Assembly: GCA_913031435.1 (NCBI GenBank) | Contig: CAJWFD010000001.1 | Location: 1 to 64,000, forward strand | Length of the DNA: 64,000 nucleotides | Reading direction: 5' to 3' | From: an uncultured Cryomorphaceae bacterium | GTDB taxonomy: Bacteria; Bacteroidota; Bacteroidia; Flavobacteriales; Schleiferiaceae | Shown: positions 1 through 64,000 of the stretch, one piece after another | Layout: the number at the start of each line of letters is the position of its first letter | How positions within the stretch are numbered: the stretch's first letter is position 1 | The notes under the pieces: model-generated | The model's database searches: none | What the model saw: only the letters and a program-made list of their open reading frames with translations | Told to the model about the DNA's origin: nothing | Made by a program: the position numbers and the translations under genes

Positions 1-1022
1 TCAAAATCGGTTCTGCTATGGATCCCTTCTAATTCCTTGAAGCCGAAAGGGAAATTAAATTCGATATCAGCTGCCGCATTGGCGTAATGCGCCAATTTAT
101 CGTGGTCATGGAAACGGTAGTCGCTATCAGCAAACCCCAAACTCTTGTGCCAAGCTAAGCGTTTCGCTTTCCAGTTTTCATACCATTCCATTTCTGTGCC
201 AGGACGAACAAAAAACTGCATTTCCATTTGCTCAAACTCGCGCATTCTAAAAATAAACTGACGTGCTACGATTTCATTTCTAAATGCCTTTCCAATTTGC
301 GCAATCCCAAAAGGGATTTTCATGCGTCCAGATTTTTGGACATTGAGATAATTCAAAAATATTCCTTGGGCGGTTTCTGGCCTAAGGTACAGCGTGGTAG
401 CACCCTCTGCGACAGAACCCATTTGTGTCCCGAACATGAGGTTGAACTGCCGAACATCTGTCCAGTTCATTGATCCACTCACAGGACATTTTATCTCCTG
501 ATCCTCAATAAGTTGCTTTACGTCAGCTAGGTCTTCAGCCTCCATCGCGGAAACAAAACGCTTCATGACGGCATCCATTTTCTCTTGGTAGCCAACTACC
601 CGTGGATTGGTAGCTAGGAATTGATCTTCATCAAAACTCTCACCAAATCGTTTAGCCGCCTTGCTCACTTCTTTCTGAATCTTTTGGCGAATTTTTTCAA
701 CGTGATCTTCGATCAATACATCTGCGCGATAACGCTTTTTGCTGTCTTTGTTGTCAATAAGAGGGTCATTAAAAGCATCAACATGACCTGATGCTTTCCA
801 TGTGGTTGGGTGAACGAATATGGCCGTATCAATGCCTACAATGTTCTCGTGCATCTGCACCATGGCGCCCCACCAATACGCTTTGATATTGTTTTTTAAT
901 AGCGCTCCGTTTTGACCGTAATCGTAAACGGCACTTAATCCATCATAGATTTCGCTACTTTGAAAAATAAACCCATACTCTTTGGAATGGGAAATGACGT
1001 TTTTAAACTTGTCGTCTGACAT
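1..1022 (-). CDS. glyS: Glycyl-tRNA synthetase, dimeric class II type (3' end cut by window edge)
   Basis: Charges tRNA-Gly with glycine in the cytoplasm. About 340 N-terminal codons are visible, starting with ATG at 1022 (MSDDKFKNVI...), and the frame runs open off the left edge. The class II core is present: the motif RPETAQGIF, the motif 2 stretch FRNEIVARQF, and the early segment AVYDYGQNG typical of single-chain (alpha2) GlyRS. The missing part should hold class II motif 3 and the anticodon-binding domain. It lies 12 bases downstream of the marC-like stop on the same strand, so the two may be co-transcribed. The family call is firm; only completeness is unknown. Confidence 0.96.
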   Translation of the reverse strand, partial: MSDDKFKNVISHSKEYGFIFQSSEIYDGLSAVYDYGQNGALLKNNIKAYWWGAMVQMHENIVGIDTAIFVHPTTWKASGHVDAFNDPLIDNKDSKKRYRADVLIEDHVEKIRQKIQKEVSKAAKRFGESFDEDQFLATNPRVVGYQEKMDAVMKRFVSAMEAEDLADVKQLIEDQEIKCPVSGSMNWTDVRQFNLMFGTQMGSVAEGATTLYLRPETAQGIFLNYLNVQKSGRMKIPFGIAQIGKAFRNEIVARQFIFRMREFEQMEMQFFVRPGTEMEWYENWKAKRLAWHKSLGFADSDYRFHDHDKLAHYANAAADIEFNFPFGFKELEGIHSRTDF

Positions 1023-1034
1023 GAAATGCAGTTC

Positions 1035-1616
1035 TTAATGATTTTCAAACATTGGGATTAGGTTGGTGAAGAAGAGCTTCACCGCAATGGCCAGCAAGAT
1101 AACACCGAAAACTTTGCGGAGAATACTCAAGCCCCCTGCTCCTAATATTCGTTCTATGCGTTCGGTATTCTTGAGCACGAAATAAACAACAATCATGTTA
1201 GCAATGATTGCGATGATGATATTTATGTTCGCAAATTCAGCTCTTAATGAGACGAGTGTAGTCATGGTTCCTGCGCCCGCAATTAATGGGAACGCAATGG
1301 GAACGATAGAGGCTGAACTGGGACTTTCTTCCTTATACAAGGTAATTCCAAGAATCATTTCGAGTGCTAGAAAAAACAGAACAAAACTACCTGCAATCGC
1401 AAAGCTTTGTACATCTACGCCCAGGAGGGTCAAAATGCTTTCTCCTAAAAATAAAAACACAACCATAATAATGCCCGCTACTAGGGTTGCTTTTTCGCTC
1501 TGCACGTTGCCAACTTTCTTTCGCAAAGTCACGATGATAGGAATGCTTCCCAAAATATCAATGACTGCGAATAAAATCAAAAATGCACTAAGAGAGTCGT
1601 TGTAGTTAAAGTCCAT
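1035..1616 (-). CDS. MarC/YchE family integral membrane protein
   Basis: A 193-residue membrane protein with about six hydrophobic segments, matching the MarC family in length and in conserved phrases such as FAVIDILGSIPI near residues 16-27 and PIAFPLIAGAGTMTT in the middle. MarC proteins are inner-membrane proteins of uncertain role; the original link to multiple antibiotic resistance has not held up in the family. It lies just upstream of glyS on the minus strand. A possible -7 element (TAATTTTG read on the minus strand, 1633-1640) sits 17 bases before the start, without a clear -33 partner. Family assignment is strong, function unknown. Confidence 0.9.
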   Translation of the reverse strand: MDFNYNDSLSAFLILFAVIDILGSIPIIVTLRKKVGNVQSEKATLVAGIIMVVFLFLGESILTLLGVDVQSFAIAGSFVLFFLALEMILGITLYKEESPSSASIVPIAFPLIAGAGTMTTLVSLRAEFANINIIIAIIANMIVVYFVLKNTERIERILGAGGLSILRKVFGVILLAIAVKLFFTNLIPMFENH

Positions 1617-1676
1617 TATACTAAGTTTTATGCAAAATTAGGTGGATTGTTCGATTTTTTGACGTCGGTACTTCGT

Positions 1677-1684
1677 TAGTTTTG
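1677..1684 (+). promoter_or_regulatory. Candidate -7 element placed almost on the start codon
   Basis: TAGTTTTG matches the Bacteroidota -7 consensus TAnnTTTG and ends only 5 bases before the ATG of the DUF3109 gene. No well spaced -33 TTG was found. If used, the transcript would have almost no leader. Confidence 0.35.
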
Positions 1685-1689
1685 TCTTT

Positions 1690-2256
1690 ATGATAGAAAT
1701 TGATAATAAACTACTTGTTTCAGAGCTTTTTAAAAAAGAATTCGTGTGTAACCTCTCCGCATGCAAAGGCGCATGTTGTGTACAGGGTAATGCTGGTGCA
1801 CCGGTGGAGCAAGAAGAAGTAGCTATTCTCGAGGGAATCTATTCCAAGGTAGCACCTTATTTGACTGAAGCGGGAAGAAAAGCGATTGAAAATCAGGGAA
1901 CAAGTGTAGACGGCTTGGGCGAGAAAGAAACTCCGCTGATCAATGGCAAGGAGTGCGCATACACCATTTTTGATTTGGACGGCACGGCAAAATGTGGAAT
2001 CGAACAAGCCCATAATGATGGAAAAACAGATTGGAAAAAGCCTTTGTCGTGTCATCTATATCCTATTCGAATTACTAAATATTCCTCTTTTGAGGCGCTC
2101 AATTATGACCGCTGGTCTATTTGTTCTGCTGCATGCAAACTGGGTGAGGAATTAAAAGTCCCAGTCTATAAGTTTTTAAAAGAACCGCTCATCAGAAAGT
2201 ATGGTCCGGACTTCTACAAAGAGGTTGAAAAAGCGGCTGCGTTGATCGAATCTTAA
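1690..2256 (+). CDS. DUF3109 family cysteine-rich protein
   Basis: A 188-residue soluble protein of unknown function. Cysteines are abundant and patterned: C20, C25, C29 and C30 near the N-terminus (CNLSACKGACC), then single cysteines in KECAY, KCGIE and SCHLYP, and a closing CSAAC pair. This resembles the metal- or Fe-S-binding cysteine pattern of the YkgJ/UPF0153 group, so a bound metal cluster is likely but not shown. ATG at 1690 is preceded by a near-leaderless -7 match. It is transcribed toward nrdB, 288 bases away. No close functional clue comes from the neighbours. Confidence 0.85.
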   Translation: MIEIDNKLLVSELFKKEFVCNLSACKGACCVQGNAGAPVEQEEVAILEGIYSKVAPYLTEAGRKAIENQGTSVDGLGEKETPLINGKECAYTIFDLDGTAKCGIEQAHNDGKTDWKKPLSCHLYPIRITKYSSFEALNYDRWSICSAACKLGEELKVPVYKFLKEPLIRKYGPDFYKEVEKAAALIES

Positions 2257-2350
2257 ATAATTCTGGCTGTTCTAGCCATGACATAATCACAGATCAAAAG
2301 TCTTAATCCTTTGCAGGCCTACAATAGGTTTACGTTGTCTCAAAAAAGAG

Positions 2351-2361
2351 TTGTTAATAAC
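2351..2361 (+). promoter_or_regulatory. TTGTTRATAAC box upstream of nrdB
   Basis: TTGTTAATAAC lies 26 bases upstream of the putative -33 element of nrdB, in the direction of transcription. The same box occurs in the same relative place upstream of the 40-residue NrdA-tail-like gene (15065-15075, minus) and of atpD (40847-40857). It resembles a degenerate DnaA box (TGTTRATAA against TGTGGATAA). The binding factor is unknown. Confidence 0.35.
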
Positions 2362-2387
2362 TGTGGGAAAAACCCAAATTGACCTAC

Positions 2388-2418
2388 TTGGTATCCAATA
2401 AAATGATAGCCATGTTTG
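2388..2418 (+). promoter_or_regulatory. Candidate nrdB promoter
   Basis: TTG at 2388-2390, a 20-base spacer, and CATGTTTG at 2411-2418, one mismatch from TAnnTTTG. The predicted transcript would start near 2424, so the inverted repeat at 2420-2451 would form the extreme 5' end of the nrdB mRNA. The rest of the 288-base gap shows no open reading frame that I can support. Confidence 0.35.
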
Positions 2419-2419
2419 T

Positions 2420-2451
2420 ATAAGCCGTTGGCATTCATGTCAACGGCTTAT
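2420..2451. repeat. Perfect 11-bp inverted repeat in the nrdB leader
   Basis: ATAAGCCGTTG (2420-2430) and its exact complement CAACGGCTTAT (2441-2451) flank a 10-base loop that could add two or three more pairs. There is no T-run, so it is not a typical intrinsic terminator. Placed about 90 bases before nrdB, it could be a 5' stabilising hairpin, an attenuator or a protein site. Confidence 0.6.
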
Positions 2452-2544
2452 TGCCTACTCCGCTACATAAGAACAAGTTAATTAACTAGAAATAAGCTCA
2501 TTAACGTTTTTTAATGCGGCTTTACAACGAAAAAAAATTGCAAT

Positions 2545-3525
2545 ATGCAGCAGGAACCTATTCTTTCAAAAAACAAAAATAGATTTGTAATCTTCCCTAT
2601 TGAGCACAGCGATATATGGGACTGGTATAAAAAACAAGAAGCATCATTTTGGATTGCGGAAGAGATCGATCTTCACCAAGATGTTACGGATTGGAAAACC
2701 AAATTAAATGATGACGAAAGATATTTCGTCAAGCATATACTTGCGTTTTTTGCCGCATCTGATGGGATCGTAAATGAAAATTTGGCCGAGAATTTCGTAA
2801 ATGAAGTTCAGTATTCTGAAGCCAAATTTTTCTATGGTTTTCAGATTATGATGGAGAACATTCATAGTGAAATGTACTCTTTGTTGATCGATACCTTGGT
2901 GGAAGATGATGCGGAGAAATCTGAATTATTTAATGCGTTGGAATTATTTCCAGCAATTAAGAAAAAGGCTGATTGGGCATTGAAATGGATAGAGTCAGAT
3001 TCATTTGCGGAGCGATTGATTGCTTTCGCAGCTGTTGAAGGTATTTTCTTCTCCGGTGCGTTTTGTTCTATTTTTTGGCTCAAGAAAAGAGGGATCATGC
3101 CTGGGCTAGCTACATCAAATGAATTCATTTCTAGAGATGAAGGATTGCACCGTGATTTTGCTTGTCACTTACATAATGAACACCTCATTAACAAGGTTCC
3201 TGTAGAGCGAATTACCCAGATTATAGTAGAAGCTTTGGATATCGAAAGAGAGTTCATTACGGAGTCTTTACCGGTTAAATTGATTGGTATGAATTCTAAA
3301 CTGATGTCGGAGTACTTGGAGTTCGTTACGGATCATCTTTTGGATACATTGAATTGCCCTAAGGTTTATGGCACAGCCAACCCTTTCGACTTTATGGATA
3401 TGATTTCACTGGAAGGAAAGACCAATTTCTTTGAGAAGAGAGTTTCAGAATACAAGAAAGCAGGAGTTGGTGAATCACAAGAAGATCATAACATTGATAA
3501 TTCATTTGATTCAATGAATTTCTAA
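2545..3525 (+). CDS. nrdB: Ribonucleoside-diphosphate reductase, class Ia small subunit
   Basis: Makes the di-iron tyrosyl radical that the large subunit uses to reduce NDPs to dNDPs. The 326-residue protein shows the ligand pattern of class Ia R2: D73 in [10 protein letters not shown]104 and H107 in ENIHSEMY, the radical tyrosine Y111, then a glutamate in [11 protein letters not shown] and the E/H pair in [11 protein letters not shown]. Overall it resembles the eukaryote-like R2 branch rather than E. coli NrdB. The C-terminus (DNSFDSMNF) is in the place of the peptide that docks on R1. nrdA follows 41 bases downstream in the same operon. Confidence 0.97.
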
Positions 3526-3566
3526 ACACACATACTTCCCCGAGTAAAGTACTTACAAAACTTATT

Positions 3567-6062
3567 ATGCGCGTATTAAAACGAGACGGTAAAAAAGAAA
3601 CCGTAAAATTTGATAAAATAACTGCTAGAATTGAGAAGCTCTGCTACGGACTCAGTGATTATGTAGATCCTGTAGCTGTAGCAAAAAGAGTAGTGGATGG
3701 CGTTTATGACGGCGTTACTACGTCAGAGCTGGACAATTTAGCCGCTGAGACTGCTGCTTCATTGACTATAAAACATCCGGATTACGCAAATTTAGCAGCG
3801 CGCATTGCCGTAAGTAATCTACATAAAAGCACAAAAAAGAGTTTTTCAGAAACGGTTACGGACCTCTATAATTACGTGAACCCGGAGAGCAATAAACCGG
3901 CACCATTAATCGCCGATGATGTCTATGAAGTCATCAGCGCTAACGCGGAATATCTAGACTCTCAAGTCATTTATGATAGAGATTTTTCTTATGATTATTT
4001 TGGATTTAAGACCTTAGAGAGATCTTACTTACTGCGTATGTATGGTAAGATTGTTGAACGTCCTCAGCATATGTTGATGCGTGTCAGTATTGGTATTCAC
4101 AAAGACGATTTACCAGCGGCTTTAGAGACGTATGAGCTCATGAGTAAAAAATACATGACACACGCGACACCAACACTATTTAATGCTGGTACACCAAAGC
4201 CGCAAATGTCTTCTTGCTTCCTACTCGCTATGCAGGATGACAGTATTGATGGTATCTATGATACGCTTAAACAAACAGCAAAAATCTCTCAAAGTGCTGG
4301 AGGAATTGGCCTGAGTATTCATAATATTCGTGGTACAGGATCCTACATTGGAGGGACTAATGGTACTTCAAATGGTATTGTCCCTATGTTGCGCGTCTTT
4401 AACGATACCGCCCGTTATGTGGATCAAGGTGGAGGTAAGCGTAAAGGTTCTTTCGCTATTTATGTGGAGCCATGGCATTCTGACATTTTCGAATTCTTGG
4501 ATCTTAAAAAAAACCACGGAAAAGAAGAAATGCGCGCGCGTGACTTATTTTACGCAATGTGGATCCCTGATTTATTCATGGAACGCGTGGAGAAAAATGA
4601 AGATTGGACCTTAATGTGTCCAAACGAATGTCCAGGACTCTTTGATTGTCATGGACAAGAATTTGTGGACCTCTATCATAAATATGAAGGTTTAGGTAAG
4701 GGTAGACGTACAGTGAAAGCTCGTGAGGTTTGGTCTAAAATAATGGAATGTCAGATAGAAACCGGCACACCTTATATGCTCTATAAAGATGCGGCGAACT
4801 TGAAGTCGAATCAGCAGAATCTAGGCACCATTCGTTCTTCAAATTTATGTACCGAGATTTTAGAATACACCTCTAAGGATGAAATAGCGGTCTGTAATTT
4901 AGCTTCTATAGCACTACCTATGTTTATAGGAGAGGATGGTGCATTTGACCATCAAAAGTTATTTGATGTCACCTATAAAGTGACCAAGAATCTTAATGAT
5001 GTTATTGATCGAAATTATTATCCAGTTGTTGAAGCGCGTAATTCTAATATGCGTCATCGACCTGTAGGACTGGGTGTACAAGGATTAGCAGATACGTTTA
5101 TAAAATTGAGAATGCCTTTCGATTCTGACGAAGCGAAAAAACTCAACAAGGAGATCTTTGAAACGATGTACTACGGAGCTATGACATCTTCTAAAGACCA
5201 GTCTATAGTAGAAGGACCATATGAAAGCTATGAGGGTTCGCCAATCTCGAAAGGTAAATTCCAGCATAACCTTTGGGATGTAGAAGACTCTGAATTAAGT
5301 GGGCGTTGGGACTGGAATGCGCTTCGTAAGGAAATAAAAAAACATGGCGTACGTAACAGTCTATTAATGGCTCCGATGCCAACTGCATCAACTTCTCAGA
5401 TTTTAGGGAACAACGAATGCTTTGAACCTTACACTACCAATGTTTATACACGAAGAGTGCTCTCAGGAGAATTCATTGTGGTGAATAAGCATTTGCTTCA
5501 TGACTTAATCGATCTTGGACTTTGGAATGAGGATATGAAGAATACCTTGATGTCAACAAACGGTTCCGTTCAGAATATTGAAGGAATACCTGACGACATC
5601 AAAGCGATTTACAAGACTGTTTGGGAAATTTCAATGAAAGATATCCTAGATATGTCGGCAGATAGAGGTTTGTTTATCGATCAAAGTCAGAGTCTCAACC
5701 TGTTTATGGAAAATCCAAACATGGGTAAATTGACTTCTATGCATTTCTATGCATGGAAGAAAGGTCTCAAAACAGGTATGTATTACTTGCGTTCTAAAGC
5801 TGCTGCTTCGGCCATTAAGTTTACGGTTAAGAAAAATGCCCAAACTGATATGAGTCCTGGGGTTTCAGGTGGTGTTGTTGAGCCAAAGAGCTCGAAAGAC
5901 ACGAAAGATGCAAAGGGTGCTCAGGCGACTCCTGCTTCTGTAGAGTCACGAGTGATTGCCCAGAAAAAAGCAATGGCTTCGATGAAAACGGAGCCTACGG
6001 CTGAGGAAAAATTGGCTTGCTCTATAGAAAGCCCAGATGACTGTGTTGCCTGCGGATCTTAA
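3567..6062 (+). CDS. nrdA: Ribonucleoside-diphosphate reductase, class Ia large subunit
   Basis: Catalytic and allosteric subunit of ribonucleotide reductase, 831 residues. An ATP-cone domain opens the protein ([11 protein letters not shown]..., about residues 1-90). The catalytic barrel follows, with the cysteine in PQMSSCFLL, the N-C-E triad in NLCTEIL and the adjacent radical-transfer tyrosines in GMYYLRS. The C-terminal tail ends [14 protein letters not shown] and carries the CxxC pair that re-reduces the active site. A low-complexity linker ([12 protein letters not shown]...) precedes the tail. An intrinsic terminator follows. A 40-residue protein at 14867-14989 repeats this tail almost exactly. 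Confidence 0.97.
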
Positions 6063-6090
6063 AGAGATTCTATTTATTGAGGCTTACTTA

Positions 6091-6118
6091 AAATCCCCGC
6101 GCTGTGGGGATTTTTTTT
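6091..6118 (+). terminator. Intrinsic terminator after nrdA
   Basis: AAATCCCC (6091-6098) pairs with GGGGATTT (6106-6113) across a short GC-containing loop, followed directly by a run of T. It lies 28 bases after the nrdA stop codon. Confidence 0.85.
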
Positions 6119-6260
6119 GTTCCACTGTAAAATAAGCTTGTCCGTTTTTACTTTGACAACGGCAATTACATTAATCACATGATAAACAGGTTGTTGGCCC
6201 TTGTCAATCAATGTTAAAATGGTACTTTAGAGATGAACAACATGTTATAAACGCACTACC

Positions 6261-6392
6261 ATGTCTAACAAACCAAATCGGCGGAGTACAACCAAAGAGC
6301 CGAAAATGTCCAAGGCACAACTGTATGCTCAGATTGCCTTGGTAATTGTAATGATATCAGCCATTGTTGTAATGGCATTCATTGTTACGTAA
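6261..6392 (+). CDS. Small single-pass membrane protein, 43 residues
   Basis: An open frame of 43 codons with ATG at 6261 and TAA at 6390-6392 fills the gap between nrdA and the DnaJ gene. The N-terminal half is polar and basic (MSNKPNRRST...KEPKMSKAQ). The C-terminal half is one hydrophobic helix of about 20 residues (IALVIVMISAIVVMAFIVT), so the protein should sit in the inner membrane with its basic tail inside. It lies between the nrdA terminator and a -7-like element of the next gene, so it has its own transcription unit or runs into djlA. I do not recognise a family. Support is compositional only. Confidence 0.5.
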   Translation: MSNKPNRRSTTKEPKMSKAQLYAQIALVIVMISAIVVMAFIVT

Positions 6393-6429
6393 TGAATTAA
6401 AAAGCATAGGGATTTTGTTCTAAGCCGAG

Positions 6430-6437
6430 TATCTTTG
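6430..6437 (+). promoter_or_regulatory. Candidate -7 element of the DnaJ-like gene
   Basis: TATCTTTG matches TAnnTTTG and ends 8 bases before the ATG at 6446. A TTTG lies only 12 bases upstream, too close for a normal -33. Any leader would be very short. Confidence 0.35.
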
Positions 6438-6445
6438 GTCTTAAG

Positions 6446-7183
6446 ATGAAGAGAATATTTCAAATTTTTGGAGGAGGTCTTGGATGGAGTCTAGGTGGAC
6501 CTATCGGAGCAATATTAGGTGTTGCTTTCGGCAATATAGTTCATGATTTTGTGGGGTCCTCAGAGGCTTCTGCTTCTAATGCTCAAGCCACTGGCTACCC
6601 TAGTGATTTTCACTTGGCGTTACTTGTCTTGGCAGCGAGAGTTATCAAGGCTGATGGTACAGTCGCCCAGAGCGAGCTCGATTTTGTTCGTGCCCAATTC
6701 ACAAGCATGTTCGGCAAGGAACGTTCAAACGAGAGCTTTAAAGTCTTTAAAAAGATTGTTGATCAACCCATTCCCTTAACAAAGGTATGCGCACAAATCA
6801 ATAGCTTCACAAATCACAGTACGAGACTTCAACTTATTCATTTCTTGTTTAAGTTGGGACTTGCTGACGGTCATCTTCATGAAAATGAAGTTGCGGAGAT
6901 TAAAAGAATCGCACAACATCTTCGTATTAACCCGTACGACTTCGCATCCATCATGGCAATGTTTCAAAAGAACACAGATGCTTCTTGGGCATTTAAGGTC
7001 ATTGAGGTAGGTGCTGATGCTACGGAGCAAGAGGTGAAAAAGGCATATCGTAAGATGGCTTTAAAATACCATCCTGATCGAACACTTGATGCTGGACCAG
7101 ACGCTCAAGCTGCGTCTAAAGAAACCTTTTTGAATGTCCAGAAAGCCTATGAGCACATTTGTAAAAACAAAGGATGGAATTGA
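6446..7183 (+). CDS. djlA: DjlA-like co-chaperone, TerB plus DnaJ domain
   Basis: A 245-residue protein. Residues 1-35 are glycine-rich and hydrophobic (GGGLGWSLGGPIGAILGVAFGNIVHDF) and may anchor the protein in the membrane. A TerB-like helical domain follows (about 50-170; ADGTVAQSELDFV...ADGHLHENEV, two acidic repeats). A C-terminal J domain carries the HPD motif (KYHPDRT), which stimulates Hsp70 (DnaK) ATPase activity. The order anchor-TerB-J is that of DjlA. Its stop codon overlaps the next gene's start (TGATG at 7181-7185), implying translational coupling with the polyprenyl synthase. Confidence 0.85.
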   Translation: MKRIFQIFGGGLGWSLGGPIGAILGVAFGNIVHDFVGSSEASASNAQATGYPSDFHLALLVLAARVIKADGTVAQSELDFVRAQFTSMFGKERSNESFKVFKKIVDQPIPLTKVCAQINSFTNHSTRLQLIHFLFKLGLADGHLHENEVAEIKRIAQHLRINPYDFASIMAMFQKNTDASWAFKVIEVGADATEQEVKKAYRKMALKYHPDRTLDAGPDAQAASKETFLNVQKAYEHICKNKGWN

Positions 7184-8157
7184 TGTCTAGCTTAAATAAG
7201 ATAAAAAGTCCAGTGCAAGCGGAGATGAAAGAGTTCGAGGGTAAATTCCGTTCTCACATTTCTTCCAAAGTGCCCTTAGTAGACCAAGTAATGCGTTACA
7301 TGGTCAAAAGAAAAGGAAAGCAAATGCGACCAATTTTGGTTTTTCTGACGGCAAAAATGCTTGGAAAAGTTCAAGAAAGTACTTTCATTGGAGCCTCGTT
7401 GATAGAGCTTATGCACACTGCGACGCTGGTTCATGATGATGTAGTGGATGACGCGGACATGAGACGCGGATTTTTTAGTATTAATGCGCTTTGGAAAAAT
7501 AAGATTGCAGTGCTCATTGGAGATTACATGCTCTCCAGAGTACTCCTTCTAGCCGTGGACACCAAGGAGTATGACCTGCTGGGTGAAGTGAGTAAGGCCG
7601 TAAAGAGTATGAGCGAAGGGGAGCTGTTGCAAATTGAGAAAGCACGTAAACTAGATATCACTGAAGAAGTTTATTACGAGGTCATACAGCAGAAAACAGC
7701 AGTACTCATAGAGACTTGCTGCGTCGTTGGCGCCCAAAGCGCCGGAGCATCTGTAGTGGATCAGGAGAAGCTAAGAAGATTTGGAAAGGAATTGGGTCTG
7801 GCCTTTCAGATTAAAGATGATCTATTCGATTTGGAAAAAGTAAACTTTACAGGGAAGCCCACGGGTATAGATATCAAGGAGCAAAAAATGACTTTGCCTT
7901 TGATTAATGCATTGAGCACGGCGAACGCTGCGAAGAGAAAGGAAATCATTCGCATCATAAAAAAACACAACGATCGTCCAAAGAAAGTTCAAGAAGTAGT
8001 GGATTTTGTGAACCAATCTGGTGGATTAGAATATGCAAGATCGAAAATGGAAATGCATCTTGAAAATGCACGTGAATTGCTTTCTGAATTTCCTTCTTCC
8101 GTTGAGCGTTCAGCCCTAGAGGAACTCATTAGCTATACTGGAAAACGTAAAAAATAA
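7183..8157 (+). CDS. ispB: Polyprenyl diphosphate synthase (trans-isoprenyl diphosphate synthase)
   Basis: Elongates allylic diphosphates with isopentenyl diphosphate to make a long prenyl chain, most likely for menaquinone. Both aspartate-rich motifs are present: DDVVDDADMRRG after LVH (first) and QIKDDLFD (second), with the substrate-binding GKQMRP near the N-terminus. I use ATG 7183 (MSSLNKIKSPV..., 324 residues), because it gives the TGATG coupling with the upstream stop and fits family length; ATG 7174 would add three residues. Chain length cannot be told from sequence alone, so the symbol is by family. Confidence 0.9.
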   Translation: MSSLNKIKSPVQAEMKEFEGKFRSHISSKVPLVDQVMRYMVKRKGKQMRPILVFLTAKMLGKVQESTFIGASLIELMHTATLVHDDVVDDADMRRGFFSINALWKNKIAVLIGDYMLSRVLLLAVDTKEYDLLGEVSKAVKSMSEGELLQIEKARKLDITEEVYYEVIQQKTAVLIETCCVVGAQSAGASVVDQEKLRRFGKELGLAFQIKDDLFDLEKVNFTGKPTGIDIKEQKMTLPLINALSTANAAKRKEIIRIIKKHNDRPKKVQEVVDFVNQSGGLEYARSKMEMHLENARELLSEFPSSVERSALEELISYTGKRKK

Positions 8158-8169
8158 CCTCAATTAATT

Positions 8170-8985
8170 ATGGAAAGTACATTAGGAGTTTCCTTGGATT
8201 TCATCAAGAATACAGCCTTATTGTGGGGTAAGCAGTTTCTGATTGCGATACTTATTTTCTGGATAGGTATGCGCGTGGTAAAAATCTTGATGAAAGGATT
8301 TAAAAGGGCCATGCAGCTTCGTGAACTCGATAAAAGTTTGGCAGGTTTCCTAGAGTCGCTGTTAAAAATGGCTCTTCAGACTTTTGTTGTTATTGCAACA
8401 ATCAATCAATTGGGAGTGGCAACCACGAGTATCGTGGCAGTTTTAGGTGCCGCAGGTTTAGCAGTGGGTCTTGCACTCAGTGGGACGCTCCAGAATTTTG
8501 CAGGTGGCGCTATGATTCTTATGTTCAAACCATTTAAGGTGGGAGATTTTATTGAGGCTCAGGGACATACGGGTTCGGTAAATGCGATTCAGATCTTCGT
8601 AACAACGCTGACTACACCAGATAATAAGGTGATTATAATACCAAACGGCCCCTTGAGTAATGGTAGTTTGATTAATTACAGCGCACAAGATGTCCGAAGG
8701 GTAGATTGGTTGTTTGGAATTGGCTATGATGCTGATTTAGATGAAGCGAAACAAACAATTAGGGAAATCCTAGAAGCAGATGAGCGAACGTTAAAGGAGA
8801 AAACTTTTACCATAGAACTTGCTGCAATGGCAGATTCCTCATTAAATATTGTTGCTCGTGTATGGGTGAATGCTCCTGATTATTGGGACGTTCATTATGC
8901 CGTGAATACCGCTGTCTTTAACGCGTTTAAAGAAAAGGGAATTAGTATTCCATATCCTCAAATGGATGTACATTTGCATAAGTAA
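8170..8985 (+). CDS. mscS: Small-conductance mechanosensitive channel (MscS family)
   Basis: A 271-residue inner-membrane protein of MscS size. Three hydrophobic segments lie in the first 110 residues. The third is the glycine/alanine-rich pore helix (AVLGAAGLAVGLALSGTLQNFAGG). Next comes the MscS beta domain (FKVGDFIEAQGHTGSV...PNGPLSNGSLINYS), then an alpha/beta vestibule domain. It opens under membrane tension to release solutes during osmotic downshock. It begins 12 bases after the prenyl synthase stop and ends before a terminator, closing the djlA-ispB-mscS operon. Confidence 0.93.
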   Translation: MESTLGVSLDFIKNTALLWGKQFLIAILIFWIGMRVVKILMKGFKRAMQLRELDKSLAGFLESLLKMALQTFVVIATINQLGVATTSIVAVLGAAGLAVGLALSGTLQNFAGGAMILMFKPFKVGDFIEAQGHTGSVNAIQIFVTTLTTPDNKVIIIPNGPLSNGSLINYSAQDVRRVDWLFGIGYDADLDEAKQTIREILEADERTLKEKTFTIELAAMADSSLNIVARVWVNAPDYWDVHYAVNTAVFNAFKEKGISIPYPQMDVHLHK

Positions 8986-9007
8986 GCTAAGATTTACTCA
9001 GCTTGCG

Positions 9008-9034
9008 AGCCATCCATCGGGGTGGCTTTTTTTA
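9008..9034 (+). terminator. Intrinsic terminator after mscS
   Basis: AGCCATCC (9008-9015) pairs with GGGTGGCT (9020-9027), with one G-T wobble and an ATCG loop, and is followed by a T-run. It lies between mscS and dnaG. Confidence 0.85.
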
Positions 9035-9059
9035 TCTATAAGGCGTATCTTTCAGAGCA

Positions 9060-10982
9060 ATGGCTAGAATTCCTCAAGAAATAATTGAACAAATTTTCAC
9101 TACTGCCCGGATTGAGGAGGTGATAGGCGAGTTTGTACAATTAAAAAAATCAGGAAGTAACCTTAAAGGTCTGAGCCCGTTCAATAACGAACGTACCCCC
9201 AGTTTCATGGTGAGTCCAGCTAAGCAAATTTTTAAATGCTTTTCCTCGGGAAAAGGTGGAAATGCGGTGACGTTTATGATGGAACTTGAGCAAATGAGTT
9301 ATCCAGAAGCATTGCGCTGGATGGCGAAAAAGTACAACATTGACATTCCAGAGGCAAGACCTCAGACTACGGAGGAAATAGAAGAGAGTAACTTACGCGA
9401 AGCGGTTTACTTAATTACTGACGTAGCAACTAAATACTACCACGAGCAACTCCTTGAGTCAGATGCTGGGAAAGCGATAGGCCTTAGTTACTTTAAAGAA
9501 CGTGGTTTTACTCAGGAGACTATTGCGAAATTTTTCTTAGGCTATAGCCCGGAGCAATCTACAGCGTTTGCGGACTTTGCTATTAAAAACCAGTACAGTG
9601 AAAGAGCCTTAGAGGCTTCCGGAATTTCAATGAAAAATGAACGTGGCTGGTATGACAGGTTTCGTGGTCGTGTCATGTTTCCTATTCATAGCGTCTCAGG
9701 TAGAGTATTGGGTTTTGGAGGGAGAATATTACAGAGTAACGCTAAGGCCGCAAAGTACCTTAACAGTCCGGAGAATCCGATCTATCACAAAAGCAAGGTA
9801 CTGTATGGCCTTTACCAGGCTAAGCAGGAGATTGTAAAAAAAGATGAGGCCTATTTGGTGGAGGGATATACGGATGTCTTGAGCTTTCATCAAAACGGGG
9901 TCAAAAATGTAGTGGCCTCTTCAGGTACTGCATTAACGGAGGGGCAGATAGCTATGCTAAAGCGCTACACCTCTAACGTCACATTATTGTTTGATGGTGA
10001 TGCTGCTGGTATAAGAGCTAGTTTCAGAGGTCTAGACATGATGCTCGAGCAAGGTGTAAATGTCCGTGTAGTCTCTTTTCCAGACGGTGAAGATCCAGAT
10101 AGTTTTGCACAAGCAAACAGTACAGAGGAATTAGATGCTTTTTTAGCCAAAGAAAGAAAAGACTTCATTAGTTTCAAGACTTCGATCCTAATAGAAGAGG
10201 CGGCTGGAGACCCTCTTAAGCGTGTGGAAATGGTTCGTGATATTGTGGCTAGTATCGCCAAGGTCCCAGATGGCATAGGACAAGAGATTTTTATTAAAGA
10301 GGCAGCACGAATTCTAGACGTTGACTCTAACTTATTGTATCAAGAGCTTAATAGGATACTTGGTCTACAACAAAGACAAGCAAAGAAGCAGCAGGCTCAG
10401 GCCCCGCCTATGGAGGTTTTGCCTAAGACGGATTCTGAGCTCACCCAGGTGCATGGATATATCCAGGAGCAGTGTATTATTCAACTACTTATCGATAAGG
10501 GTACGAAGGCGATGCTCGACGACACTCTTGAAGAGGAAGATGTGGTTCCGATAAGTATTGCAGAATGGGTTATTGCTGAGATTGAAGACGATGGAATCAT
10601 CTTTGCAACACCTCTTTATGCTCAAATATTTAAGATGCTCTTAGAGGAAGTGGATAAAGAGCATATACCCGATCATTCTTGGTGGGTACGTCAAGAAAAT
10701 CCTGAAATATTGGCTGTTGTTACGGAAGCACTCACCGAGAAATACACACTAGCAAAGTGGGAAGCAAGAGAGATTTTTTTGCCTAAAGAACAGAATATTG
10801 TTTTCCCATTGGTCAAAGAAACGACCTTTAGGTTTAAGTATGTTTATGTAGAACGCAAACTCGCTGAATTGAGACATTACCTGTCTCAAGAAAATGCGGA
10901 CATGGATTATTATTTAAACGAATTTTCTAAGTGGAATTCTCTCCGTCAATTAATCAACGAACAACTTAATAGAGTGGTGTAA
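9060..10982 (+). CDS. dnaG: DNA primase (zinc ligands mostly replaced)
   Basis: Synthesises RNA primers at the replication fork. The 640-residue chain has the N-terminal primase fold, the catalytic-core N domain, and a TOPRIM domain with the glutamate in YLVEGYTDV and the DGDAAG motif. A DnaB-binding C-terminal region follows. The N-terminal CHC2 zinc site is degenerate: aligned with E. coli, the ligands are S39, N42, C60 and S63, so only one of four remains. From memory, other Flavobacteriales DnaG proteins show the same loss. A near -7 element (TATCTTTC, 9046-9053) lies 6 bases before ATG. Its 3' end overlaps the convergent ATPase gene by 17 bases. Confidence 0.95.
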   Translation: MARIPQEIIEQIFTTARIEEVIGEFVQLKKSGSNLKGLSPFNNERTPSFMVSPAKQIFKCFSSGKGGNAVTFMMELEQMSYPEALRWMAKKYNIDIPEARPQTTEEIEESNLREAVYLITDVATKYYHEQLLESDAGKAIGLSYFKERGFTQETIAKFFLGYSPEQSTAFADFAIKNQYSERALEASGISMKNERGWYDRFRGRVMFPIHSVSGRVLGFGGRILQSNAKAAKYLNSPENPIYHKSKVLYGLYQAKQEIVKKDEAYLVEGYTDVLSFHQNGVKNVVASSGTALTEGQIAMLKRYTSNVTLLFDGDAAGIRASFRGLDMMLEQGVNVRVVSFPDGEDPDSFAQANSTEELDAFLAKERKDFISFKTSILIEEAAGDPLKRVEMVRDIVASIAKVPDGIGQEIFIKEAARILDVDSNLLYQELNRILGLQQRQAKKQQAQAPPMEVLPKTDSELTQVHGYIQEQCIIQLLIDKGTKAMLDDTLEEEDVVPISIAEWVIAEIEDDGIIFATPLYAQIFKMLLEEVDKEHIPDHSWWVRQENPEILAVVTEALTEKYTLAKWEAREIFLPKEQNIVFPLVKETTFRFKYVYVERKLAELRHYLSQENADMDYYLNEFSKWNSLRQLINEQLNRVV

Positions 10983-11508
10983 AACCAATTTGTTGAAGTG
11001 CGCTAGTAGCTTCTTTAAACCTTTCCTCAAAAGTGAGCCCATGCAGTTCAATAACAACGTTGCTTGTGGACTGTAATGCGTTTTTATATTTTTCATGTAG
11101 CTCACTGCGCCTATCGCCATCTACTCTTAAAGGGTCAGGTGTGAAAGTATTGTTCGGGACACACAATAAATAAATAATGTGTTGAGGTACATTAAAATAC
11201 TCTTGCTTAAAAAGTTCAAACTTGTCCTGAGACCAAACGCCTAGGGTGAGCATATCCGTGTCAAATATTTTCGAAGTGACTTCCGGGTCGTAATACCCCA
11301 TATCATGTTGTAGTTTTATTTGACCATCGGATATTTGATCCAGTAGGTCTTTAGGAAAATTAATCATATCGACACTGCCGTGTAGTTCTTCCAAAAATTT
11401 CCGGGCATACTCTTCCACCACCTCTAATGATAGGTAGTCACCTAGTGCGTTCGATAGCGAACTTTTAAAAGTGCTCTCTACGCCAGTAAGTACTAGGTGG
11501 TAACTCAT
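10966..11508 (-). CDS. NadR-like / AAA_28 P-loop ATPase with altered Walker A
   Basis: A 180-residue protein resembling the ATPase/kinase half of NadR-type proteins (AAA_28 domain): an N-terminal P-loop, the early segment VVEEYARKFLEEL, and a middle IFDTDMLTLGVWSQ with the aspartates expected of a Walker B or substrate site. The P-loop reads GVESTFKS, where the usual glycine before the lysine is phenylalanine (residues 9-16), which may weaken nucleotide binding. Its ATG overlaps the stop of the upstream fusion gene (ATGA, 11505-11508), so the two are probably co-translated. The substrate is unknown; nicotinamide riboside is only a family-based guess. Confidence 0.7.
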   Translation of the reverse strand: MSYHLVLTGVESTFKSSLSNALGDYLSLEVVEEYARKFLEELHGSVDMINFPKDLLDQISDGQIKLQHDMGYYDPEVTSKIFDTDMLTLGVWSQDKFELFKQEYFNVPQHIIYLLCVPNNTFTPDPLRVDGDRRSELHEKYKNALQSTSNVVIELHGLTFEERFKEATSALQQIGFTPLY

Positions 11509-12692
11509 AGATCTAGGGCATATATGTTTAAGGTTTGTTTCTCCAACGAGCTTCTGTTTTGGGGATCAAGGGTGCGGTCCTTAGCTACACCTTCCAAAGG
11601 TGATTTTTGAGTGAGTATCATATTGACCTTTTCTAAAACACGAATACTGGCTTTATTATCCGAAAGTGTACGACCAATTATTCTAGTCAAACCTGCCGTT
11701 TTCGCCCACTTCAATCCACAGAATGCGGCCTCAGTAGCTATTCCATTCCCCCAATACTCGCTAAAGAACCTAAACCCTAGGTCTATTCCCCATGGATTGT
11801 TTTTTAGTCCACACCAGCCTATGGGACGATCGTCTTTTTTATGAATGACCATCCACCTGCCAAAACCGTCTCGCTGGTAGTTAGGGTAGGATTGTATGAG
11901 TTGTAGTGCTTTCTCCTGCGAGGAGAATCCGGCATCACCGGTGAACTTGATTACCTCAGGATTTGAGTTTAATGCACAAAGCCATGACGCATCACTTGGA
12001 TTCCATTCACGCAGCTCTAACCGTTCTGATTGGAGCGGTGTTAGGGGTTTTCTGTGTGAGGCTACCGCTAAGTATTGACCATTTACAATGGCCGCTTGTA
12101 CCAAGCATTGTAAAGGTAGTGGTCTATCTTCACAAGTAGCGTTGATCCAAGCTGTTCCCCAACCATTTAATTGTTCTTCATTCCAATGAAAACTCGTGAT
12201 GGTTAAGTGCTTTTTAAAGTCAACATCACCATGGCCATAAAGCTTGAATAAGCTTTCTTTTATTCCCCAAACACATTGAAGCGCATCTGCTTCGTTCGTT
12301 GATATAAGTGCTGTTTCTTCTTTAGTTGTGAATTTGGGTGCAATCCGCAAAATCTGACTTCGCTTTGTTTCAATATCTATACCTACTTCTAGGTTTGCCG
12401 AGTATACTGCTGCTACTCCCTTCGAACAATGTGAAAGACTGACGTTTCCTTTTTCAATGAATGGCTTTTTATCTCGATAATACAGCTGTTTCAAATCAGT
12501 ACTTGAGAGTGCCTTCGACAGCGCTGTCCTACTCCATAACAACTCCTCTTTCTTTGTCTCGGAGACCAGAGACGCTAGTTTTTTATTGTCTTCAAAGCAC
12601 AGGTCATCTACCCCCAAAAGTGTTGTCTTTGTTGGATTGACACATACAGTGACCTCTTTTTCTAACAGTGGAAAAGGATAAGTTATAGTCAT
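11505..12692 (-). CDS. Fusion: 4'-phosphopantetheinyl transferase plus GNAT acetyltransferase
   Basis: A 395-residue two-domain protein, starting at ATG 12692 (MTITYPFPLL); the in-frame extension to 12767 would overlap ahcY and is rejected. Residues 1-215 are an Sfp-type phosphopantetheinyl transferase: SLSHC near 86, GIDIE at 104-108 and WGIKE at 142-146 are its magnesium and CoA motifs. It would convert apo acyl carrier protein to the holo form. From about residue 216 a RimJ/RimL-type GNAT domain begins (LQSERLELREW), with the acetyl-CoA loop YWGNGIATEA at 313-322. No frameshift or stop separates the halves. A PPTase next to ahcY is, as I recall, common in Flavobacteriales; the fusion is not. 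Confidence 0.85.
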   Translation of the reverse strand: MTITYPFPLLEKEVTVCVNPTKTTLLGVDDLCFEDNKKLASLVSETKKEELLWSRTALSKALSSTDLKQLYYRDKKPFIEKGNVSLSHCSKGVAAVYSANLEVGIDIETKRSQILRIAPKFTTKEETALISTNEADALQCVWGIKESLFKLYGHGDVDFKKHLTITSFHWNEEQLNGWGTAWINATCEDRPLPLQCLVQAAIVNGQYLAVASHRKPLTPLQSERLELREWNPSDASWLCALNSNPEVIKFTGDAGFSSQEKALQLIQSYPNYQRDGFGRWMVIHKKDDRPIGWCGLKNNPWGIDLGFRFFSEYWGNGIATEAAFCGLKWAKTAGLTRIIGRTLSDNKASIRVLEKVNMILTQKSPLEGVAKDRTLDPQNRSSLEKQTLNIYALDL

Positions 12693-12704
12693 AAGGATGA
12701 ACCG

Positions 12705-12734
12705 TTTGTCAGCTCGATACGTTGTGTATCTTTG
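12705..12734 (+). promoter_or_regulatory. Promoter of ahcY
   Basis: TTTG at 12705-12708, an 18-base spacer, and TATCTTTG at 12727-12734 match the Bacteroidota -33/-7 pair. The predicted leader to the ATG at 12755 is about 13-15 bases. Confidence 0.6.
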
Positions 12735-12754
12735 CACTAAATAATTTAAGTTAA

Positions 12755-14068
12755 ATGAGCGAATCACCGAAGTACGTTGCGTACAAAGTTAAGGATATGT
12801 CGTTGGCTGATTGGGGCCGTACAGAAATCAAATTAGCAGAAGCCGAAATGCCTGGTCTTATGGCATTACGTGAAGAGTTTGGAGCGAGTAAACCACTTGC
12901 TGGTTCTCGTATCGCAGGCTGTTTACACATGACCATCCAAACTGCTGTACTTATAGAAACCCTTGTTGAGCTTGGTGCTGATGTGACGTGGTCTTCATGT
13001 AACATCTTCTCAACGCAAGACCATGCTGCTGCTGCTATCGCTGCTGCAGGTATTCCTGTGTATGCATGGAAGGGTATGAATGAGGAAGAATTCAATTGGT
13101 GTATAGAGCAGACCTTGTTCTTCGGTGAAGACCGTAAGCCGTTGAGTTTGATCCTAGATGATGGGGGTGATTTGACTAACATGGTATTTGATGAATATCC
13201 AGAATTAGTTGCGGGTATCAAAGGATTGTCTGAGGAGACCACAACCGGTGTCCACCGTCTATATGATCGCGAAATTAACGGTACGTTGGTATTGCCAGCA
13301 ATCAATGTTAATGATTCGGTGACCAAGTCTAAGTTTGATAACAAGTATGGTTGTCAGGAGAGTGCAGTAGACGCCATTCGTCGTGCAACGGATGTAATGA
13401 TTGCAGGGAAAGTTGCTGTTGTTGCCGGTTACGGTGATGTAGGAAAAGGAACTGCAGCATCATTGCGTGGTGCGGGTGCTCGTGTTATTGTAACAGAGAT
13501 TGATCCTATTTGTGCTTTGCAGGCGGCAATGGATGGGTTTGAAGTTAAGCGAATGGCTACGGCTATCCCACGTGCGCAGATCATCGTTACAGCTACCGGT
13601 AATAAAGATATTATCAAGGAAGAGCATTTCCGTTTGATGAATGATAAGACCATTTTGTGTAACATTGGTCATTTTGACAATGAGATTGACATGATGTGGT
13701 TGAACGAAACCTATGGAACTACAATGAAGGTAATCAAGCCTCAGGTGGATCTTTACAACATAGATGGCAATGAAATCATCTTATTAGCAGAAGGTCGTTT
13801 GGTAAACCTAGGTTGTGCCACAGGCCACCCTTCGTTTGTAATGTCAAACAGCTTTACGAATCAGGTCTTGGCTCAATTAGAGCTTTGGTTACGAAACGAA
13901 CAGTACGAGAACAAAGTATATGTCTTGCCAAAGCACTTGGATGAGAAGGTTGCAGCATTGCATCTAGAAAAGATAGGTGTGGAGTTAGAAACGCTCCGCA
14001 GCGATCAAGCTGATTATATTGGCGTTAAGGTCGAAGGCCCATTCAAGCCTGAACACTACAGATACTAA
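12755..14068 (+). CDS. ahcY: Adenosylhomocysteinase
   Basis: Hydrolyses S-adenosylhomocysteine to adenosine and homocysteine in the methyl cycle, with bound NAD. The 437-residue length fits. Visible motifs are the substrate-site segment [12 protein letters not shown], the region [17 protein letters not shown], the NAD-binding glycine loop [17 protein letters not shown] and the C-terminal KPEHYRY ending. No riboswitch is seen in the 62-base gap upstream; that gap holds the promoter. It is divergent from the phosphopantetheinyl transferase fusion and is closed by a strong terminator. Confidence 0.98.
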
Positions 14069-14078
14069 AGATCAATTA

Positions 14079-14109
14079 TCCGGGGCCGCTTAGCGGCCCC
14101 GGATTTTTT
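14079..14109 (+). terminator. Strong intrinsic terminator after ahcY
   Basis: An 11-bp GC-rich stem, TCCGGGGCCGC (14079-14089) with GCGGCCCCGGA (14093-14103), has a tight TTA loop and is followed by six T. Confidence 0.92.
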
Positions 14110-14187
14110 AAAGACCATTTATAAGTTGGTTTTTTGATTATTGGCATAGTTTTTTGGAACTTATACCATATCTCTACAACATCATCC

Positions 14188-14757
14188 ATGAAAAGAATTT
14201 TCGCAACAGTACTTATTCTATTAGCTCCGTTATCGTCAAAGGCACAAGCAGCTTTGGTGTTAGGAGAAATAGATATGGGTATTTTGGCGAGTTATCATGT
14301 GATTATTACGGATCCCGAGAACTTTGTCTTGGGAGAAGAGTATGAGCTTGGTGGTTATTTACATGACCTGGATAATGGCGGGATCCTAGCGATTACGACT
14401 TCTTATATCCGTAATGGAGCTTTTGGTTCAAATAGCTTCTTACCGCAGAATAATTATCAAATCGGAAAGTTTAGTACGGCTAAAATGCGCTTTGGTAAAC
14501 TTTGGGAACTCAACGCTATTGATATTTTTGCTTCCGTGGGTTTTGGTTGGATGGCAGGAGCAGATTACGGGGACAGGGAAGGCTTTATTGACCTGCTTTT
14601 TATAGACCCTGGGAACCCCGTAGGGACCTTTACTATTCCACTGGGAGTAGATCTACAGTGGTATGGATTTGACGGCAGCATCAATTCCGTAGGCATCAAA
14701 TACGAAATCAACGGATGGAACAATTATCTTGGTATCGGAGCCAGCTACCTTCTCTAA
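14188..14757 (+). CDS. Putative secreted outer-membrane beta-barrel protein
   Basis: A 189-residue protein of unrecognised family. The start at 14188 gives a clear signal peptide (MKRIFATVLILLAPLSSKAQA, cleavage after AQA); the upstream in-frame ATG at 14134 would bury it. The mature part alternates polar and hydrophobic residues with many aromatic and glycine residues (FASVGFGWMAGADYG, YLGIGASYLL) and ends in a hydrophobic strand ending L-L, as in small outer-membrane barrels. It sits alone between the ahcY terminator and a convergent small gene, with no pathway context. Confidence 0.65.
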   Translation: MKRIFATVLILLAPLSSKAQAALVLGEIDMGILASYHVIITDPENFVLGEEYELGGYLHDLDNGGILAITTSYIRNGAFGSNSFLPQNNYQIGKFSTAKMRFGKLWELNAIDIFASVGFGWMAGADYGDREGFIDLLFIDPGNPVGTFTIPLGVDLQWYGFDGSINSVGIKYEINGWNNYLGIGASYLL

Positions 14758-14808
14758 GGTTCGTTAAGGTAGGTCAGATCTGGTCGGTATAAATCGGAAT
14801 ATTTAGTC

Positions 14809-14841
14809 CAAAAAAACCCGGGTACGTGCTGTAACCGGGTT
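14809..14841 (-). terminator. Intrinsic terminator for the 40-residue gene
   Basis: Read on the minus strand, AACCCGG (14841-14835) pairs with CCGGGTT (14821-14815) and is followed by a run of T (A-run at 14810-14816 on the plus strand). It lies 26 bases downstream of the stop of the small gene at 14867-14989 and supports that gene being expressed. Confidence 0.75.
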
Positions 14842-14866
14842 CGTTAAATGCTTTTTAAAGAGTGAG

Positions 14867-14989
14867 TTAGCTTCCGCATGCCTCACAATCTGGGTTTTCA
14901 ATACTGCAGGCTTTGGGTTGCTCTGCTTGTTCTAATTCTTGTACAAAGCTTGCGAAAGAATCATCCATTCCGAAATCGTTAGTATTCAT
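14867..14989 (-). CDS. 40-residue miniprotein copying the NrdA redox tail
   Basis: A short open frame with ATG at 14989 and TAA at 14867-14869. Its last 14 residues, ACSIENPDCEACGS, match the NrdA C-terminus ([15 protein letters not shown]) except for one deletion and two substitutions, and keep the CxxC pair. Residues 7-15 (GMDDSFASF) also resemble the NrdB C-terminus ([11 protein letters not shown]), the peptide that docks on NrdA in class Ia enzymes. Codons differ from nrdA at most synonymous sites (TGC AGT ATT against TGC TCT ATA), so it is not a recent copy. It has its own terminator and a plausible promoter, and a box shared with nrdB. A trans-acting reductase accessory is my inference; a decayed nrdA remnant is the alternative. 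Confidence 0.75.
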   Translation of the reverse strand: MNTNDFGMDDSFASFVQELEQAEQPKACSIENPDCEACGS

Positions 14990-15018
14990 TTGTGTTGTGT
15001 TTTGCTTTAGACTTATCT

Positions 15019-15048
15019 CTAAGCTAGACAATCAAAAAGTAGGTTCAA
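15019..15048 (-). promoter_or_regulatory. Candidate promoter of the 40-residue gene
   Basis: On the minus strand TTG (plus 15046-15048), a 19-base spacer and TAGCTTAG (plus 15019-15026), one mismatch from TAnnTTTG. The leader would be about 25 bases. Confidence 0.35.
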
Positions 15049-15064
15049 CGAATATCATTTTTGC

Positions 15065-15122
15065 GTTATCAACAATTTGGTTTTTTGATTCTGTGATAGT
15101 TACGTATCGAATTTTTGATAAC
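15065..15122. promoter_or_regulatory. Inverted pair of TTGTTRATAAC-like boxes
   Basis: GTTATCAACAA at 15065-15075 is the box TTGTTGATAAC on the minus strand, facing the 40-residue gene. TTTTTGATAAC at 15112-15122 is a one-mismatch copy on the plus strand, facing the glucosaminidase gene. The two are inverted about 47 bases apart centre to centre. The rest of the 198-base divergent region holds nothing else that I can support except the palindrome at 15172. Confidence 0.4.
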
Positions 15123-15171
15123 TCATGGTCGTGCTAGGTGAAAGTGTGCTATTCAAAATGCAAATTGTAGC

Positions 15172-15185
15172 CTAAACCGGTTTAG
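15172..15185. repeat. Perfect 14-bp palindrome before a start codon
   Basis: CTAAACCGGTTTAG is self-complementary and ends 2 bases before the ATG at 15188. It could be an operator or an mRNA fold that covers the start. Confidence 0.4.
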
Positions 15186-15187
15186 AC

Positions 15188-16165
15188 ATGATCTATAAAA
15201 GATTCACTTACCTTATTTTTCTCTCCTTCTCAGTGCTTAACGCCTACTCCCAGTCTACTGTGAGGCAACAGTACGTTGCTACATACGCTCAAATAGCTGT
15301 AGATGAAATGAATAGATCTGGAATTCCAGCTTCTATTACATTGGCGCAGGGGATTTTGGAGAGTGGTGACGGACAGAGTGATTTAGCACGTAAGTCAAAA
15401 AATCACTTTGGTATCAAGTGTCACAAGGATTGGACGGGCGAGCGGGTGTACCACGACGATGACGAAAAGGACGAATGTTTCCGTAAATACAAAAATGTCC
15501 GGTTCAGTTTCGAGGACCATACAGATTTCTTAGTTAGAGGCTCTCGCTATGACTTCTTATTTGATCTTGATCTGTCAGATTATAAGGGATGGGCTAAAGG
15601 GTTGAAAAAAGCAGGATATGCCACCTCACCTAGTTATGCAGACCGCCTGATCAAAATCATTGAAGCAGCAGAATTATATGCGTATGATGATCTTCAGGTA
15701 AACACCTTACAAGTGTCTGTGAGGAATGCACCAGATGATAAGGGAACTAAGGTAAACCAGAGGAATAGAGTCGTAAGAGGCAATAAAAAGAAGTTTGTGA
15801 TTCATCGTGTAAAACACCTCACTGGAATATCTCCGTTTATTGAGCTGAAATCTGTTGAAAGTATCGAGGCTGTGGCGGATTCTATGCAAATGCGTTTGGC
15901 CGTGTTGCTTGATATAAATGACGCTACATGGGAAACTATATTTCAAGCAGGTGATCGTGTTTATGTAGACTATAAAAAACCCAATGCACAGCAGAAATGG
16001 ATGAAAGTTGTGTTCGGGCAAGATATGCGTAGGATCAGTCAAGCCTACGGAATAAAGCTCAAGAAACTCTATAAGTACAACAACTACGAGGTAGGTCAGC
16101 AACCAAAGGTTGGTGAGCAGCTGCGACTAAAGCAATGGGGTGTTTTTGAAAAAAGAGGGCGTTAG
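15188..16165 (+). CDS. Secreted glucosaminidase with LysM-like C-terminus
   Basis: Peptidoglycan hydrolase of the glucosaminidase (FlgJ/endo-beta-N-acetylglucosaminidase) type, 325 residues. The first 21 residues form a signal peptide (FTYLIFLSFSVLNAYSQ). The catalytic domain covers about 25-165, with ITLAQGILESGDGQSDLARKS containing the expected catalytic glutamate, then NHFGIKCH and a YxDRL-type segment (SYADRLIKII). The C-terminal part holds two LysM-like stretches, of which the last (MRRISQAYGIKLKKLYKYNNYEVGQQPKVGEQLRL) is the clearer. It probably acts on septal or envelope peptidoglycan in the periplasm. Its stop overlaps the convergent GldL-like gene. Confidence 0.88.
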   Translation: MIYKRFTYLIFLSFSVLNAYSQSTVRQQYVATYAQIAVDEMNRSGIPASITLAQGILESGDGQSDLARKSKNHFGIKCHKDWTGERVYHDDDEKDECFRKYKNVRFSFEDHTDFLVRGSRYDFLFDLDLSDYKGWAKGLKKAGYATSPSYADRLIKIIEAAELYAYDDLQVNTLQVSVRNAPDDKGTKVNQRNRVVRGNKKKFVIHRVKHLTGISPFIELKSVESIEAVADSMQMRLAVLLDINDATWETIFQAGDRVYVDYKKPNAQQKWMKVVFGQDMRRISQAYGIKLKKLYKYNNYEVGQQPKVGEQLRLKQWGVFEKRGR

Positions 16166-16332
16166 ACGCTGTGGTATTTATGCCAAGCGACGGAGCTTAT
16201 AAACACGGCTCCAAAAACCGCGCTGGCCATTAATAACAGTGGTGCACCCATTAAATGAAGTACTTTGAAAACCACACTAAAAATTAAACTAGATGCAGCT
16301 AATACTCCCGTGATATAAATAATTTTTCTCAT
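16162..16332 (-). CDS. GldL-like small membrane protein, 56 residues
   Basis: An open frame starting at ATG 16332 and ending 16162-16164, covering otherwise unexplained sequence between the LysM gene and the riboswitch. It encodes two hydrophobic helices, MRKIIYITGVLAASSLIFSV and LLLMASAVFGAVFISSVAW, joined by FKVLHLMGAP. That joint resembles the K-x-x-H-x-x-G-A turn between the two N-terminal helices of the gliding-motility protein GldL, but the large cytoplasmic part of GldL is missing. It overlaps the LysM gene by 4 bases at its 3' end. Role unknown; motility cannot be inferred from this fragment alone. Confidence 0.65.
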   Translation of the reverse strand: MRKIIYITGVLAASSLIFSVVFKVLHLMGAPLLLMASAVFGAVFISSVAWHKYHSV

Positions 16333-16336
16333 TATT

Positions 16337-16369
16337 TTTCAAAAGTAACGAAATTCTGATATACTTTTG
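16337..16369 (+). promoter_or_regulatory. Promoter in front of the TPP riboswitch
   Basis: TACTTTTG at 16362-16369 matches TAnnTTTG. TTTC at 16337-16340, 21 bases upstream, is a one-mismatch -33. The transcript would begin near 16375, just at the riboswitch aptamer. Confidence 0.5.
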
Positions 16370-16375
16370 GAGGGT

Positions 16376-16465
16376 CTCAAAGGGGTGCCCAGAAAGTTGA
16401 AAAACCTACGGGCTGAGAGTATACCCATAGAACCTGGGCAGGTAATGCTGCCAAGGAACGATAAG
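16376..16465 (+). promoter_or_regulatory. TPP riboswitch (THI element)
   Basis: The conserved aptamer core is present in order: AGGGGTGCC (16381-16389), GGCTGAGA (16411-16418), TACCC, GAACCTG (16430-16436), CAGGTAATGCTGCCAAGG (16439-16456). Binding of thiamine pyrophosphate should lower expression of the TonB receptor downstream. No T-run terminator follows. CCCCTT at 16493-16498 could pair with AAGGGG at 16380-16385, and a small hairpin (16503-16516) sits just before the start, so control is probably translational. Confidence 0.95.
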
Positions 16466-16502
16466 CAATAGATGTGTAATTACGCGTTATTGCCCCTTGA
16501 CG

Positions 16503-16516
16503 TGGTTGAACAACCA
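16503..16516 (+). promoter_or_regulatory. Start-proximal hairpin of the thiamine receptor mRNA
   Basis: TGGTT (16503-16507) pairs with AACCA (16512-16516) around GAAC, ending 4 bases before the ATG at 16521. It may mask the ribosome-binding region as part of the riboswitch expression platform. Confidence 0.4.
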
Positions 16517-16520
16517 AATA

Positions 16521-18686
16521 ATGAAAAGATATTTTTTAAGTGTACTGGCTTTAGCGGGAAGCTTCAGCTGTGCTCAAGCGCAAATTTCAGATTCCTTAAA
16601 TGTGGATAATTTGCTGCTCATTGCCCCAAAATTAAAGGAAGTAAACGTTCTTGGAACATGGGCAAAACAGGATGATCCTATTGCTCAAGTCAATCTTAAT
16701 TTGAAGGACATTGAATCCCTAAATACAGGAAGAGACCTTCCTTACGTGCTTCAGGATGTGGCCGGTGTGGTCAGTTTCTCGGATGCAGGCAATGGTATTG
16801 GATATACCAATATGCGAATTCGTGGATCCGATATCACAAGAATTAACGTGACGGTGAACGGTATTCCAATGAATGACGCAGAGAGTCATGGTGTCTTCTG
16901 GGTAAATACCCCAGACTTAATGTCTTCAACTAATGCTATCCAGTTGCAAAAGGGATTGGGCACCTCTACTAATGGTTCAGGCGCTTTTGGAGCTACTTTA
17001 GGCCTTAACACCCTCGGTGCAAAAGAGCAGGGAGGACGCGTAACTATGGGTTTGGGTTCTTATGGCACTCAGCGAGCTACGGTTGAAGCTAATACCGGAC
17101 AAGCTAAGAGTGGCTTTTGGCTCAACACACGTCTTTCGACCATTACCTCCAACGGTTATGTCGACCGTGCTTCTTCAGATTTACAATCCTATTACCTCAG
17201 TGGGGGCTTTACTGGTGGCGATCATTCTGTCGAAATAGTAAGATTTGGTGGTGGTGAACGAACGTATCAAGCGTGGTATGGAATTGATTCAACCACGATG
17301 TATGGTGGAGCATATGACGCAGCACCTACTACAAATTCTGCAGGTGCGATTTACGACGATAATTGGAATGTTCTAGGCTCATATGAGGACCAAGTGGACA
17401 ATTATGGTCAACAACACACGCAGCTTCATTATCGTTTTGACAATCTTCTAGGCGGGGCGCTAAATGCAGCAATTCATCATACAGCTGGAGCTGGATACTA
17501 TGAAGAATATAATCAAGGTTATGGATTTGCTGACTTTGGTATATCGCCCTATTATAATTCTACTGGAGACACCGTGGCCTATGGAGATATAGCTACCAGA
17601 AAATGGTTAGATAATGATTTTTACGGTGCCACTGCTTCTTGGATGACTTCCGCTAAAGGGAATACCTTCATACTTGGGGGTGGAGCACATCGCTATGAAG
17701 GTGGACACTTTGGTCAAGTGATCTGGGCAAATAATCCAAATGTTGATGCGTTGTCCCAAAATTACTACAGCGGTGATGCCCTAAAAGATGATGCTAATAT
17801 CTACGCGAAATGGTCAAAAAAACTCAGTAAAATGATGTTTTACGGAGATGTACAATACCGTTTTGTCCAGCACTCTTCCACGGGTGGATCTGCAACTGGC
17901 CCTGCAAATTTTGACAGAACATTTAATTTTATTAACCCCAAAGCTGGATTGACGTATAGTCTAAAAGGGAAGCAAGTACTGGGTGCTTATCTAGGACTTG
18001 GTCATAAGGAGCCCAACCGTACGGATCTTCAGAATGCTGAATTCGCCAACGATATTAAAGCGGAGCAAATGTTAGACCTAGAGATGAATTACCGTAATTC
18101 TTCTGAAAATTGGGATTTAGATGTAAATATCTATCGTCAACAATATCAAAACCAACTAGTGCTCACAGGATCTTTAGACGCTCAGGGTTATCCAATTCGT
18201 GCAAATACAGGCCTGAGTTTTCGTCAAGGATTGGAAGTCGCGGGTAGATATGATTTCACTAAAGAATTACAATTCTCAGCAAATCTAGCGCTAAGTCAGA
18301 ATCAAAATGTGGATTGGATTGGTGGGACTTCCTCCCTTGTACAAGGTAATACGACTATAGCATTCTCTCCGGCAGTTGTTGGAGGCGGAAGATTAACCTA
18401 CGAAAAGAAAGGTTTTGAGGCGTCTCTATGGAATCAATTCATAGGCAAGCAATACTTGTCAAATGATGGTTTAGAAATGCAGACACTACCCGCATATCAC
18501 TTGGTCAATGCACGTGTCTCTTATACGTGGAACTGTGATGCTAATCAGCGAATCATAGGATTTGTGGAGGTGCGTAATCTAGGTGATCTATCTTATGCGG
18601 CGAATGGATATATGTGGGGAGTAACACCCTATTACTACGCACAAGCTACCCGTAATGTAATGACCGGTGTCACTTTTGAATTCTAG
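16521..18686 (+). CDS. TonB-dependent outer-membrane receptor, probable thiamine importer
   Basis: A 721-residue TonB-dependent transporter. The start at 16521 gives a signal peptide (MKRYFLSVLALAGSFSCAQAQ). The plug domain includes LQDVAGV, NMRIRGSDITRINVTVNGIPMND in part and GLGTSTNGSGAFGATLGLNT. The C-terminal barrel ends in the hydrophobic strand NVMTGVTFEF. There is no CarboxypepD_reg domain. The TPP riboswitch directly upstream implies that the substrate is thiamine or its phosphates; THI-regulated receptors of this kind are known in Bacteroidota. No inner-membrane thiamine transporter or thi gene lies beside it here. Confidence 0.9.
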   Translation: MKRYFLSVLALAGSFSCAQAQISDSLNVDNLLLIAPKLKEVNVLGTWAKQDDPIAQVNLNLKDIESLNTGRDLPYVLQDVAGVVSFSDAGNGIGYTNMRIRGSDITRINVTVNGIPMNDAESHGVFWVNTPDLMSSTNAIQLQKGLGTSTNGSGAFGATLGLNTLGAKEQGGRVTMGLGSYGTQRATVEANTGQAKSGFWLNTRLSTITSNGYVDRASSDLQSYYLSGGFTGGDHSVEIVRFGGGERTYQAWYGIDSTTMYGGAYDAAPTTNSAGAIYDDNWNVLGSYEDQVDNYGQQHTQLHYRFDNLLGGALNAAIHHTAGAGYYEEYNQGYGFADFGISPYYNSTGDTVAYGDIATRKWLDNDFYGATASWMTSAKGNTFILGGGAHRYEGGHFGQVIWANNPNVDALSQNYYSGDALKDDANIYAKWSKKLSKMMFYGDVQYRFVQHSSTGGSATGPANFDRTFNFINPKAGLTYSLKGKQVLGAYLGLGHKEPNRTDLQNAEFANDIKAEQMLDLEMNYRNSSENWDLDVNIYRQQYQNQLVLTGSLDAQGYPIRANTGLSFRQGLEVAGRYDFTKELQFSANLALSQNQNVDWIGGTSSLVQGNTTIAFSPAVVGGGRLTYEKKGFEASLWNQFIGKQYLSNDGLEMQTLPAYHLVNARVSYTWNCDANQRIIGFVEVRNLGDLSYAANGYMWGVTPYYYAQATRNVMTGVTFEF

Positions 18687-18710
18687 TCAAACATAACATT
18701 GTAACTAAAT

Positions 18711-18746
18711 AAAAAAGCCCCTTCGCGTAGCGAAGGGGCTTTTTTA
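18711..18746. terminator. Bidirectional intrinsic terminator
   Basis: A perfect stem AAAAAAGCCCCTTCGC (18711-18726) / GCGAAGGGGCTTTTTT (18730-18745) with a GTA loop serves the TonB receptor on the plus strand and the TPM gene on the minus strand. Confidence 0.93.
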
Positions 18747-18757
18747 TTTTTTGCAGG

Positions 18758-19540
18758 CTACCAGGATCCTGATGCGCCACCACCTCCGAAAGAACCTCCG
18801 CCGAAGCCTCCGAAAGAACCTCCGCCAAAACTTCCTGAGCTTCCGCCGCCAAAGCCGCCTCCACCCATGGTGTGTCCCATGCCCATGCCGAACAGCAAAG
18901 GCCCTATGCCCGATCTGTATCGACCACCACCGTTTCCACCGCCACCGTTACCTCCTCTACGACTCATGTAGATGATGATCATGACCACAAGTAGAATAAG
19001 TTTACCTATGCTTCTTCCTTGTCTACTGGTTTTTTTACCTCGACCGCCGTTGCCTTCATAACTTCCAGCGAGGACCTCAATAATGGAGTTCGTTCCGACA
19101 TCTAAGCCCTTGGCATAGCTTCCTTGTTTGAAAAAAGGTAGGATGTCATTCTCAATGATCATCTTAGAAGTGAAATCCGTCAAGTAAGGTTCTAGACCAT
19201 AACCGTTTTGAATGGAAAGCGACCGATCATCCGTGGCAACTAAAATAAGACAGCCATTGTCCTTGCCGTCCTGACCAATTTTCCATGATTGTGCAATTTC
19301 AGCAGTAACAAGGTTGATATCGTCTCCTCCTGTGGATCCAATGATCACAATTGAGATCTGAGTACTTGTGGTATCAGCGTAGTCTAAAAGCTTGTTTTCT
19401 AAAAAAGCCTTGTCGTTCGCACTAAGTACATTACTGAAATCTGTCACTAAACTTGTAGGGGCTTTCATCTCTAAAAGCGCCTGTGCATTTTGCCCTATTA
19501 AACCTAAGGGTAGAAGTAATGCTATTATCCAACGTTTCAT
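18758..19540 (-). CDS. TPM domain protein with glycine-rich tail (YgcG-like)
   Basis: A 260-residue envelope protein. It has a signal peptide (MKRWIIALLLPLGLIGQNAQA), a TPM domain at about 30-160 (VTDFSNVLSANDKAFLENKL...QISIVIIG...GYGLEPYLTD), one membrane segment (LILLVVMIIIYM, near 185), and a long tail rich in Gly, Ser and Phe ending GGGGASGSW. TPM domains have been reported as acid phosphatase-like in plants and as photosystem II repair factors, but the bacterial role is unclear. It is the last gene of the LemA-TPM-TPM run, with 3-base spacing. Confidence 0.9.
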   Translation of the reverse strand: MKRWIIALLLPLGLIGQNAQALLEMKAPTSLVTDFSNVLSANDKAFLENKLLDYADTTSTQISIVIIGSTGGDDINLVTAEIAQSWKIGQDGKDNGCLILVATDDRSLSIQNGYGLEPYLTDFTSKMIIENDILPFFKQGSYAKGLDVGTNSIIEVLAGSYEGNGGRGKKTSRQGRSIGKLILLVVMIIIYMSRRGGNGGGGNGGGRYRSGIGPLLFGMGMGHTMGGGGFGGGSSGSFGGGSFGGFGGGSFGGGGASGSW

Positions 19541-19543
19541 GGG

Positions 19544-19987
19544 CTATCCTTTTGATATTTCGTTCGATAATTCGTCAACATCATCTTCTTGACGTGGAAA
19601 AAACTCCCCTAAAGCGTTACCGGCTTTCTCTACACCGGCAATGAGCCCCTCTGAGAAGTGTCCTTGCTTGAATTCGGAAATGATGAGGTCGACAATCTCT
19701 TTCCAGAAATCAATAGGAACCTTAGCGTTAATACCCTCACCTGCCCAAATGGCCAATTTTTTATCTTCTACAGCTAGATAAAATAACACCCCGTTCTTCT
19801 CGGCTGTTTTATGCATTTTAAGTGCTCCAAAAAGAGATTTCGCTCTTACTTGCGCCCCTTTTCTACCGGTAGATTTCTCCAAGTGAATTCGAAGTTCTCC
19901 AGAGGTAAGGAGCTCTGCGGCAGTAATTGCTTCAACTAAGGTTTGTTCCTGTTTTTCGGTAAGTATGCTTCGTATATAATCACTCAT
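19544..19987 (-). CDS. TPM domain protein without signal peptide
   Basis: A 147-residue single-domain TPM protein (residues about 10-135; SGELRIHLEKSTG, GVLFYLAVEDKKLAIWAGEGIN, GHFSEGLIAGVEKAG). It lacks a signal peptide and the glycine-rich tail of its neighbour, so the two are different TPM types and not a recent duplication. It lies between lemA and the secreted TPM gene with spacings of 2 and 3 bases, a conserved trio in Bacteroidota. Function unknown; envelope-related by association. Confidence 0.88.
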   Translation of the reverse strand: MSDYIRSILTEKQEQTLVEAITAAELLTSGELRIHLEKSTGRKGAQVRAKSLFGALKMHKTAEKNGVLFYLAVEDKKLAIWAGEGINAKVPIDFWKEIVDLIISEFKQGHFSEGLIAGVEKAGNALGEFFPRQEDDVDELSNEISKG

Positions 19988-19989
19988 AT

Positions 19990-20580
19990 TTAAAAGTTTA
20001 CCTCAGGTGCTTGTTCTGTGCCTTGATCGGCTTCAAAATACCCTTTTTTCTCAAATCCAAAACTTGAAGCAAGTAGTGTCTTAGGAAACTTACGTATAGT
20101 TCCGTTGAAGTTTTTGACGCTCTCGTTAAATCGATCTCTCTCTATTTTAATGCGATTTTCTGTTCCTTCTAATTGACTTTGAAGGGCGAGAAAGTTTTGA
20201 TTGGCTTTTAAATCTGGATAGCGCTCGACAGTAACCATCAATCGACTCAGGGCACCACTTAGTTTTCCTTGAGCGGCCTGGAAGTTAGCAATAGCCTCCG
20301 GGGTTAGATTATCCGTACTAACATTGATGCCAGTAGCTTGAGAACGGGCCTCAATGACACCAATCAATGTTTCTTTCTCAAATTCAGCATAGCCTTTTAC
20401 GGTATTCACTAAGTTTGGAATGAGGTCTCCACGACGTTGATAGGCACTTTCAACTTTTGCCCATTTGCCGTTTGTTTCTTCATCTAAAGTTACTAATCCA
20501 TTATAGGCTCCGACTACCCAGCTGACTAGGAGTGCAATAACGCCCACTACGATGAGTAGGGTAATGGTTGATTTTTTCAT
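19990..20580 (-). CDS. lemA: LemA family protein
   Basis: A 196-residue LemA protein: one N-terminal membrane helix (ITLLIVVGVIALLVSWVVGAY) followed by a helical, coiled-coil-rich domain with the family signature YQRRGDLIPNLVNTVKGYAEFEKETL near residues 48-73 and the later FNESVKNFNGTIRKFP. LemA proteins are membrane-anchored with an outward-facing helical domain; the role is unsettled. It heads the LemA-TPM-TPM operon. The MerR gene ends 28 bases upstream on the same strand and may regulate or be co-transcribed with it. Confidence 0.94.
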   Translation of the reverse strand: MKKSTITLLIVVGVIALLVSWVVGAYNGLVTLDEETNGKWAKVESAYQRRGDLIPNLVNTVKGYAEFEKETLIGVIEARSQATGINVSTDNLTPEAIANFQAAQGKLSGALSRLMVTVERYPDLKANQNFLALQSQLEGTENRIKIERDRFNESVKNFNGTIRKFPKTLLASSFGFEKKGYFEADQGTEQAPEVNF

Positions 20581-20608
20581 GTTAAGGGTATGATTAGATT
20601 AGGATGAT

Positions 20609-20965
20609 TTAAGCCTCCGACTTCATAGTACGAAGTATTTTTTGCAATTCAGATTTAACGTAAGTCAGCTTTTCTAAGGCTTCATGCTCTCTTTTTACTG
20701 CGCCAATGCCTTCAGCATTCAGCTTCTTTCTAGCGCCATCGAGCGTTAACCCACGTTCTTTGACCATTCCGTGAATAGCACTGATCAATTTAATGTCGTC
20801 TACAGTGAATTTTCGATTGCCGCTTTTGTCTTTTTTTGGCTTGAGTTTACTGAACTCTTTTTCCCAATATCTAATGTTTGAAGCATTGATATCTAAGAGC
20901 TTAGATACTTCCCCAATAGAGTAGTACAGCTTTTCTAGGCTGTCGAAATTGAGTGTTTCTTTCAT
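20609..20965 (-). CDS. MerR family transcriptional regulator
   Basis: A 118-residue DNA-binding protein. The start at 20965 (MKETLNFDSLEKL) is preferred over an upstream ATG at 20983. The helix-turn-helix and wing are YYSIGEVSKLLDINASNIRYWEKEFSKLKPKKDKSGNRKF in essence (residues about 14-53), followed by a long helix for dimerisation (HEALEKLTYVKSELQKIL). There is no effector-binding domain or metal cysteine set, so it is a minimal MerR of the kind found beside LemA in Flavobacteriales. The target is unknown. Confidence 0.9.
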   Translation of the reverse strand: MKETLNFDSLEKLYYSIGEVSKLLDINASNIRYWEKEFSKLKPKKDKSGNRKFTVDDIKLISAIHGMVKERGLTLDGARKKLNAEGIGAVKREHEALEKLTYVKSELQKILRTMKSEA

Positions 20966-21040
20966 AAACTTAAAGTTACACAATCTTTCGATGAGGGCTG
21001 ATAAATCTAGACTGCAGTGTACTAGAGTTTAGCGCTTGAA

Positions 21041-22012
21041 TTAATCGAAGCTTTGGTTGGAATGTGAGCTGATGTTCAACATTTCTTCATATTGCATTGG
21101 AGTCAGGTCATTAAAGAAATAATTCACTGGATTCACTTTTCGACCATCTTTAATAACCTCATAATGTAGGTGAGGTGCCGTTGACGATCCTGTTGAACCT
21201 ATGTATCCAATGATATCTCCACGCTTTACGCGTTGACCTTTACGCGCTTCGATTTTGCTCATGTGCGCATACAAGGTTTGATAACCAAACCCGTGATCTA
21301 TAATGATGTGTCGGCCAAAACCGGAGCGGCTTCTTTTATAAGTGGTGATTTTACCGTCACCTGTAGCGTAAATTGCTGTCCCAGTAGGCGCAGAAAAATC
21401 AGTGCCCCAGTGCATTTTACGTACCTTATAAATAGGGTGTATTCTATAACCATAGCCAGAGGCCAATCTTTTCAAATCTTTGTTTGCAACCGGTTGAATG
21501 GCTGGAATAGCAGCAAGCATTTCCTCTTTGTTTCTTGCCATCTCCACGACGTCATCAAAGCTTTTTGTCTGCACGTAAGCTCTTTTCGCAACTTGATCTA
21601 ACTTTTTCCTCGTATCAACAAGCAGTTCCGAGTTGTCAAAGCCTTCCAAGTTTTTATAACGATTTGCACCGCCAAAACCTGCTGTACGAACCTCGATTGG
21701 AATAGGTCCCGCCTCAAATATGGTGCGGTAAATCTCGTCATCTCGCTTCTCAATATCGCCTAAAACATCTGTGAGTTGCTCTAGTTTTCCGTCCATGAGT
21801 TCGTATTGGATGACCATGTTATCCAGTTCACGTTTCATTTTGCGTTCTTTCGGACTCTCGAACCAAAGGTCGGCCGCTAAGTAAAAAACGAGGCCAAACG
21901 CCATCGCTGCGACGCTGAAAATAGTAACTTCCTGCAGTCTTTGCTTCCAGGTACGATCTATCCTCCTGTAAGACAGGTTTTTAGAATCGTACGTGTATTT
22001 TACTTTAGCCAT
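21041..22012 (-). CDS. M23 family peptidoglycan metalloendopeptidase
   Basis: A 323-residue protein anchored by one membrane helix near residues 30-50 (VTIFSAAMAFGLVFYLAADL), followed by a coiled-coil region and a C-terminal M23/LytM domain. Zinc and catalytic motifs are visible: H in MHWGTDF, D in the same motif, HAH-like HxH in TLYAHMSKI, and HLHYEV. It should cut peptide cross-links in the cell wall or activate amidases. The start at 22012 (MAKVKYTYDS) fits the flavobacterial family; the ATG at 22042 would add ten residues. It is divergent from alaS with 95 bases between. Confidence 0.93.
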   Translation of the reverse strand: MAKVKYTYDSKNLSYRRIDRTWKQRLQEVTIFSVAAMAFGLVFYLAADLWFESPKERKMKRELDNMVIQYELMDGKLEQLTDVLGDIEKRDDEIYRTIFEAGPIPIEVRTAGFGGANRYKNLEGFDNSELLVDTRKKLDQVAKRAYVQTKSFDDVVEMARNKEEMLAAIPAIQPVANKDLKRLASGYGYRIHPIYKVRKMHWGTDFSAPTGTAIYATGDGKITTYKRSRSGFGRHIIIDHGFGYQTLYAHMSKIEARKGQRVKRGDIIGYIGSTGSSTAPHLHYEVIKDGRKVNPVNYFFNDLTPMQYEEMLNISSHSNQSFD

Positions 22013-22107
22013 AGTTTGTGCGTTATTTTTGCTTCGACGCAATAGTCACGCTAATATTGTGCCACAAAGAAACAAATTTAGTTTAACACCTAATCCAATC
22101 CTGGGTA

Positions 22108-24726
22108 ATGATTATTGACAACATACTCACTTCTAAAGATATACGCAGAAAATTCTTAGCGTACTTTGAGTCTAAAGGACACGCCATAGTTCCTTCAGCT
22201 CCCGTCGTGAATAAGGACGATCCTACGTTGATGTTTATCAATGCCGGCATGAATCCGTTTAAAGACTATTTCTTGGGTAATGTCCAGCCTAAAAATCCAA
22301 GATTTGCTGACACGCAAAAATGTTTGCGCGTGAGCGGAAAACATAATGACCTTGATGAGGTCGGCCATGATACGTATCACCACACTTTATTTGAAATGCT
22401 TGGGAATTGGTCGATTGGTGATTACTTCAAGCCCGAGGCAATAGAATGGGCATGGGACTTACTTACTAATGTCTACGGTCTCGAAAAAGAAAGACTCTAC
22501 GTGACTGTTTTTGGCGGGGATAAAGCGGACGGTTTAAAAAGAGATAATGAGGCGGCTGATATATGGAGTGCATTTATTCCCTCGGAGCGTATTATTGATG
22601 GTTCCAAAAAAGACAACTTTTGGGAAATGGGCGAGAGTGGTCCATGCGGTCCATGTTCAGAGATTCATGTTGATTTGCGAAGTGAAAAAGATAGAGTTGC
22701 TATATCTGGCGCTTCTCTAGTCAATGAGGACCACCCTCAAGTTGTAGAGATTTGGAATTTAGTTTTCATGCAATTCAATCGTAAATCGGATGGCAGTTTA
22801 GAAAATTTACCAACCCAGCATATAGATACAGGAATGGGCTTTGAGCGACTTTGTATGGCAATACAGGGCAAGCAGTCTAATTATGACACCGATGTATTTA
22901 CTCCTTTGTTGGATAAGATCGCGTCCATCTCAGGGATAAAGTATGGTCAGTCTGAACTAACAGATATTGCCCAACGCGTAATAGCTGACCATATTCGCGC
23001 TGTTGCTTTTGCCATCGCTGACGGACAACTCCCAGCAAGTGGTGGTGCCGGATATGTGATTAGAAGAATTCTGAGAAGGGCCATTCGTTATGGTTTTTCT
23101 TATTTGAATTTGAAAGAGCCTTTCATGTACAAATTGGTTGATGTCTTAGAGAAAGAGATGGGTGAGTTTTTCCCAGAGCTAAGCAGCCAAAAAGTACTGG
23201 TAGAAAAAGTTATTGAGGAAGAGGAGTACAGCTTTTTAAAGACACTAGCCCAAGGGTTATCTAGGTTAGAAGAATTTTTCAAGAGCAAAGAAAAAGTACT
23301 TGATGGAAAGCAGGCATTTGAGCTATATGATACCTATGGGTTCCCAATTGATTTGACAGAACTTATCATGCGAGAAAACTCTATAACGGTAGACATGGCT
23401 GGTTTCACTGCGGAAATGGCCGCTCAAAAAGACCGCTCACGTGCTGCTACAAAACTCAGTACGGAGGATTGGACAGAGTTGATTTCTAATGAAAAAGAGG
23501 AATTTATTGGCTATGATGTTACAGAGGGAGATGTTAGAGTAACGCGTTACCGAAAGGTTAAAGCTAAGAAGAAGGAATTCTATCAATTGGTTTTCTCATC
23601 GACACCTTTCTACCCAGAAGGGGGAGGTCAAGTAGGAGATACAGGTATCCTATCATTAGGCGATCAGACTGTGAATATCACAAATACGAAGAAGGAAAAT
23701 GGTGTAATCGTTCATTTTAGTGATGAGTTACCAGAGAACATAACGGGAGTTTGGAAGGCAAAGGTGCACGTTGAAAACCAAATGGAAACGGCTAAAAATC
23801 ACAGTGCAACTCACCTGATGCATGAGGTGTTACGTGAGGTTCTAGGAAACCATGTAGAGCAAAAGGGATCTTTAGTCCAGCCGGACTATCTAAGGTTTGA
23901 CTTTTCTCATTTTAAAAAGGTAAGTGGCGAAGAAATGGCCACCATAGAGGAAGCTGTAAATTTAAAAATCCAGGCCAATTATCCTTTAGAAGAGTTTCGG
24001 GAAATCCCAATATCCCAAGCTAAACAGATGGGCGCCATGGCACTTTTTGGTGAAAAGTATGGAGATTCCGTTCGAGCCATCAAGTTTGGTGGATCCATAG
24101 AATTATGTGGAGGAATTCATGTTCCAGCCACGGGTTCGATAGGCTTGTTTAAGTTCATCTCTGAAGGAGCCGTTGCTGCCGGTGTGCGCCGTGTGGAAGC
24201 GGTAACGGGTATGGGTGCGGTTCGTTACATTAATACGGAGTTGATGAAGCTACGCGATACCCAAGAGGTGCTCAAGAATCCTCAAGACTTGGCAGGGGCA
24301 GTTACTCAGTTGAAAGAAAAGGAAGCGACAGCACAGCGCGAAATAGAGTTGTTGCGCAAGGAAAAAGCGATGTCTACCATCCATGATTTCGTCGTAGGAG
24401 CTATTGAATTTCATGGAGCTAAAGCAATTGTCGCAAGAACTGAAATGGACAACGGTAGTGTTAAGGATGTAGTTTTTAAGTTAAAATCTGAGCCAGGTCG
24501 ATTGGTAATTTTAGCCAATGTTTTTGAAGGTAAAGCAACTATTAGTGTTGGTTTAAGTGATGATGTGGTCAAAGAAAAGAGTTGGCATGCTGGAAATGCA
24601 GTTCGCGAATTGGCTAAACATATACAAGGTGGAGGTGGAGGACAGCCTGCATTTGCAACAGCTGGCGGAAAAAATCCGGAAGGAATAGATAAAGTATTGG
24701 CCGATTGGCAAAACCACTTCTCATGA
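22108..24726 (+). CDS. alaS: Alanyl-tRNA synthetase
   Basis: Attaches alanine to tRNA-Ala; 872 residues, normal length. The class II catalytic core holds FINAGMNPFKDYF and GDYFKPEAIEWAW. The editing domain has the HxxxH zinc motif HSATHLMHEVL and the CxxxH in ELCGGIHVPATG. The C-terminal C-Ala domain has the glycine-rich GGGGGQPAFATAGG. The stop overlaps the ATG of the next gene (ATGA at 24723-24726), so the outer-membrane protein downstream is translationally coupled to it. Confidence 0.98.
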   Translation: MIIDNILTSKDIRRKFLAYFESKGHAIVPSAPVVNKDDPTLMFINAGMNPFKDYFLGNVQPKNPRFADTQKCLRVSGKHNDLDEVGHDTYHHTLFEMLGNWSIGDYFKPEAIEWAWDLLTNVYGLEKERLYVTVFGGDKADGLKRDNEAADIWSAFIPSERIIDGSKKDNFWEMGESGPCGPCSEIHVDLRSEKDRVAISGASLVNEDHPQVVEIWNLVFMQFNRKSDGSLENLPTQHIDTGMGFERLCMAIQGKQSNYDTDVFTPLLDKIASISGIKYGQSELTDIAQRVIADHIRAVAFAIADGQLPASGGAGYVIRRILRRAIRYGFSYLNLKEPFMYKLVDVLEKEMGEFFPELSSQKVLVEKVIEEEEYSFLKTLAQGLSRLEEFFKSKEKVLDGKQAFELYDTYGFPIDLTELIMRENSITVDMAGFTAEMAAQKDRSRAATKLSTEDWTELISNEKEEFIGYDVTEGDVRVTRYRKVKAKKKEFYQLVFSSTPFYPEGGGQVGDTGILSLGDQTVNITNTKKENGVIVHFSDELPENITGVWKAKVHVENQMETAKNHSATHLMHEVLREVLGNHVEQKGSLVQPDYLRFDFSHFKKVSGEEMATIEEAVNLKIQANYPLEEFREIPISQAKQMGAMALFGEKYGDSVRAIKFGGSIELCGGIHVPATGSIGLFKFISEGAVAAGVRRVEAVTGMGAVRYINTELMKLRDTQEVLKNPQDLAGAVTQLKEKEATAQREIELLRKEKAMSTIHDFVVGAIEFHGAKAIVARTEMDNGSVKDVVFKLKSEPGRLVILANVFEGKATISVGLSDDVVKEKSWHAGNAVRELAKHIQGGGGGQPAFATAGGKNPEGIDKVLADWQNHFS

Positions 24727-25523
24727 AAAATTGGATAAAAATTGGCGCAGTAGCGCTCGCATTACAAGTAACGTTTTCTGCTCAAGCTCAAACAGAAGAC
24801 CCTATCGAATACTTTACAGATAGTAAGATTAGCGACACAAAATTTTCGTTAGCAGCTATTTATGCTCCTTCATTCGCTTCTCGTAGGCTGGCATTATATG
24901 AGCCAGTGGCCGATGGTAATGAGTTATTTGCGATGCTAAACAATAACGCCGGTGGTGTATTTGCGCAACGTTATGGAATGATGGCTTACTATGAATTACG
25001 TGGAATGTTCCATGTCGGAGTTGGTTTTACAACACAGAAAAGTGGCTTTATTTCAAAGGAATTCGCGGTGTTTGATCAGAATGCCATTTTTCAAGACACC
25101 GTAGGTATTTTCAATGCTAAGACTTCGTATTCCGCATTGAACATTCCGATTCAATTCATTTTTCATACCCAGATAACAGATATTTGGGCATTGCAAGTGA
25201 TCCCATCCTATGACCTCATATTCTACAACATGATCGACCGTTCATGGGTGGGTGAAGGTTTGCCAAATTATTCTGCGGATGCCGTGGAAGGTGTATTAGG
25301 TACGATGTACCAGCGTGGCGCTACGTCCACTCAATACCACAAAGGATTCAATGGATCTATAGGCTTTGCGTTGGGTAATGAGTTCACTGTTGCAGATAAC
25401 TTAGCCTTAACACTTAGGGCAGAGTTCCGACTGGGCTTATTGCCTATTAACGCTGCAGATATTGCGCTTAGCGAAGTGCCTTATGGCGTTGGCGGCTCTG
25501 TTGGTTTTAGGTATTATTTATAA
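24723..25523 (+). CDS. Putative outer-membrane beta-barrel protein
   Basis: A 266-residue secreted protein. The start at 24723, overlapping the alaS stop, gives a signal peptide (WIKIGAVALALQVTFSAQAQ). The mature part resembles small porin-like or PorT-type barrels of Bacteroidota, with alternating strands (AYYELRGMFHVGVGFTTQ, FRLGLLPINAADIAL) and a final GVGGSVGFRYYL strand. The substrate or partner is unknown. It is followed by a bidirectional terminator. Confidence 0.7.
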   Translation: MKNWIKIGAVALALQVTFSAQAQTEDPIEYFTDSKISDTKFSLAAIYAPSFASRRLALYEPVADGNELFAMLNNNAGGVFAQRYGMMAYYELRGMFHVGVGFTTQKSGFISKEFAVFDQNAIFQDTVGIFNAKTSYSALNIPIQFIFHTQITDIWALQVIPSYDLIFYNMIDRSWVGEGLPNYSADAVEGVLGTMYQRGATSTQYHKGFNGSIGFALGNEFTVADNLALTLRAEFRLGLLPINAADIALSEVPYGVGGSVGFRYYL

Positions 25524-25553
25524 TAAAATACGCTTGAGCGTCCTTCGATACAT

Positions 25554-25588
25554 CAAAAAAGCCCCTTGTGAAGCAAGGGGCTTTTTTG
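25554..25588. terminator. Bidirectional intrinsic terminator
   Basis: AAAAAAGCCCCTTG (25555-25568) pairs with CAAGGGGCTTTTTT (25574-25587) around TGAAG, serving the barrel gene on the plus strand and the OmpH-like gene on the minus strand. Confidence 0.93.
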
Positions 25589-25608
25589 ATTGGTCCAAAA
25601 AAGTTGGA

Positions 25609-26208
25609 TTATTCCTCTGACGTAGAGTCCTCTGATACTGCGCTGGACGGTATAGTTTCCATACCTTCTGTTAATTCATCACGCTTTGCATTGAGCATGG
25701 TAACCATACGCTTGGTAATGTCATATTCTGTATTTGCGAAGATGATCTGTCCCCCTTCTTCATAAAGTAGAATGAAATCTAGGTTGAGCTCGTCTTTAAG
25801 GACGTCAATCGCTACGTTCATATCCTCACGCATTTGAGTGGTCAAAGCGTTTTGCTTTACCATCAGACGTTCTTGAGCACCTTGTTCTATAGCCATATAT
25901 TGCTGTTGAACGCGTCTGAGATCAGCTTCATTGACCTCTCTCTGGCGGGCGTTCATCTTAGGAGCTTCTTGCTGGTATAATTCTATATTTTCTTGCAAGG
26001 ATTGCTGACGACGCTGCAGTTCAGTTACAATTTCAGCTTCTTCTGCCTGCAACTCAAGGACCAATTCTTGGAAGTAATTGTACTGGCTTTGAAGGGAATC
26101 TATGCGTACATACGCCAAACGGATTCCTTTATCAGTGTTTTCTAATGCAGGCTGCTGGCAACTCGCAAGTAAGGCAATACTAGCAATGGCTAGGAAGAAC
26201 TTTTTCAT
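25609..26208 (-). CDS. OmpH/Skp-like periplasmic lipoprotein
   Basis: A 199-residue protein with a lipoprotein signal (IALLASC, acylated Cys at about 17) and an OmpH/Skp core: a start strand RLAYVRIDSLQSQY, two long charged coiled-coil helices (about 45-135) and a closing strand LDFILLYEEGGQIIFAN before the DITKRMVTMLN helix. Skp-type proteins are trimeric chaperones for outer-membrane proteins; the lipid anchor would fix this one to a membrane. The tail is acidic and serine-rich. It follows hutU by 2 bases, a tight spacing without an obvious functional link. Confidence 0.88.
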   Translation of the reverse strand: MKKFFLAIASIALLASCQQPALENTDKGIRLAYVRIDSLQSQYNYFQELVLELQAEEAEIVTELQRRQQSLQENIELYQQEAPKMNARQREVNEADLRRVQQQYMAIEQGAQERLMVKQNALTTQMREDMNVAIDVLKDELNLDFILLYEEGGQIIFANTEYDITKRMVTMLNAKRDELTEGMETIPSSAVSEDSTSEE

Positions 26209-26210
26209 CG

Positions 26211-28217
26211 TTAAAAGTCTAGTTTGTTTAATATTTCTTCATTCACGAGTTCCGGAACAGTAACCTTTAAAGAGGGTGTACGTTCCATCTCTCGATTGAT
26301 AGCGAATATAGCTTCTTTATTTCTAGCCCAAGAGCGTCTAGCAATTCCATTGTTTACATCATAAAGAAGCATATTTTCAATACGTTTATCTGTTTCCAAA
26401 CTTCCGTCTAACAGCATTCCAAACCCACCATTGATTACTTCTCCCCATCCAACGCCACCACCGTTATGAATACTCACCCAAGTTGCGCCTCTGAAACTTC
26501 CACCAATCACATTCTGGATGGACATATCTGCAGTAAAACTAGAGCCATCGTAAATGTTACTGGTTTCTCTGTAGGGACTATCTGTACCACTCACATCGTG
26601 GTGGTCACGACCGAGCACAACGGGTCCAATTTCACCCTTTTCAATAGCGCGGTTAAATGCTTTAGCGATTTCAATTCTGCCCTCGCTGTCCGCATATAGA
26701 ATCCTGGCTTGAGACCCTACGACAAGTTTATTTGCTTTAGCGCCTTGGATCCAACGGATGTTATCATCCATTTGTTGTTTGATCTCAACGGGTGCTTTTG
26801 CCATAAGTGCTTTGAGTACTTTTTCGGCTATCGCATCTGTCTTGTCTAGGTCTTCTGGGTTTCCTGAGGCACATACCCAGCGAAACGGGCCAAAACCGTA
26901 ATCGAAACACATAGGTCCCATAATGTCCTGAACGTAAGAAGGGTATCTGAAGTATTCGCCATCCGCATCCATGATTTCAGCACCTGCCCTAGAACTTTCT
27001 AATAAGAATGCATTGCCATAGTCAAAGAAATACATGCCTTGATCTACCAGAGTATTAATGGCGGTAACGTGTTTCTTCAAAGTCGTTTTAATACGTGCCT
27101 TAAATTCTACAGGGTCACTAGACATCATCTCATTTGCTTCATCGTAGCTCATTCCTTGTGGATAATATCCTCCTGCCCAAGGGTTGTGTAAAGAAGTCTG
27201 ATCTGAACCCAGGTCCACATGAACGTTGCGTTCTGCCATTCTCTCCCACAGATCAACGATATTACCTAGGTAGGCGATACTTCTTGCTCTTTTTTGATTT
27301 TGAAAGGTTTGTGCCATATCAATGGCTTCGTCTGCACTAGTCGTGATCTCATCTACCCAACCTTGCTCATGACGTTTGTAAGCAGCTTTTGGATTGATTT
27401 CAGCGGTAATACTAACCACCCCCGCGATGTTAGCTGCCTTTGGCTGTGCTCCGGACATTCCACCTAATCCGGCAGTGACGAAAAGCTTTCCCTCTGGTCC
27501 CCCTTTGGATTTCATTCGAGCTGCATTGAGCACAGTAATGGTCGTTCCATGAACAATACCTTGAGGTCCAATGTACATGTATGAACCTGCCGTCATTTGT
27601 CCATACTGTGTAACGCCCAGTGCATTGAATTTCTCCCAATCGTCTGGTTGACTATAATTAGGTATCATCATCCCATTTGTAACAACTACGCGAGGTGCAT
27701 CCGCTGTAGATGGAAAGAGGCCCATTGGATGCCCACTGTACATATGCAGTGTTTGCTCCTGGGTCATTTCACTGAGATATTTCATGGTGAGTACGTATTG
27801 TGCCCAATTCTGAAATACACCGCCATTTCCACCATACGTAATTAGTTCTTCGGGGTGTTGAGCTACTGCAGGATCCAAGTTGTTTTGGATCATGAGCATG
27901 ATACATGCCGCTTGAGCACATTTAGCTGGATAATCGTGAATAGGACGAGCTTTTATAGCATAGTTGGGCTTGAAACGATACATGTAAATGCGCCCATATT
28001 CTTTAAGTTCTTCCAAAAACTCTGGTGCCAATTCTGCATGCCATTCCTTTGGGAAATAACGTAAAGCGTTTTCCAGAGCCAATCTTTTTTCACTGGGTTT
28101 GAGGATGTCTTTGCGTTTTGGCGCTCTATTAACATCTTCTGAAATAGTTCTTTTCGGAGGAATTGTGCCTGGTATACCGGCAACTATTGCCTCCATAAAT
28201 GGGGTTACTGTAGTCAT
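26211..28217 (-). CDS. hutU: Urocanate hydratase
   Basis: Second step of histidine degradation: converts urocanate to imidazolone propionate with tightly bound NAD. The 668-residue chain is longer than the roughly 555-residue proteobacterial enzyme but is in the range I recall for the Bacteroidota form. Recognisable segments are YGGNGGVFQNWAQY, YSGHPMGLFPS, VTAGLGGMSGAQPKA, VDLGSDQTSLHNP and GRDHHDVSGTDSPYRET, around NAD and substrate sites. No other hut gene lies in the window. It abuts the DUF5522 gene upstream with no gap. Confidence 0.96.
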   Translation of the reverse strand: MTTVTPFMEAIVAGIPGTIPPKRTISEDVNRAPKRKDILKPSEKRLALENALRYFPKEWHAELAPEFLEELKEYGRIYMYRFKPNYAIKARPIHDYPAKCAQAACIMLMIQNNLDPAVAQHPEELITYGGNGGVFQNWAQYVLTMKYLSEMTQEQTLHMYSGHPMGLFPSTADAPRVVVTNGMMIPNYSQPDDWEKFNALGVTQYGQMTAGSYMYIGPQGIVHGTTITVLNAARMKSKGGPEGKLFVTAGLGGMSGAQPKAANIAGVVSITAEINPKAAYKRHEQGWVDEITTSADEAIDMAQTFQNQKRARSIAYLGNIVDLWERMAERNVHVDLGSDQTSLHNPWAGGYYPQGMSYDEANEMMSSDPVEFKARIKTTLKKHVTAINTLVDQGMYFFDYGNAFLLESSRAGAEIMDADGEYFRYPSYVQDIMGPMCFDYGFGPFRWVCASGNPEDLDKTDAIAEKVLKALMAKAPVEIKQQMDDNIRWIQGAKANKLVVGSQARILYADSEGRIEIAKAFNRAIEKGEIGPVVLGRDHHDVSGTDSPYRETSNIYDGSSFTADMSIQNVIGGSFRGATWVSIHNGGGVGWGEVINGGFGMLLDGSLETDKRIENMLLYDVNNGIARRSWARNKEAIFAINREMERTPSLKVTVPELVNEEILNKLDF

Positions 28218-28382
28218 TTAATTTCCTTTTACTCTTTGAGTTCCTTTGTCATAGCCGTATGGACAATGCTTGCAGCCGCTTAGACAGCAATGTCCTCGTT
28301 TAAGATGGTACCGCTCCGTGAAGACAATAAATCCCTCTGGGCTTTTGTAGTAATCTTCTGGATCCAACTCTTTATTAAACAT
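28218..28382 (-). CDS. DUF5522-type small cysteine protein, 54 residues
   Basis: The start at 28382 (MFNKELDPEDYY) is preferred; the longer frame to 28457 would overlap the divergent gene. The core reads VFTERYHLKRGHCC then SGCKHCPYGY, giving four cysteines (C32, C33, C37, C40) likely to bind a metal. This matches a short protein family that I know as DUF5522. Its stop directly abuts the hutU start, so the two share an operon. Function unknown. Confidence 0.8.
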   Translation of the reverse strand: MFNKELDPEDYYKSPEGFIVFTERYHLKRGHCCLSGCKHCPYGYDKGTQRVKGN

Positions 28383-28418
28383 AATTATGGACAATGGGTT
28401 CGTAAAGGTACACTGCAT

Positions 28419-28426
28419 TAGTTTTG
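28419..28426 (+). promoter_or_regulatory. Candidate -7 element next to a start codon
   Basis: TAGTTTTG matches TAnnTTTG and ends 4 bases before the ATG at 28431, with only a weak -33. The transcript would be leaderless or nearly so. Confidence 0.35.
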
Positions 28427-28430
28427 TAAC

Positions 28431-29315
28431 ATGGTTCAAGAAGAATTTCCCTTTCACTTACCGTCACCATTTCAGAAGATCGATTATTTTAATCATCTGC
28501 CCGAGCTTTGGATGAAAAGAGATGATTTAATTCATCCTGTGGTATCTGGTAACAAATGGCGAAAGCTCAGAGGATTCTTTCAAGACTGCGACAAAAGTAA
28601 GACTGTTCTTACTTTTGGTGGAGCCTACAGCAATCACCTTCCGGCCGCATCATTTGCGCTAAAATATTTTGGTATGCATGGGGTCTTGATTGTTCGAGGA
28701 GAAGAGTTGAACGAACGGAGTAACCCATTTCTGTCGTATTGCGCAGCTCAAGGAATGCAGCTCCATTTTGTTTCGAGATCTGAATACCGAGCCTTAAGAG
28801 CACGCCAATGGCAGCCTACGCAGGAGCAATTGCTACGGTGGAAAATAAAAGAATTCCAAGTGCTTCCAGAAGGAGGTGCTGGTATTCATGCCATTCAAGG
28901 ATGTGGTGAAATCTGGAGTGAAATCTACCCGATATTGACGCCAAGACATCTCGTGTTGGCTTCTGGTACAGCCTCAACAGTTTTAGGAGTATTACATGCG
29001 ATGCCCGTGAATAGCGATACACAAGTTCACGTGGTCAGTGCGGTGAAAGGCGCGAAAAAAGAACAGGAATTGGTCACGGATTTAGCCCATAGTAAAAACA
29101 TAACACTGTCTTGGATTGATGAAACATCCTTTGGTGGGTTTGGACGTGTTAATGATGTGTTGCTCGACAAAAAAACATCGTTCACAGAGAAAACGGCTAT
29201 TCCAATAGACCGCAACTACAATGCTAAAGTGCTAAACTACCTGAGTAATGTAAGACTTAATGGCACCGTAGTGTGGTTAAATACTGGTGGTTATCCGCTT
29301 TTCGAACGCCTCTAA
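28431..29315 (+). CDS. PLP-dependent ACC deaminase / D-cysteine desulfhydrase-like enzyme
   Basis: A 294-residue fold-type II PLP enzyme. The PLP lysine lies in SGNKWRKL (about residue 42), followed by the glycine/serine site TFGGAYSNHLPA and a phosphate-binding stretch PEGGAGIHAIQG; ASGTASTVLG matches the second phosphate loop. The family includes 1-aminocyclopropane-1-carboxylate deaminase and D-cysteine desulfhydrase; the chain is somewhat shorter than either characterised type, so the substrate is open. Its 3' end overlaps convergent kmo by 4 bases. Confidence 0.88.
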   Translation: MVQEEFPFHLPSPFQKIDYFNHLPELWMKRDDLIHPVVSGNKWRKLRGFFQDCDKSKTVLTFGGAYSNHLPAASFALKYFGMHGVLIVRGEELNERSNPFLSYCAAQGMQLHFVSRSEYRALRARQWQPTQEQLLRWKIKEFQVLPEGGAGIHAIQGCGEIWSEIYPILTPRHLVLASGTASTVLGVLHAMPVNSDTQVHVVSAVKGAKKEQELVTDLAHSKNITLSWIDETSFGGFGRVNDVLLDKKTSFTEKTAIPIDRNYNAKVLNYLSNVRLNGTVVWLNTGGYPLFERL

Positions 29316-30643
29316 AGAGCCTTTAAGATCATCTGCTCTACCTCGTCACTATCCCAGTTGTTCTCTATTCCCGGCATCGCCAATACCTCTTCCATGATGA
29401 CATCGTGGCGCTGTCCTTCCATTAAAGCATCGTAGTATGGGATGTTTGTGAATTTGACTTGGGTATACAATGGGGTCCATAGTTCAGGATTGTTGCGTTG
29501 CACCTTCGCTTCAATCTTCTTGCGTAACTGAAACTTTGGGTCAGCCACCAGGTCACGCATCTCTACAAAATTCCGAAGACTTAAATCCGCTATTGCATTT
29601 CCGGCAGGCACCCGTTGCTTGCTGTATTCTTGGAGTACCGCCTGTAAATCGCTATCACCATGCGTGTCTAGTAGTTCACAGAATACCCGCACATCCTCTA
29701 AAGAGGCATTCATGCCTTCTCCATAAAAAGGAACGATAGCATGTGCAGCATCTCCAATTAACATTGTGTTACTTCCCCAGTGATAAGGTTTACATCGGAT
29801 AATAGCTAAGGCTGAGGTAGGATTGTTTTCCCATTGTTCTCCAAGATTTGGAATCAAGGGAATGGCATCTTTAAAATACTTTTTGAAGTATCTCAATCCA
29901 TCTTCAGCAGTATGTAAATGATCAAGGCCAAACTCACCGTCGTAAGGTGCAAAGACAGTGCCCGTAAACCCATTGTCCGTATTTGCCAGACCCATAAGCA
30001 TGAATTGGCCTCGTGGCCAAATATGTAGAGCGTCCAAATTCAACTGAGGACTACCATCCTCTGCAGCAGGAATATGAACTTCTTTATATCCGCTGTCTAT
30101 ATATTCTTGGCTGAAGTTGAATCGTGGTATTCCCTGAAGAGATTTTCTCACTGCGGATCCTGCGCCATCCGCCCCTACTATGAGATCAGCTTTAACCTCT
30201 ATGGGATTGTTGTCGCCAACAAAATAAGCAATACCAGCCTTCGTGTCTACGCCACTGCATGAGGTATTAAAATGTAAGCTGACGTTTGGTAAAGAATCCG
30301 CTAATTCAACTAGTTTTTTATTGAATTCGCTACGTGAAATACTGTGGATAGCCTTTCCTTTAATACTGTACGGAAAGTAACTTTCATTGCCTTCTATATC
30401 ATGTATTTGCCTTCCATGCGCGGGGACAACGATTTGTCGAATAGGCTCCTCTATACCAGCATATTTTAAAGCGGTCCAGCCCCGATGCCCCACCACTAAG
30501 TTAATGGAGCGCCCGCTCCCGTATGATGCGGATCTAGGGTCTTGACGTTTTTCGAAAACCTCTACGTTGTATCCTTTGGTGCCGAGTGTGTAAGCCATAT
30601 ATGACCCTGCTAAACCTGCACCTACAATAATGACTTTCTTCAT
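29312..30643 (-). CDS. kmo: Kynurenine 3-monooxygenase
   Basis: FAD enzyme that hydroxylates L-kynurenine to 3-hydroxykynurenine with NADPH and O2. The 443-residue chain starts with the dinucleotide-binding GAGLAGSYMAY and keeps the family segment RSINLVVGHRGW, the active-site region SISRSEFNKKL, and the FAD ribityl motif GDAAHAIVPFYGEGMNASLED. The C-terminus may contact the membrane. It follows kynU by 2 bases, so the two consecutive enzymes of tryptophan catabolism toward 3-hydroxyanthranilate are co-expressed. Other pathway genes are not in the window. Confidence 0.95.
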   Translation of the reverse strand: MKKVIIVGAGLAGSYMAYTLGTKGYNVEVFEKRQDPRSASYGSGRSINLVVGHRGWTALKYAGIEEPIRQIVVPAHGRQIHDIEGNESYFPYSIKGKAIHSISRSEFNKKLVELADSLPNVSLHFNTSCSGVDTKAGIAYFVGDNNPIEVKADLIVGADGAGSAVRKSLQGIPRFNFSQEYIDSGYKEVHIPAAEDGSPQLNLDALHIWPRGQFMLMGLANTDNGFTGTVFAPYDGEFGLDHLHTAEDGLRYFKKYFKDAIPLIPNLGEQWENNPTSALAIIRCKPYHWGSNTMLIGDAAHAIVPFYGEGMNASLEDVRVFCELLDTHGDSDLQAVLQEYSKQRVPAGNAIADLSLRNFVEMRDLVADPKFQLRKKIEAKVQRNNPELWTPLYTQVKFTNIPYYDALMEGQRHDVIMEEVLAMPGIENNWDSDEVEQMILKAL

Positions 30644-30645
30644 GC

Positions 30646-31920
30646 TTAATGACTTTCTAAATAGGTTTTAAGAATCTGGCCAAACGACCTTATGTCCTCA
30701 AATGAATTGTACATAGGAACTGGAGCCATACGAATTACGTTGGGTTCTCTCCAGTCTACTATAACGCCTTCCGCCATCAAATGATCAAACAGAGGTTTCC
30801 CATATCCATGCACATGGACAGAAATTTGAGCACCACGGGCGCCTTCAGGAGTTATTATCTCTAAGAATTTATCGGTTTCGATGGCTACAGCCTCGATAAC
30901 TTGCTGCAGATAGGCGGTTAACTTCTCGCTTTTAGCACGTAGGTTACGAACCCCTGCTTGATCTACTAGATCGAAGCTGGCGCGCACCGGAGCCATCGCC
31001 ATTACTGGAGCATTTGACAGTTGCCAGGCTTCAGCTGTAGGAATAGGCTTAAAAGTTTCCGGCATTTGGAAACGTGTTTCTTTGTCGTGACCCCACCATC
31101 CTTCAAAGCGAGGTAGGTCACTTTGTCCATGATGTTTTTCGTGGACAAAGTAGCCGGCGGTAGCACCTGGACCAGCGTTCAGGTATTTATAATGGCACCA
31201 GGCTGCGAAATCCACATTCCAATCGTGGAGGTGCAATTCGATATTACCAGCACCATGAGCGAGGTCCCAGCCCACAGTAACGCCACGTTTTTGAGCATGT
31301 GCTGTAAGTTCCTCCATGGCCATTACTTGGCCGGTATAATAGTTTACGCCGCCAATCATCATCATGGCAATTTCATCACCATGTTTGTCTATGGCAGCTT
31401 TGAAATCTGCCGTATGAATATGATGTTCGCCTTCTCTTGGTGCAACTTCGATGAGATGCGTTGCAGGATCGAGTCCGTGAAACCGCAGCTGTGAGGCCAG
31501 CGCATATTGATCAGAAGGGAAGGCCTTAGCTTCACATAAAATTTTTGTTCGTTGACCTTGAGGTCTGAAAAAGCTGACCATGAGTAAGTGAAGGTTGTTT
31601 GTGAGAGATCCCATAACGACTACTTCCTCCGGCTTCGCTCCAACTATTTTAGAGAGACTTTCTGAGAAGAACTCGTGATAAGGCATCCAGGGTCTACGTG
31701 CCCGAAAATGACCTTCAACTCCCCAGTTTTTCCAGTCCTCTAATTCCTCAGAGAGGTACTCTTTGGCGTTCTTAGGCTGTAACCCCAGCGAATTCCCTGT
31801 GAAATATAATGTTTGCTTGCCGTCGATCACCGGAATGTGAAATTGATCGCGGAACGAGGCGAGTGAATCGGCTTGGTCGAGTGCCGCTGCATAACTCTGG
31901 TCTAAGACATTCATAAGCAT
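30646..31920 (-). CDS. kynU: Kynureninase
   Basis: PLP enzyme that cleaves 3-hydroxykynurenine or kynurenine to (3-hydroxy)anthranilate and alanine. The 424-residue protein has VIDGKQTLYFTGNSLGLQP, the aspartate of VGWDLAHGAGN and the PLP lysine in AAWCHYKYLNAGPG. ATG 31920 gives MLMNVLDQ; ATG 31914 is equally possible. It lies 13 bases after the UbiA-like gene and 2 bases before kmo. Confidence 0.96.
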   Translation of the reverse strand: MLMNVLDQSYAAALDQADSLASFRDQFHIPVIDGKQTLYFTGNSLGLQPKNAKEYLSEELEDWKNWGVEGHFRARRPWMPYHEFFSESLSKIVGAKPEEVVVMGSLTNNLHLLMVSFFRPQGQRTKILCEAKAFPSDQYALASQLRFHGLDPATHLIEVAPREGEHHIHTADFKAAIDKHGDEIAMMMIGGVNYYTGQVMAMEELTAHAQKRGVTVGWDLAHGAGNIELHLHDWNVDFAAWCHYKYLNAGPGATAGYFVHEKHHGQSDLPRFEGWWGHDKETRFQMPETFKPIPTAEAWQLSNAPVMAMAPVRASFDLVDQAGVRNLRAKSEKLTAYLQQVIEAVAIETDKFLEIITPEGARGAQISVHVHGYGKPLFDHLMAEGVIVDWREPNVIRMAPVPMYNSFEDIRSFGQILKTYLESH

Positions 31921-31933
31921 TTATTCTGTGTAC

Positions 31934-32782
31934 TTAAAGATAGGGTAAAAGGGCTACTAGGCCTAATAATAACCAGGGTAGACCTTCTATAAAAAAACTG
32001 TAATACAAGTCCCCGAAGCGATGGTTTGCGATAATGATAACGGTGGCGAAAAAGCAGAACAACAGGAAGGTGGCGGGTAGTGGTAATCCAAAGTAGAGTA
32101 CTAAAGTTGCAAAGCTCAACCATAAAAACGCGTGTGCGATAAAGATGCTGTTTCTTGCTCCCAATAAATGAGGTAAAGTCTTGATGCTTTTGCTGTCGAT
32201 ACTGGAATCTCTAACGTCAAATGGAATAGTTAAAGCTGCCGTCCAAAGTATTCTTTCAAGAAAGGGAAACCAGCCATTTACACCGTTCCAAACAGCAGGA
32301 ATAAATGCCGTGATGTAAGCCCAAAGGCCAGCGATCAGCAGTAGCTTTAAACCAGGTATGGAACGAAGCCCGCCTCCTGTATGCTTTAAAATAAATGGTA
32401 ATGGATATAGAAATGCAACAGCTCCGCCCAATGCATAGTGAAAGAGAAGTTCCCAGGAATTTAGGTGTATTAACTCTATGATAGAGATGGCTACGCCTGC
32501 GATGATACTGAGCCAAGATATTCGGGGCATTTGTGCCCTCCATTGCGATATTTTTGAGGATAAATCAGTATCCGAAGGACCTTCAAATAGGCGAGCAAAC
32601 CCATAGACGACCAGGGTACCTGAGGCATTTAATAAAGCCAGGGAATGTCCTTGGCCTTCAACGAGGTATTCGGTAAACTTGGTCAAGGCCCAAACAGCGC
32701 CTGCAACCCAAAAGTTGGCATAAACAACCAATCTTAATAGGCCTAAAAAAGTGTTAATAATTGTGTTTAAACTTCTTTCCAT
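31934..32782 (-). CDS. UbiA-like membrane prenyltransferase homologue, first Asp motif absent
   Basis: A 282-residue integral membrane protein with eight or nine hydrophobic helices. The second UbiA aspartate motif is recognisable (FDVRDSSIDSKSIKTLP, about residues 186-202), but the first (NDxxDxxxD) is not: the matching loop reads YGFARLFEGPSDTD. This pattern recurs in a Bacteroidota group annotated as UbiA-family, so prenyl transfer is uncertain. It lies 13 bases upstream of kynU on the same strand, but a link to kynurenine metabolism is not evident. Confidence 0.75.
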   Translation of the reverse strand: MERSLNTIINTFLGLLRLVVYANFWVAGAVWALTKFTEYLVEGQGHSLALLNASGTLVVYGFARLFEGPSDTDLSSKISQWRAQMPRISWLSIIAGVAISIIELIHLNSWELLFHYALGGAVAFLYPLPFILKHTGGGLRSIPGLKLLLIAGLWAYITAFIPAVWNGVNGWFPFLERILWTAALTIPFDVRDSSIDSKSIKTLPHLLGARNSIFIAHAFLWLSFATLVLYFGLPLPATFLLFCFFATVIIIANHRFGDLYYSFFIEGLPWLLLGLVALLPYL

Positions 32783-32817
32783 TCTAGGGTGTTAAAAGTA
32801 GGTAATGTTAACCACCT

Positions 32818-32837
32818 GTGATGTAATTTTACGTCAC
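32818..32837. promoter_or_regulatory. 20-bp imperfect palindrome between UbiA-like gene and gcvP
   Basis: GTGATGTAAT and TTTACGTCAC are reverse complements except for one T-G position and the centre. It lies 19 bases before the gcvP ATG and 35 bases before the divergent start, a plausible operator. No glycine riboswitch motif is visible in this 74-base gap. Confidence 0.4.
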
Positions 32838-32856
32838 TAAAAAACTGAATCACAAT

Positions 32857-35730
32857 ATGAAGCGCAATTCATTTGCTTATAGACACATTGGGCCAAAATC
32901 GATAGATGTAGATCAAATGCTATCTACCATCGGAGTAGATTCTATTGACACATTGATTGACCAAACCGTTCCAGCTGCTATTCGTACGGACAAGGAGTTA
33001 GATCTCGAGCCCGCGATGACAGAAGCTGAATTTGCGACGCACATTACTGCATTGGGCGAATTAAACCAGGTGTTTAAAACGTATATAGGAATGGGATACC
33101 ATCCTACAGTTCTTCCAGGCGTGGTTCAGCGTAATATATTAGAGAATCCAGGTTGGTATACGGCATACACGCCCTACCAAGCTGAGATTGCACAAGGTCG
33201 TTTAGAAGCATTAATGAACTACCAAACCATGGTAGTTGATTTGACAGGAATGGAGCTTTCGAATGCTTCATTGTTGGATGAGGCGACAGCTGTTGCAGAG
33301 GCAATGAGCATGTTTTACGGTGCTATGCCTAGAGCTAAGAAAAAGTCAGGAGCGTCAAAGTTTTTTGTCGACCACAAGACTTTTCCTCAAAGTTTGGCAC
33401 TATTAAAAACAAGAACTGAACCTATTGGCGTTGAAATCGTCATGGGAGATTATAGAGACTTTAATCCTTCCGACGACTTTTTTGGAGCGATAGTACAATA
33501 CCCTAATGCGGATGGATCTATCGAAGATTACCGTGCATTTGCATCAAAATGTAATGCTTCGGAAATTCAGTTGGTTGTCGCAGCAGATATATTGTCTCTA
33601 GCCCTACTTACTCCACCTGGAGAATGGGGTGCGGATGCAGTTGTTGGAACAACCCAGCGTCTTGGCATTCCTCTTGGGTACGGTGGTCCGCATGCAGCGT
33701 TCTTTGCTACGAAGGAGTCTTATAAGCGTTTTATTCCAGGGCGTATTATTGGCCGTACAATTGATACAGATGGCAATCCTGCACTAAGGATGGCACTTCA
33801 AACTAGAGAGCAGCATATTAAACGCGATAAAGCGACATCAAATATTTGTACTGCGCAAGTATTACTAGCTGTAATGGCCGGAGCTTATGGTGTTTACCAT
33901 GGTCCAGAGGGGTTGATAGATATCGCTGAAGGAATTCACATGAAGTCTGCAACCTTGAATGAGGCCGTGAAGGGTATGGGTCTGGTACAGCATAACGTTA
34001 CGTTCTTTGACACCTTAAAAATCTCACTTAAAAATAGCGATAGTGATTCTCTAAAAAAACAAGCAGAAGACGCCCACATAAATTTCAGATACCTAGATGC
34101 AATGACTATCGGGATATCGTTGAACGAGACGACTACCGACTCAGATGTGGCTGAAATCATTGCTTTATTAGTGAAGGCAGAAGGTGTAGAGACCATTGAA
34201 ATGGCGGATTTATCCATGTATTTACCCGTAGAGCTTTCCCGTACTACTGATTTCATGACACATGAAGTATTTCATAGCTATCGTAGTGAAACAGAGATGA
34301 TGCGTTACTTGAAGTATTTAGAGCGTAAGGATTTAGCCCTGAATCACAGTATGATATCATTAGGGTCGTGTACCATGAAATTAAATGCTGCCTCAGAGAT
34401 GATCCCATTATCAAATGGGTCTTGGAACTCATTGCATCCTTTTATACCTACGGAGCAAGCACAGGGTTACATGCATGTGATCGAAGAGTTGGAACGTGAT
34501 CTTTCTGAAATCACTGGATTTGATGCAACTTCCTTGCAGCCTAATTCAGGTGCACAAGGAGAATATGCAGGTTTAATGGTCATTAGAGCGTACCATCAAT
34601 CAAATGGTGATCACCACAGAAACATTGCGTTAATCCCTTCTTCTGCTCACGGAACTAATCCTGCTTCCGCTGTGATGGCAGGTATGAAAGTGGTCGTTGT
34701 GGGTTGTGATGAGAACGGAAACATAGATGTAGAAGACCTGCGTGCGAAGGCTGAATTACATAGTAATAATTTATCATCATTGATGATTACTTACCCATCA
34801 ACACACGGTGTGTTTGAAGCTAGCGTAAAAGATGTGACAGCCATTATTCATCAGCATGGAGGTCAAGTTTATATGGATGGCGCTAATATGAATGCCCAAG
34901 TTGGACTTACCTCACCCGGTTTGATCGGTGCAGATGTTTGTCACTTAAACTTGCACAAAACATTCGCTATTCCTCATGGTGGTGGTGGTCCGGGTATGGG
35001 GCCAATTTGTTGTAAGGCACACTTAGCTCCGTTCTTGCCGAAACATTCGGTCATTGATATGGGCGGATCACAAGGGATTAGTAGTATATCTGCTGCTCCA
35101 TGGGGTTCTGCTTTGATTTTGTTGATTTCTTATGCCTACATAAAAATGTTAGGTGCTCAAGGACTCACCGACAGTACAAAGTATGCTATACTCAGTGCTA
35201 ATTATATCAAGGAGCGTCTTGCTGGTTCTTTCGAAGTACTCTACACTGGAGAGAACGGACGTTGCGCCCATGAGATGATTTTGGATTGTCGTCCGTTTAA
35301 ACAAGATGCAGGAATTGAGGTAACTGACATCGCTAAGCGCTTGATGGATTACGGATTCCATGCTCCTACGGTCAGTTTCCCCGTAGCTGGAACCGTTATG
35401 GTAGAACCCACAGAAAGCGAAGGCTTAGACGAACTAGATAAATTTTGTGATGCGATGTTGAGCATACGCAAGGAAATTAAAGAAGTCGAATCAGAGGAAT
35501 CTGACGCGGTTAATAATGTCTTAAAGAACTCGCCCCATACCCAGTACATGATTTGTGCAGATCAATGGGATTTCCCTTACACCAGATCTAAAGCCGGTTT
35601 CCCGCTTCCTTTTGTGAGTGATAATAAGTTTTGGCCCACGGTGCGTCGTGTGGATGATGCGTATGGCGACCGTAACTTAAGTTGTACTTGTGCTCCAATA
35701 GAAAGTTATATGGAGACTAACGAGGCTTAG
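32857..35730 (+). CDS. gcvP: Glycine dehydrogenase (glycine cleavage system P protein)
   Basis: Decarboxylates glycine with PLP and passes the aminomethyl group to lipoyl-GcvH. A single 957-residue chain combines both halves (P1 about 1-440, P2 about 450-957). N-terminal signature: RHIGP. P1: YTPYQAEIAQGRLEALMNYQTM. P2: SLGSCTMKLNAASEM, TYPSTHGVFE, and the PLP lysine in HLNLHKTFAIPHGGGGPG. The C-terminus has PVDDAYGDRN-like VRRVDDAYGDRNL. It is monocistronic here, with no gcvT or gcvH beside it, and is closed by a bidirectional terminator. Confidence 0.98.
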   Translation: MKRNSFAYRHIGPKSIDVDQMLSTIGVDSIDTLIDQTVPAAIRTDKELDLEPAMTEAEFATHITALGELNQVFKTYIGMGYHPTVLPGVVQRNILENPGWYTAYTPYQAEIAQGRLEALMNYQTMVVDLTGMELSNASLLDEATAVAEAMSMFYGAMPRAKKKSGASKFFVDHKTFPQSLALLKTRTEPIGVEIVMGDYRDFNPSDDFFGAIVQYPNADGSIEDYRAFASKCNASEIQLVVAADILSLALLTPPGEWGADAVVGTTQRLGIPLGYGGPHAAFFATKESYKRFIPGRIIGRTIDTDGNPALRMALQTREQHIKRDKATSNICTAQVLLAVMAGAYGVYHGPEGLIDIAEGIHMKSATLNEAVKGMGLVQHNVTFFDTLKISLKNSDSDSLKKQAEDAHINFRYLDAMTIGISLNETTTDSDVAEIIALLVKAEGVETIEMADLSMYLPVELSRTTDFMTHEVFHSYRSETEMMRYLKYLERKDLALNHSMISLGSCTMKLNAASEMIPLSNGSWNSLHPFIPTEQAQGYMHVIEELERDLSEITGFDATSLQPNSGAQGEYAGLMVIRAYHQSNGDHHRNIALIPSSAHGTNPASAVMAGMKVVVVGCDENGNIDVEDLRAKAELHSNNLSSLMITYPSTHGVFEASVKDVTAIIHQHGGQVYMDGANMNAQVGLTSPGLIGADVCHLNLHKTFAIPHGGGGPGMGPICCKAHLAPFLPKHSVIDMGGSQGISSISAAPWGSALILLISYAYIKMLGAQGLTDSTKYAILSANYIKERLAGSFEVLYTGENGRCAHEMILDCRPFKQDAGIEVTDIAKRLMDYGFHAPTVSFPVAGTVMVEPTESEGLDELDKFCDAMLSIRKEIKEVESEESDAVNNVLKNSPHTQYMICADQWDFPYTRSKAGFPLPFVSDNKFWPTVRRVDDAYGDRNLSCTCAPIESYMETNEA

Positions 35731-35746
35731 ACGTACGTTGCGTTGT

Positions 35747-35792
35747 AAAAAAAACCACCCCTAAGGCCTTGGCCTTAGGGGTGGTTTTTTTT
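35747..35792. terminator. Bidirectional intrinsic terminator after gcvP
   Basis: A long perfect stem: the A-rich arm 35747-35768 (…ACCACCCCTAAGGCC) pairs with 35771-35792 (GGCCTTAGGGGTGGT…T-run), with a minimal loop. It serves gcvP and the minus-strand channel gene. Confidence 0.95.
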
Positions 35793-35806
35793 ATGTTCTT
35801 TTAATT

Positions 35807-37060
35807 CTAAATAGATTGTATGGAGCGAATGTCTGCACCGGTTGGCTTTTGAAACAGTGCTAAATCGAAATGTCGGGTAGCTGCATACAAATGGTCAAAG
35901 ATATCGGACATAATATTCTCGTAAACGCTCCATTCTGTTGTGGTTGTAAAACAATAAACTTCAATGGGAATACCTTCCGTGGTAGGTTGAAGTTGGCGGA
36001 CCATTAACGTGTAGTTTGCGTGGATATCAGGATGCCGCTGCAGGTAAAATTCTATATATTTTCGGTACAAACCAATATTTGTTTGACGCCTTCCATTAAG
36101 TAGGTTTCCGCCCTTAATATCTCTTGAAGAATTAACACTGTTAATTTCAGTTTGGCGCTCCTCCATAAAGGAACGTATGAGATCAATTTCTTTCAACGTA
36201 TCCGACAATCCTTCGTCCAGATGGCGTATCGATGTGATGTCAATATTAATATTTCGCTTGATTCTACGAGCTCCGGAATCATCCATACCCCTCCAGTTCA
36301 CAAAGCTTTCTGATACAAAGGCTATGGCAGGAACCGTACTGACTGTTTTGTCAAAATTCTTCACTTTGACGGTGGTGAGGTCGATACTCAGCACGTCACC
36401 ATCGACTCCATATTTGGAAAAGGTTATCCAATCTCCAACTTTTACCAAGTCGTACATGTGTATTTGAAAATTGGCCAATAAGCCTTTGATACTGTCTTGA
36501 AACACAAGTATAAGAATAGCGGTCGTACCTGCAAAGGCACCTAAAATTGATCCTGCCGAAGTTCCAGTCAGTAGAGAGATTACAGCGATTCCCGCACCGA
36601 AAAAAGCAAGTAACCTCATGACCTGGGAAATCGTACGAATAGGGGTATTAGTATACTTGTCATTTTGGCTGAGCCAATTCTCAAGTGCCCTCAGCGTTCT
36701 ATTGATAAGGCTAACCATAAGTACTAAGAAATAGACCACAATGATCTTCTCCAAGAAGGGAATAACTGCCGGTACATCGTTAAAAACGTAGGGAAGACTT
36801 TGATAAACGATACCTACCGGCACCAAATGCGCAAGATTCTTAAATACTCGTTGCTCGAAAAAGTAGTCGTCCCAAGTCGCTTTTGAACGCTTAACTGCAG
36901 CATGAATGGCACTTATAAGTATACGTCTGGACAGGAAGTCTGCTAATAAAGAAATAACAATTAGAATGACGAGATCGATACCAAGCGATATCCATTCGAT
37001 CCATTCTGGAGCTATGTTTTTATTAGCGAGCCAATCAGTAGCCCAGTGAAGTTTTTTCAT
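35807..37060 (-). CDS. ybdG: MscS-superfamily channel of the YbdG (MscM) type
   Basis: A 417-residue inner-membrane protein with about five hydrophobic segments in the first 220 residues. It follows E. coli YbdG closely in length and in segments such as VGDWITFSKYGVDGDV, DLTTVKVKNFD, NWRGMDDSGARRIKR, RQTNIGLYRKY, TLMVRQLQP, IFDHLYA and the ending PTGADIRSI. YbdG contributes the small MscM conductance and helps in mild osmotic stress. Its ATG shares a base with the DUF4249 stop (TAATG), so the three genes 40425-35807 read as one operon with the TonB receptor. Confidence 0.93.
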   Translation of the reverse strand: MKKLHWATDWLANKNIAPEWIEWISLGIDLVILIVISLLADFLSRRILISAIHAAVKRSKATWDDYFFEQRVFKNLAHLVPVGIVYQSLPYVFNDVPAVIPFLEKIIVVYFLVLMVSLINRTLRALENWLSQNDKYTNTPIRTISQVMRLLAFFGAGIAVISLLTGTSAGSILGAFAGTTAILILVFQDSIKGLLANFQIHMYDLVKVGDWITFSKYGVDGDVLSIDLTTVKVKNFDKTVSTVPAIAFVSESFVNWRGMDDSGARRIKRNINIDITSIRHLDEGLSDTLKEIDLIRSFMEERQTEINSVNSSRDIKGGNLLNGRRQTNIGLYRKYIEFYLQRHPDIHANYTLMVRQLQPTTEGIPIEVYCFTTTTEWSVYENIMSDIFDHLYAATRHFDLALFQKPTGADIRSIQSI

Positions 37061-38028
37061 TAGTAAGGATGATACATGGTTACGCTGTCAAATCTAACGG
37101 AAGTTGCGTAGAAATAGCCAAGTCCAAATACGGTGGTGTCATCTTGTCGTCTAATATTCCCGATTTGAGGGCTGTAAGGGACACTAAATAAGCCTCCATT
37201 ATTGACATTTGCACTCATGATATTCAAGAAATCAAACAGCGGAGGTGATATTGTACGAATCTCGTACACAATATCAATCAGAGTATCAGTGTAGACTGTG
37301 TAAGGACGACCTATGAAGTTAAATCTACTAATCTGAGGTCCTTCAATGAACTCTTCATCATTAAAAATGACAATGCTTGAAGCAAGACTTACTTCTGTTT
37401 CCTGCGGTTCTAAAGGCCCTAGTAGACCATTAGGTGCATATATTTTAGTGGTTGCGTAAGACTTCACCCAATATCCGTTTCCTACTCCTACTGGATCATT
37501 CCAGAATTGATATGGACTATAAAAGGCAGAGTCGGCATCCGCATAAAAAACGGTGTCATCTACTCTGTAATCGTAATACAAACTGTCACCCTCAAGTATG
37601 GAAAACATGGGTCTGATTTGAGTAAATGGAGCTTTACATTCGTCTAAAGTGCTTTCCCAGATACCGGATAATGTTCCATAGGCTTCGGGAATAACTACTT
37701 CTACGCGATAGAAGTGACCAGGCGTACTTTGAAAGTTAACCTCTTCATAGCGACCGTTAACAGTTTCTGTCAGTGCTCCAAGTAAAGAGTCACCGTCAAA
37801 TAATTGAATACTAGCTCCCTCAATTCCTTGAAGGGCCCCGTTATCTAAATATGGGTTGCTTAACTTTAAATCAACGTAGGTACCCAGCGTGTCTATGTTA
37901 GTGATGGCTCCACTGATACTTAAAGATGAAGAGTTGTTGTAAACGTCAGTACGTACTTTGTCCGTAACATCTGTTTCACAAGAGGTAAAAGCGATGGCGA
38001 TGGCCGTGATGGTTAATAATTTTTTCAT
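37060..38028 (-). CDS. DUF4249 lipoprotein, partner of the TonB receptor
   Basis: A 322-residue predicted lipoprotein: signal ITAIAIAFTSC with acylated Cys near residue 18. The body is beta-rich; LSISGAITN, GIEGASIQLFDGDSLLG and GRYEEVNFQSTPGHFYRVEV near the start fit DUF4249. Such proteins usually sit beside a TonB receptor carrying a CarboxypepD_reg domain, as here (6-base gap), and may act as a surface lid or binding subunit; this is by analogy. Substrate unknown. Confidence 0.85.
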   Translation of the reverse strand: MKKLLTITAIAIAFTSCETDVTDKVRTDVYNNSSSLSISGAITNIDTLGTYVDLKLSNPYLDNGALQGIEGASIQLFDGDSLLGALTETVNGRYEEVNFQSTPGHFYRVEVVIPEAYGTLSGIWESTLDECKAPFTQIRPMFSILEGDSLYYDYRVDDTVFYADADSAFYSPYQFWNDPVGVGNGYWVKSYATTKIYAPNGLLGPLEPQETEVSLASSIVIFNDEEFIEGPQISRFNFIGRPYTVYTDTLIDIVYEIRTISPPLFDFLNIMSANVNNGGLFSVPYSPQIGNIRRQDDTTVFGLGYFYATSVRFDSVTMYHPY

Positions 38029-38034
38029 GACGTA

Positions 38035-40425
38035 TTAAAATTCTAAGTTGTAAGTAATGGTAGGGATAGCGGTTGCAAAAATACTCAGCTGAGTAGCCTG
38101 GGTATTGCCCGTTGGATTATTGTCAACGTCTAGTTCCTCTTCAAAGAAAATGCTGAATGCGTTTTTACGAGCATAAGCGTTGTACACGCCAAAATTCCAG
38201 CTGCCTTCCCAATCGCGATTCTTTTTATTTGGAATTTTCACGTCCATACTAAGGTCTAAACGGTGATATGCAGGAGTTCTGCTGTTGTTTCTGGTGAGTG
38301 AGTACGGATAGACAATCCCATCAAACTCACTCTTGGCTTCAGGATAGGTAAATGGTTTCCCCGTTTGAAAAATAAACGAACCTGAGAAGCTGATGTTAGG
38401 CTTCCAAGCGTAAGCAGCGACAACAGCTACATCATGAGGTTTGTCTTGGGCGGCAGCGTACCACTGACCAAAATTAATCCACTCATCTGGTGTTGATCCC
38501 AAGTCTACTTGAAGTTCTGAACGGCTAAAGGTATAGGCAACCCATCCTGTTAAGGAGCCTACTTTCTTTTCAAGTAGAACTTCGAGGCCATAACTCCTAC
38601 CTTGACCCGTCATTAGATCAACTTCAATATTATCAACTCCTGTAGGTTGAGCTCCGTTTTTGTAATCCACCAGATCTCTCATGCTTTTATAGTAAGTCTC
38701 TAAACTGAGCTGCCATTCACCATTTTTGAAGTTACGATTAACCCCAGCAGCGATTTGATCTGCCGTTCCTGGATCAATATAGGTTCCTGCGGGCCTCCAA
38801 GTATCTATAGGAAGGGAAGATGTAGTGTTGGATATTAAGTGGATGTATTGGCGCATTCTGTTGTAACTCAATTTAATCGCGCTGTTTTCAGAGCTTTTAT
38901 AATTGATTCCAAGGCGAGGCTCAAGACCTTGAAGTCCATCAAAGGCAGCTATAACAACTCCTTGATCGTAGCGTGTAGTATCGGTAATTCGATCATTACG
39001 ATAAGTTCCTGAGCTGGTAGGGTTGTAGTTCACAACATTACGCGCACCAACATTATAGAAGCTACTGTAGCGCAATCCACCCCGAACGGTGACTCTGCTA
39101 TTTACCTTCCAATTATCCTCAATGTAAAGCGATGGTTCAATACCATATTCATTTTGTAGTTCAATAGAAATATCAGCAATCGCAGTATCAACAAAATTAG
39201 CGTTGACACTGAATGGTTCAAAATCATAAATAGTGGCTTCTCCTCCAAAATTCACTTGGTGCTTTGCGCTTGGAAACCAGCTAAAACCAACTTTGTTGGA
39301 TTGATTGTTGATGTAGGCGATATTGTTGATTTCGGCGGTCGGGAAATCAAAGCCAATGGAATAATCATAATCTGAATAGATCGTACTTACATTCAAGAAT
39401 AGCTTATCGTTTATAAGGTAGTTCCAGCGGCCTGTTAGGCCCAGGTTCCCCCAATTAAATTTTACTAATCCAGGAACACCAAAGGCATCCTTGCCATAGT
39501 AGGCACTCAGGAATAGGCGACTCTTATCGCTAAATTTATAGTTAACCTTAGCGTTCAGGTCATAAAAATTAGCAATGATGCTATTTATGTCGTCATCTGG
39601 AGCAAGCCTCAAAAGAAGATCTTGGTAGGAACGTCTTCCAGCAATCATGAAACTCGCTTTGTCTTTAACCAAGGGACCCTCTAGCATTACCCGAGAAGAG
39701 AGTAAGCCTAAACCAACTGATCCGCCAAACTCTTTTGTATTACCTTCTTTTTGATGAACATCTAAAACGGATGATAGTCGTCCTCCAAATGGAGCTGGGA
39801 TACCACCTTTGTAGAGCTTCAAGTCTTTTATGGCATCACCATTAAAAACAGAGAAGAAGCCAAATATGTGTGAGCTATTATATACAGGAGCTTGGTCTAA
39901 TAGAATTAGGTTTTGATCCGTTTTTCCGCCACGTACATTAAACCCACTCGCTCCTTCACCAACTGTCGTAACACCTGGAAGCAACGTGATGGATCTAATC
40001 ACATCAAATTCACCTAAAAACTGAGGAATGGTCTTAATCTGCTTCGCTGTTAACTGGGTAGTGGACATTTCCGCCGTATTGAGATTTTCGTCAAGTCTTT
40101 TGGCCGTCACTTGAACTTCCATTAACTCGTTAGTAGCCTCTTTTAACTCAAAGTTCACAGATTGACTAGCGTTGAGATTGATGGTCTTGGTAATGGTCTC
40201 GTAGCCTATATAGCTAATCGTAAAGGTTTGATTACCAGCGGGAAGAGTAAGAGAATAGAAGCCGTAGATGCTCGTTACCGTTCCTTTGCGATCTTGATTT
40301 ACTATAGAAGCGCTGATAAGCTCTTCGCCGTTGCCTGCATCTCTCATGTACCCACTGATGGTTACATTTTGTGCTGCGACGCTAGCACTAAGTAATATGC
40401 CTACTAAGACAAGCCAATTTCTCAT
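38035..40425 (-). CDS. TonB-dependent receptor with N-terminal carboxypeptidase-like domain
   Basis: A 796-residue outer-membrane receptor. ATG 40425 gives a signal peptide (MRNWLVLVGILLSASVAAQ); the in-frame extension upstream is discarded. Domain order: CarboxypepD_reg-like (about 20-105; TISGYMRDAGNGEELISASI...GFYSLTLPAGNQTFTISYIGY), plug (about 120-230; FNVRGGKTDQNLILLDQAPVYNSSH), and barrel to the C-terminal strand. It is paired with the DUF4249 lipoprotein, the arrangement of a FecA-like or SusC-related uptake unit without a SusD. Substrate unknown. Confidence 0.92.
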   Translation of the reverse strand: MRNWLVLVGILLSASVAAQNVTISGYMRDAGNGEELISASIVNQDRKGTVTSIYGFYSLTLPAGNQTFTISYIGYETITKTINLNASQSVNFELKEATNELMEVQVTAKRLDENLNTAEMSTTQLTAKQIKTIPQFLGEFDVIRSITLLPGVTTVGEGASGFNVRGGKTDQNLILLDQAPVYNSSHIFGFFSVFNGDAIKDLKLYKGGIPAPFGGRLSSVLDVHQKEGNTKEFGGSVGLGLLSSRVMLEGPLVKDKASFMIAGRRSYQDLLLRLAPDDDINSIIANFYDLNAKVNYKFSDKSRLFLSAYYGKDAFGVPGLVKFNWGNLGLTGRWNYLINDKLFLNVSTIYSDYDYSIGFDFPTAEINNIAYINNQSNKVGFSWFPSAKHQVNFGGEATIYDFEPFSVNANFVDTAIADISIELQNEYGIEPSLYIEDNWKVNSRVTVRGGLRYSSFYNVGARNVVNYNPTSSGTYRNDRITDTTRYDQGVVIAAFDGLQGLEPRLGINYKSSENSAIKLSYNRMRQYIHLISNTTSSLPIDTWRPAGTYIDPGTADQIAAGVNRNFKNGEWQLSLETYYKSMRDLVDYKNGAQPTGVDNIEVDLMTGQGRSYGLEVLLEKKVGSLTGWVAYTFSRSELQVDLGSTPDEWINFGQWYAAAQDKPHDVAVVAAYAWKPNISFSGSFIFQTGKPFTYPEAKSEFDGIVYPYSLTRNNSRTPAYHRLDLSMDVKIPNKKNRDWEGSWNFGVYNAYARKNAFSIFFEEELDVDNNPTGNTQATQLSIFATAIPTITYNLEF

Positions 40426-40515
40426 TCTATTCAAGTTTAATACTTTGTTAAGACCAATACAGCCTTTTTTGTTTTCGTGGATGAACAATTAATATGCCAC
40501 AACAGGCTACTCAAG

Positions 40516-40773
40516 CTATTCTTTTAGGAAGAGTTTGAAACCAAGAATGGTCCCACTTAATGTGCATCCGATAATGTTGGCAAAAATTAGCGGGAGATCA
40601 TTAAGGCTGAAGCCATAAATGAGCCAGCAAAACTGACCGGAAAACATCATAATGTACATGGTCAGGCTAAGGCTTTTAACTTGCTTATCCCTAATGATTT
40701 TCACTGCTTGTGGAACAAATGCTGACGTAGTCAGCACAGCAGCAGTAATGCCTATGATTGAAACTATATTCAT
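40516..40773 (-). CDS. SemiSWEET / PQ-loop small transporter
   Basis: An 85-residue membrane protein with three helices, the size of a bacterial SemiSWEET that dimerises to form a sugar channel. The PQ motif is in TTSAFVPQAVKIIRDKQVKSLSLTMY, and the third helix is PLIFANIIGCTLSGTILGFKLF. The start at 40773 (MNIVSIIG) fits family length; a longer frame to 40863 adds a polar stretch with no family match. Sugar transport is expected but the substrate is not known. Confidence 0.9.
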   Translation of the reverse strand: MNIVSIIGITAAVLTTSAFVPQAVKIIRDKQVKSLSLTMYIMMFSGQFCWLIYGFSLNDLPLIFANIIGCTLSGTILGFKLFLKE

Positions 40774-40846
40774 AACGTAAAAGTACTTTTTTTGGTGTTT
40801 TGAACACGTATAAAGAGGAGATGAATAACCAGCGTTTGTCAGTAAC

Positions 40847-40857
40847 TTGTTAATAAC
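40847..40857 (+). promoter_or_regulatory. TTGTTRATAAC box upstream of atpD
   Basis: TTGTTAATAAC, identical to the box before nrdB, 34 bases upstream of the atpD -33 element. It lies in the 177-base divergent gap between SemiSWEET and atpD; nothing else but the promoter is seen there. Confidence 0.35.
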
Positions 40858-40891
40858 TAACATAGCGCCCTTCAGTTTCTGCTTCTATCAG

Positions 40892-40922
40892 TTGTCTAGA
40901 ACAACCCTGTAAACTACTTTTG
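40892..40922 (+). promoter_or_regulatory. Promoter of atpD-atpC
   Basis: TTG at 40892-40894, a 20-base spacer, and TACTTTTG at 40915-40922 match TTG-N19..21-TAnnTTTG. The leader to ATG 40951 would be about 22 bases. Confidence 0.6.
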
Positions 40923-40941
40923 CTGCTTCTTTTAAAACTAG

Positions 40942-42462
<1,521 letters not shown>

Positions 42463-42470
42463 AATAGATT

Positions 42471-42761
42471 ATGTACTTAGAAGTCATCACTCCTGAAGAG
42501 GTGTTGTTCAAAGGAGAAGTTAGCTCCGTTCAGTTGCCGGGTAAAGATGGATTATTCCAAATTTTGAATAACCATGCACCGTTGATTGCGACTCTTGCAT
42601 TAGGAATAGTGAGCGTTCGCGTTGCAGACGATACAAAAACCTTAGATCACATGAGTTCTAGAGTTATTCTGGACGTAACAGATGATAAGCTCTGTACCGT
42701 TGAGGTAACAGGTGGTATTGTCGAATGTAAGAATAACGTAATCTCAGTACTTGCGAGCTAA
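42471..42761 (+). CDS. atpC: F1Fo ATP synthase subunit epsilon, short form
   Basis: A 96-residue central-stalk subunit. The sequence is the N-terminal beta-sandwich only (MYLEVITPEEVLFKGEVSSVQLPGKDGLFQILNNHAPLI in essence). The C-terminal helical hairpin, which in E. coli (about 139 residues) inhibits the enzyme, is missing. Such short epsilons are normal in this phylum, so it is not a truncation. It is closed by an intrinsic terminator. Confidence 0.95.
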   Translation: MYLEVITPEEVLFKGEVSSVQLPGKDGLFQILNNHAPLIATLALGIVSVRVADDTKTLDHMSSRVILDVTDDKLCTVEVTGGIVECKNNVISVLAS

Positions 42762-42783
42762 AATCGACCGAGTAAACTACTGC

Positions 42784-42816
42784 AATCCCCAAGACCTTAG
42801 TCTTGGGGATTTTTTT
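42784..42816 (+). terminator. Intrinsic terminator after atpC
   Basis: A 12-bp stem AATCCCCAAGAC (42784-42795) / GTCTTGGGGATT (42800-42811) with a CTTA loop and seven T, 23 bases after the atpC stop and before the next gene. Confidence 0.92.
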
Positions 42817-42858
42817 GAACCCTATATTCGCGATACTAATTCGCCCTTACTTAAGACC

Positions 42859-44949
42859 ATGAGAAATATTTTAATTGTCACCGCACTCCTTTTAACCATT
42901 TTAACAAGTGCACAAGAATTTGGACAGCGCTCTGGTTTGAGAGGAATTGTTTCGAAAAAAGAGAGTCCAACGCTATTAAACGAAGTCGAAGTGAGCACTT
43001 CTGTAGTAGGAGATACCTATGCTGATGCTGCGCGTACCGTAACTATTATTACTGCTAAGGAGATTCAGGAATTGCCAGTGAATACGATCAATGAACTACT
43101 TGAGTTTGTGGCAGGAATTGATGTGCGTCAGCGTGGGCCCCTGGACGTTCAGTCTGACTTGGGTGTTCGTGGAGGAACGTTTGACCAAACTCTGGTTCTA
43201 GTGGATGGCATTCGTATGAACAACGCGCAAACCGGTCACCACAATATGAACCTTCCTATTCCTATCGCGATGATAGAGAGAATTGAGGTCTTGCATGGAG
43301 GAGCGTCAAGAGTTCATGGGGTGGGAGCCATGACAGGAGTGGTAAACATTGTGCTAAAGAAAGCGCAAGCCAAAATCAACGGAGGATATAGAATGTCTGC
43401 AGGTAGTCATGGGCTTCAGCACCATGGATTTAATGCGGGAAAGAAGATAGGAAAATGGGGTGCACAGATAGCTTACCAGCGGGATCAAAGTAGTGGCTAC
43501 ATTCCGAACACAGATTTTAAAAGCGATAGATTTATGATGTCCCTAGACCGCGCTGTAAATTTTTCTGGAGCAACGGGTGATTTATCATTGTTATATGCTG
43601 AAAATCAAAAAGGTTTTGGTGCATCCAATTATTATTCCTCAGCGTTCCCAGATCAATTTGAGGCTACATCTACTCGCGTCCTGGGAGCACGCTTGAATTT
43701 GAAAAAGAATGGTTTTTCGTACGACCTTAAGTTGAATTATGTGGGTGCTACGGACAGGTTTGAACTTTATCGCGAAACTAAAGGACTCGCCGGTTTTGAT
43801 GCGGATCAGGTTGCATATGTAAGAAATAATAGTGGAACTTATTTCCGTGCTTCCACCGGGGACACTGCGGCATCGTGGTATGGAGGTCACAACTTCCACA
43901 AAACAGCGGCATGGACTGCAAACACCCACGGCTCTTACGAATGGAATCCACGTCACATTACTACGGTGGGTTTAAATGTACGGTATGACGAAATTCTATC
44001 CAATGCCTTAGGCCAAACGGGTATTATAGACCCTGTAGAGGTCCCAAACTGGCCAGCGTCTTACACACGTTACCAAGACCAATTAAACCTCAGTTACTTC
44101 GCGGAGCACCGTTACAGTGATGGTCCTTTAAGAATCACAGCAGGTATGTTATTCAACCAACGTCAACTGGGATCAGAAATGATCGTTAGTGCTTGGAGCC
44201 CTGGAATTGATGTAGGCTTTAAGCTTGATAAACTATCTACTTTGTATGCCTCTGCAGACCAAAGTGTACGCTACCCCACCTATACCGACTTGTATTATGC
44301 ACGTGGAAATGCATTTGGATCCTTGGATTTAGATCATGAGAGTGCCCAGAATTTTGAACTAGGTTACCGCCACGGGGTTCAAAACAATATACGTTACAAC
44401 GTTGCTGCATTTCATCGCCGTTCTACCAATCTTATTGATTGGGTGAAGTTCCCTGGGAATGATACGGCATTTGCAAAAAATATCACCAACCTCAATCTAA
44501 CTGGTGTAGAGGGTAATTTTGCTTATTATGCCTCAAAACGCAAAGATTTTGTACGCAGTATTGTTGGTTCATTTTTGTTCATGCAGGGAAGCACACCTGA
44601 GGTCGAGTACGCGTCTTTATATGCTTTAGATTACTTAGGTGCAAAAGCTAACATCACGGTGAACAATAGACTAGGTAACGGTCTTTTTCTTAAGTGGGCA
44701 GTAACTGCTCAAGACAGAATGGGCACGTATCAGTCTTTCACTACCGGTGAACAGATTGACTATGCTCCATTTTTAACGGTAGATGCTAAGCTGTATTGGG
44801 CTCCTGTTGCTGGAATAACTCGCCGTCAAATACCTTTCCAAGCGTTTTTAAATATCAACAATGCGCTGGATCAAGACTATTTTGATAGAGGTAATGTCGC
44901 ACAGCCAGGTCGGTGGATTTCTACAGGAATTGAATTAAGATTTAGATAG
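42859..44949 (+). CDS. TonB-dependent receptor, BtuB/siderophore-like
   Basis: A 696-residue outer-membrane receptor. The ATG at 42859 gives a signal peptide (ILIVTALLLTILTSAQ); the frame continues upstream to 42751 but would cross the atpC terminator. The TonB-box region is followed by the plug (TVTIITAKEIQELPVNTINELLEF in part, SDLGVRGGTFDQTLVLVDGIRMNN, ERIEVLHGGASRVHGVGAMTG) and a barrel ending GRWISTGIELRFR. There is no CarboxypepD_reg domain. Plug layout resembles BtuB-like receptors, but the substrate cannot be told; no riboswitch precedes it. Confidence 0.88.
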   Translation: MRNILIVTALLLTILTSAQEFGQRSGLRGIVSKKESPTLLNEVEVSTSVVGDTYADAARTVTIITAKEIQELPVNTINELLEFVAGIDVRQRGPLDVQSDLGVRGGTFDQTLVLVDGIRMNNAQTGHHNMNLPIPIAMIERIEVLHGGASRVHGVGAMTGVVNIVLKKAQAKINGGYRMSAGSHGLQHHGFNAGKKIGKWGAQIAYQRDQSSGYIPNTDFKSDRFMMSLDRAVNFSGATGDLSLLYAENQKGFGASNYYSSAFPDQFEATSTRVLGARLNLKKNGFSYDLKLNYVGATDRFELYRETKGLAGFDADQVAYVRNNSGTYFRASTGDTAASWYGGHNFHKTAAWTANTHGSYEWNPRHITTVGLNVRYDEILSNALGQTGIIDPVEVPNWPASYTRYQDQLNLSYFAEHRYSDGPLRITAGMLFNQRQLGSEMIVSAWSPGIDVGFKLDKLSTLYASADQSVRYPTYTDLYYARGNAFGSLDLDHESAQNFELGYRHGVQNNIRYNVAAFHRRSTNLIDWVKFPGNDTAFAKNITNLNLTGVEGNFAYYASKRKDFVRSIVGSFLFMQGSTPEVEYASLYALDYLGAKANITVNNRLGNGLFLKWAVTAQDRMGTYQSFTTGEQIDYAPFLTVDAKLYWAPVAGITRRQIPFQAFLNINNALDQDYFDRGNVAQPGRWISTGIELRFR

Positions 44950-44970
44950 TTAAATCATTCCAAAAATTAA

Positions 44971-45001
44971 AAAGCCGCCTCTAATAAAGGCGTCTTTCTT
45001 A
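44971..45001. terminator. Imperfect bidirectional terminator
   Basis: AAAGCCGCCT (44971-44980) pairs with AGGCGTCTTT (44988-44997) with one mismatch. Read on the minus strand it is followed by TTTTTAATTTTT-like sequence, so it ends the long nucleotide-sugar operon; on the plus strand it can end the TonB receptor gene. Confidence 0.6.
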
Positions 45002-45016
45002 TTTGTGAGATCATGC

Positions 45017-45376
45017 TCATTTCAATTTTTTATTACTCTGGTGCCGTTCGTGATCACGATCCCGCTTAACCTTCATTTTTTTATCAAACGCTACTTGAAG
45101 GTCGGTGCCTGTTTGATTAGCCAAACAGATTATGACGAACATCGCATCGCTGAGTTCTTCACCTAAGTCTTTAGATTGGTCACTTTCCTTTTCACTTTGT
45201 TCGCCATAACGGCGCGCTATGATTCTGGCGACCTCTCCAACTTCCTCAGTAAGCTGGGCCATGTTCGTGAGTTCATTGAAGTAGCGTACGCCATGATTCT
45301 TTATCCACTCGTGTACTTCCTTTTGGAGTTTTCCTAAGGGGAGTGATCGGTCAACATTTATAGGGTCTAGAGCCAT
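45017..45376 (-). CDS. MazG-like nucleotide pyrophosphohydrolase
   Basis: A 119-residue all-helical pyrophosphohydrolase of the MazG/MazG-like type. The magnesium-binding acidic motifs are visible: LTEEVGEVARIIARRYGE (EExxE) and DLGEELSDAMFVIICLAN (ExxD). It would hydrolyse a (d)NTP or non-canonical nucleotide to NMP and pyrophosphate. It lies 1 base after dtd in the same minus-strand run. Confidence 0.88.
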   Translation of the reverse strand: MALDPINVDRSLPLGKLQKEVHEWIKNHGVRYFNELTNMAQLTEEVGEVARIIARRYGEQSEKESDQSKDLGEELSDAMFVIICLANQTGTDLQVAFDKKMKVKRDRDHERHQSNKKLK

Positions 45377-45377
45377 A

Positions 45378-45830
45378 TTATTCTCTGTTTTTTGAATCTA
45401 TCCAGATGGTTACAGGACCATCGTTAATGAGTTGCACCTGCATGTCTGATCCAAATTTACCAGATTGTAAATCTCTTCTACTCTCAGAACGTAGACGGTC
45501 TTTGAAGTATTCGTAAAGTGGCTCAGCTTCAGCAGGACGTGCTGCTTTGATATAGCTTGGTCGATTACCTTTTTGTGTACTCGCCTGTAAGGTAAACTGA
45601 CTGACCACGAGAAAGGCTCCATGCGCTTGCATGATATCAAGATTCATCACGAGATCTTCATCAGGGAAAAGACGCATATTACTTATTTTCCGACACAACC
45701 AATTGGCATCTTCTTGGGTGTCCTCAGATCCAATACCAAGTAAAACAACCAGACCTTTGGAAATTTCTCCCAACACGTTTCCCTTTACTGCAACAGATGC
45801 TTGAGAAACTCGTTGCAGTAGCGCCCTCAT
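45378..45830 (-). CDS. dtd: D-aminoacyl-tRNA deacylase
   Basis: Removes D-amino acids (and glycine from tRNA-Ala) from tRNAs. The 150-residue protein shows the family marks SQFTLQAST (active-site region, about 80) and GPVTIWIDS with the cross-subunit GPVT near the C-terminus, and starts MRALLQRVSQASV. Homodimeric, cytoplasmic. It begins directly after the upstream lipoprotein stop (no gap). Confidence 0.97.
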   Translation of the reverse strand: MRALLQRVSQASVAVKGNVLGEISKGLVVLLGIGSEDTQEDANWLCRKISNMRLFPDEDLVMNLDIMQAHGAFLVVSQFTLQASTQKGNRPSYIKAARPAEAEPLYEYFKDRLRSESRRDLQSGKFGSDMQVQLINDGPVTIWIDSKNRE

Positions 45831-46538
45831 TTAGTTAAATGCGGGATTAGGAAACAAGATTAATTTATCAGCTACTTCCTCGTATAATTGGCTTGCAGAT
45901 TCACGCATTGCATCAGTCATTCCAGTAAAACCAGAAGCTTCGCCCAAACTCGTGGTAAGAATCATACCTAGTCTGTTTCCGTTTTTCAGTTCTGTCAAAG
46001 TCATATTTTGAGCCTTCGATCCGGGACTTATCTCACCTTCAATAATACAGGACATTACTTCGATTTGCATCTCACGTAAATCCTGTATGATTACAGAGAT
46101 TTCTTTCTCATTCGCTAAAAGATAAACCATAAGGCCTCTTTCAGAACAAGCTCTCAAGAAAGTAATTCCCCTTTCGCTGTACACATTTTTCGAAAATCCA
46201 GCAAGTTCATCTATTCTAAATGCTGTTCCCGGCTCAACTACCTCTGTGAAAAATCTAGTAGTTGCCTGCGGATCTATGAGTAAAAATGGAGCATCTATAC
46301 AAACGGCTTGACTTGTGCCTTTCGATGCTATTGCGTCTAATTTAGATTCAGCGAGGTCAAAGGTTTGTAGATATAAATAGGCGAATTCGCCACCTTTACT
46401 CCATTCAAAAGCAGTATTGACGGGTTTTACTTTCGCTACTACGTCAGTGGCAGCAACAACTGTCTTTGCGGTTCCAATACAAGAGGTAAGGGCGAGGGCA
46501 CTAATGGCTAGTGCTGCGGTAATGATTTTCTTCATCAT
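45831..46538 (-). CDS. Lipoprotein resembling class C acid phosphatase but lacking catalytic residues
   Basis: A 235-residue predicted lipoprotein (LALTSC, Cys20; an alternative start Met2 gives Cys19). The segment GEFAYLYLQTFDLAESKLDA and the following AVCIDAPFLLID fit the class C acid phosphatase / lipoprotein e(P4) family (HAD type IIIB), with D82 and D89 at the right distance. However, the second catalytic Asp of DxD is P84 and the motif II Thr/Ser is Ala (VYLLANEKE). It is therefore probably a non-enzymatic relative. It overlaps the rsgA 3' end by 38 bases. The distant assignment is mine and moderate. Confidence 0.6.
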   Translation of the reverse strand: MMKKIITAALAISALALTSCIGTAKTVVAATDVVAKVKPVNTAFEWSKGGEFAYLYLQTFDLAESKLDAIASKGTSQAVCIDAPFLLIDPQATTRFFTEVVEPGTAFRIDELAGFSKNVYSERGITFLRACSERGLMVYLLANEKEISVIIQDLREMQIEVMSCIIEGEISPGSKAQNMTLTELKNGNRLGMILTTSLGEASGFTGMTDAMRESASQLYEEVADKLILFPNPAFN

Positions 46539-47451
46539 AGTCGTTTAATTGGTTAATATAGCTCTCATATCGAGTTGGTGCAATATTATTGGACTCTATT
46601 GCTTCTTTAACGGCGCAAAGCGGTTCGTTTACATGCAGACAATTGTGATATTTACACCCTTTACTCAGAGCAAAAATCTCCGGAAAGAAGTGGCTGATTT
46701 CTTCTTTTTCCATATTGACGAGGCCAAATCCCTTGATTCCTGGTGTATCAATAATGTCACCGCCAATCTGCAATGGATGCATCTCAGCGAACGTAGTTGT
46801 GTGCTGACCTTTGTGATGCGAGGAGGTACTTACCTCACCGGTTCTGATGTCTAAAGAGGGCTCCACAGCATTTATCAACGTGCTTTTTCCAACTCCACTG
46901 TGGCCACTTAAAAGCGTGTTTTTATCTTTTAACACCTTTTTAAGTTCTTCTAGACCTATAGACTCTGTTGCAGAAGTCTCTAGTATGGTATATCCAATAG
47001 CTCCATAAACGGCTTTCCGATATGCGAGTTCAGCCAACTCCTCTTCGCCATATACATCCAATTTATTGAAAACGATGACTGTGGGAATATTATAGGCTTC
47101 CGCCGTTGTCAAAAACCGGTCCATAAACCCGGTAGATGTCGCTGGTTGGGCTAGGGTGGTTACTAACAAGGCTTGATCCATATTAGAGGCAATGATCTGA
47201 ATGCGCTTACTTAGGTTGACACTTTTTCGGACGATATAGTTGCGTCTGTCTTCTATGCCATTGACAATACCTTGCTGCTCATAGCCGTCTTCTAGTTCAA
47301 AAAGGACTACATCTCCAACAGCAAGGGGATTGGTGCTCTTGATACCAGTAATGCGAAATTTCCCTTTGATTCGGCAATTCACCAATAAACCACTGTCGAT
47401 CTCTCGAACTTGATACCAACTTCCTGTGCTTTTTACAACGACCCCTCTCAT
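46501..47451 (-). CDS. rsgA: Ribosome small subunit-dependent GTPase A
   Basis: Circularly permuted GTPase for late 30S assembly. From ATG 47451 (MRGVVVKSTGSW) it is 316 residues: OB fold, then the G4 motif (FNKLD), G1 (GHSGVGKSTL), G3 (DTPGIKGF) and the zinc knuckle CKYHNCLHVNEPLC. The permuted order G4-G5-G1-G3 is diagnostic. It follows rfbB by 18 bases and overlaps the lipoprotein gene start at its 3' end. Confidence 0.97.
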   Translation of the reverse strand: MRGVVVKSTGSWYQVREIDSGLLVNCRIKGKFRITGIKSTNPLAVGDVVLFELEDGYEQQGIVNGIEDRRNYIVRKSVNLSKRIQIIASNMDQALLVTTLAQPATSTGFMDRFLTTAEAYNIPTVIVFNKLDVYGEEELAELAYRKAVYGAIGYTILETSATESIGLEELKKVLKDKNTLLSGHSGVGKSTLINAVEPSLDIRTGEVSTSSHHKGQHTTTFAEMHPLQIGGDIIDTPGIKGFGLVNMEKEEISHFFPEIFALSKGCKYHNCLHVNEPLCAVKEAIESNNIAPTRYESYINQLNDYDEENHYRSTSH

Positions 47452-47469
47452 GGTGCGCAAATTACGCAA

Positions 47470-48519
47470 TTAACTGTTCGCGTACATGTTTTTGTAGTAG
47501 TCCTGATAAGATCCTGAAGTGACATTTTTTAACCATGCTTGATTGGCCAGATACCAGTCAATTGTAATGCCCAGCCCTTGTTCAAAGGTTACGCTAGGCT
47601 CCCATCCTAATTCTCTTTGAATTTTAGTGGCGTCTATAGCGTATCTTTTGTCGTGACCTGGACGGTCTTTTACATAGGTGATCAGCTTCTCGCTGCTCCC
47701 TGTTGTTCTTCCGAGCTTCTGGTCCATCTGTGTACATAATACCTTGATCAGATTAAGGTTTGTCCACTCATTAAAACCTCCAATATTGTAAGTCTCGGCG
47801 TTCTTTCCGTTATGGAACACCAAGTCAATTGCTCTGGCATGGTCCACCACATACAACCAGTCTCTGGTGTAGTTTCCGTCGCCGTAAACGGGTAGTGGCT
47901 TTTCTTGAACAATGTTGTTGATGAACAGTGGAATAAGTTTTTCAGGGAATTGATGCTGCCCATAATTATTAGAACAGTTGGTAATGACATAGGGAAGACC
48001 ATAGGTCTCGCCATAAGCCCTCACAAAGTGATCAGAGCCTGCTTTAGAGGCGCTGTATGGACTGTTTGGGTCGTAAGCAGTAGTCTCTTCAAATAAGCCC
48101 TCAGCACCCAAGCTACCGTAAACCTCATCCGTAGAGATGTGGTAGAAGCGCTTGCCTTCAAAATCCGTATGAATGCGCTTGAAGCTGTTCAGTAGATTTG
48201 CAGTACCTAAAATATTCGTACGTAAAAACGCAAGTGGGTCTTTAATGGAGCGGTCTACATGACTTTCAGCAGCCAAATGAATCACACCTTCTGGCTGGTA
48301 TTTATCAAACAAAGCATCCACTGCTGTGGCATCTACGATATCGACATGCTCAAACACGTAGTTTGGCGCCTTATCGATGTCTTGTAAGTTCTCGAGGTTT
48401 CCCGCGTAGGTCAAAAAATCAGCATTAATAATGCGGTAGTTGGGGTACTTGTTCACGAACAAACGCACCACATGTGAACCTATAAACCCGGCTCCGCCGG
48501 TGATAATGATGTTTTTCAT
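47470..48519 (-). CDS. rfbB: dTDP-glucose 4,6-dehydratase
   Basis: Second step of dTDP-L-rhamnose synthesis: dTDP-glucose to dTDP-4-keto-6-deoxyglucose with NAD. 349 residues from ATG 48519 (MKNIIITGGAGF). It has the Rossmann GGAGFIGSHV, STDEVYG with catalytic Asp/Glu, and YSASKAGSD with the Tyr-Lys pair. The start overlaps the galE stop (ATGA). rfbA, rfbC and rfbD are not in the window. Confidence 0.95.
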   Translation of the reverse strand: MKNIIITGGAGFIGSHVVRLFVNKYPNYRIINADFLTYAGNLENLQDIDKAPNYVFEHVDIVDATAVDALFDKYQPEGVIHLAAESHVDRSIKDPLAFLRTNILGTANLLNSFKRIHTDFEGKRFYHISTDEVYGSLGAEGLFEETTAYDPNSPYSASKAGSDHFVRAYGETYGLPYVITNCSNNYGQHQFPEKLIPLFINNIVQEKPLPVYGDGNYTRDWLYVVDHARAIDLVFHNGKNAETYNIGGFNEWTNLNLIKVLCTQMDQKLGRTTGSSEKLITYVKDRPGHDKRYAIDATKIQRELGWEPSVTFEQGLGITIDWYLANQAWLKNVTSGSYQDYYKNMYANS

Positions 48520-49538
48520 GATAAGTTTTTTAATAGGGCTTGCTCGAAATTCCATGCATCGCGCAGCATATCTTCTAACGTTTTTTCAGGAGTCCAACCG
48601 AGCACACGCTGGGCCTTACCGATATTGGCATAAACAGCTGGTACATCTCCGGCGCGGCGCGGCGCGACGTGATAGGGAATGGAAATATTTGTGGCACGCT
48701 CAAAAGCGTGGATCATTTCTAATACTGTAGACCCGTTTCCGGACCCTAAGTTGATGACATCATATCCATTTTCCTCGCTATCTACCAAGTGCTGCACGGA
48801 GAGAATGTGAGCTTTTGCAATATCTATCACATGAATATAGTCGCGCAGGCAAGAGCCATCCCTCGTGTTGTAATCGGTCCCAAAGACCTTTAACTCTTTT
48901 CGCTTCCCTATCGCTGTTTCCGTGATGTAGGGAACCAAGTGATGTGGCTCGCCATCTTGGAATTCTCCAATAATACTAGATGGATGCGCACCAATTGGGT
49001 TAAAGTACCTTAAGCTTAGCGTATTCATCACCCCTGTAGCCGTGAAGTCACGAAGAATTTCTTCGCCCATTTTCTTGGTATTGCCATAGGGACTTTCCGC
49101 TGGTTGAACAGGTGCACTCTCGTCCACATGAGGATTTTCGGGGGTACCATAAACCGTACAGGAACTAGAGTATACGAGGTTGCGTATACCATGTTCCTCC
49201 ATACTCCTTAATAGATTCATGGTGCTCAGTAAATTGTTGTAATAATACTTTAATGGGGCGGTGACACTTTCATTGACCAAAAGAAATGCAGCAAAGTGAA
49301 TGCTTCCAGCAATCTTTGGGAATTCTGTTAAAACAGCATCTATGGCTGCTTTATCACACATTTCAACTTGACGAAAAATGATTTCTCGACCCACGATTTT
49401 TTCTATACGAGCCTTTACTTCGATCGGACTTTCACTCAAGTTGTCAATAACAATAGGCTCGTAACCCGCATTTATGAGCTCTACAACCGTGTGTGAGCCA
49501 ATATATCCGAGTCCTCCTGTAACGAGTATTTGTGTCAT
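48516..49538 (-). CDS. galE: UDP-glucose 4-epimerase
   Basis: Interconverts UDP-glucose and UDP-galactose through a 4-keto intermediate on bound NAD. 340 residues: GGLGYIGSHTVVEL, FAAFLLVNESV, SSSCTVYG, YGNTKKMGEE with the Tyr-Lys pair, and LRYFNPIGAHPS. It lies in the middle of the nucleotide-sugar operon, 30 bases after the decarboxylase gene and overlapping rfbB by 4 bases. Confidence 0.95.
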   Translation of the reverse strand: MTQILVTGGLGYIGSHTVVELINAGYEPIVIDNLSESPIEVKARIEKIVGREIIFRQVEMCDKAAIDAVLTEFPKIAGSIHFAAFLLVNESVTAPLKYYYNNLLSTMNLLRSMEEHGIRNLVYSSSCTVYGTPENPHVDESAPVQPAESPYGNTKKMGEEILRDFTATGVMNTLSLRYFNPIGAHPSSIIGEFQDGEPHHLVPYITETAIGKRKELKVFGTDYNTRDGSCLRDYIHVIDIAKAHILSVQHLVDSEENGYDVINLGSGNGSTVLEMIHAFERATNISIPYHVAPRRAGDVPAVYANIGKAQRVLGWTPEKTLEDMLRDAWNFEQALLKNLS

Positions 49539-49568
49539 GGTATTGGTTAGTATTGGTCCAGTAAATAT

Positions 49569-50555
49569 CTACTTTCTCCTAAAGTCGGCAAAGTCCCTAT
49601 GCTCTTTTCTGTATAGTTTCTCTTCCGGTAAGCTTTGAAACCACTCGTAGGTTTTTTTTAGCCCCTCCGCCCGCAAAACTTCGGGTTGCCAATCCAGCAG
49701 CTCTTTCGCTTTTGTGATGTCTGGTTTTCGCTGCATAGGGTCGTCGACCGGCCTTGGTTGGTAAATGACTTTTTGGGAAGTACCGGTGAGCTTAATAATC
49801 TCTTCAGCAAACTCACCAATGGTTATTTCATTGGGGTTTCCAATGTTCACTGGCTGCGCATGATCACTTAGGAGTAGTCGGTATATCCCTTCTACCAAAT
49901 CATCTACATAACAAAATGACCGCGTTTGTGAACCATCACCAAAAATAGTAAGGTCTTCGCCGCGCAATGCTTGACCTATAAAAGCAGGCAGTACACGGCC
50001 GTCATTAAGCCTCATGCGAGGTCCATAAGTATTAAAAATGCGTGCAATACGCGTTTCTAAACCATGATAGGTATGATAAGCCATGGTCATAGACTCCATA
50101 AAGCGCTTGGCTTCATCATAGACCCCACGAGGCCCTACGGGATTAACATTTCCAAAATAGTCCTCGGTTTGAGGGTGAACTTTAGGGTCCCCGTAAATCT
50201 CAGAGGTAGAGGCTACTAAAATCCTTGCCTTTTTATTTAATGCTAATCCTAATAAATTGTGTGTACCCAGTGAACTCACCTTAAGTGTTTGAATGGGTAT
50301 TTTTAGGTAATCAATAGGGGAGGCTGGAGAGGCAAAATGTAGAATGTAGTCCAACTTTCCTGAAACATGCACGAAATTACTCACGTCGTTGTTGTAGAAA
50401 GTGAAGTTTGGGTTGCCCAAAAGGTGCTCCAAATTCTCCATGTTTCCCGTGATCAAGTTGTCCATTCCCAGAACCTCAAAGCCTTCTGCCATAAACCTAT
50501 CGCAAAGATGAGATCCAAGAAACCCTGCGGCTCCTGTGATAAGTACTCTTGGCAT
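49569..50555 (-). CDS. UDP-glucuronate decarboxylase (UDP-xylose synthase type)
   Basis: SDR enzyme converting UDP-glucuronate to UDP-xylose. 328 residues: [53 protein letters not shown] (Tyr-Lys pair) and the [29 protein letters not shown] segments typical of UXS. Its substrate is the product of ugd, which lies 2 bases upstream, so the two form a two-step path. Confidence 0.93.
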
Positions 50556-50557
50556 AA

Positions 50558-51895
50558 TTATCTTTTTTCAGCGATTGATTCGCCCATTCCTATTCCAAAA
50601 TAATCATATCCGTGTGCGATCATGGTTTGTTTACGGTATAGGTTACGTCCGTCAAAGACCACCCTGTTAGTCATAGCATCTGCTACGGCATCCCAGTCCG
50701 GCATGCGGAACTCTGCCCACTCTGTGACCAGGGCTAAAGCATCAGCGCCATGAACTGCTTCCATGTCACTCTCACAATACGTAATGCGATCTCCTAAATC
50801 ATGCTTGGCTTCTTCCATAGCTACTGGATCATAAGCACGAATTTGCGCACCAGCATCTAGCAGTAAGTTAGCAATCACCACAGACGGCGCTTCTCGCATG
50901 TCATCTGTATTAGGTTTGAATGACAGTCCCCAGAACGCAATAACCTTGCCTTGAAGATCACCGCCAAAGTAGGCGCTTATTTTATTGAAAAGCACACTCT
51001 TCTGATCGTCATTTACTTCTTCAACGGCTTCAAGTATACGCATGGCATGGCCATGTTCACGACCTGTTTTAGCCAATGCTTTTACATCTTTTGGGAAACA
51101 TGATCCACCGTATCCAATCCCTGGATAAATGAATTTATTACCAATCCTAGGATCGCTCCCAATTCCTTTTCGTACCCAGTTGACATCCGCTCCCATGATT
51201 TCGCACAAATTGGCAATATCATTCATGAAAGAAATCTTCGTAGCCAGCATCGCGTTAGCTGCATATTTAGTCATCTCCGCTGAAGGAATGTCCATAAAAA
51301 TCACTGGATGGCCATTCAACGTAAAGGGACGGTAGAGCTTGTCCATGATCTCTTGAGCGACACTGCTGTCAATGCCCACCACAATACGGTCAGGTTTCAT
51401 AAAGTCATCTATTGCAGCGCCTTCTTTTAAAAATTCTGGGTTAGAAGCTACATCAAACCCATGATCAATGTTCCGTGCTGCTATGGCTTGTGCTACAGCC
51501 CCTCGCACTTTCTCAGCGGTGCCTACTGGAACGGTGGATTTTGTAATGATGACCATATAATTTGTCATGGTCTTACCAATCTGGTCTGCAACGGCTAAAA
51601 CATACTTTAAGTCTGCAGATCCGTCCTCTCCAGGAGGTGTTCCTACTGCAATAAAAGCAGCTTCACTGCCTTGAATAGCCTCGCTAAGGTTGGTAGAGAA
51701 GTTCAAACGGCCTTTCTTGAAATTACGCTTAACAATCTCTTCAAGACCAGGTTCGTAAATGGGCATGATGCCATTCTTTAAGCCGTCTATCTTGTCTTTA
51801 TCTATGTCTACACAGGTAACTTGAATGCCCACATCAGAGAGACATGCGCCTGTTACTAAGCCTACGTAGCCGGTTCCTATAACAGTTATTTTCAT
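50558..51895 (-). CDS. ugd: UDP-glucose 6-dehydrogenase
   Basis: Oxidises UDP-glucose twice to UDP-glucuronate with NAD. 445 residues: N-terminal Rossmann [28 protein letters not shown], the catalytic cysteine in [14 protein letters not shown] (about 260), and a C-terminal UDP-binding domain with [18 protein letters not shown]. It is the first gene of the minus-strand run that extends to 45017. No clear TAnnTTTG promoter was found in the 99-base gap upstream, which otherwise shows nothing. Confidence 0.97.
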
Positions 51896-51994
51896 AAGGG
51901 TAGGGTTGCTCCTGTTTAAAATTGGTGATGTTCAACTTTGCTCTGCTAAAATACATTATACCAAAAGACTCCTAAGCCTTAACTTGCGCTTAGA

Positions 51995-52765
51995 ATGAAA
52001 CATGTATTCAAACATATTAAAATAGCTTTACTTATCTGTTCGATGATAAGTTCTTTAACCATGCTTGGACAAGTTACGACCAAGGATAGTACCCGCACGG
52101 TTCAGCTATGGTCGTTATCTACAGGGGGGCATATTCCCCTGTTTGATTTAGCTAAACGGTATACCCCTTTTGCAATGATCAGTGTGGACTACGCAAAGAA
52201 AAACACGGATGGATGGCTGTATGGGGCATCTTTCGATGCTATGTATGGCACCTCGGTGAAGAATTCTGAGGATATTTTTGGAGGATTAACTGATGAGTCC
52301 GGAAATTTCATGGGCGTGAACGGGGAGTTTGCAATTATTCAGCCTGGCTTGAGCGGTGCTCAGGTGTTGGTGAACACGGGAAAGCTTTTAAAAAGCCACT
52401 ACAATCCTAATTCTGGTTGGGTATTTATGCAAGGTATAGGCGTGACTCAATCGAAAATCGGACTAAGAAACCAGCGAAATAACTTACCACAGCTGGAATC
52501 ACCTTTTTTAGAGGGCTACGATCGTTTGCACAGGGGTCTAGTAACTAAAACGACCTTGCGATACATGCATTTAGACCATAAAGAGCGCGTAAACTACGCC
52601 TTTAACCTATTGCTTAATATGGGTCTTACACGTAGCGTTCGAGGATTCAATATCGATACAGGTCTCTTTGATGACAATTACAAATTCGAAGCTGGTGTAG
52701 GAGCGTCATTTACCTGGTTTCTGCCTATCTATGCCAAGCAAGAAAGCTTTTATCTCATAGATTGA
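51995..52765 (+). CDS. Putative outer-membrane protein coupled to waaA
   Basis: A 256-residue secreted protein of unrecognised family. Signal peptide IKIALLICSMISSLTMLGQ, then a beta-rich body with repeated aromatic strands (WLYGASFDAMYG, FKFEAGVGASFTWFLPIY-like end) consistent with an outer-membrane barrel. The stop overlaps the waaA start (TGATG, 52763-52767), so the product is made with the Kdo transferase; a role in lipopolysaccharide handling is possible but only by position. Confidence 0.65.
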   Translation: MKHVFKHIKIALLICSMISSLTMLGQVTTKDSTRTVQLWSLSTGGHIPLFDLAKRYTPFAMISVDYAKKNTDGWLYGASFDAMYGTSVKNSEDIFGGLTDESGNFMGVNGEFAIIQPGLSGAQVLVNTGKLLKSHYNPNSGWVFMQGIGVTQSKIGLRNQRNNLPQLESPFLEGYDRLHRGLVTKTTLRYMHLDHKERVNYAFNLLLNMGLTRSVRGFNIDTGLFDDNYKFEAGVGASFTWFLPIYAKQESFYLID

Positions 52766-53961
52766 TGCTTTATCCTACACTTACCGAAGCAGGATATAAA
52801 ATAGCCCAATGGGTTGCGCCTAAAACGTCATGGTTTTCTGTGATTACCTCGAATGCACTGGTCTGGAAAAAATCTCAACCCCTTCAGGGAAAAGTGATTT
52901 GGATGCACTGCGCTTCCTTAGGTGAGTTTGAAATGGGTAAGTCTGCATTTGAACTATATCTAGAGCGTCATCCGGACTGGAAAGGAGTGGTCACGTTTTT
53001 CTCTCCATCAGGCTATGAACCAAAGAAAACCTACAGCAGGGCACAGGTATTCTATTTGCCCTTTGACTCTCCGAAAGAGGTAAAGCGTTGGTTGACTTTT
53101 TTAAAGCCTTCTTTAGCCGTTTTTGTACGTTACGATCTTTGGCCTAATCATATTCGCGGTCTTTACAATAGCAACGTTCCAATTGCCGTTATAGGCATGT
53201 CTGCATCCCGGACACCATGGTATTTATCCAGAGGTTTGCCCATGATGAGGTCTCTTTTTAAGAAGGCTATATCTCTTTGGGGCGTGAACTCTGAGCAAGA
53301 CAGTGCTGTTCTTTCTTTTGCTGGACTTCATAGCAGTGTTCTTGGAAACCCTAAGTATGATTACGCGGTCCAATTAATGGACCAACCCGCTAGTCCACTG
53401 ATGAGAACATGGAGAAGCCTTCAGGTTAAGCCTGTCTTATTACTAGGTAGTGCGCATTTGTCCGACGTCGAGTTTGTATTAAAAAGTACATCTCTGAGCA
53501 ATTATACGCTATGGATCGTTGCTCATGACCTTCAGCAGGTGCCTGCAATGGCCTCGTTACTTGACGAAAACGGATTAAGAATAGCTTATTCAACGCAACA
53601 CGAGCCGCAGGTTTGTGAAGTTTTCATGATTGATGAGATGGGTATTCTTCCTACGTTATACGCTTTAGCGGATGCCGTATTCATTGGTGGAGGCTTCGGA
53701 AAGGCAACCCACAACGTGCTGGAGTCCGTTGCACAAGGAAAGACCGCCGCCTCTGGGCCTAATTGGCAAAAAATAGCTGAAAATAGCGCGCTCGTCCAAC
53801 AGGAATTCCTGGTACCATGTAGCACTTCAGGGGAACTCAATGCGTTTTTAAACCAGGCTCAAGAGGATGGTTTTGCCACAAATGAAAAAGCCCTCAAATG
53901 GTTGAGGGCTCAATCTGGAAGTTCTTTAAAAATAGTTGAGGCCTTAGAACAGACCATTTAG
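52765..53961 (+). CDS. waaA: 3-deoxy-D-manno-octulosonic acid (Kdo) transferase
   Basis: Adds Kdo from CMP-Kdo to the lipid A precursor at the inner membrane. 398 residues from ATG 52765 (MLYPTLTEAGYKIAQ). It has an N-terminal glycosyltransferase-N domain with HCASLGEFEMGKSAFEL (catalytic Glu region), FFSPSGYEPKKTY, and a C-terminal GT-B donor domain with GGGFGKATHNVLESVAQGK. It is translationally coupled to the preceding gene and overlaps convergent dNK by 18 bases. A terminator for that gene is hidden in its 3' codons. Confidence 0.93.
   Translation: MLYPTLTEAGYKIAQWVAPKTSWFSVITSNALVWKKSQPLQGKVIWMHCASLGEFEMGKSAFELYLERHPDWKGVVTFFSPSGYEPKKTYSRAQVFYLPFDSPKEVKRWLTFLKPSLAVFVRYDLWPNHIRGLYNSNVPIAVIGMSASRTPWYLSRGLPMMRSLFKKAISLWGVNSEQDSAVLSFAGLHSSVLGNPKYDYAVQLMDQPASPLMRTWRSLQVKPVLLLGSAHLSDVEFVLKSTSLSNYTLWIVAHDLQQVPAMASLLDENGLRIAYSTQHEPQVCEVFMIDEMGILPTLYALADAVFIGGGFGKATHNVLESVAQGKTAASGPNWQKIAENSALVQQEFLVPCSTSGELNAFLNQAQEDGFATNEKALKWLRAQSGSSLKIVEALEQTI
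53884..53910 (-). terminator. Intrinsic terminator of the kinase gene embedded in waaA
   Basis: AGCCCTCAA (53889-53897) pairs with TTGAGGGCT (53902-53910). On the minus strand a T-run follows (A-run at 53885-53889). It lies 34 bases beyond the kinase stop codon, inside the last 26 codons of waaA. Confidence 0.8.
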
Positions 53962-54558
53962 CTCTCCATCAATCAAATTAATGATTTCACCCAAATCCTC
54001 CGGGTTCTCAGGGAAATTGTTCTTATCGACATTCACGATAAGCACTTTGCCTTTGTCATAGGTATTGATCCACGCCTCGTAACGTTCGTTTAGTCTACGC
54101 AAATAGTCTATTCTTATGCTGTTTTCATAATCTCTGCCACGTTTTTGAATATGGTCCACCAAAGTAGGTACAGAAGCTCTTAGGTAAATCATGAGGTCTG
54201 GCGGCTGTAAGTGTTTTTCCATCAGCTCAAACAATCCTTTATAACTGTTAAAGTCTCTCGCGGTCATCAGGCCCATTGCATGCAGGTTTGGGGCGAAAAT
54301 ATGCGCATCCTCGTAAATCGTTCTGTCTTGGATAACATCTAAACCTTCTTCTCTGACTTGCGTTACTTGTTGAAATCTAGATCTCAAGAAATAAATCTGA
54401 AGGTTAAAACTCCACCGTTGCATTTCTTCGTAGAAGTCGTCCAGGTAAGGATTGTCATCTACATCTTCGAAATGTGGTTGGTAATTATAATGCTTTGCCA
54501 ACAAGCTCGTTAAAGTTGTTTTACCAGATCCTATATTTCCTGCGATTGCTATGTGCAT
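53944..54558 (-). CDS. Deoxynucleoside kinase family protein
   Basis: A 204-residue P-loop kinase that phosphorylates deoxynucleosides for salvage. P-loop GNIGSGKTTL at 7-16, FEDVDDNPYLDDFYEE with acidic substrate contacts, the DRTIYEDAHIF (DRS-like) motif and the lid RGRDYENSIRIDYL. The exact specificity (dA/dG or broad) is not readable. Divergent from the DUF3050 gene by 49 bases. Confidence 0.92.
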   Translation of the reverse strand: MHIAIAGNIGSGKTTLTSLLAKHYNYQPHFEDVDDNPYLDDFYEEMQRWSFNLQIYFLRSRFQQVTQVREEGLDVIQDRTIYEDAHIFAPNLHAMGLMTARDFNSYKGLFELMEKHLQPPDLMIYLRASVPTLVDHIQKRGRDYENSIRIDYLRRLNERYEAWINTYDKGKVLIVNVDKNNFPENPEDLGEIINLIDGELNGLF

Positions 54559-54607
54559 CAGATGTATTTTTGTAGATGCAAAGTAATAAAAAGTGTCAAA
54601 AGGAACG

Positions 54608-55387
54608 ATGAAAATAGACTACGTAAAATCACAAATATCAAATGTTCGCCAGGAATTGATCGATCATCAAGCATTTACATGGGTTGACGACTTAAATAAG
54701 GCGAGAATCTTTATGGAATCTCATGTTTGGGCTGTTTGGGACTTTATGGTCTTATTAAAGGGCTTACAACGCCAACTTACCTGCGTGGACACCTATTGGG
54801 TGCCCACTGGAAATCCTGAAGTACGCAGATTGATCAATGAAATTGTATTTGGAGAGGAAAGCGATATTGATCAAAACGGCAACGCAGTAAGTCATTTTGA
54901 GCTATACGTTCAAGCAATGGTCGAAGCTGGAGCGAATACGCAGCCTATTTTGACCTTTATAGAAGAATTGAAGCTAGGGGTCGATCCAAAAATTGCATTG
55001 GAACGAAGTGCGGCACCAGAGGGTTCTAAGAAATTTGTTCTTGCAACGCTCGATGTTGTTGAGCGCGGACATGCCCACGAAATAGCAGCGGTATTTACTT
55101 TTGGGCGAGAAGACTTGATCCCCGACATGTTTATTGAGATTGTTAAAAATCTTAAAGAAGCATTCCCCACCGAGCTTAGTCTCTTTACTTATTACTTGGA
55201 AAGACACATTGAGATTGATGGTGATCTACATGGTCAATTGGCTGAGAGAATGGTGCTTGAGCTGTGCGCGGATAATAAAAATCATTGGGAGCAGGCCTTA
55301 GCGTTATCCTCAGCTGCTCTTCGTGCGCGCATTCAGCTCTGGACCTCTGTTATACAGGAACATCAAGACGTCTGTTTAGCGCTATAA
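54608..55387 (+). CDS. DUF3050 family protein (heme-oxygenase-like fold)
   Basis: A 259-residue all-helical protein matching DUF3050, which belongs to the heme oxygenase-like superfamily. ATG 54608 (MKIDYVKSQISN) follows AGGAA and is preferred over a GTG at 54593. Histidines and acidic residues that may bind metal recur: MESHVWAVWDFM, SHFELYVQAMVEAG and ERHIEIDGDLHG, as in di-iron or heme-oxygenase-like enzymes. Function is unknown. The 3' end overlaps GH3 by 38 bases. Confidence 0.85.
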   Translation: MKIDYVKSQISNVRQELIDHQAFTWVDDLNKARIFMESHVWAVWDFMVLLKGLQRQLTCVDTYWVPTGNPEVRRLINEIVFGEESDIDQNGNAVSHFELYVQAMVEAGANTQPILTFIEELKLGVDPKIALERSAAPEGSKKFVLATLDVVERGHAHEIAAVFTFGREDLIPDMFIEIVKNLKEAFPTELSLFTYYLERHIEIDGDLHGQLAERMVLELCADNKNHWEQALALSSAALRARIQLWTSVIQEHQDVCLAL

Positions 55388-56882
55388 ATTGCTCCATAAA
55401 TAAACGGTTGTTGCTGAGACGTGGAATCTTGTTTTGACCCCCAAGTTTACCTTTTAACTTGAGCCAGTCATGAAACAAAAAATCTCTTGCGATGACCAAT
55501 TCTAATGGTCCTAGGACCAATCCGGATTTACGCTTGGCGCCATAATCTGAATTTAGACTTTGAATGCTCTGGTCTAACGAATGGGTAAAGGCTTTAAGGT
55601 CTTTAGGTGTTTTTTCAAACTCTATGATCCACTGGTGAGCGCCGCAGGATGCGTCTTCCATAAAAATGGGTCCAGCATGAAAGTCACGGACGCTGCATTG
55701 GTGTATTTCGCATGCGTTTTGTAAAGCTTCCTCTGCGTTAGAAACAATCAATTCTTCTCCAAATGCGTTGATGTAATGGGCTGTTCGTCCGCTCAGCTTA
55801 ATACGGTGCGGTTGGGTAGAGAGGAATTTAACGGTATCACCTAAGATGTATCTCCACAGCCCGCCATTAGTCGTGATAACGATAGCATACTCCATGCCTA
55901 TGATAACTTTTTCAAGGGATATCGTATTACTTTCTGTGCCGTGGAAATCCGACATTGGAATGAATTCATAGTAGATGCCAGAGTCTAGTAAAAGAAGCAT
56001 CCCTTCGTGATTAGGGTCATCTTGAATGGCGAAAAATCCTTCTGAAGCATTGTAATTTTCCATGAAGGTTACTTGATTCCCTGGCATCAACTGGCGAAAC
56101 TGATTTTCGTAAGGGACGAAGTTTACTCCACCGTGTGCAAAGAGTTCAAGGTTGGGCCAAACCTCCAAAAGATTATTTTTTCCAGTACGTTCTAAAACCT
56201 TATTGAATAATACCAGAAACCAGCTACTTACACCCCAAAAGGAGGTGATGTTTTGATCAATGACTTCGTCTAAAATGGCTTCTATTTTTTCCTCCCATTC
56301 TGTCATCAAAGCCGTGTTAGGGCTAGGTGCGCTCATAAACTCTGCCCAAGTAGGAATGTTTTGAATCAGTATGGCGCTTAAATCTCCCGACTTACTCAAT
56401 CCATGCTGTTCAAGGACTGTTGATCCACCTAAGCGGAGTCCAAGTCCTTCAAATAACTTAGAGTCTGGCCGGTGGTTAAGGTAGATGGCCAATTCATAAC
56501 GTCCGCCGGCGAAATGACAACTGTTGATGCTGTCTTGAGAAACCGGAATATACTTGGATTTCCCTGAGGTAGTTCCAGAGCTTTTTGCGTACCATTTTAT
56601 TTGCCCTGGCCAAAGAACATTTGATTCACCAGACCGCATACGTTCAATAGATTCTTTAAGATCACCATAAGTAGCAAGTGGAATACGTTTTGAAAACGTT
56701 TTGAAGTTGTGAATGGTGTCAAAACCATATGCTTTTCCAAATTCCGTGTTCTTGGCTTTTTGTAACAATCCGGACATCACAGCACGTTGCGCCACAAAAG
56801 GCTCCTTAGAAGAATGTAACAGTTCTTCCATGTACTTCTTAAGATTGAAGCGAATAACTTTATTAACGAGCGAATAAAACAC
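55350..56882 (-). CDS. GH3 family acyl-AMP ligase-like protein
   Basis: A 510-residue member of the GH3/acyl-adenylate superfamily. The ATP-binding loop is SSGTTSGKSKYIPVS (about residues 101-115); YNASEGFFAIQDD and YILGDTVKF are further adenylate motifs. Plant GH3 enzymes conjugate amino acids to plant hormones; bacterial homologues have no established role. It is divergent from DUF2797 with 63 bases between, a neighbour pair that I recall from other Bacteroidota. Confidence 0.88.
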   Translation of the reverse strand: MFYSLVNKVIRFNLKKYMEELLHSSKEPFVAQRAVMSGLLQKAKNTEFGKAYGFDTIHNFKTFSKRIPLATYGDLKESIERMRSGESNVLWPGQIKWYAKSSGTTSGKSKYIPVSQDSINSCHFAGGRYELAIYLNHRPDSKLFEGLGLRLGGSTVLEQHGLSKSGDLSAILIQNIPTWAEFMSAPSPNTALMTEWEEKIEAILDEVIDQNITSFWGVSSWFLVLFNKVLERTGKNNLLEVWPNLELFAHGGVNFVPYENQFRQLMPGNQVTFMENYNASEGFFAIQDDPNHEGMLLLLDSGIYYEFIPMSDFHGTESNTISLEKVIIGMEYAIVITTNGGLWRYILGDTVKFLSTQPHRIKLSGRTAHYINAFGEELIVSNAEEALQNACEIHQCSVRDFHAGPIFMEDASCGAHQWIIEFEKTPKDLKAFTHSLDQSIQSLNSDYGAKRKSGLVLGPLELVIARDFLFHDWLKLKGKLGGQNKIPRLSNNRLFMEQFIALNRRLDVPV

Positions 56883-56945
56883 GGTTTTGGCTTAGGCTTG
56901 TGGATTGATTTATAACTTCACACTTGTCATTAAAAATACTCTAAA

Positions 56946-57743
56946 ATGCGATTTACTGGTCCCTTACGGAAAATGTCTACTCAATACGGTGAAACAATAA
57001 GGTACGCCCTTAAATTGGGAGAAGATATGCTCTTTGTGAATCAATTGATTGGAAAAACCATACGTATCCAATTCGTGGGCAATCATACCTGCTTTTGTGG
57101 TTCAGTAGTGCCTGAAGTATACAGACAAAACTTTTGTAAGGAGTGCTTCTTTTCAAAGCCTGAGGCATCTCCTTCCATCATGAGGCCGGAATTAAGTCAA
57201 GCTCATTTGGGTATAGCAGACCGGGATCTTGAATTCGAGAAAAGAATGCAGCTTCAGCCCCATTTGGTCTATTTAGCGAAAACAGATCGAATCAAGGTGG
57301 GGGTAACACGCAATACTCAGATGCCCTATCGATGGATGGACCAGGGTGCAAGGCAAGCCATAATTCTCTTAGAAACGCCCAACAGATATTTAGCAGGAGA
57401 AGCAGAGGTAGCTTTGAAGGATCATTTCACGGATAAAACTTCTTGGCAGGCCATGCTCAAGGATTTAGGTACAGATGCACAGTTGGGTGAATCTAAAGAA
57501 ATAGCCCTTGCCGCTTTACCACCGCACCTCAAGAAGTATTCAGAAGTGTCAAATAAAATCTGGGATTTCCATTACCCTATCGTTCATCAACCTGAAAAAA
57601 TAAAAAGTATCAGCTTTAAGCAAAAAGGGGATCAGTGGGAAGGTGAGCTATTTGGTATTCGCGGACAATACCTGATCACGAGCGTTGGTGTATTCAATGT
57701 TCGTTCTCATGAGGGTTTCATGGTAGAAGTAGAAGTGAGGTGA
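56946..57743 (+). CDS. DUF2797 family protein
   Basis: A 265-residue protein of the DUF2797 family. Cysteines in CFCGSV and FCKECFF (about 55-80) form a likely zinc site. A GIY-YIG-like stretch HLVYLAKTDRIKVGVTRNTQMPYRW is followed by a helical region. No function is established. It is divergent from GH3 and ends 1 base before convergent yhhQ. Confidence 0.88.
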   Translation: MRFTGPLRKMSTQYGETIRYALKLGEDMLFVNQLIGKTIRIQFVGNHTCFCGSVVPEVYRQNFCKECFFSKPEASPSIMRPELSQAHLGIADRDLEFEKRMQLQPHLVYLAKTDRIKVGVTRNTQMPYRWMDQGARQAIILLETPNRYLAGEAEVALKDHFTDKTSWQAMLKDLGTDAQLGESKEIALAALPPHLKKYSEVSNKIWDFHYPIVHQPEKIKSISFKQKGDQWEGELFGIRGQYLITSVGVFNVRSHEGFMVEVEVR

Positions 57744-57744
57744 C

Positions 57745-58422
57745 CTACAATTGTATTTCTTCGCCCTTTTTGATTCCGAAATAAGACCGCGCCCAGGCCA
57801 TGAATCCATAAATTATAAAGGTGTCTAGCGCTGCGAAAATAACTTTAAATAGCCACCCGTCTGAGATATAAGAACCCATTGTGGACCAGCTCTCTACGCC
57901 AAAAAACAAAATAACTACTACCAGAGTAGTGTCTATAAATTGAGAAATCACGGTAGAAAAGTTATTTCGCACCCATAACATTTCTCCTTTCGTTACGCGC
58001 TTCCAGAAGTGAAACAACCGCACATCGATGAGTTGTGCCACGATATATGCCATCATAGAAGCTGCGATAACACGCCACGCATTTTGAAAGACTTGGTTGA
58101 ACGTTTCGTCATCTATAGGAGAACCTTCGATCGCGGGAAATTGAGCGCCAAGCCAAAGAATGAACAATACGAATATGCTCGCAAACAGACCGGACAGTAC
58201 CACGTGCGTTGTTCTCTTCTGGCCGTATAGCTCACTCAATATATCCGTGATTAAAAAAGTAAGAGGGTAGGGCAGTACACCTGCACTAATGACAAAGGTT
58301 TTGAACCCTAAGTCTATGGAAATAAATTTATTAGCGATTAAATTACAGGTAATCAGCGCCGCTATGAATAATGCACCTAGAATATAGTACAGTCTTTCTG
58401 CTACAAACGCTTTCTTAGTCAT
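57745..58422 (-). CDS. yhhQ: Queuosine precursor transporter
   Basis: A 225-residue inner-membrane protein with six hydrophobic segments, of the YhhQ/ECF-like family that imports queuosine precursors (preQ0/preQ1) for tRNA modification. Segments VLPYPLTFLITDILSELYGQKRT and AQLIDVRLFHFWKRVT with RNNFSTVISQFIDTTLVV are the family hallmarks. Its start overlaps the end of sppA by 8 bases, so the two are co-transcribed. Confidence 0.94.
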   Translation of the reverse strand: MTKKAFVAERLYYILGALFIAALITCNLIANKFISIDLGFKTFVISAGVLPYPLTFLITDILSELYGQKRTTHVVLSGLFASIFVLFILWLGAQFPAIEGSPIDDETFNQVFQNAWRVIAASMMAYIVAQLIDVRLFHFWKRVTKGEMLWVRNNFSTVISQFIDTTLVVVILFFGVESWSTMGSYISDGWLFKVIFAALDTFIIYGFMAWARSYFGIKKGEEIQL

Positions 58423-60163
58423 TGAATTGGCGGAAAATAGGATTCATTCTCGCTTGCATTCCAGGATTTTCAATCAGTGATTTCAACTCTAACATCGCGG
58501 GATGCTGGTCTACCATCTGCAGTACATTGTTTGAGGTTGAATGACTAGAGGAAGATATAGAAGTGAATGCTTTTAAATAACGCTCAATCCCTTGATCAAG
58601 ATTGGGCAACTCATAAATCCGGTAGTCTGAAACCTCTCCTAATTCAGCTGCAAAGGCTATGGCATCCTTAAGATTGCCCTCATAATCTGCCAGTCCATTT
58701 GCTACAGCGTCGTTACCTGACCACATGCGACCTCCACCTATAGATTTAACATATTCCATCGTCGTGTCTCGGCCAGCTGCCACCTTCCCCGTGAAGTCAT
58801 CGTAACCGAAATCAATCATTCGTTGAAGCAACGCATATTGTTGCACCGTAGGATGGCGATAGAGGTTGGGAAAGTTAGCAAAAGGATGCGTTTGTACTTC
58901 TTCTATGGTCAAGCCAAGTTTTTGGTTGATTAATTCCTCTGCAGTAAATAAACTCATGAAGATCCCAATACTTCCTGTGATGGTAGTAGAATTCGTGAAT
59001 ATGGCATCTGCATTACAGCTGATATAGTATCCGCCAGATGCAGCATAATTCCCTTGACTAACTACAATAGGCTTCTGAACTCCTTCTATAGTATGGTGAA
59101 TTATATCAGAGGTCAAAGCGCTACCACCAGGGCTGTTTACCCGGAGAACGATGGCCTTGACTCTTTTGTTGTTGTTCGCCTTTTCAAGGGCTTTAATGAT
59201 GTTTTTAGTACCAATGCTTGACTCATCTCCAGTGCCATTTCCAATGGTTCCATTCGCATAGATCACGGCAACACGATCTTTCGCAGTTTCTTTTTGCAAG
59301 GATTGTTTGTAGCTGCTCCAATTCAGTATTTCATATCGCTCCTCAAAGCTTTTGATCACATCTTCTCTGTAGCCCAACGCATCTACTAATCCTGATGCTT
59401 CAATCTGTGCTGCATTCATGCCCACCCATTGATTTGCACAGGAATCTATCGCAGTCTGGTTCAGTCCTTTCTGAGATAATCCGTTGGAAATAAAATTCCA
59501 AAACTGAGAAGTTAAATGGGTCAACTGAAGTCTGTTTTCCTCACTCATTTCGTTTGAAATAAAGGGCTCAACAGCGGCCTTAAAGTTATTACCGGTTCCT
59601 CTGACCACAAGTGGCTCGATACCTATTTTTTCAAAAAACGCCTTGTAATACGTACTGCTAATACCTATTCCTCGAAGGTCATATATGCCGCCGGGATGAA
59701 GTATAGTCGAATCCGAATAGCTTGCGAGATAGGCCCCCTTTTGGGTATAGTATTCTCCATAGCTGTAGACAGGCTTACCGCTTATGCTTTTAAATTCTTT
59801 TAAATAGTCTCCAAACTCCTCTAGCGCACCGTAACCCGCGGAAAAAACCCCTTGATCTAGAAGTATTCCCTGTATGTTGTCATCCGTGGCCGCCTGATTT
59901 AGTCCAGCCATGAGTTCGTTCAGCCCTAGAGTCAAATCACCATCTAAGCCGAGACTTGATAAGTTCAGCTCCGCCAATGGGTTTTCAATAGCCCGGTCCT
60001 CAAGGCTTCCGGATAAGTTGATTTTTAAAAGACTGTTCTCTTGTACCTTTGGTGCATCAGATTCTGTAGTTAGCCCGATTGCGACAAGGAGTACAACGGA
60101 CAAGACAAATAAGGAAACCAAGGCTGTCAATACAGCTAATACGGTAGTAAAGAATGATTTCAT
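58415..60163 (-). CDS. sppA: Signal peptide peptidase SppA, 67K type
   Basis: Membrane-bound protease that digests cleaved signal peptides. 582 residues from ATG 60163: an N-terminal membrane helix (VLTALVSLFVLSVVLLVAIG), then two ClpP-like halves, as in E. coli SppA. The catalytic pair is K195 (NNFKAAVEPF) and S376 (YAASGGYYIS), with NSPGGSALTSD at about 343-353. The longer frame to 60229 would cover the folK start and is rejected. Its ATG shares two bases with the divergent folK ATG (CATG), and its promoter lies inside folK. Confidence 0.96.
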   Translation of the reverse strand: MKSFFTTVLAVLTALVSLFVLSVVLLVAIGLTTESDAPKVQENSLLKINLSGSLEDRAIENPLAELNLSSLGLDGDLTLGLNELMAGLNQAATDDNIQGILLDQGVFSAGYGALEEFGDYLKEFKSISGKPVYSYGEYYTQKGAYLASYSDSTILHPGGIYDLRGIGISSTYYKAFFEKIGIEPLVVRGTGNNFKAAVEPFISNEMSEENRLQLTHLTSQFWNFISNGLSQKGLNQTAIDSCANQWVGMNAAQIEASGLVDALGYREDVIKSFEERYEILNWSSYKQSLQKETAKDRVAVIYANGTIGNGTGDESSIGTKNIIKALEKANNNKRVKAIVLRVNSPGGSALTSDIIHHTIEGVQKPIVVSQGNYAASGGYYISCNADAIFTNSTTITGSIGIFMSLFTAEELINQKLGLTIEEVQTHPFANFPNLYRHPTVQQYALLQRMIDFGYDDFTGKVAAGRDTTMEYVKSIGGGRMWSGNDAVANGLADYEGNLKDAIAFAAELGEVSDYRIYELPNLDQGIERYLKAFTSISSSSHSTSNNVLQMVDQHPAMLELKSLIENPGMQARMNPIFRQFND

Positions 60164-60656
60164 GAGCACAGGAATTCTATTGTTGGGCACAAATTTAGGC
60201 GATAAATACCGTAATATACAATCTGCCATAGACCACTTGCGTGACTTTTGTAATGTGCTAAGCGAGAGTCACTGTTATGAAAGTCCTGCGTGGGGCTATG
60301 ATAGTGAATCCACCTACATAAATCAGGCGGTAGAAGTTCAGTTCGAACATTCTCCTGAAGAATTCATGACGGTCCTACTTGAGACGGAAGAGCATCTGGG
60401 TCGAATACGACTTGCAGAAGGTTACTCGGATCGTATTATTGATATTGATATTTTAGCGATTGAACGATTTCAGTGCGATACGATCCATCTAAAAGTGCCC
60501 CATCCCAGATTGAATGAACGACTTTTCGCTCTACTACCTATGCAAGAATTATGGCCTTATTGGATAGATGGAAGGCTTAATAAGTCTATCTCAGTGTTGA
60601 TTAGCGAATGTAACAAGAAGGATATGCCTATCCAGATAGGAAAGCACCAAAGGTAG
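60162..60656 (+). CDS. folK: 2-amino-4-hydroxy-6-hydroxymethyldihydropteridine pyrophosphokinase
   Basis: Transfers pyrophosphate from ATP to the pterin in folate synthesis. 164 residues from ATG 60162 (MSTGILLLGTNLGDKYRNI). The magnesium and pterin motifs RIIDIDILAIE (DxD) and HPRLNERLFALLPMQEL are present, as is CYESPAWGY. The longer frame to 59910 lies over sppA and is rejected. A weak promoter (TACCTTTG at 60044-60051, -33 spacing 23) lies inside sppA. Confidence 0.95.
   Translation: MSTGILLLGTNLGDKYRNIQSAIDHLRDFCNVLSESHCYESPAWGYDSESTYINQAVEVQFEHSPEEFMTVLLETEEHLGRIRLAEGYSDRIIDIDILAIERFQCDTIHLKVPHPRLNERLFALLPMQELWPYWIDGRLNKSISVLISECNKKDMPIQIGKHQR
60190..60221 (-). promoter_or_regulatory. 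sppA promoter inside the folK coding region
   Basis: On the minus strand TTG (plus 60219-60221), a 21-base spacer, and TAAATTTG (plus 60190-60197) match the -33/-7 consensus, about 27 bases upstream of the sppA ATG. The -7 element overlaps the folK codons for the G-T-N-L-G motif. Confidence 0.55.
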
Positions 60657-60665
60657 GATACTAGT

Positions 60666-61193
60666 TTACTCGTTTGAAAGCTGCTTGTGTAATTCATAAA
60701 GTGCCATTCCTGTGCTCACACTGACGTTTAAACTGTGTTTGGTGCCGAATTGTTTGATCTCAATTACATCATCACTAAAATCAACGACCTCCTGAGCAAC
60801 GCCTTTGACTTCATGTCCTAGGACAAGCACAGTAGAACCAGTAGCGAGGTAATCTCTTAAATCAACACTTCTTTCCGCTTGTTCTAAAGAGGCAATCCGA
60901 TGTCCCTCCTTTCGTAACTCGTCAAGGCAACTCATGGTACTTTCATGGTGTGACCATTCCACACTCTCTGTTGCGCCTAGGGCTGTTTTTTCAATTTCAG
61001 CGTGCCCCGGCTTTGGGGTTAATCCACACAGATAAATATGTGCTACTCTAAAGCAATCGGCAGTTCGAAAAATGCTTCCTACATTATGCATGCTTCGTAT
61101 ATTGTCCAAAACCAATATTAAGGGTGTCTTTTCTGAGTTTGTATACTCCTCAGTAGATAATCTGCCTAATTCACTATTACGTAGTTTTCTCAT
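60666..61193 (-). CDS. TrmH/SpoU family RNA 2'-O-methyltransferase
   Basis: A 175-residue SPOUT methyltransferase. Motif 1 LVLDNIRSMHNVGSIFRTADCF, motif 2 STVLVLGHEVKGV and motif 3 IKQFGTKHSLNVSVSTGMALYEL with the knot residues are present. Without the N-terminal substrate-binding extension, the target (tRNA or rRNA) is not clear. Divergent from mutS with 69 bases between. Confidence 0.93.
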   Translation of the reverse strand: MRKLRNSELGRLSTEEYTNSEKTPLILVLDNIRSMHNVGSIFRTADCFRVAHIYLCGLTPKPGHAEIEKTALGATESVEWSHHESTMSCLDELRKEGHRIASLEQAERSVDLRDYLATGSTVLVLGHEVKGVAQEVVDFSDDVIEIKQFGTKHSLNVSVSTGMALYELHKQLSNE

Positions 61194-61215
61194 CGGACGG
61201 AACCTCTTACATTTG
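61185..61215 (+). promoter_or_regulatory. Candidate mutS promoter
   Basis: TACATTTG at 61208-61215 fits TAnnTTTG; TTTT at 61185-61188, 19 bases upstream, is a near -33. It overlaps the first codons of the divergent methyltransferase gene. Confidence 0.4.
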
Positions 61216-61262
61216 ATAATTATTCTTCACCTGAAGTGAAGCTGCCACAAAGAACGATATAA

Positions 61263-63857
61263 ATGGCCAAACAGACCACGAAGAAGCAGACGCCCATGAT
61301 GCGTCAATTCGATGAAATAAAGGCGAAGCATCCTGAAGCATTATTGCTCTTTCGTGTAGGCGATTTTTACGAAACCTTTGGTTCGGATGCTGAAAAAGCA
61401 GCCAAAACATTGGATATTATATTGACAAAGCGCTCTAACGGATCGGCTTCTGCGATTGCTCTTGCCGGCTTTCCGTACCATGCGTTGCAGACCTATTTAC
61501 CAAAGCTGGTCAAAGGGGGCCATAGGGTCGCTATTGTAGAACAGCTAGAGGATCCCAAGACGGCAAAAGGCTTGGTGAAGAGAGGTGTGACGGATATGAT
61601 TACTCCAGGAATCAATCTTAATTCAGCATTACTAAGCGGTAAAGAGCATAATTATCTTGCCGCATTATATCCAGCAAAAAAAGGAAATTGGGGTCTTGCA
61701 ATAGCAGAAATAAGCACAGGAGCTTTTTTCTATGCCCAGCATTCTGATGAGAAAATACTGAATGCCCTTCATACCTACTGCCCTAAGGAAATCATACACC
61801 CAAGAGATATAGATGGTGTACTAAAAAAGAAGTTAGAGGAAGATTTTTATCTCTTTGGCGTTGATACTTGGGCATGGGAAGCGCAGTATACATTGGAGCA
61901 GTTGGAAGCTCAATTTAAAACAAAGGGACTCAGTGGTTACGGTTTAGAAAAGGGCGCTCCTGGAGCAATTGCGGCAGGAGTTATTCTGCATCATTTAAAT
62001 AGAAGCGAATTTTCTACGCTTGGTCACCTATCCACATTGTCAAGAATTGCTCTAGACGACTACATGTGGCTAGATGGTTTTACCATTCAAAACCTTGAAC
62101 TTTTTCAGCCAAATCAGCGAGGTGGAACATCAACTCTGGACGTTATTGACCGCACTGTGTCTCCTATGGGAGCAAGAATGTTACGCACCTGGCTCTCTCT
62201 GCCATTGCTGGAGTTAAAGAATATTTCCGACCGACAACAAACGGTTGAAGAGCTTTTATCGAACGATCCGTTGCGCCACGCTTTGCGAGACACCTTAAAA
62301 GGCTTGTCGGATATTGAGCGTCTTTGCAGCCGTATTGCAACAGAGAGAATTAGCCCTAAGGAACTGGCCAGACTTAGATCAGCGCTTGACGCTGTTGAGC
62401 TACTGGTACGCGAAGTAAGTGGCCATTCCTTAAGCCTACCGGAAGCATTACCTACATTATTACCAGAATTAAAGCAGCGACTTCAAGAGGCATTAGTGGA
62501 AGACCCAACTGCAGTATTAGGTAAGGGGCAGGCTATTAAGAGTGGATTTAATATGGAATTGGCACACCTCAGAGGGTTGTTAAATGATGCAACATCTACG
62601 TTGGAAGATATTCGTGCCCGGGAAGCAGAGGCAACGGGAATACCCTCCTTAAAACTCGCTTTTAACAATGTATTTGGCTACTATCTCGAAGTACGAAATT
62701 CTCATAAAGATAAAGTCCCCGAGAACTGGCACCGCAAGCAAACGTTGATCAATGCGGAACGCTACATCACCGAGGAGTTAAAGAAATTTGAGGTTGAAGT
62801 GCTTGGTGCGGAAGATAAAATCAGGTCAATTGAATCTAAGTTATACCAGGAGTTGGTCGAATACAGTAATAATTACTTATCACCTCTGCTTGAGATGGCT
62901 CGTTGGACCGCTACGTTGGATGTGTTAAGCGCTTTTTCTCAGGCAGCCTTAAGTTATAATTATGTCCGTCCATCCTTTGTAGAAGGACAAAATATAGCTA
63001 TTAAACAAGGTCGTCATCCTGTGATTGAACAGGTGCTTCCGGAACACCAGCCTTACATTGCTAATGGCATTGATATGAAGAGTAAGGATGCTTCCATCGC
63101 CATGATTACAGGTCCTAACATGAGCGGTAAAAGTGCCTTGCTACGCCAGGTAGCGTTAATTCAAATCTTAGCTCAGGTGGGGGCTTTTGTTCCTGCTAGC
63201 GCGGCCATACTCCCTATTATAGACAGGTTGTTTGTTAGGGTAGGAGCCTCGGATAACCTGAGTAAGGGAGAGTCTACTTTTATGGTAGAAATGAATGAGA
63301 CCGCTACCATTTTAAATAATATTAGTGAGCGATCATTGGTTATTTTAGACGAGATAGGAAGAGGGACTTCCACGTTTGATGGCGTCAGTATTGCATGGGG
63401 AATTGCAGAGTTCTTGCATCAGCACCCAGCGGAGCCTCTCGTACTATTTGCTACTCATTATCATGAGCTAAATGAAATGACCCATACTTTTAAAAAGGTG
63501 TCAAATTATCATGTTGCCGCAGAAGAGCACAATGGAGAGATCATCTTTACTCGTCAGCTCAAGCCTGGAGGAACTGCGCATTCTTTCGGGCTGCACGTTG
63601 CAAAACTAGCAGGTATACCTTCTTATGTATTGCATAGGGCAGAAAGAGTGCTAGATAGACTGGAAAAACAAACTAAAAGCGAGGCAAAAGCAAACCCTGA
63701 AAACAACAATTCGCCACAATTAAATTTTTTCTCACTTGATCGACCGGAACTTGAAGATCTCGCTAGTGAATTGGAAATGTTGAACTTAGATGAACTTAAG
63801 CCCATTGAGGCTTTGATGCTCCTAAGCACCTTTAAGGAAAAACTCGCAAAAAAATAA
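61263..63857 (+). CDS. mutS: DNA mismatch repair protein MutS
   Basis: Recognises mismatches and recruits MutL. 864 residues with full family layout: mismatch-binding F35-Y-E37 in RVGDFYETFG, connector and lever domains, and the ATPase with P-loop GPNMSGKSALLRQ, GRGTSTFDG after Walker B VILDEI, and the THYHEL histidine. The C-terminus has a short dimerisation/MutL tail. The upstream methyltransferase is divergent, and tRNA-Gly follows 50 bases after the stop. Confidence 0.98.
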   Translation: MAKQTTKKQTPMMRQFDEIKAKHPEALLLFRVGDFYETFGSDAEKAAKTLDIILTKRSNGSASAIALAGFPYHALQTYLPKLVKGGHRVAIVEQLEDPKTAKGLVKRGVTDMITPGINLNSALLSGKEHNYLAALYPAKKGNWGLAIAEISTGAFFYAQHSDEKILNALHTYCPKEIIHPRDIDGVLKKKLEEDFYLFGVDTWAWEAQYTLEQLEAQFKTKGLSGYGLEKGAPGAIAAGVILHHLNRSEFSTLGHLSTLSRIALDDYMWLDGFTIQNLELFQPNQRGGTSTLDVIDRTVSPMGARMLRTWLSLPLLELKNISDRQQTVEELLSNDPLRHALRDTLKGLSDIERLCSRIATERISPKELARLRSALDAVELLVREVSGHSLSLPEALPTLLPELKQRLQEALVEDPTAVLGKGQAIKSGFNMELAHLRGLLNDATSTLEDIRAREAEATGIPSLKLAFNNVFGYYLEVRNSHKDKVPENWHRKQTLINAERYITEELKKFEVEVLGAEDKIRSIESKLYQELVEYSNNYLSPLLEMARWTATLDVLSAFSQAALSYNYVRPSFVEGQNIAIKQGRHPVIEQVLPEHQPYIANGIDMKSKDASIAMITGPNMSGKSALLRQVALIQILAQVGAFVPASAAILPIIDRLFVRVGASDNLSKGESTFMVEMNETATILNNISERSLVILDEIGRGTSTFDGVSIAWGIAEFLHQHPAEPLVLFATHYHELNEMTHTFKKVSNYHVAAEEHNGEIIFTRQLKPGGTAHSFGLHVAKLAGIPSYVLHRAERVLDRLEKQTKSEAKANPENNNSPQLNFFSLDRPELEDLASELEMLNLDELKPIEALMLLSTFKEKLAKK

Positions 63858-63866
63858 GTGAGAGTA

Positions 63867-63896
63867 TTGGTTTAAATAAATTCGGTTCTATATTTG
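63867..63896 (+). promoter_or_regulatory. Promoter of tRNA-Gly
   Basis: TTG at 63867-63869, a 19-base spacer and TATATTTG at 63889-63896 match the -33/-7 pair. The start would be near 63902, just before the tRNA at 63908. Confidence 0.6.
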
Positions 63897-63907
63897 CCGA
63901 CCCTAAC

Positions 63908-63980
<73 letters not shown>

Positions 63981-64000
63981 CAAAAAGCCCTCCACCAATC

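Follow-up and report, generated by a model that had tools for sequence, protein, structure and literature searches.

Phages carry auxiliary factors for ribonucleotide reductase, such as the T4-type NrdC and NrdH proteins, which are glutaredoxins and act as thioredoxin-fold reductants. In yeast, the small protein Sml1 competes with the tail of the R1 subunit and inhibits R1. In class I and class II reductases, thioredoxin or glutaredoxin supplies electrons that reach the active site by way of a C-terminal cysteine pair (PMC4390871). In the split class II reductase of Pseudomonas aeruginosa, a separate subunit, NrdJb, acts in trans with sub-micromolar affinity, its main role being disulfide exchange (PMC4520616). 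We found no description of stand-alone tails of class Ia reductases in the open-licence PMC literature, a partial set. Here, we report the analysis of a small gene in a 64,000-nt stretch of DNA from an uncultured Cryomorphaceae bacterium (the window), together with its bacterial and viral relatives.

The small protein resembles the redox tail of class Ia NrdA in the sequence of its cysteine motif and in the extreme C-terminal position of that motif. In contrast to the NrdA tail, however, it is a separate polypeptide without a catalytic domain, additional to an NrdA that has a tail of its own. Like Sml1, the window's protein is small and has its presumed site of action around the tail and active site of R1, but Sml1 is an inhibitor and is itself no copy of the redox tail. 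T4-type NrdC and NrdH also represent phage-borne support of dNTP synthesis, whereas the tail protein corresponds to the relay of the reductase itself. NrdJb is the nearest parallel in being a separate polypeptide bearing tail cysteines, which in its case serve the catalytic subunit in trans. NrdJb is nevertheless the sole tail of its enzyme, belongs to class II, is essential and is encoded in the nrdJab operon (PMC4520616), whereas the small tail proteins are of the class Ia type, apparently additional, unlinked and mostly viral. NrdJb-like systems have a catalytic partner without its own tail; the NrdA of the window has one.

A 40-residue protein with an NrdA-type C terminus

The small gene translates to MNTNDFGMDDSFASFVQELEQAEQPKACSIENPDCEACGS (40 amino acids; Table 1) and lies roughly 9 kb from nrdBA, between what we take, from reading the sequences by eye, to be an outer-membrane-like gene (14188-14757) and a LysM/glucosaminidase-like gene (15188-16165). 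Sequence comparison gives good support for reading the final 14 residues as the C-terminal redox tail of an NrdA. When the protein was searched against its own genome, the NrdA C terminus was the sole other match, and the two C termini aligned with z of about 11, none of 2,000 shuffles scoring equally well. The NrdA end is also its top NCBIfam match, and all 53 non-member profile matches that were checked are NrdA C termini. As in an NrdA tail module, the cysteine motif stands at the extreme C terminus within NrdA-type flanking residues; the catalytic barrel PF02867 is absent (no Pfam match above the cut-off), as is PF13876, a domain present in the N4-like carrier described below. The codon differs at about 5 of the 12 tail residues common to the small gene and nrdA, and thus the small gene is no fresh copy of the nrdA end. 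AlphaFold2 predicts a helix at residues 8-21 followed by a flexible tail (pLDDT 88 at residues 11-20; mean pLDDT 72.5; remainder without regular structure). In an alignment of 38 chosen members, C28, C35, E36, C38 and G39 are invariant, that is, the cysteine trio together with the Glu and Gly of CEACG.

The first-pass annotation had described an NrdA-like C terminus, which the alignment statistics above confirm, and a separate NrdA tail protein under protein-level selection. The latter idea is well supported (dN/dS of about 0.04, see below) and reaches far beyond this genome, to phages of two bacterial phyla. It had also likened GMDDSFASF, near the N terminus, to the NrdB C terminus. We rejected this candidate docking motif because the similarity is not significant (p = 0.02-0.76 for single pairs; family-wide z = -0.02) and is no better than that to reversed NrdB; the accompanying idea that the protein competes with NrdB is therefore unsupported.

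Table 1. Positions of the small tail gene, the reductase genes and associated features in the window
Feature	Position	Strand	Basis or remark
Small tail protein gene, 40 aa	14867..14989	minus	ORF, homologues and dN/dS
NrdA-type redox tail ACSIENPDCEACGS	14870..14911	minus	residues 27-40, three Cys
Predicted amphipathic helix, residues 8-21	14927..14968	minus	consensus xF..[WF][LIV].[DE]LE
Conserved promoter element TTGTTRATAACGC upstream of small gene	15063..15075	minus	common to nrdBA
Same element, form TTGTTAATAAC, upstream of nrdB	2351..2363	plus	conserved across genus
Terminator-like hairpin with T-run 3′ of small gene	14808..14842	minus	fold -14.4 kcal/mol
nrdB, class I reductase radical subunit	2545..3525	plus	PF00268, E 1.5e-108
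nrdA, class I reductase catalytic subunit	3567..6062	plus	PF02867, E 4.4e-216
NrdA's own tail, 15 residues	6015-6059	plus	end of the window's nrdA

Homologues were detected at E 1e-19 to 1e-29 in 17 genomes of the genus, that of the window included, and in another family. The other genus copies are 83-95% identical to that of the window. A copy is present, always at the same locus, wherever a genus assembly could be seen to extend that far; the two flanking genes are only about 53-69% identical. In four genus assemblies without a match the contig stops shortly before the expected site, so that loss of the gene cannot be read from them. Across 16 distinct coding sequences, pS is 0.58, pN 0.041 and dN/dS 0.038; within the tail part, pN is 0.010 against a pS of 0.63. 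The search for homologues and selection in Flavobacteriales that the first-pass annotation had proposed thus returned members in the genus and in a second family.

All four genomes sampled from this second marine Flavobacteriales family encode a 50-residue relative (55% identity); there the gene sits in an unrelated locus and precedes, by about 300 bases, a gene read by eye as, presumably, pyrG. Further members were found neither in 394 genomes of the order nor in samples of the class and phylum, and the stand-alone members found in a scan of 84,980 species belong to those same genomes and to two further Flavobacteriales metagenome-assembled genomes carrying the second type. The proteins of the two lineages agree at 23 of 37 aligned positions. 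The genus protein is most similar to certain marine phage members, with identities reaching about 70%; the proteins of the second family are most similar to others, at about 60%. It is plausible on this pattern that genes passed between phages and bacteria twice, independently and in either direction, but 40 residues are too few for a reliable tree.

Several candidates were discarded. Weak 11-29 profile matches in several genomes are chance frames, a number of them antisense to one conserved gene that we take, by eye, to be leucyl-tRNA synthetase. Short ORFs resembling the nrdA end in genomes G429, G456 and G647 arise from a local duplication, a frameshift and a fragment, respectively. A tandem duplication 3′ of nrdA (record L098, 6539-6646) yields a 35-residue nrdA-end ORF that is not a family member.

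The conserved block upstream of the small gene in the genus contains TTGTTAATAACGC and CTCCCACAAAATC. The window's copy of the promoter element there has one mismatch to the form found at nrdB, which in most genus genomes is followed by a TGTGG-like run. The nrdB form has just 3-9 copies per genome, and both promoters were matched in all four relatives searched. From the genes recognised by eye, the remaining intergenic sites include what we take to be the promoters of dnaN, HU (hup) and rpsM, and the element also lies upstream of a presumed phosphoglucomutase-like gene in the genus (stretches L526-L555). The element may possibly mark a class of growth/replication promoters that includes the small gene and nrdBA. 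A promoter scan found no sigma-70-like site upstream of the small gene, so that what remains of the promoter suggested by the first-pass annotation is this conserved element; the terminator it suggested corresponds to the hairpin with a T-run, which is visible at the same place in most relatives but was not reported by the terminator scan. Between the element and nrdB, a strongly conserved non-coding block (window positions ~2390-2460; CCATGTTTGTAT ... CTACTCCGC) extends genus-wide; it is perhaps a structured leader, and an Rfam search of the nrdB leader returned nothing above the gathering threshold.

Tail proteins in phages

At least about 190 IMG/VR stretches encode stand-alone small proteins ending in the Bacteroidota-type tail CSIDNPDCEACGS, with 81 distinct sequences in the reduced set. 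A scan of IMG/VR with the family alignment gave 219 relatives; among the 80 of these that were listed, all are small stand-alone proteins, and nrdA is absent from their neighbourhoods. Matches listed for the tail pattern D/E-N/D-P-D/E-C-E-A-C-G comprise at least 111 small proteins, at least 8 NrdA-like long ORFs and one ORF cut by a contig end, and those for D-N-P-[DE]-x-C-E-A-C at least 78 small proteins, at least 27 long NrdA-type ORFs and 15 others, mostly contig-end cuts. In these listed matches the motif forms the extreme C terminus, as in NrdA, with one chance exception. The tail is borne by at least three different N-terminal carriers (the helix type, the MQEKLDQIKELE type and the MPTFKRVEGEHNLF type). 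Two further unrelated carriers without Pfam matches were seen in marine phages, in six and three records. Gene neighbourhoods vary among the phage groups, and in several marine phages the small tail gene lies near lysis or packaging genes rather than DNA-metabolism genes. Searches of PHROGs gave only weak matches, searches of named phages with Bacteroidota-type queries gave only NrdA or noise, and no small tail ORF was present in two stretches covering most of the genome of Maribacter phage Panino, which has its own reductase gene.

Phages of Proteobacteria encode tails of another type, CESGACKI or CEGGACKI, on unrelated carriers. A search for the Escherichia coli-type NrdA end CESGACKI recovered NrdA and a 54-residue protein in phages of about 260-270 kb. 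This protein or its relatives, annotated as hypothetical proteins, occur in Erwinia, Dickeya, Klebsiella, Raoultella, Stenotrophomonas and Serratia phages; the Erwinia, Dickeya, Klebsiella and Serratia phages with tail proteins have genomes of 212-272 kb. CEGGACKI was found in 31 viral stretches. In two it belongs to NrdA; the others encode short proteins of many unrelated kinds and a small number of larger proteins, and one carrier is a PF13876 protein. Larger phage ORFs ending in this motif have 267 (two records), 124 (two records) and 81 codons. In the one marine phage group tested, the terminase has its nearest counterparts in Flavobacterium, Cellulophaga and Maribacter phages. The tail type matches the presumed host, being of the Bacteroidota type in the Flavobacterium/Cellulophaga-like phages of this group and CE[SG]GACKI in enterobacterial phages. 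Counting both tail types, at least six unrelated carriers end in the same kind of tail, and a cysteine pair and host-type flanks persist in the small phage tail proteins read.

In coliphage N4, gp48 (record L591, 1633-2004) consists of an Acb4-like domain (PF13876) followed by the tail DDNCEGGGCKI. PF13876 is the family of the Acb4 anti-CBASS sponge (PMC11722364). Enterobacterial relatives of gp48 end in NNTCDGGGCTI, NSKCEGGGCTI, EDDCEGCKI or DDCEGGACKI, whereas the tail, an added C-terminal module in N4 gp48, is missing from the PF13876 relatives read from Pseudomonas, Agrobacterium, Achromobacter and Vibrio phages; among the N4-like versions read, only enterobacterial ones have it. When the N4 genome was compared with E. 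coli-type NrdA, the sole, weak match (residues 729-761) was the gp48 tail, and a published comparison lists N4 without rnr and two N4-like roseophages with rnr (PMC2784036). No gp48 relative was found in the first 50 kb of roseophage DSS3phi2.

The NrdA barrel was detected in none of 66 tail-bearing phage records (0/30, 0/11 complete genomes and 0/25), whereas all five NrdA-bearing positive controls were detected. Because the IMG/VR records tested are mostly fragments, their lack of NrdA is weak evidence, and the 11 complete genomes form the firm part of this result. Serratia phage PCH45 encodes a tail protein and an NrdB (record L525, 6784-7890) that ends in VGQIDADVNTEDFGDFQL, like enterobacterial NrdB, but no NrdA; its NrdB therefore presumably pairs with the host NrdA. 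In phages Y3, Yoloswag and JA13, dNTP genes (CMP/cytidine deaminase and thymidylate synthase) lie near the tail gene.

Possible roles of a free-standing tail

We propose that the small protein is a free-standing NrdA redox tail borne by a short amphipathic helix and that it would serve, in trans, the NrdA of the same cell. Its cysteines would be reduced by thioredoxin or glutaredoxin, the tail would then reduce the active-site disulfide of NrdA, and with more reduced tails per catalytic subunit turnover would rise. Phages without NrdA would encode such tails to push the host enzyme, and the bacterial gene would be a domesticated or shared version; two marine Flavobacteriales lineages keep one on the chromosome, in the genus studied under a promoter element common to nrdBA, dnaN and hup. 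Three points lead us to favour this electron-shuttle reading over inhibition or the reporting of redox state: all small tail proteins read retain a cysteine pair; NrdA-less phages repeatedly carry the tail, on proteins unrelated to one another; and in the split class II reductase the tail subunit is separate and works in trans (PMC4520616). Preservation of a cysteine pair and of host-type flanks is what a working tail, and not a simple plug, would be expected to show. Against the proposal, the NrdA of these hosts comes with a tail, so that a further one would make a difference only if tails were limiting, and the gene's place near lysis or packaging genes in several marine phages is not that of a DNA-metabolism gene. 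That trans-acting tails re-reduce and so speed up NrdA has, in our estimate, about an even chance of being correct, translation, NrdA binding, electron transfer and the activating sign all being steps that we infer. Our confidence is evenly divided, too, on the wider proposal that many unrelated NrdA-less phages convergently encode portable, host-type redox tails that drive the host reductase in trans, with two bacterial lineages keeping a chromosomal version, one of them under an nrdBA/replication-gene element.

A free tail could instead depress NrdA activity by filling its tail groove or active-site channel, much as the small yeast protein Sml1 competes with the R1 tail. The gain to the phage could lie in a starved host, in a halt to dNTP synthesis late in infection or in withholding dATP from defence systems that consume dNTPs. 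Less dNTP can benefit a phage, given that phage escape from DRT9 maps to phage nrdA/nrdB (PMC12483538), and the tail gene stands among late genes in several marine phages. However, a pure competitor needs no redox cysteines, yet all the small tail proteins read retain a pair; moreover, the bacterial gene is preceded by the element found at the nrdBA and dnaN promoters, and the NrdB added by PCH45 argues for more reductase activity. We therefore regard such a decoy as unlikely.

Quite unlikely, in our assessment, is that the tail serves as an address, directing its carrier (the helix, the Acb4-like sponge or another phage protein) to NrdA or thioredoxin; dNTP synthesis might in this way be concentrated where the phage replisome works. 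The recurrence of one kind of tail on six or more unrelated carriers speaks for this, and the larger ones, such as N4 gp48 with its Acb4-like domain, would suit a docking tag too; many carriers, however, comprise only about 20 residues in addition to the tail, with no obvious cargo domain.

The tail might also mimic the natural substrate of the host thioredoxin system and capture that system for a phage purpose unrelated to the reductase. In class I and II reductases, the C-terminal cysteine pair is where thioredoxin or glutaredoxin acts (PMC4390871), and T7 polymerase employs host thioredoxin (cited in PMC2784036). Such mimicry is hard to square with the retention of non-cysteine tail residues in the form of the host NrdA and with the nrdBA promoter element of the bacterial copy, and we hold it to be very unlikely. 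Although duplications and frameshifts of the nrdA end do occur, as in G429 and G456, a chance ORF is refuted by the dN/dS of 0.04 and the wide distribution, and the conserved start, upstream element, terminator-like hairpin, independent loci and phage carriers, together with the purifying selection, leave debris of a duplicated nrdA end, or any other non-functional ORF, with virtually no probability.

Stand-alone tails occur in hundreds of viral sequences, that of coliphage N4 among them, which points to viruses supplying the host enzyme with additional tails. If the electron-shuttle reading is correct, it would represent a new form of viral takeover of dNTP synthesis, in which the virus supplies a spare moving part for the host enzyme rather than an enzyme. 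For N4 gp48, and for the many short phage ORFs that lack annotation, it provides a concrete hypothesis, and it makes the action of reductase tails in trans testable in a laboratory phage, N4 in E. coli K-12. It would also make a catalytic accessory peptide an example of a mobile module.
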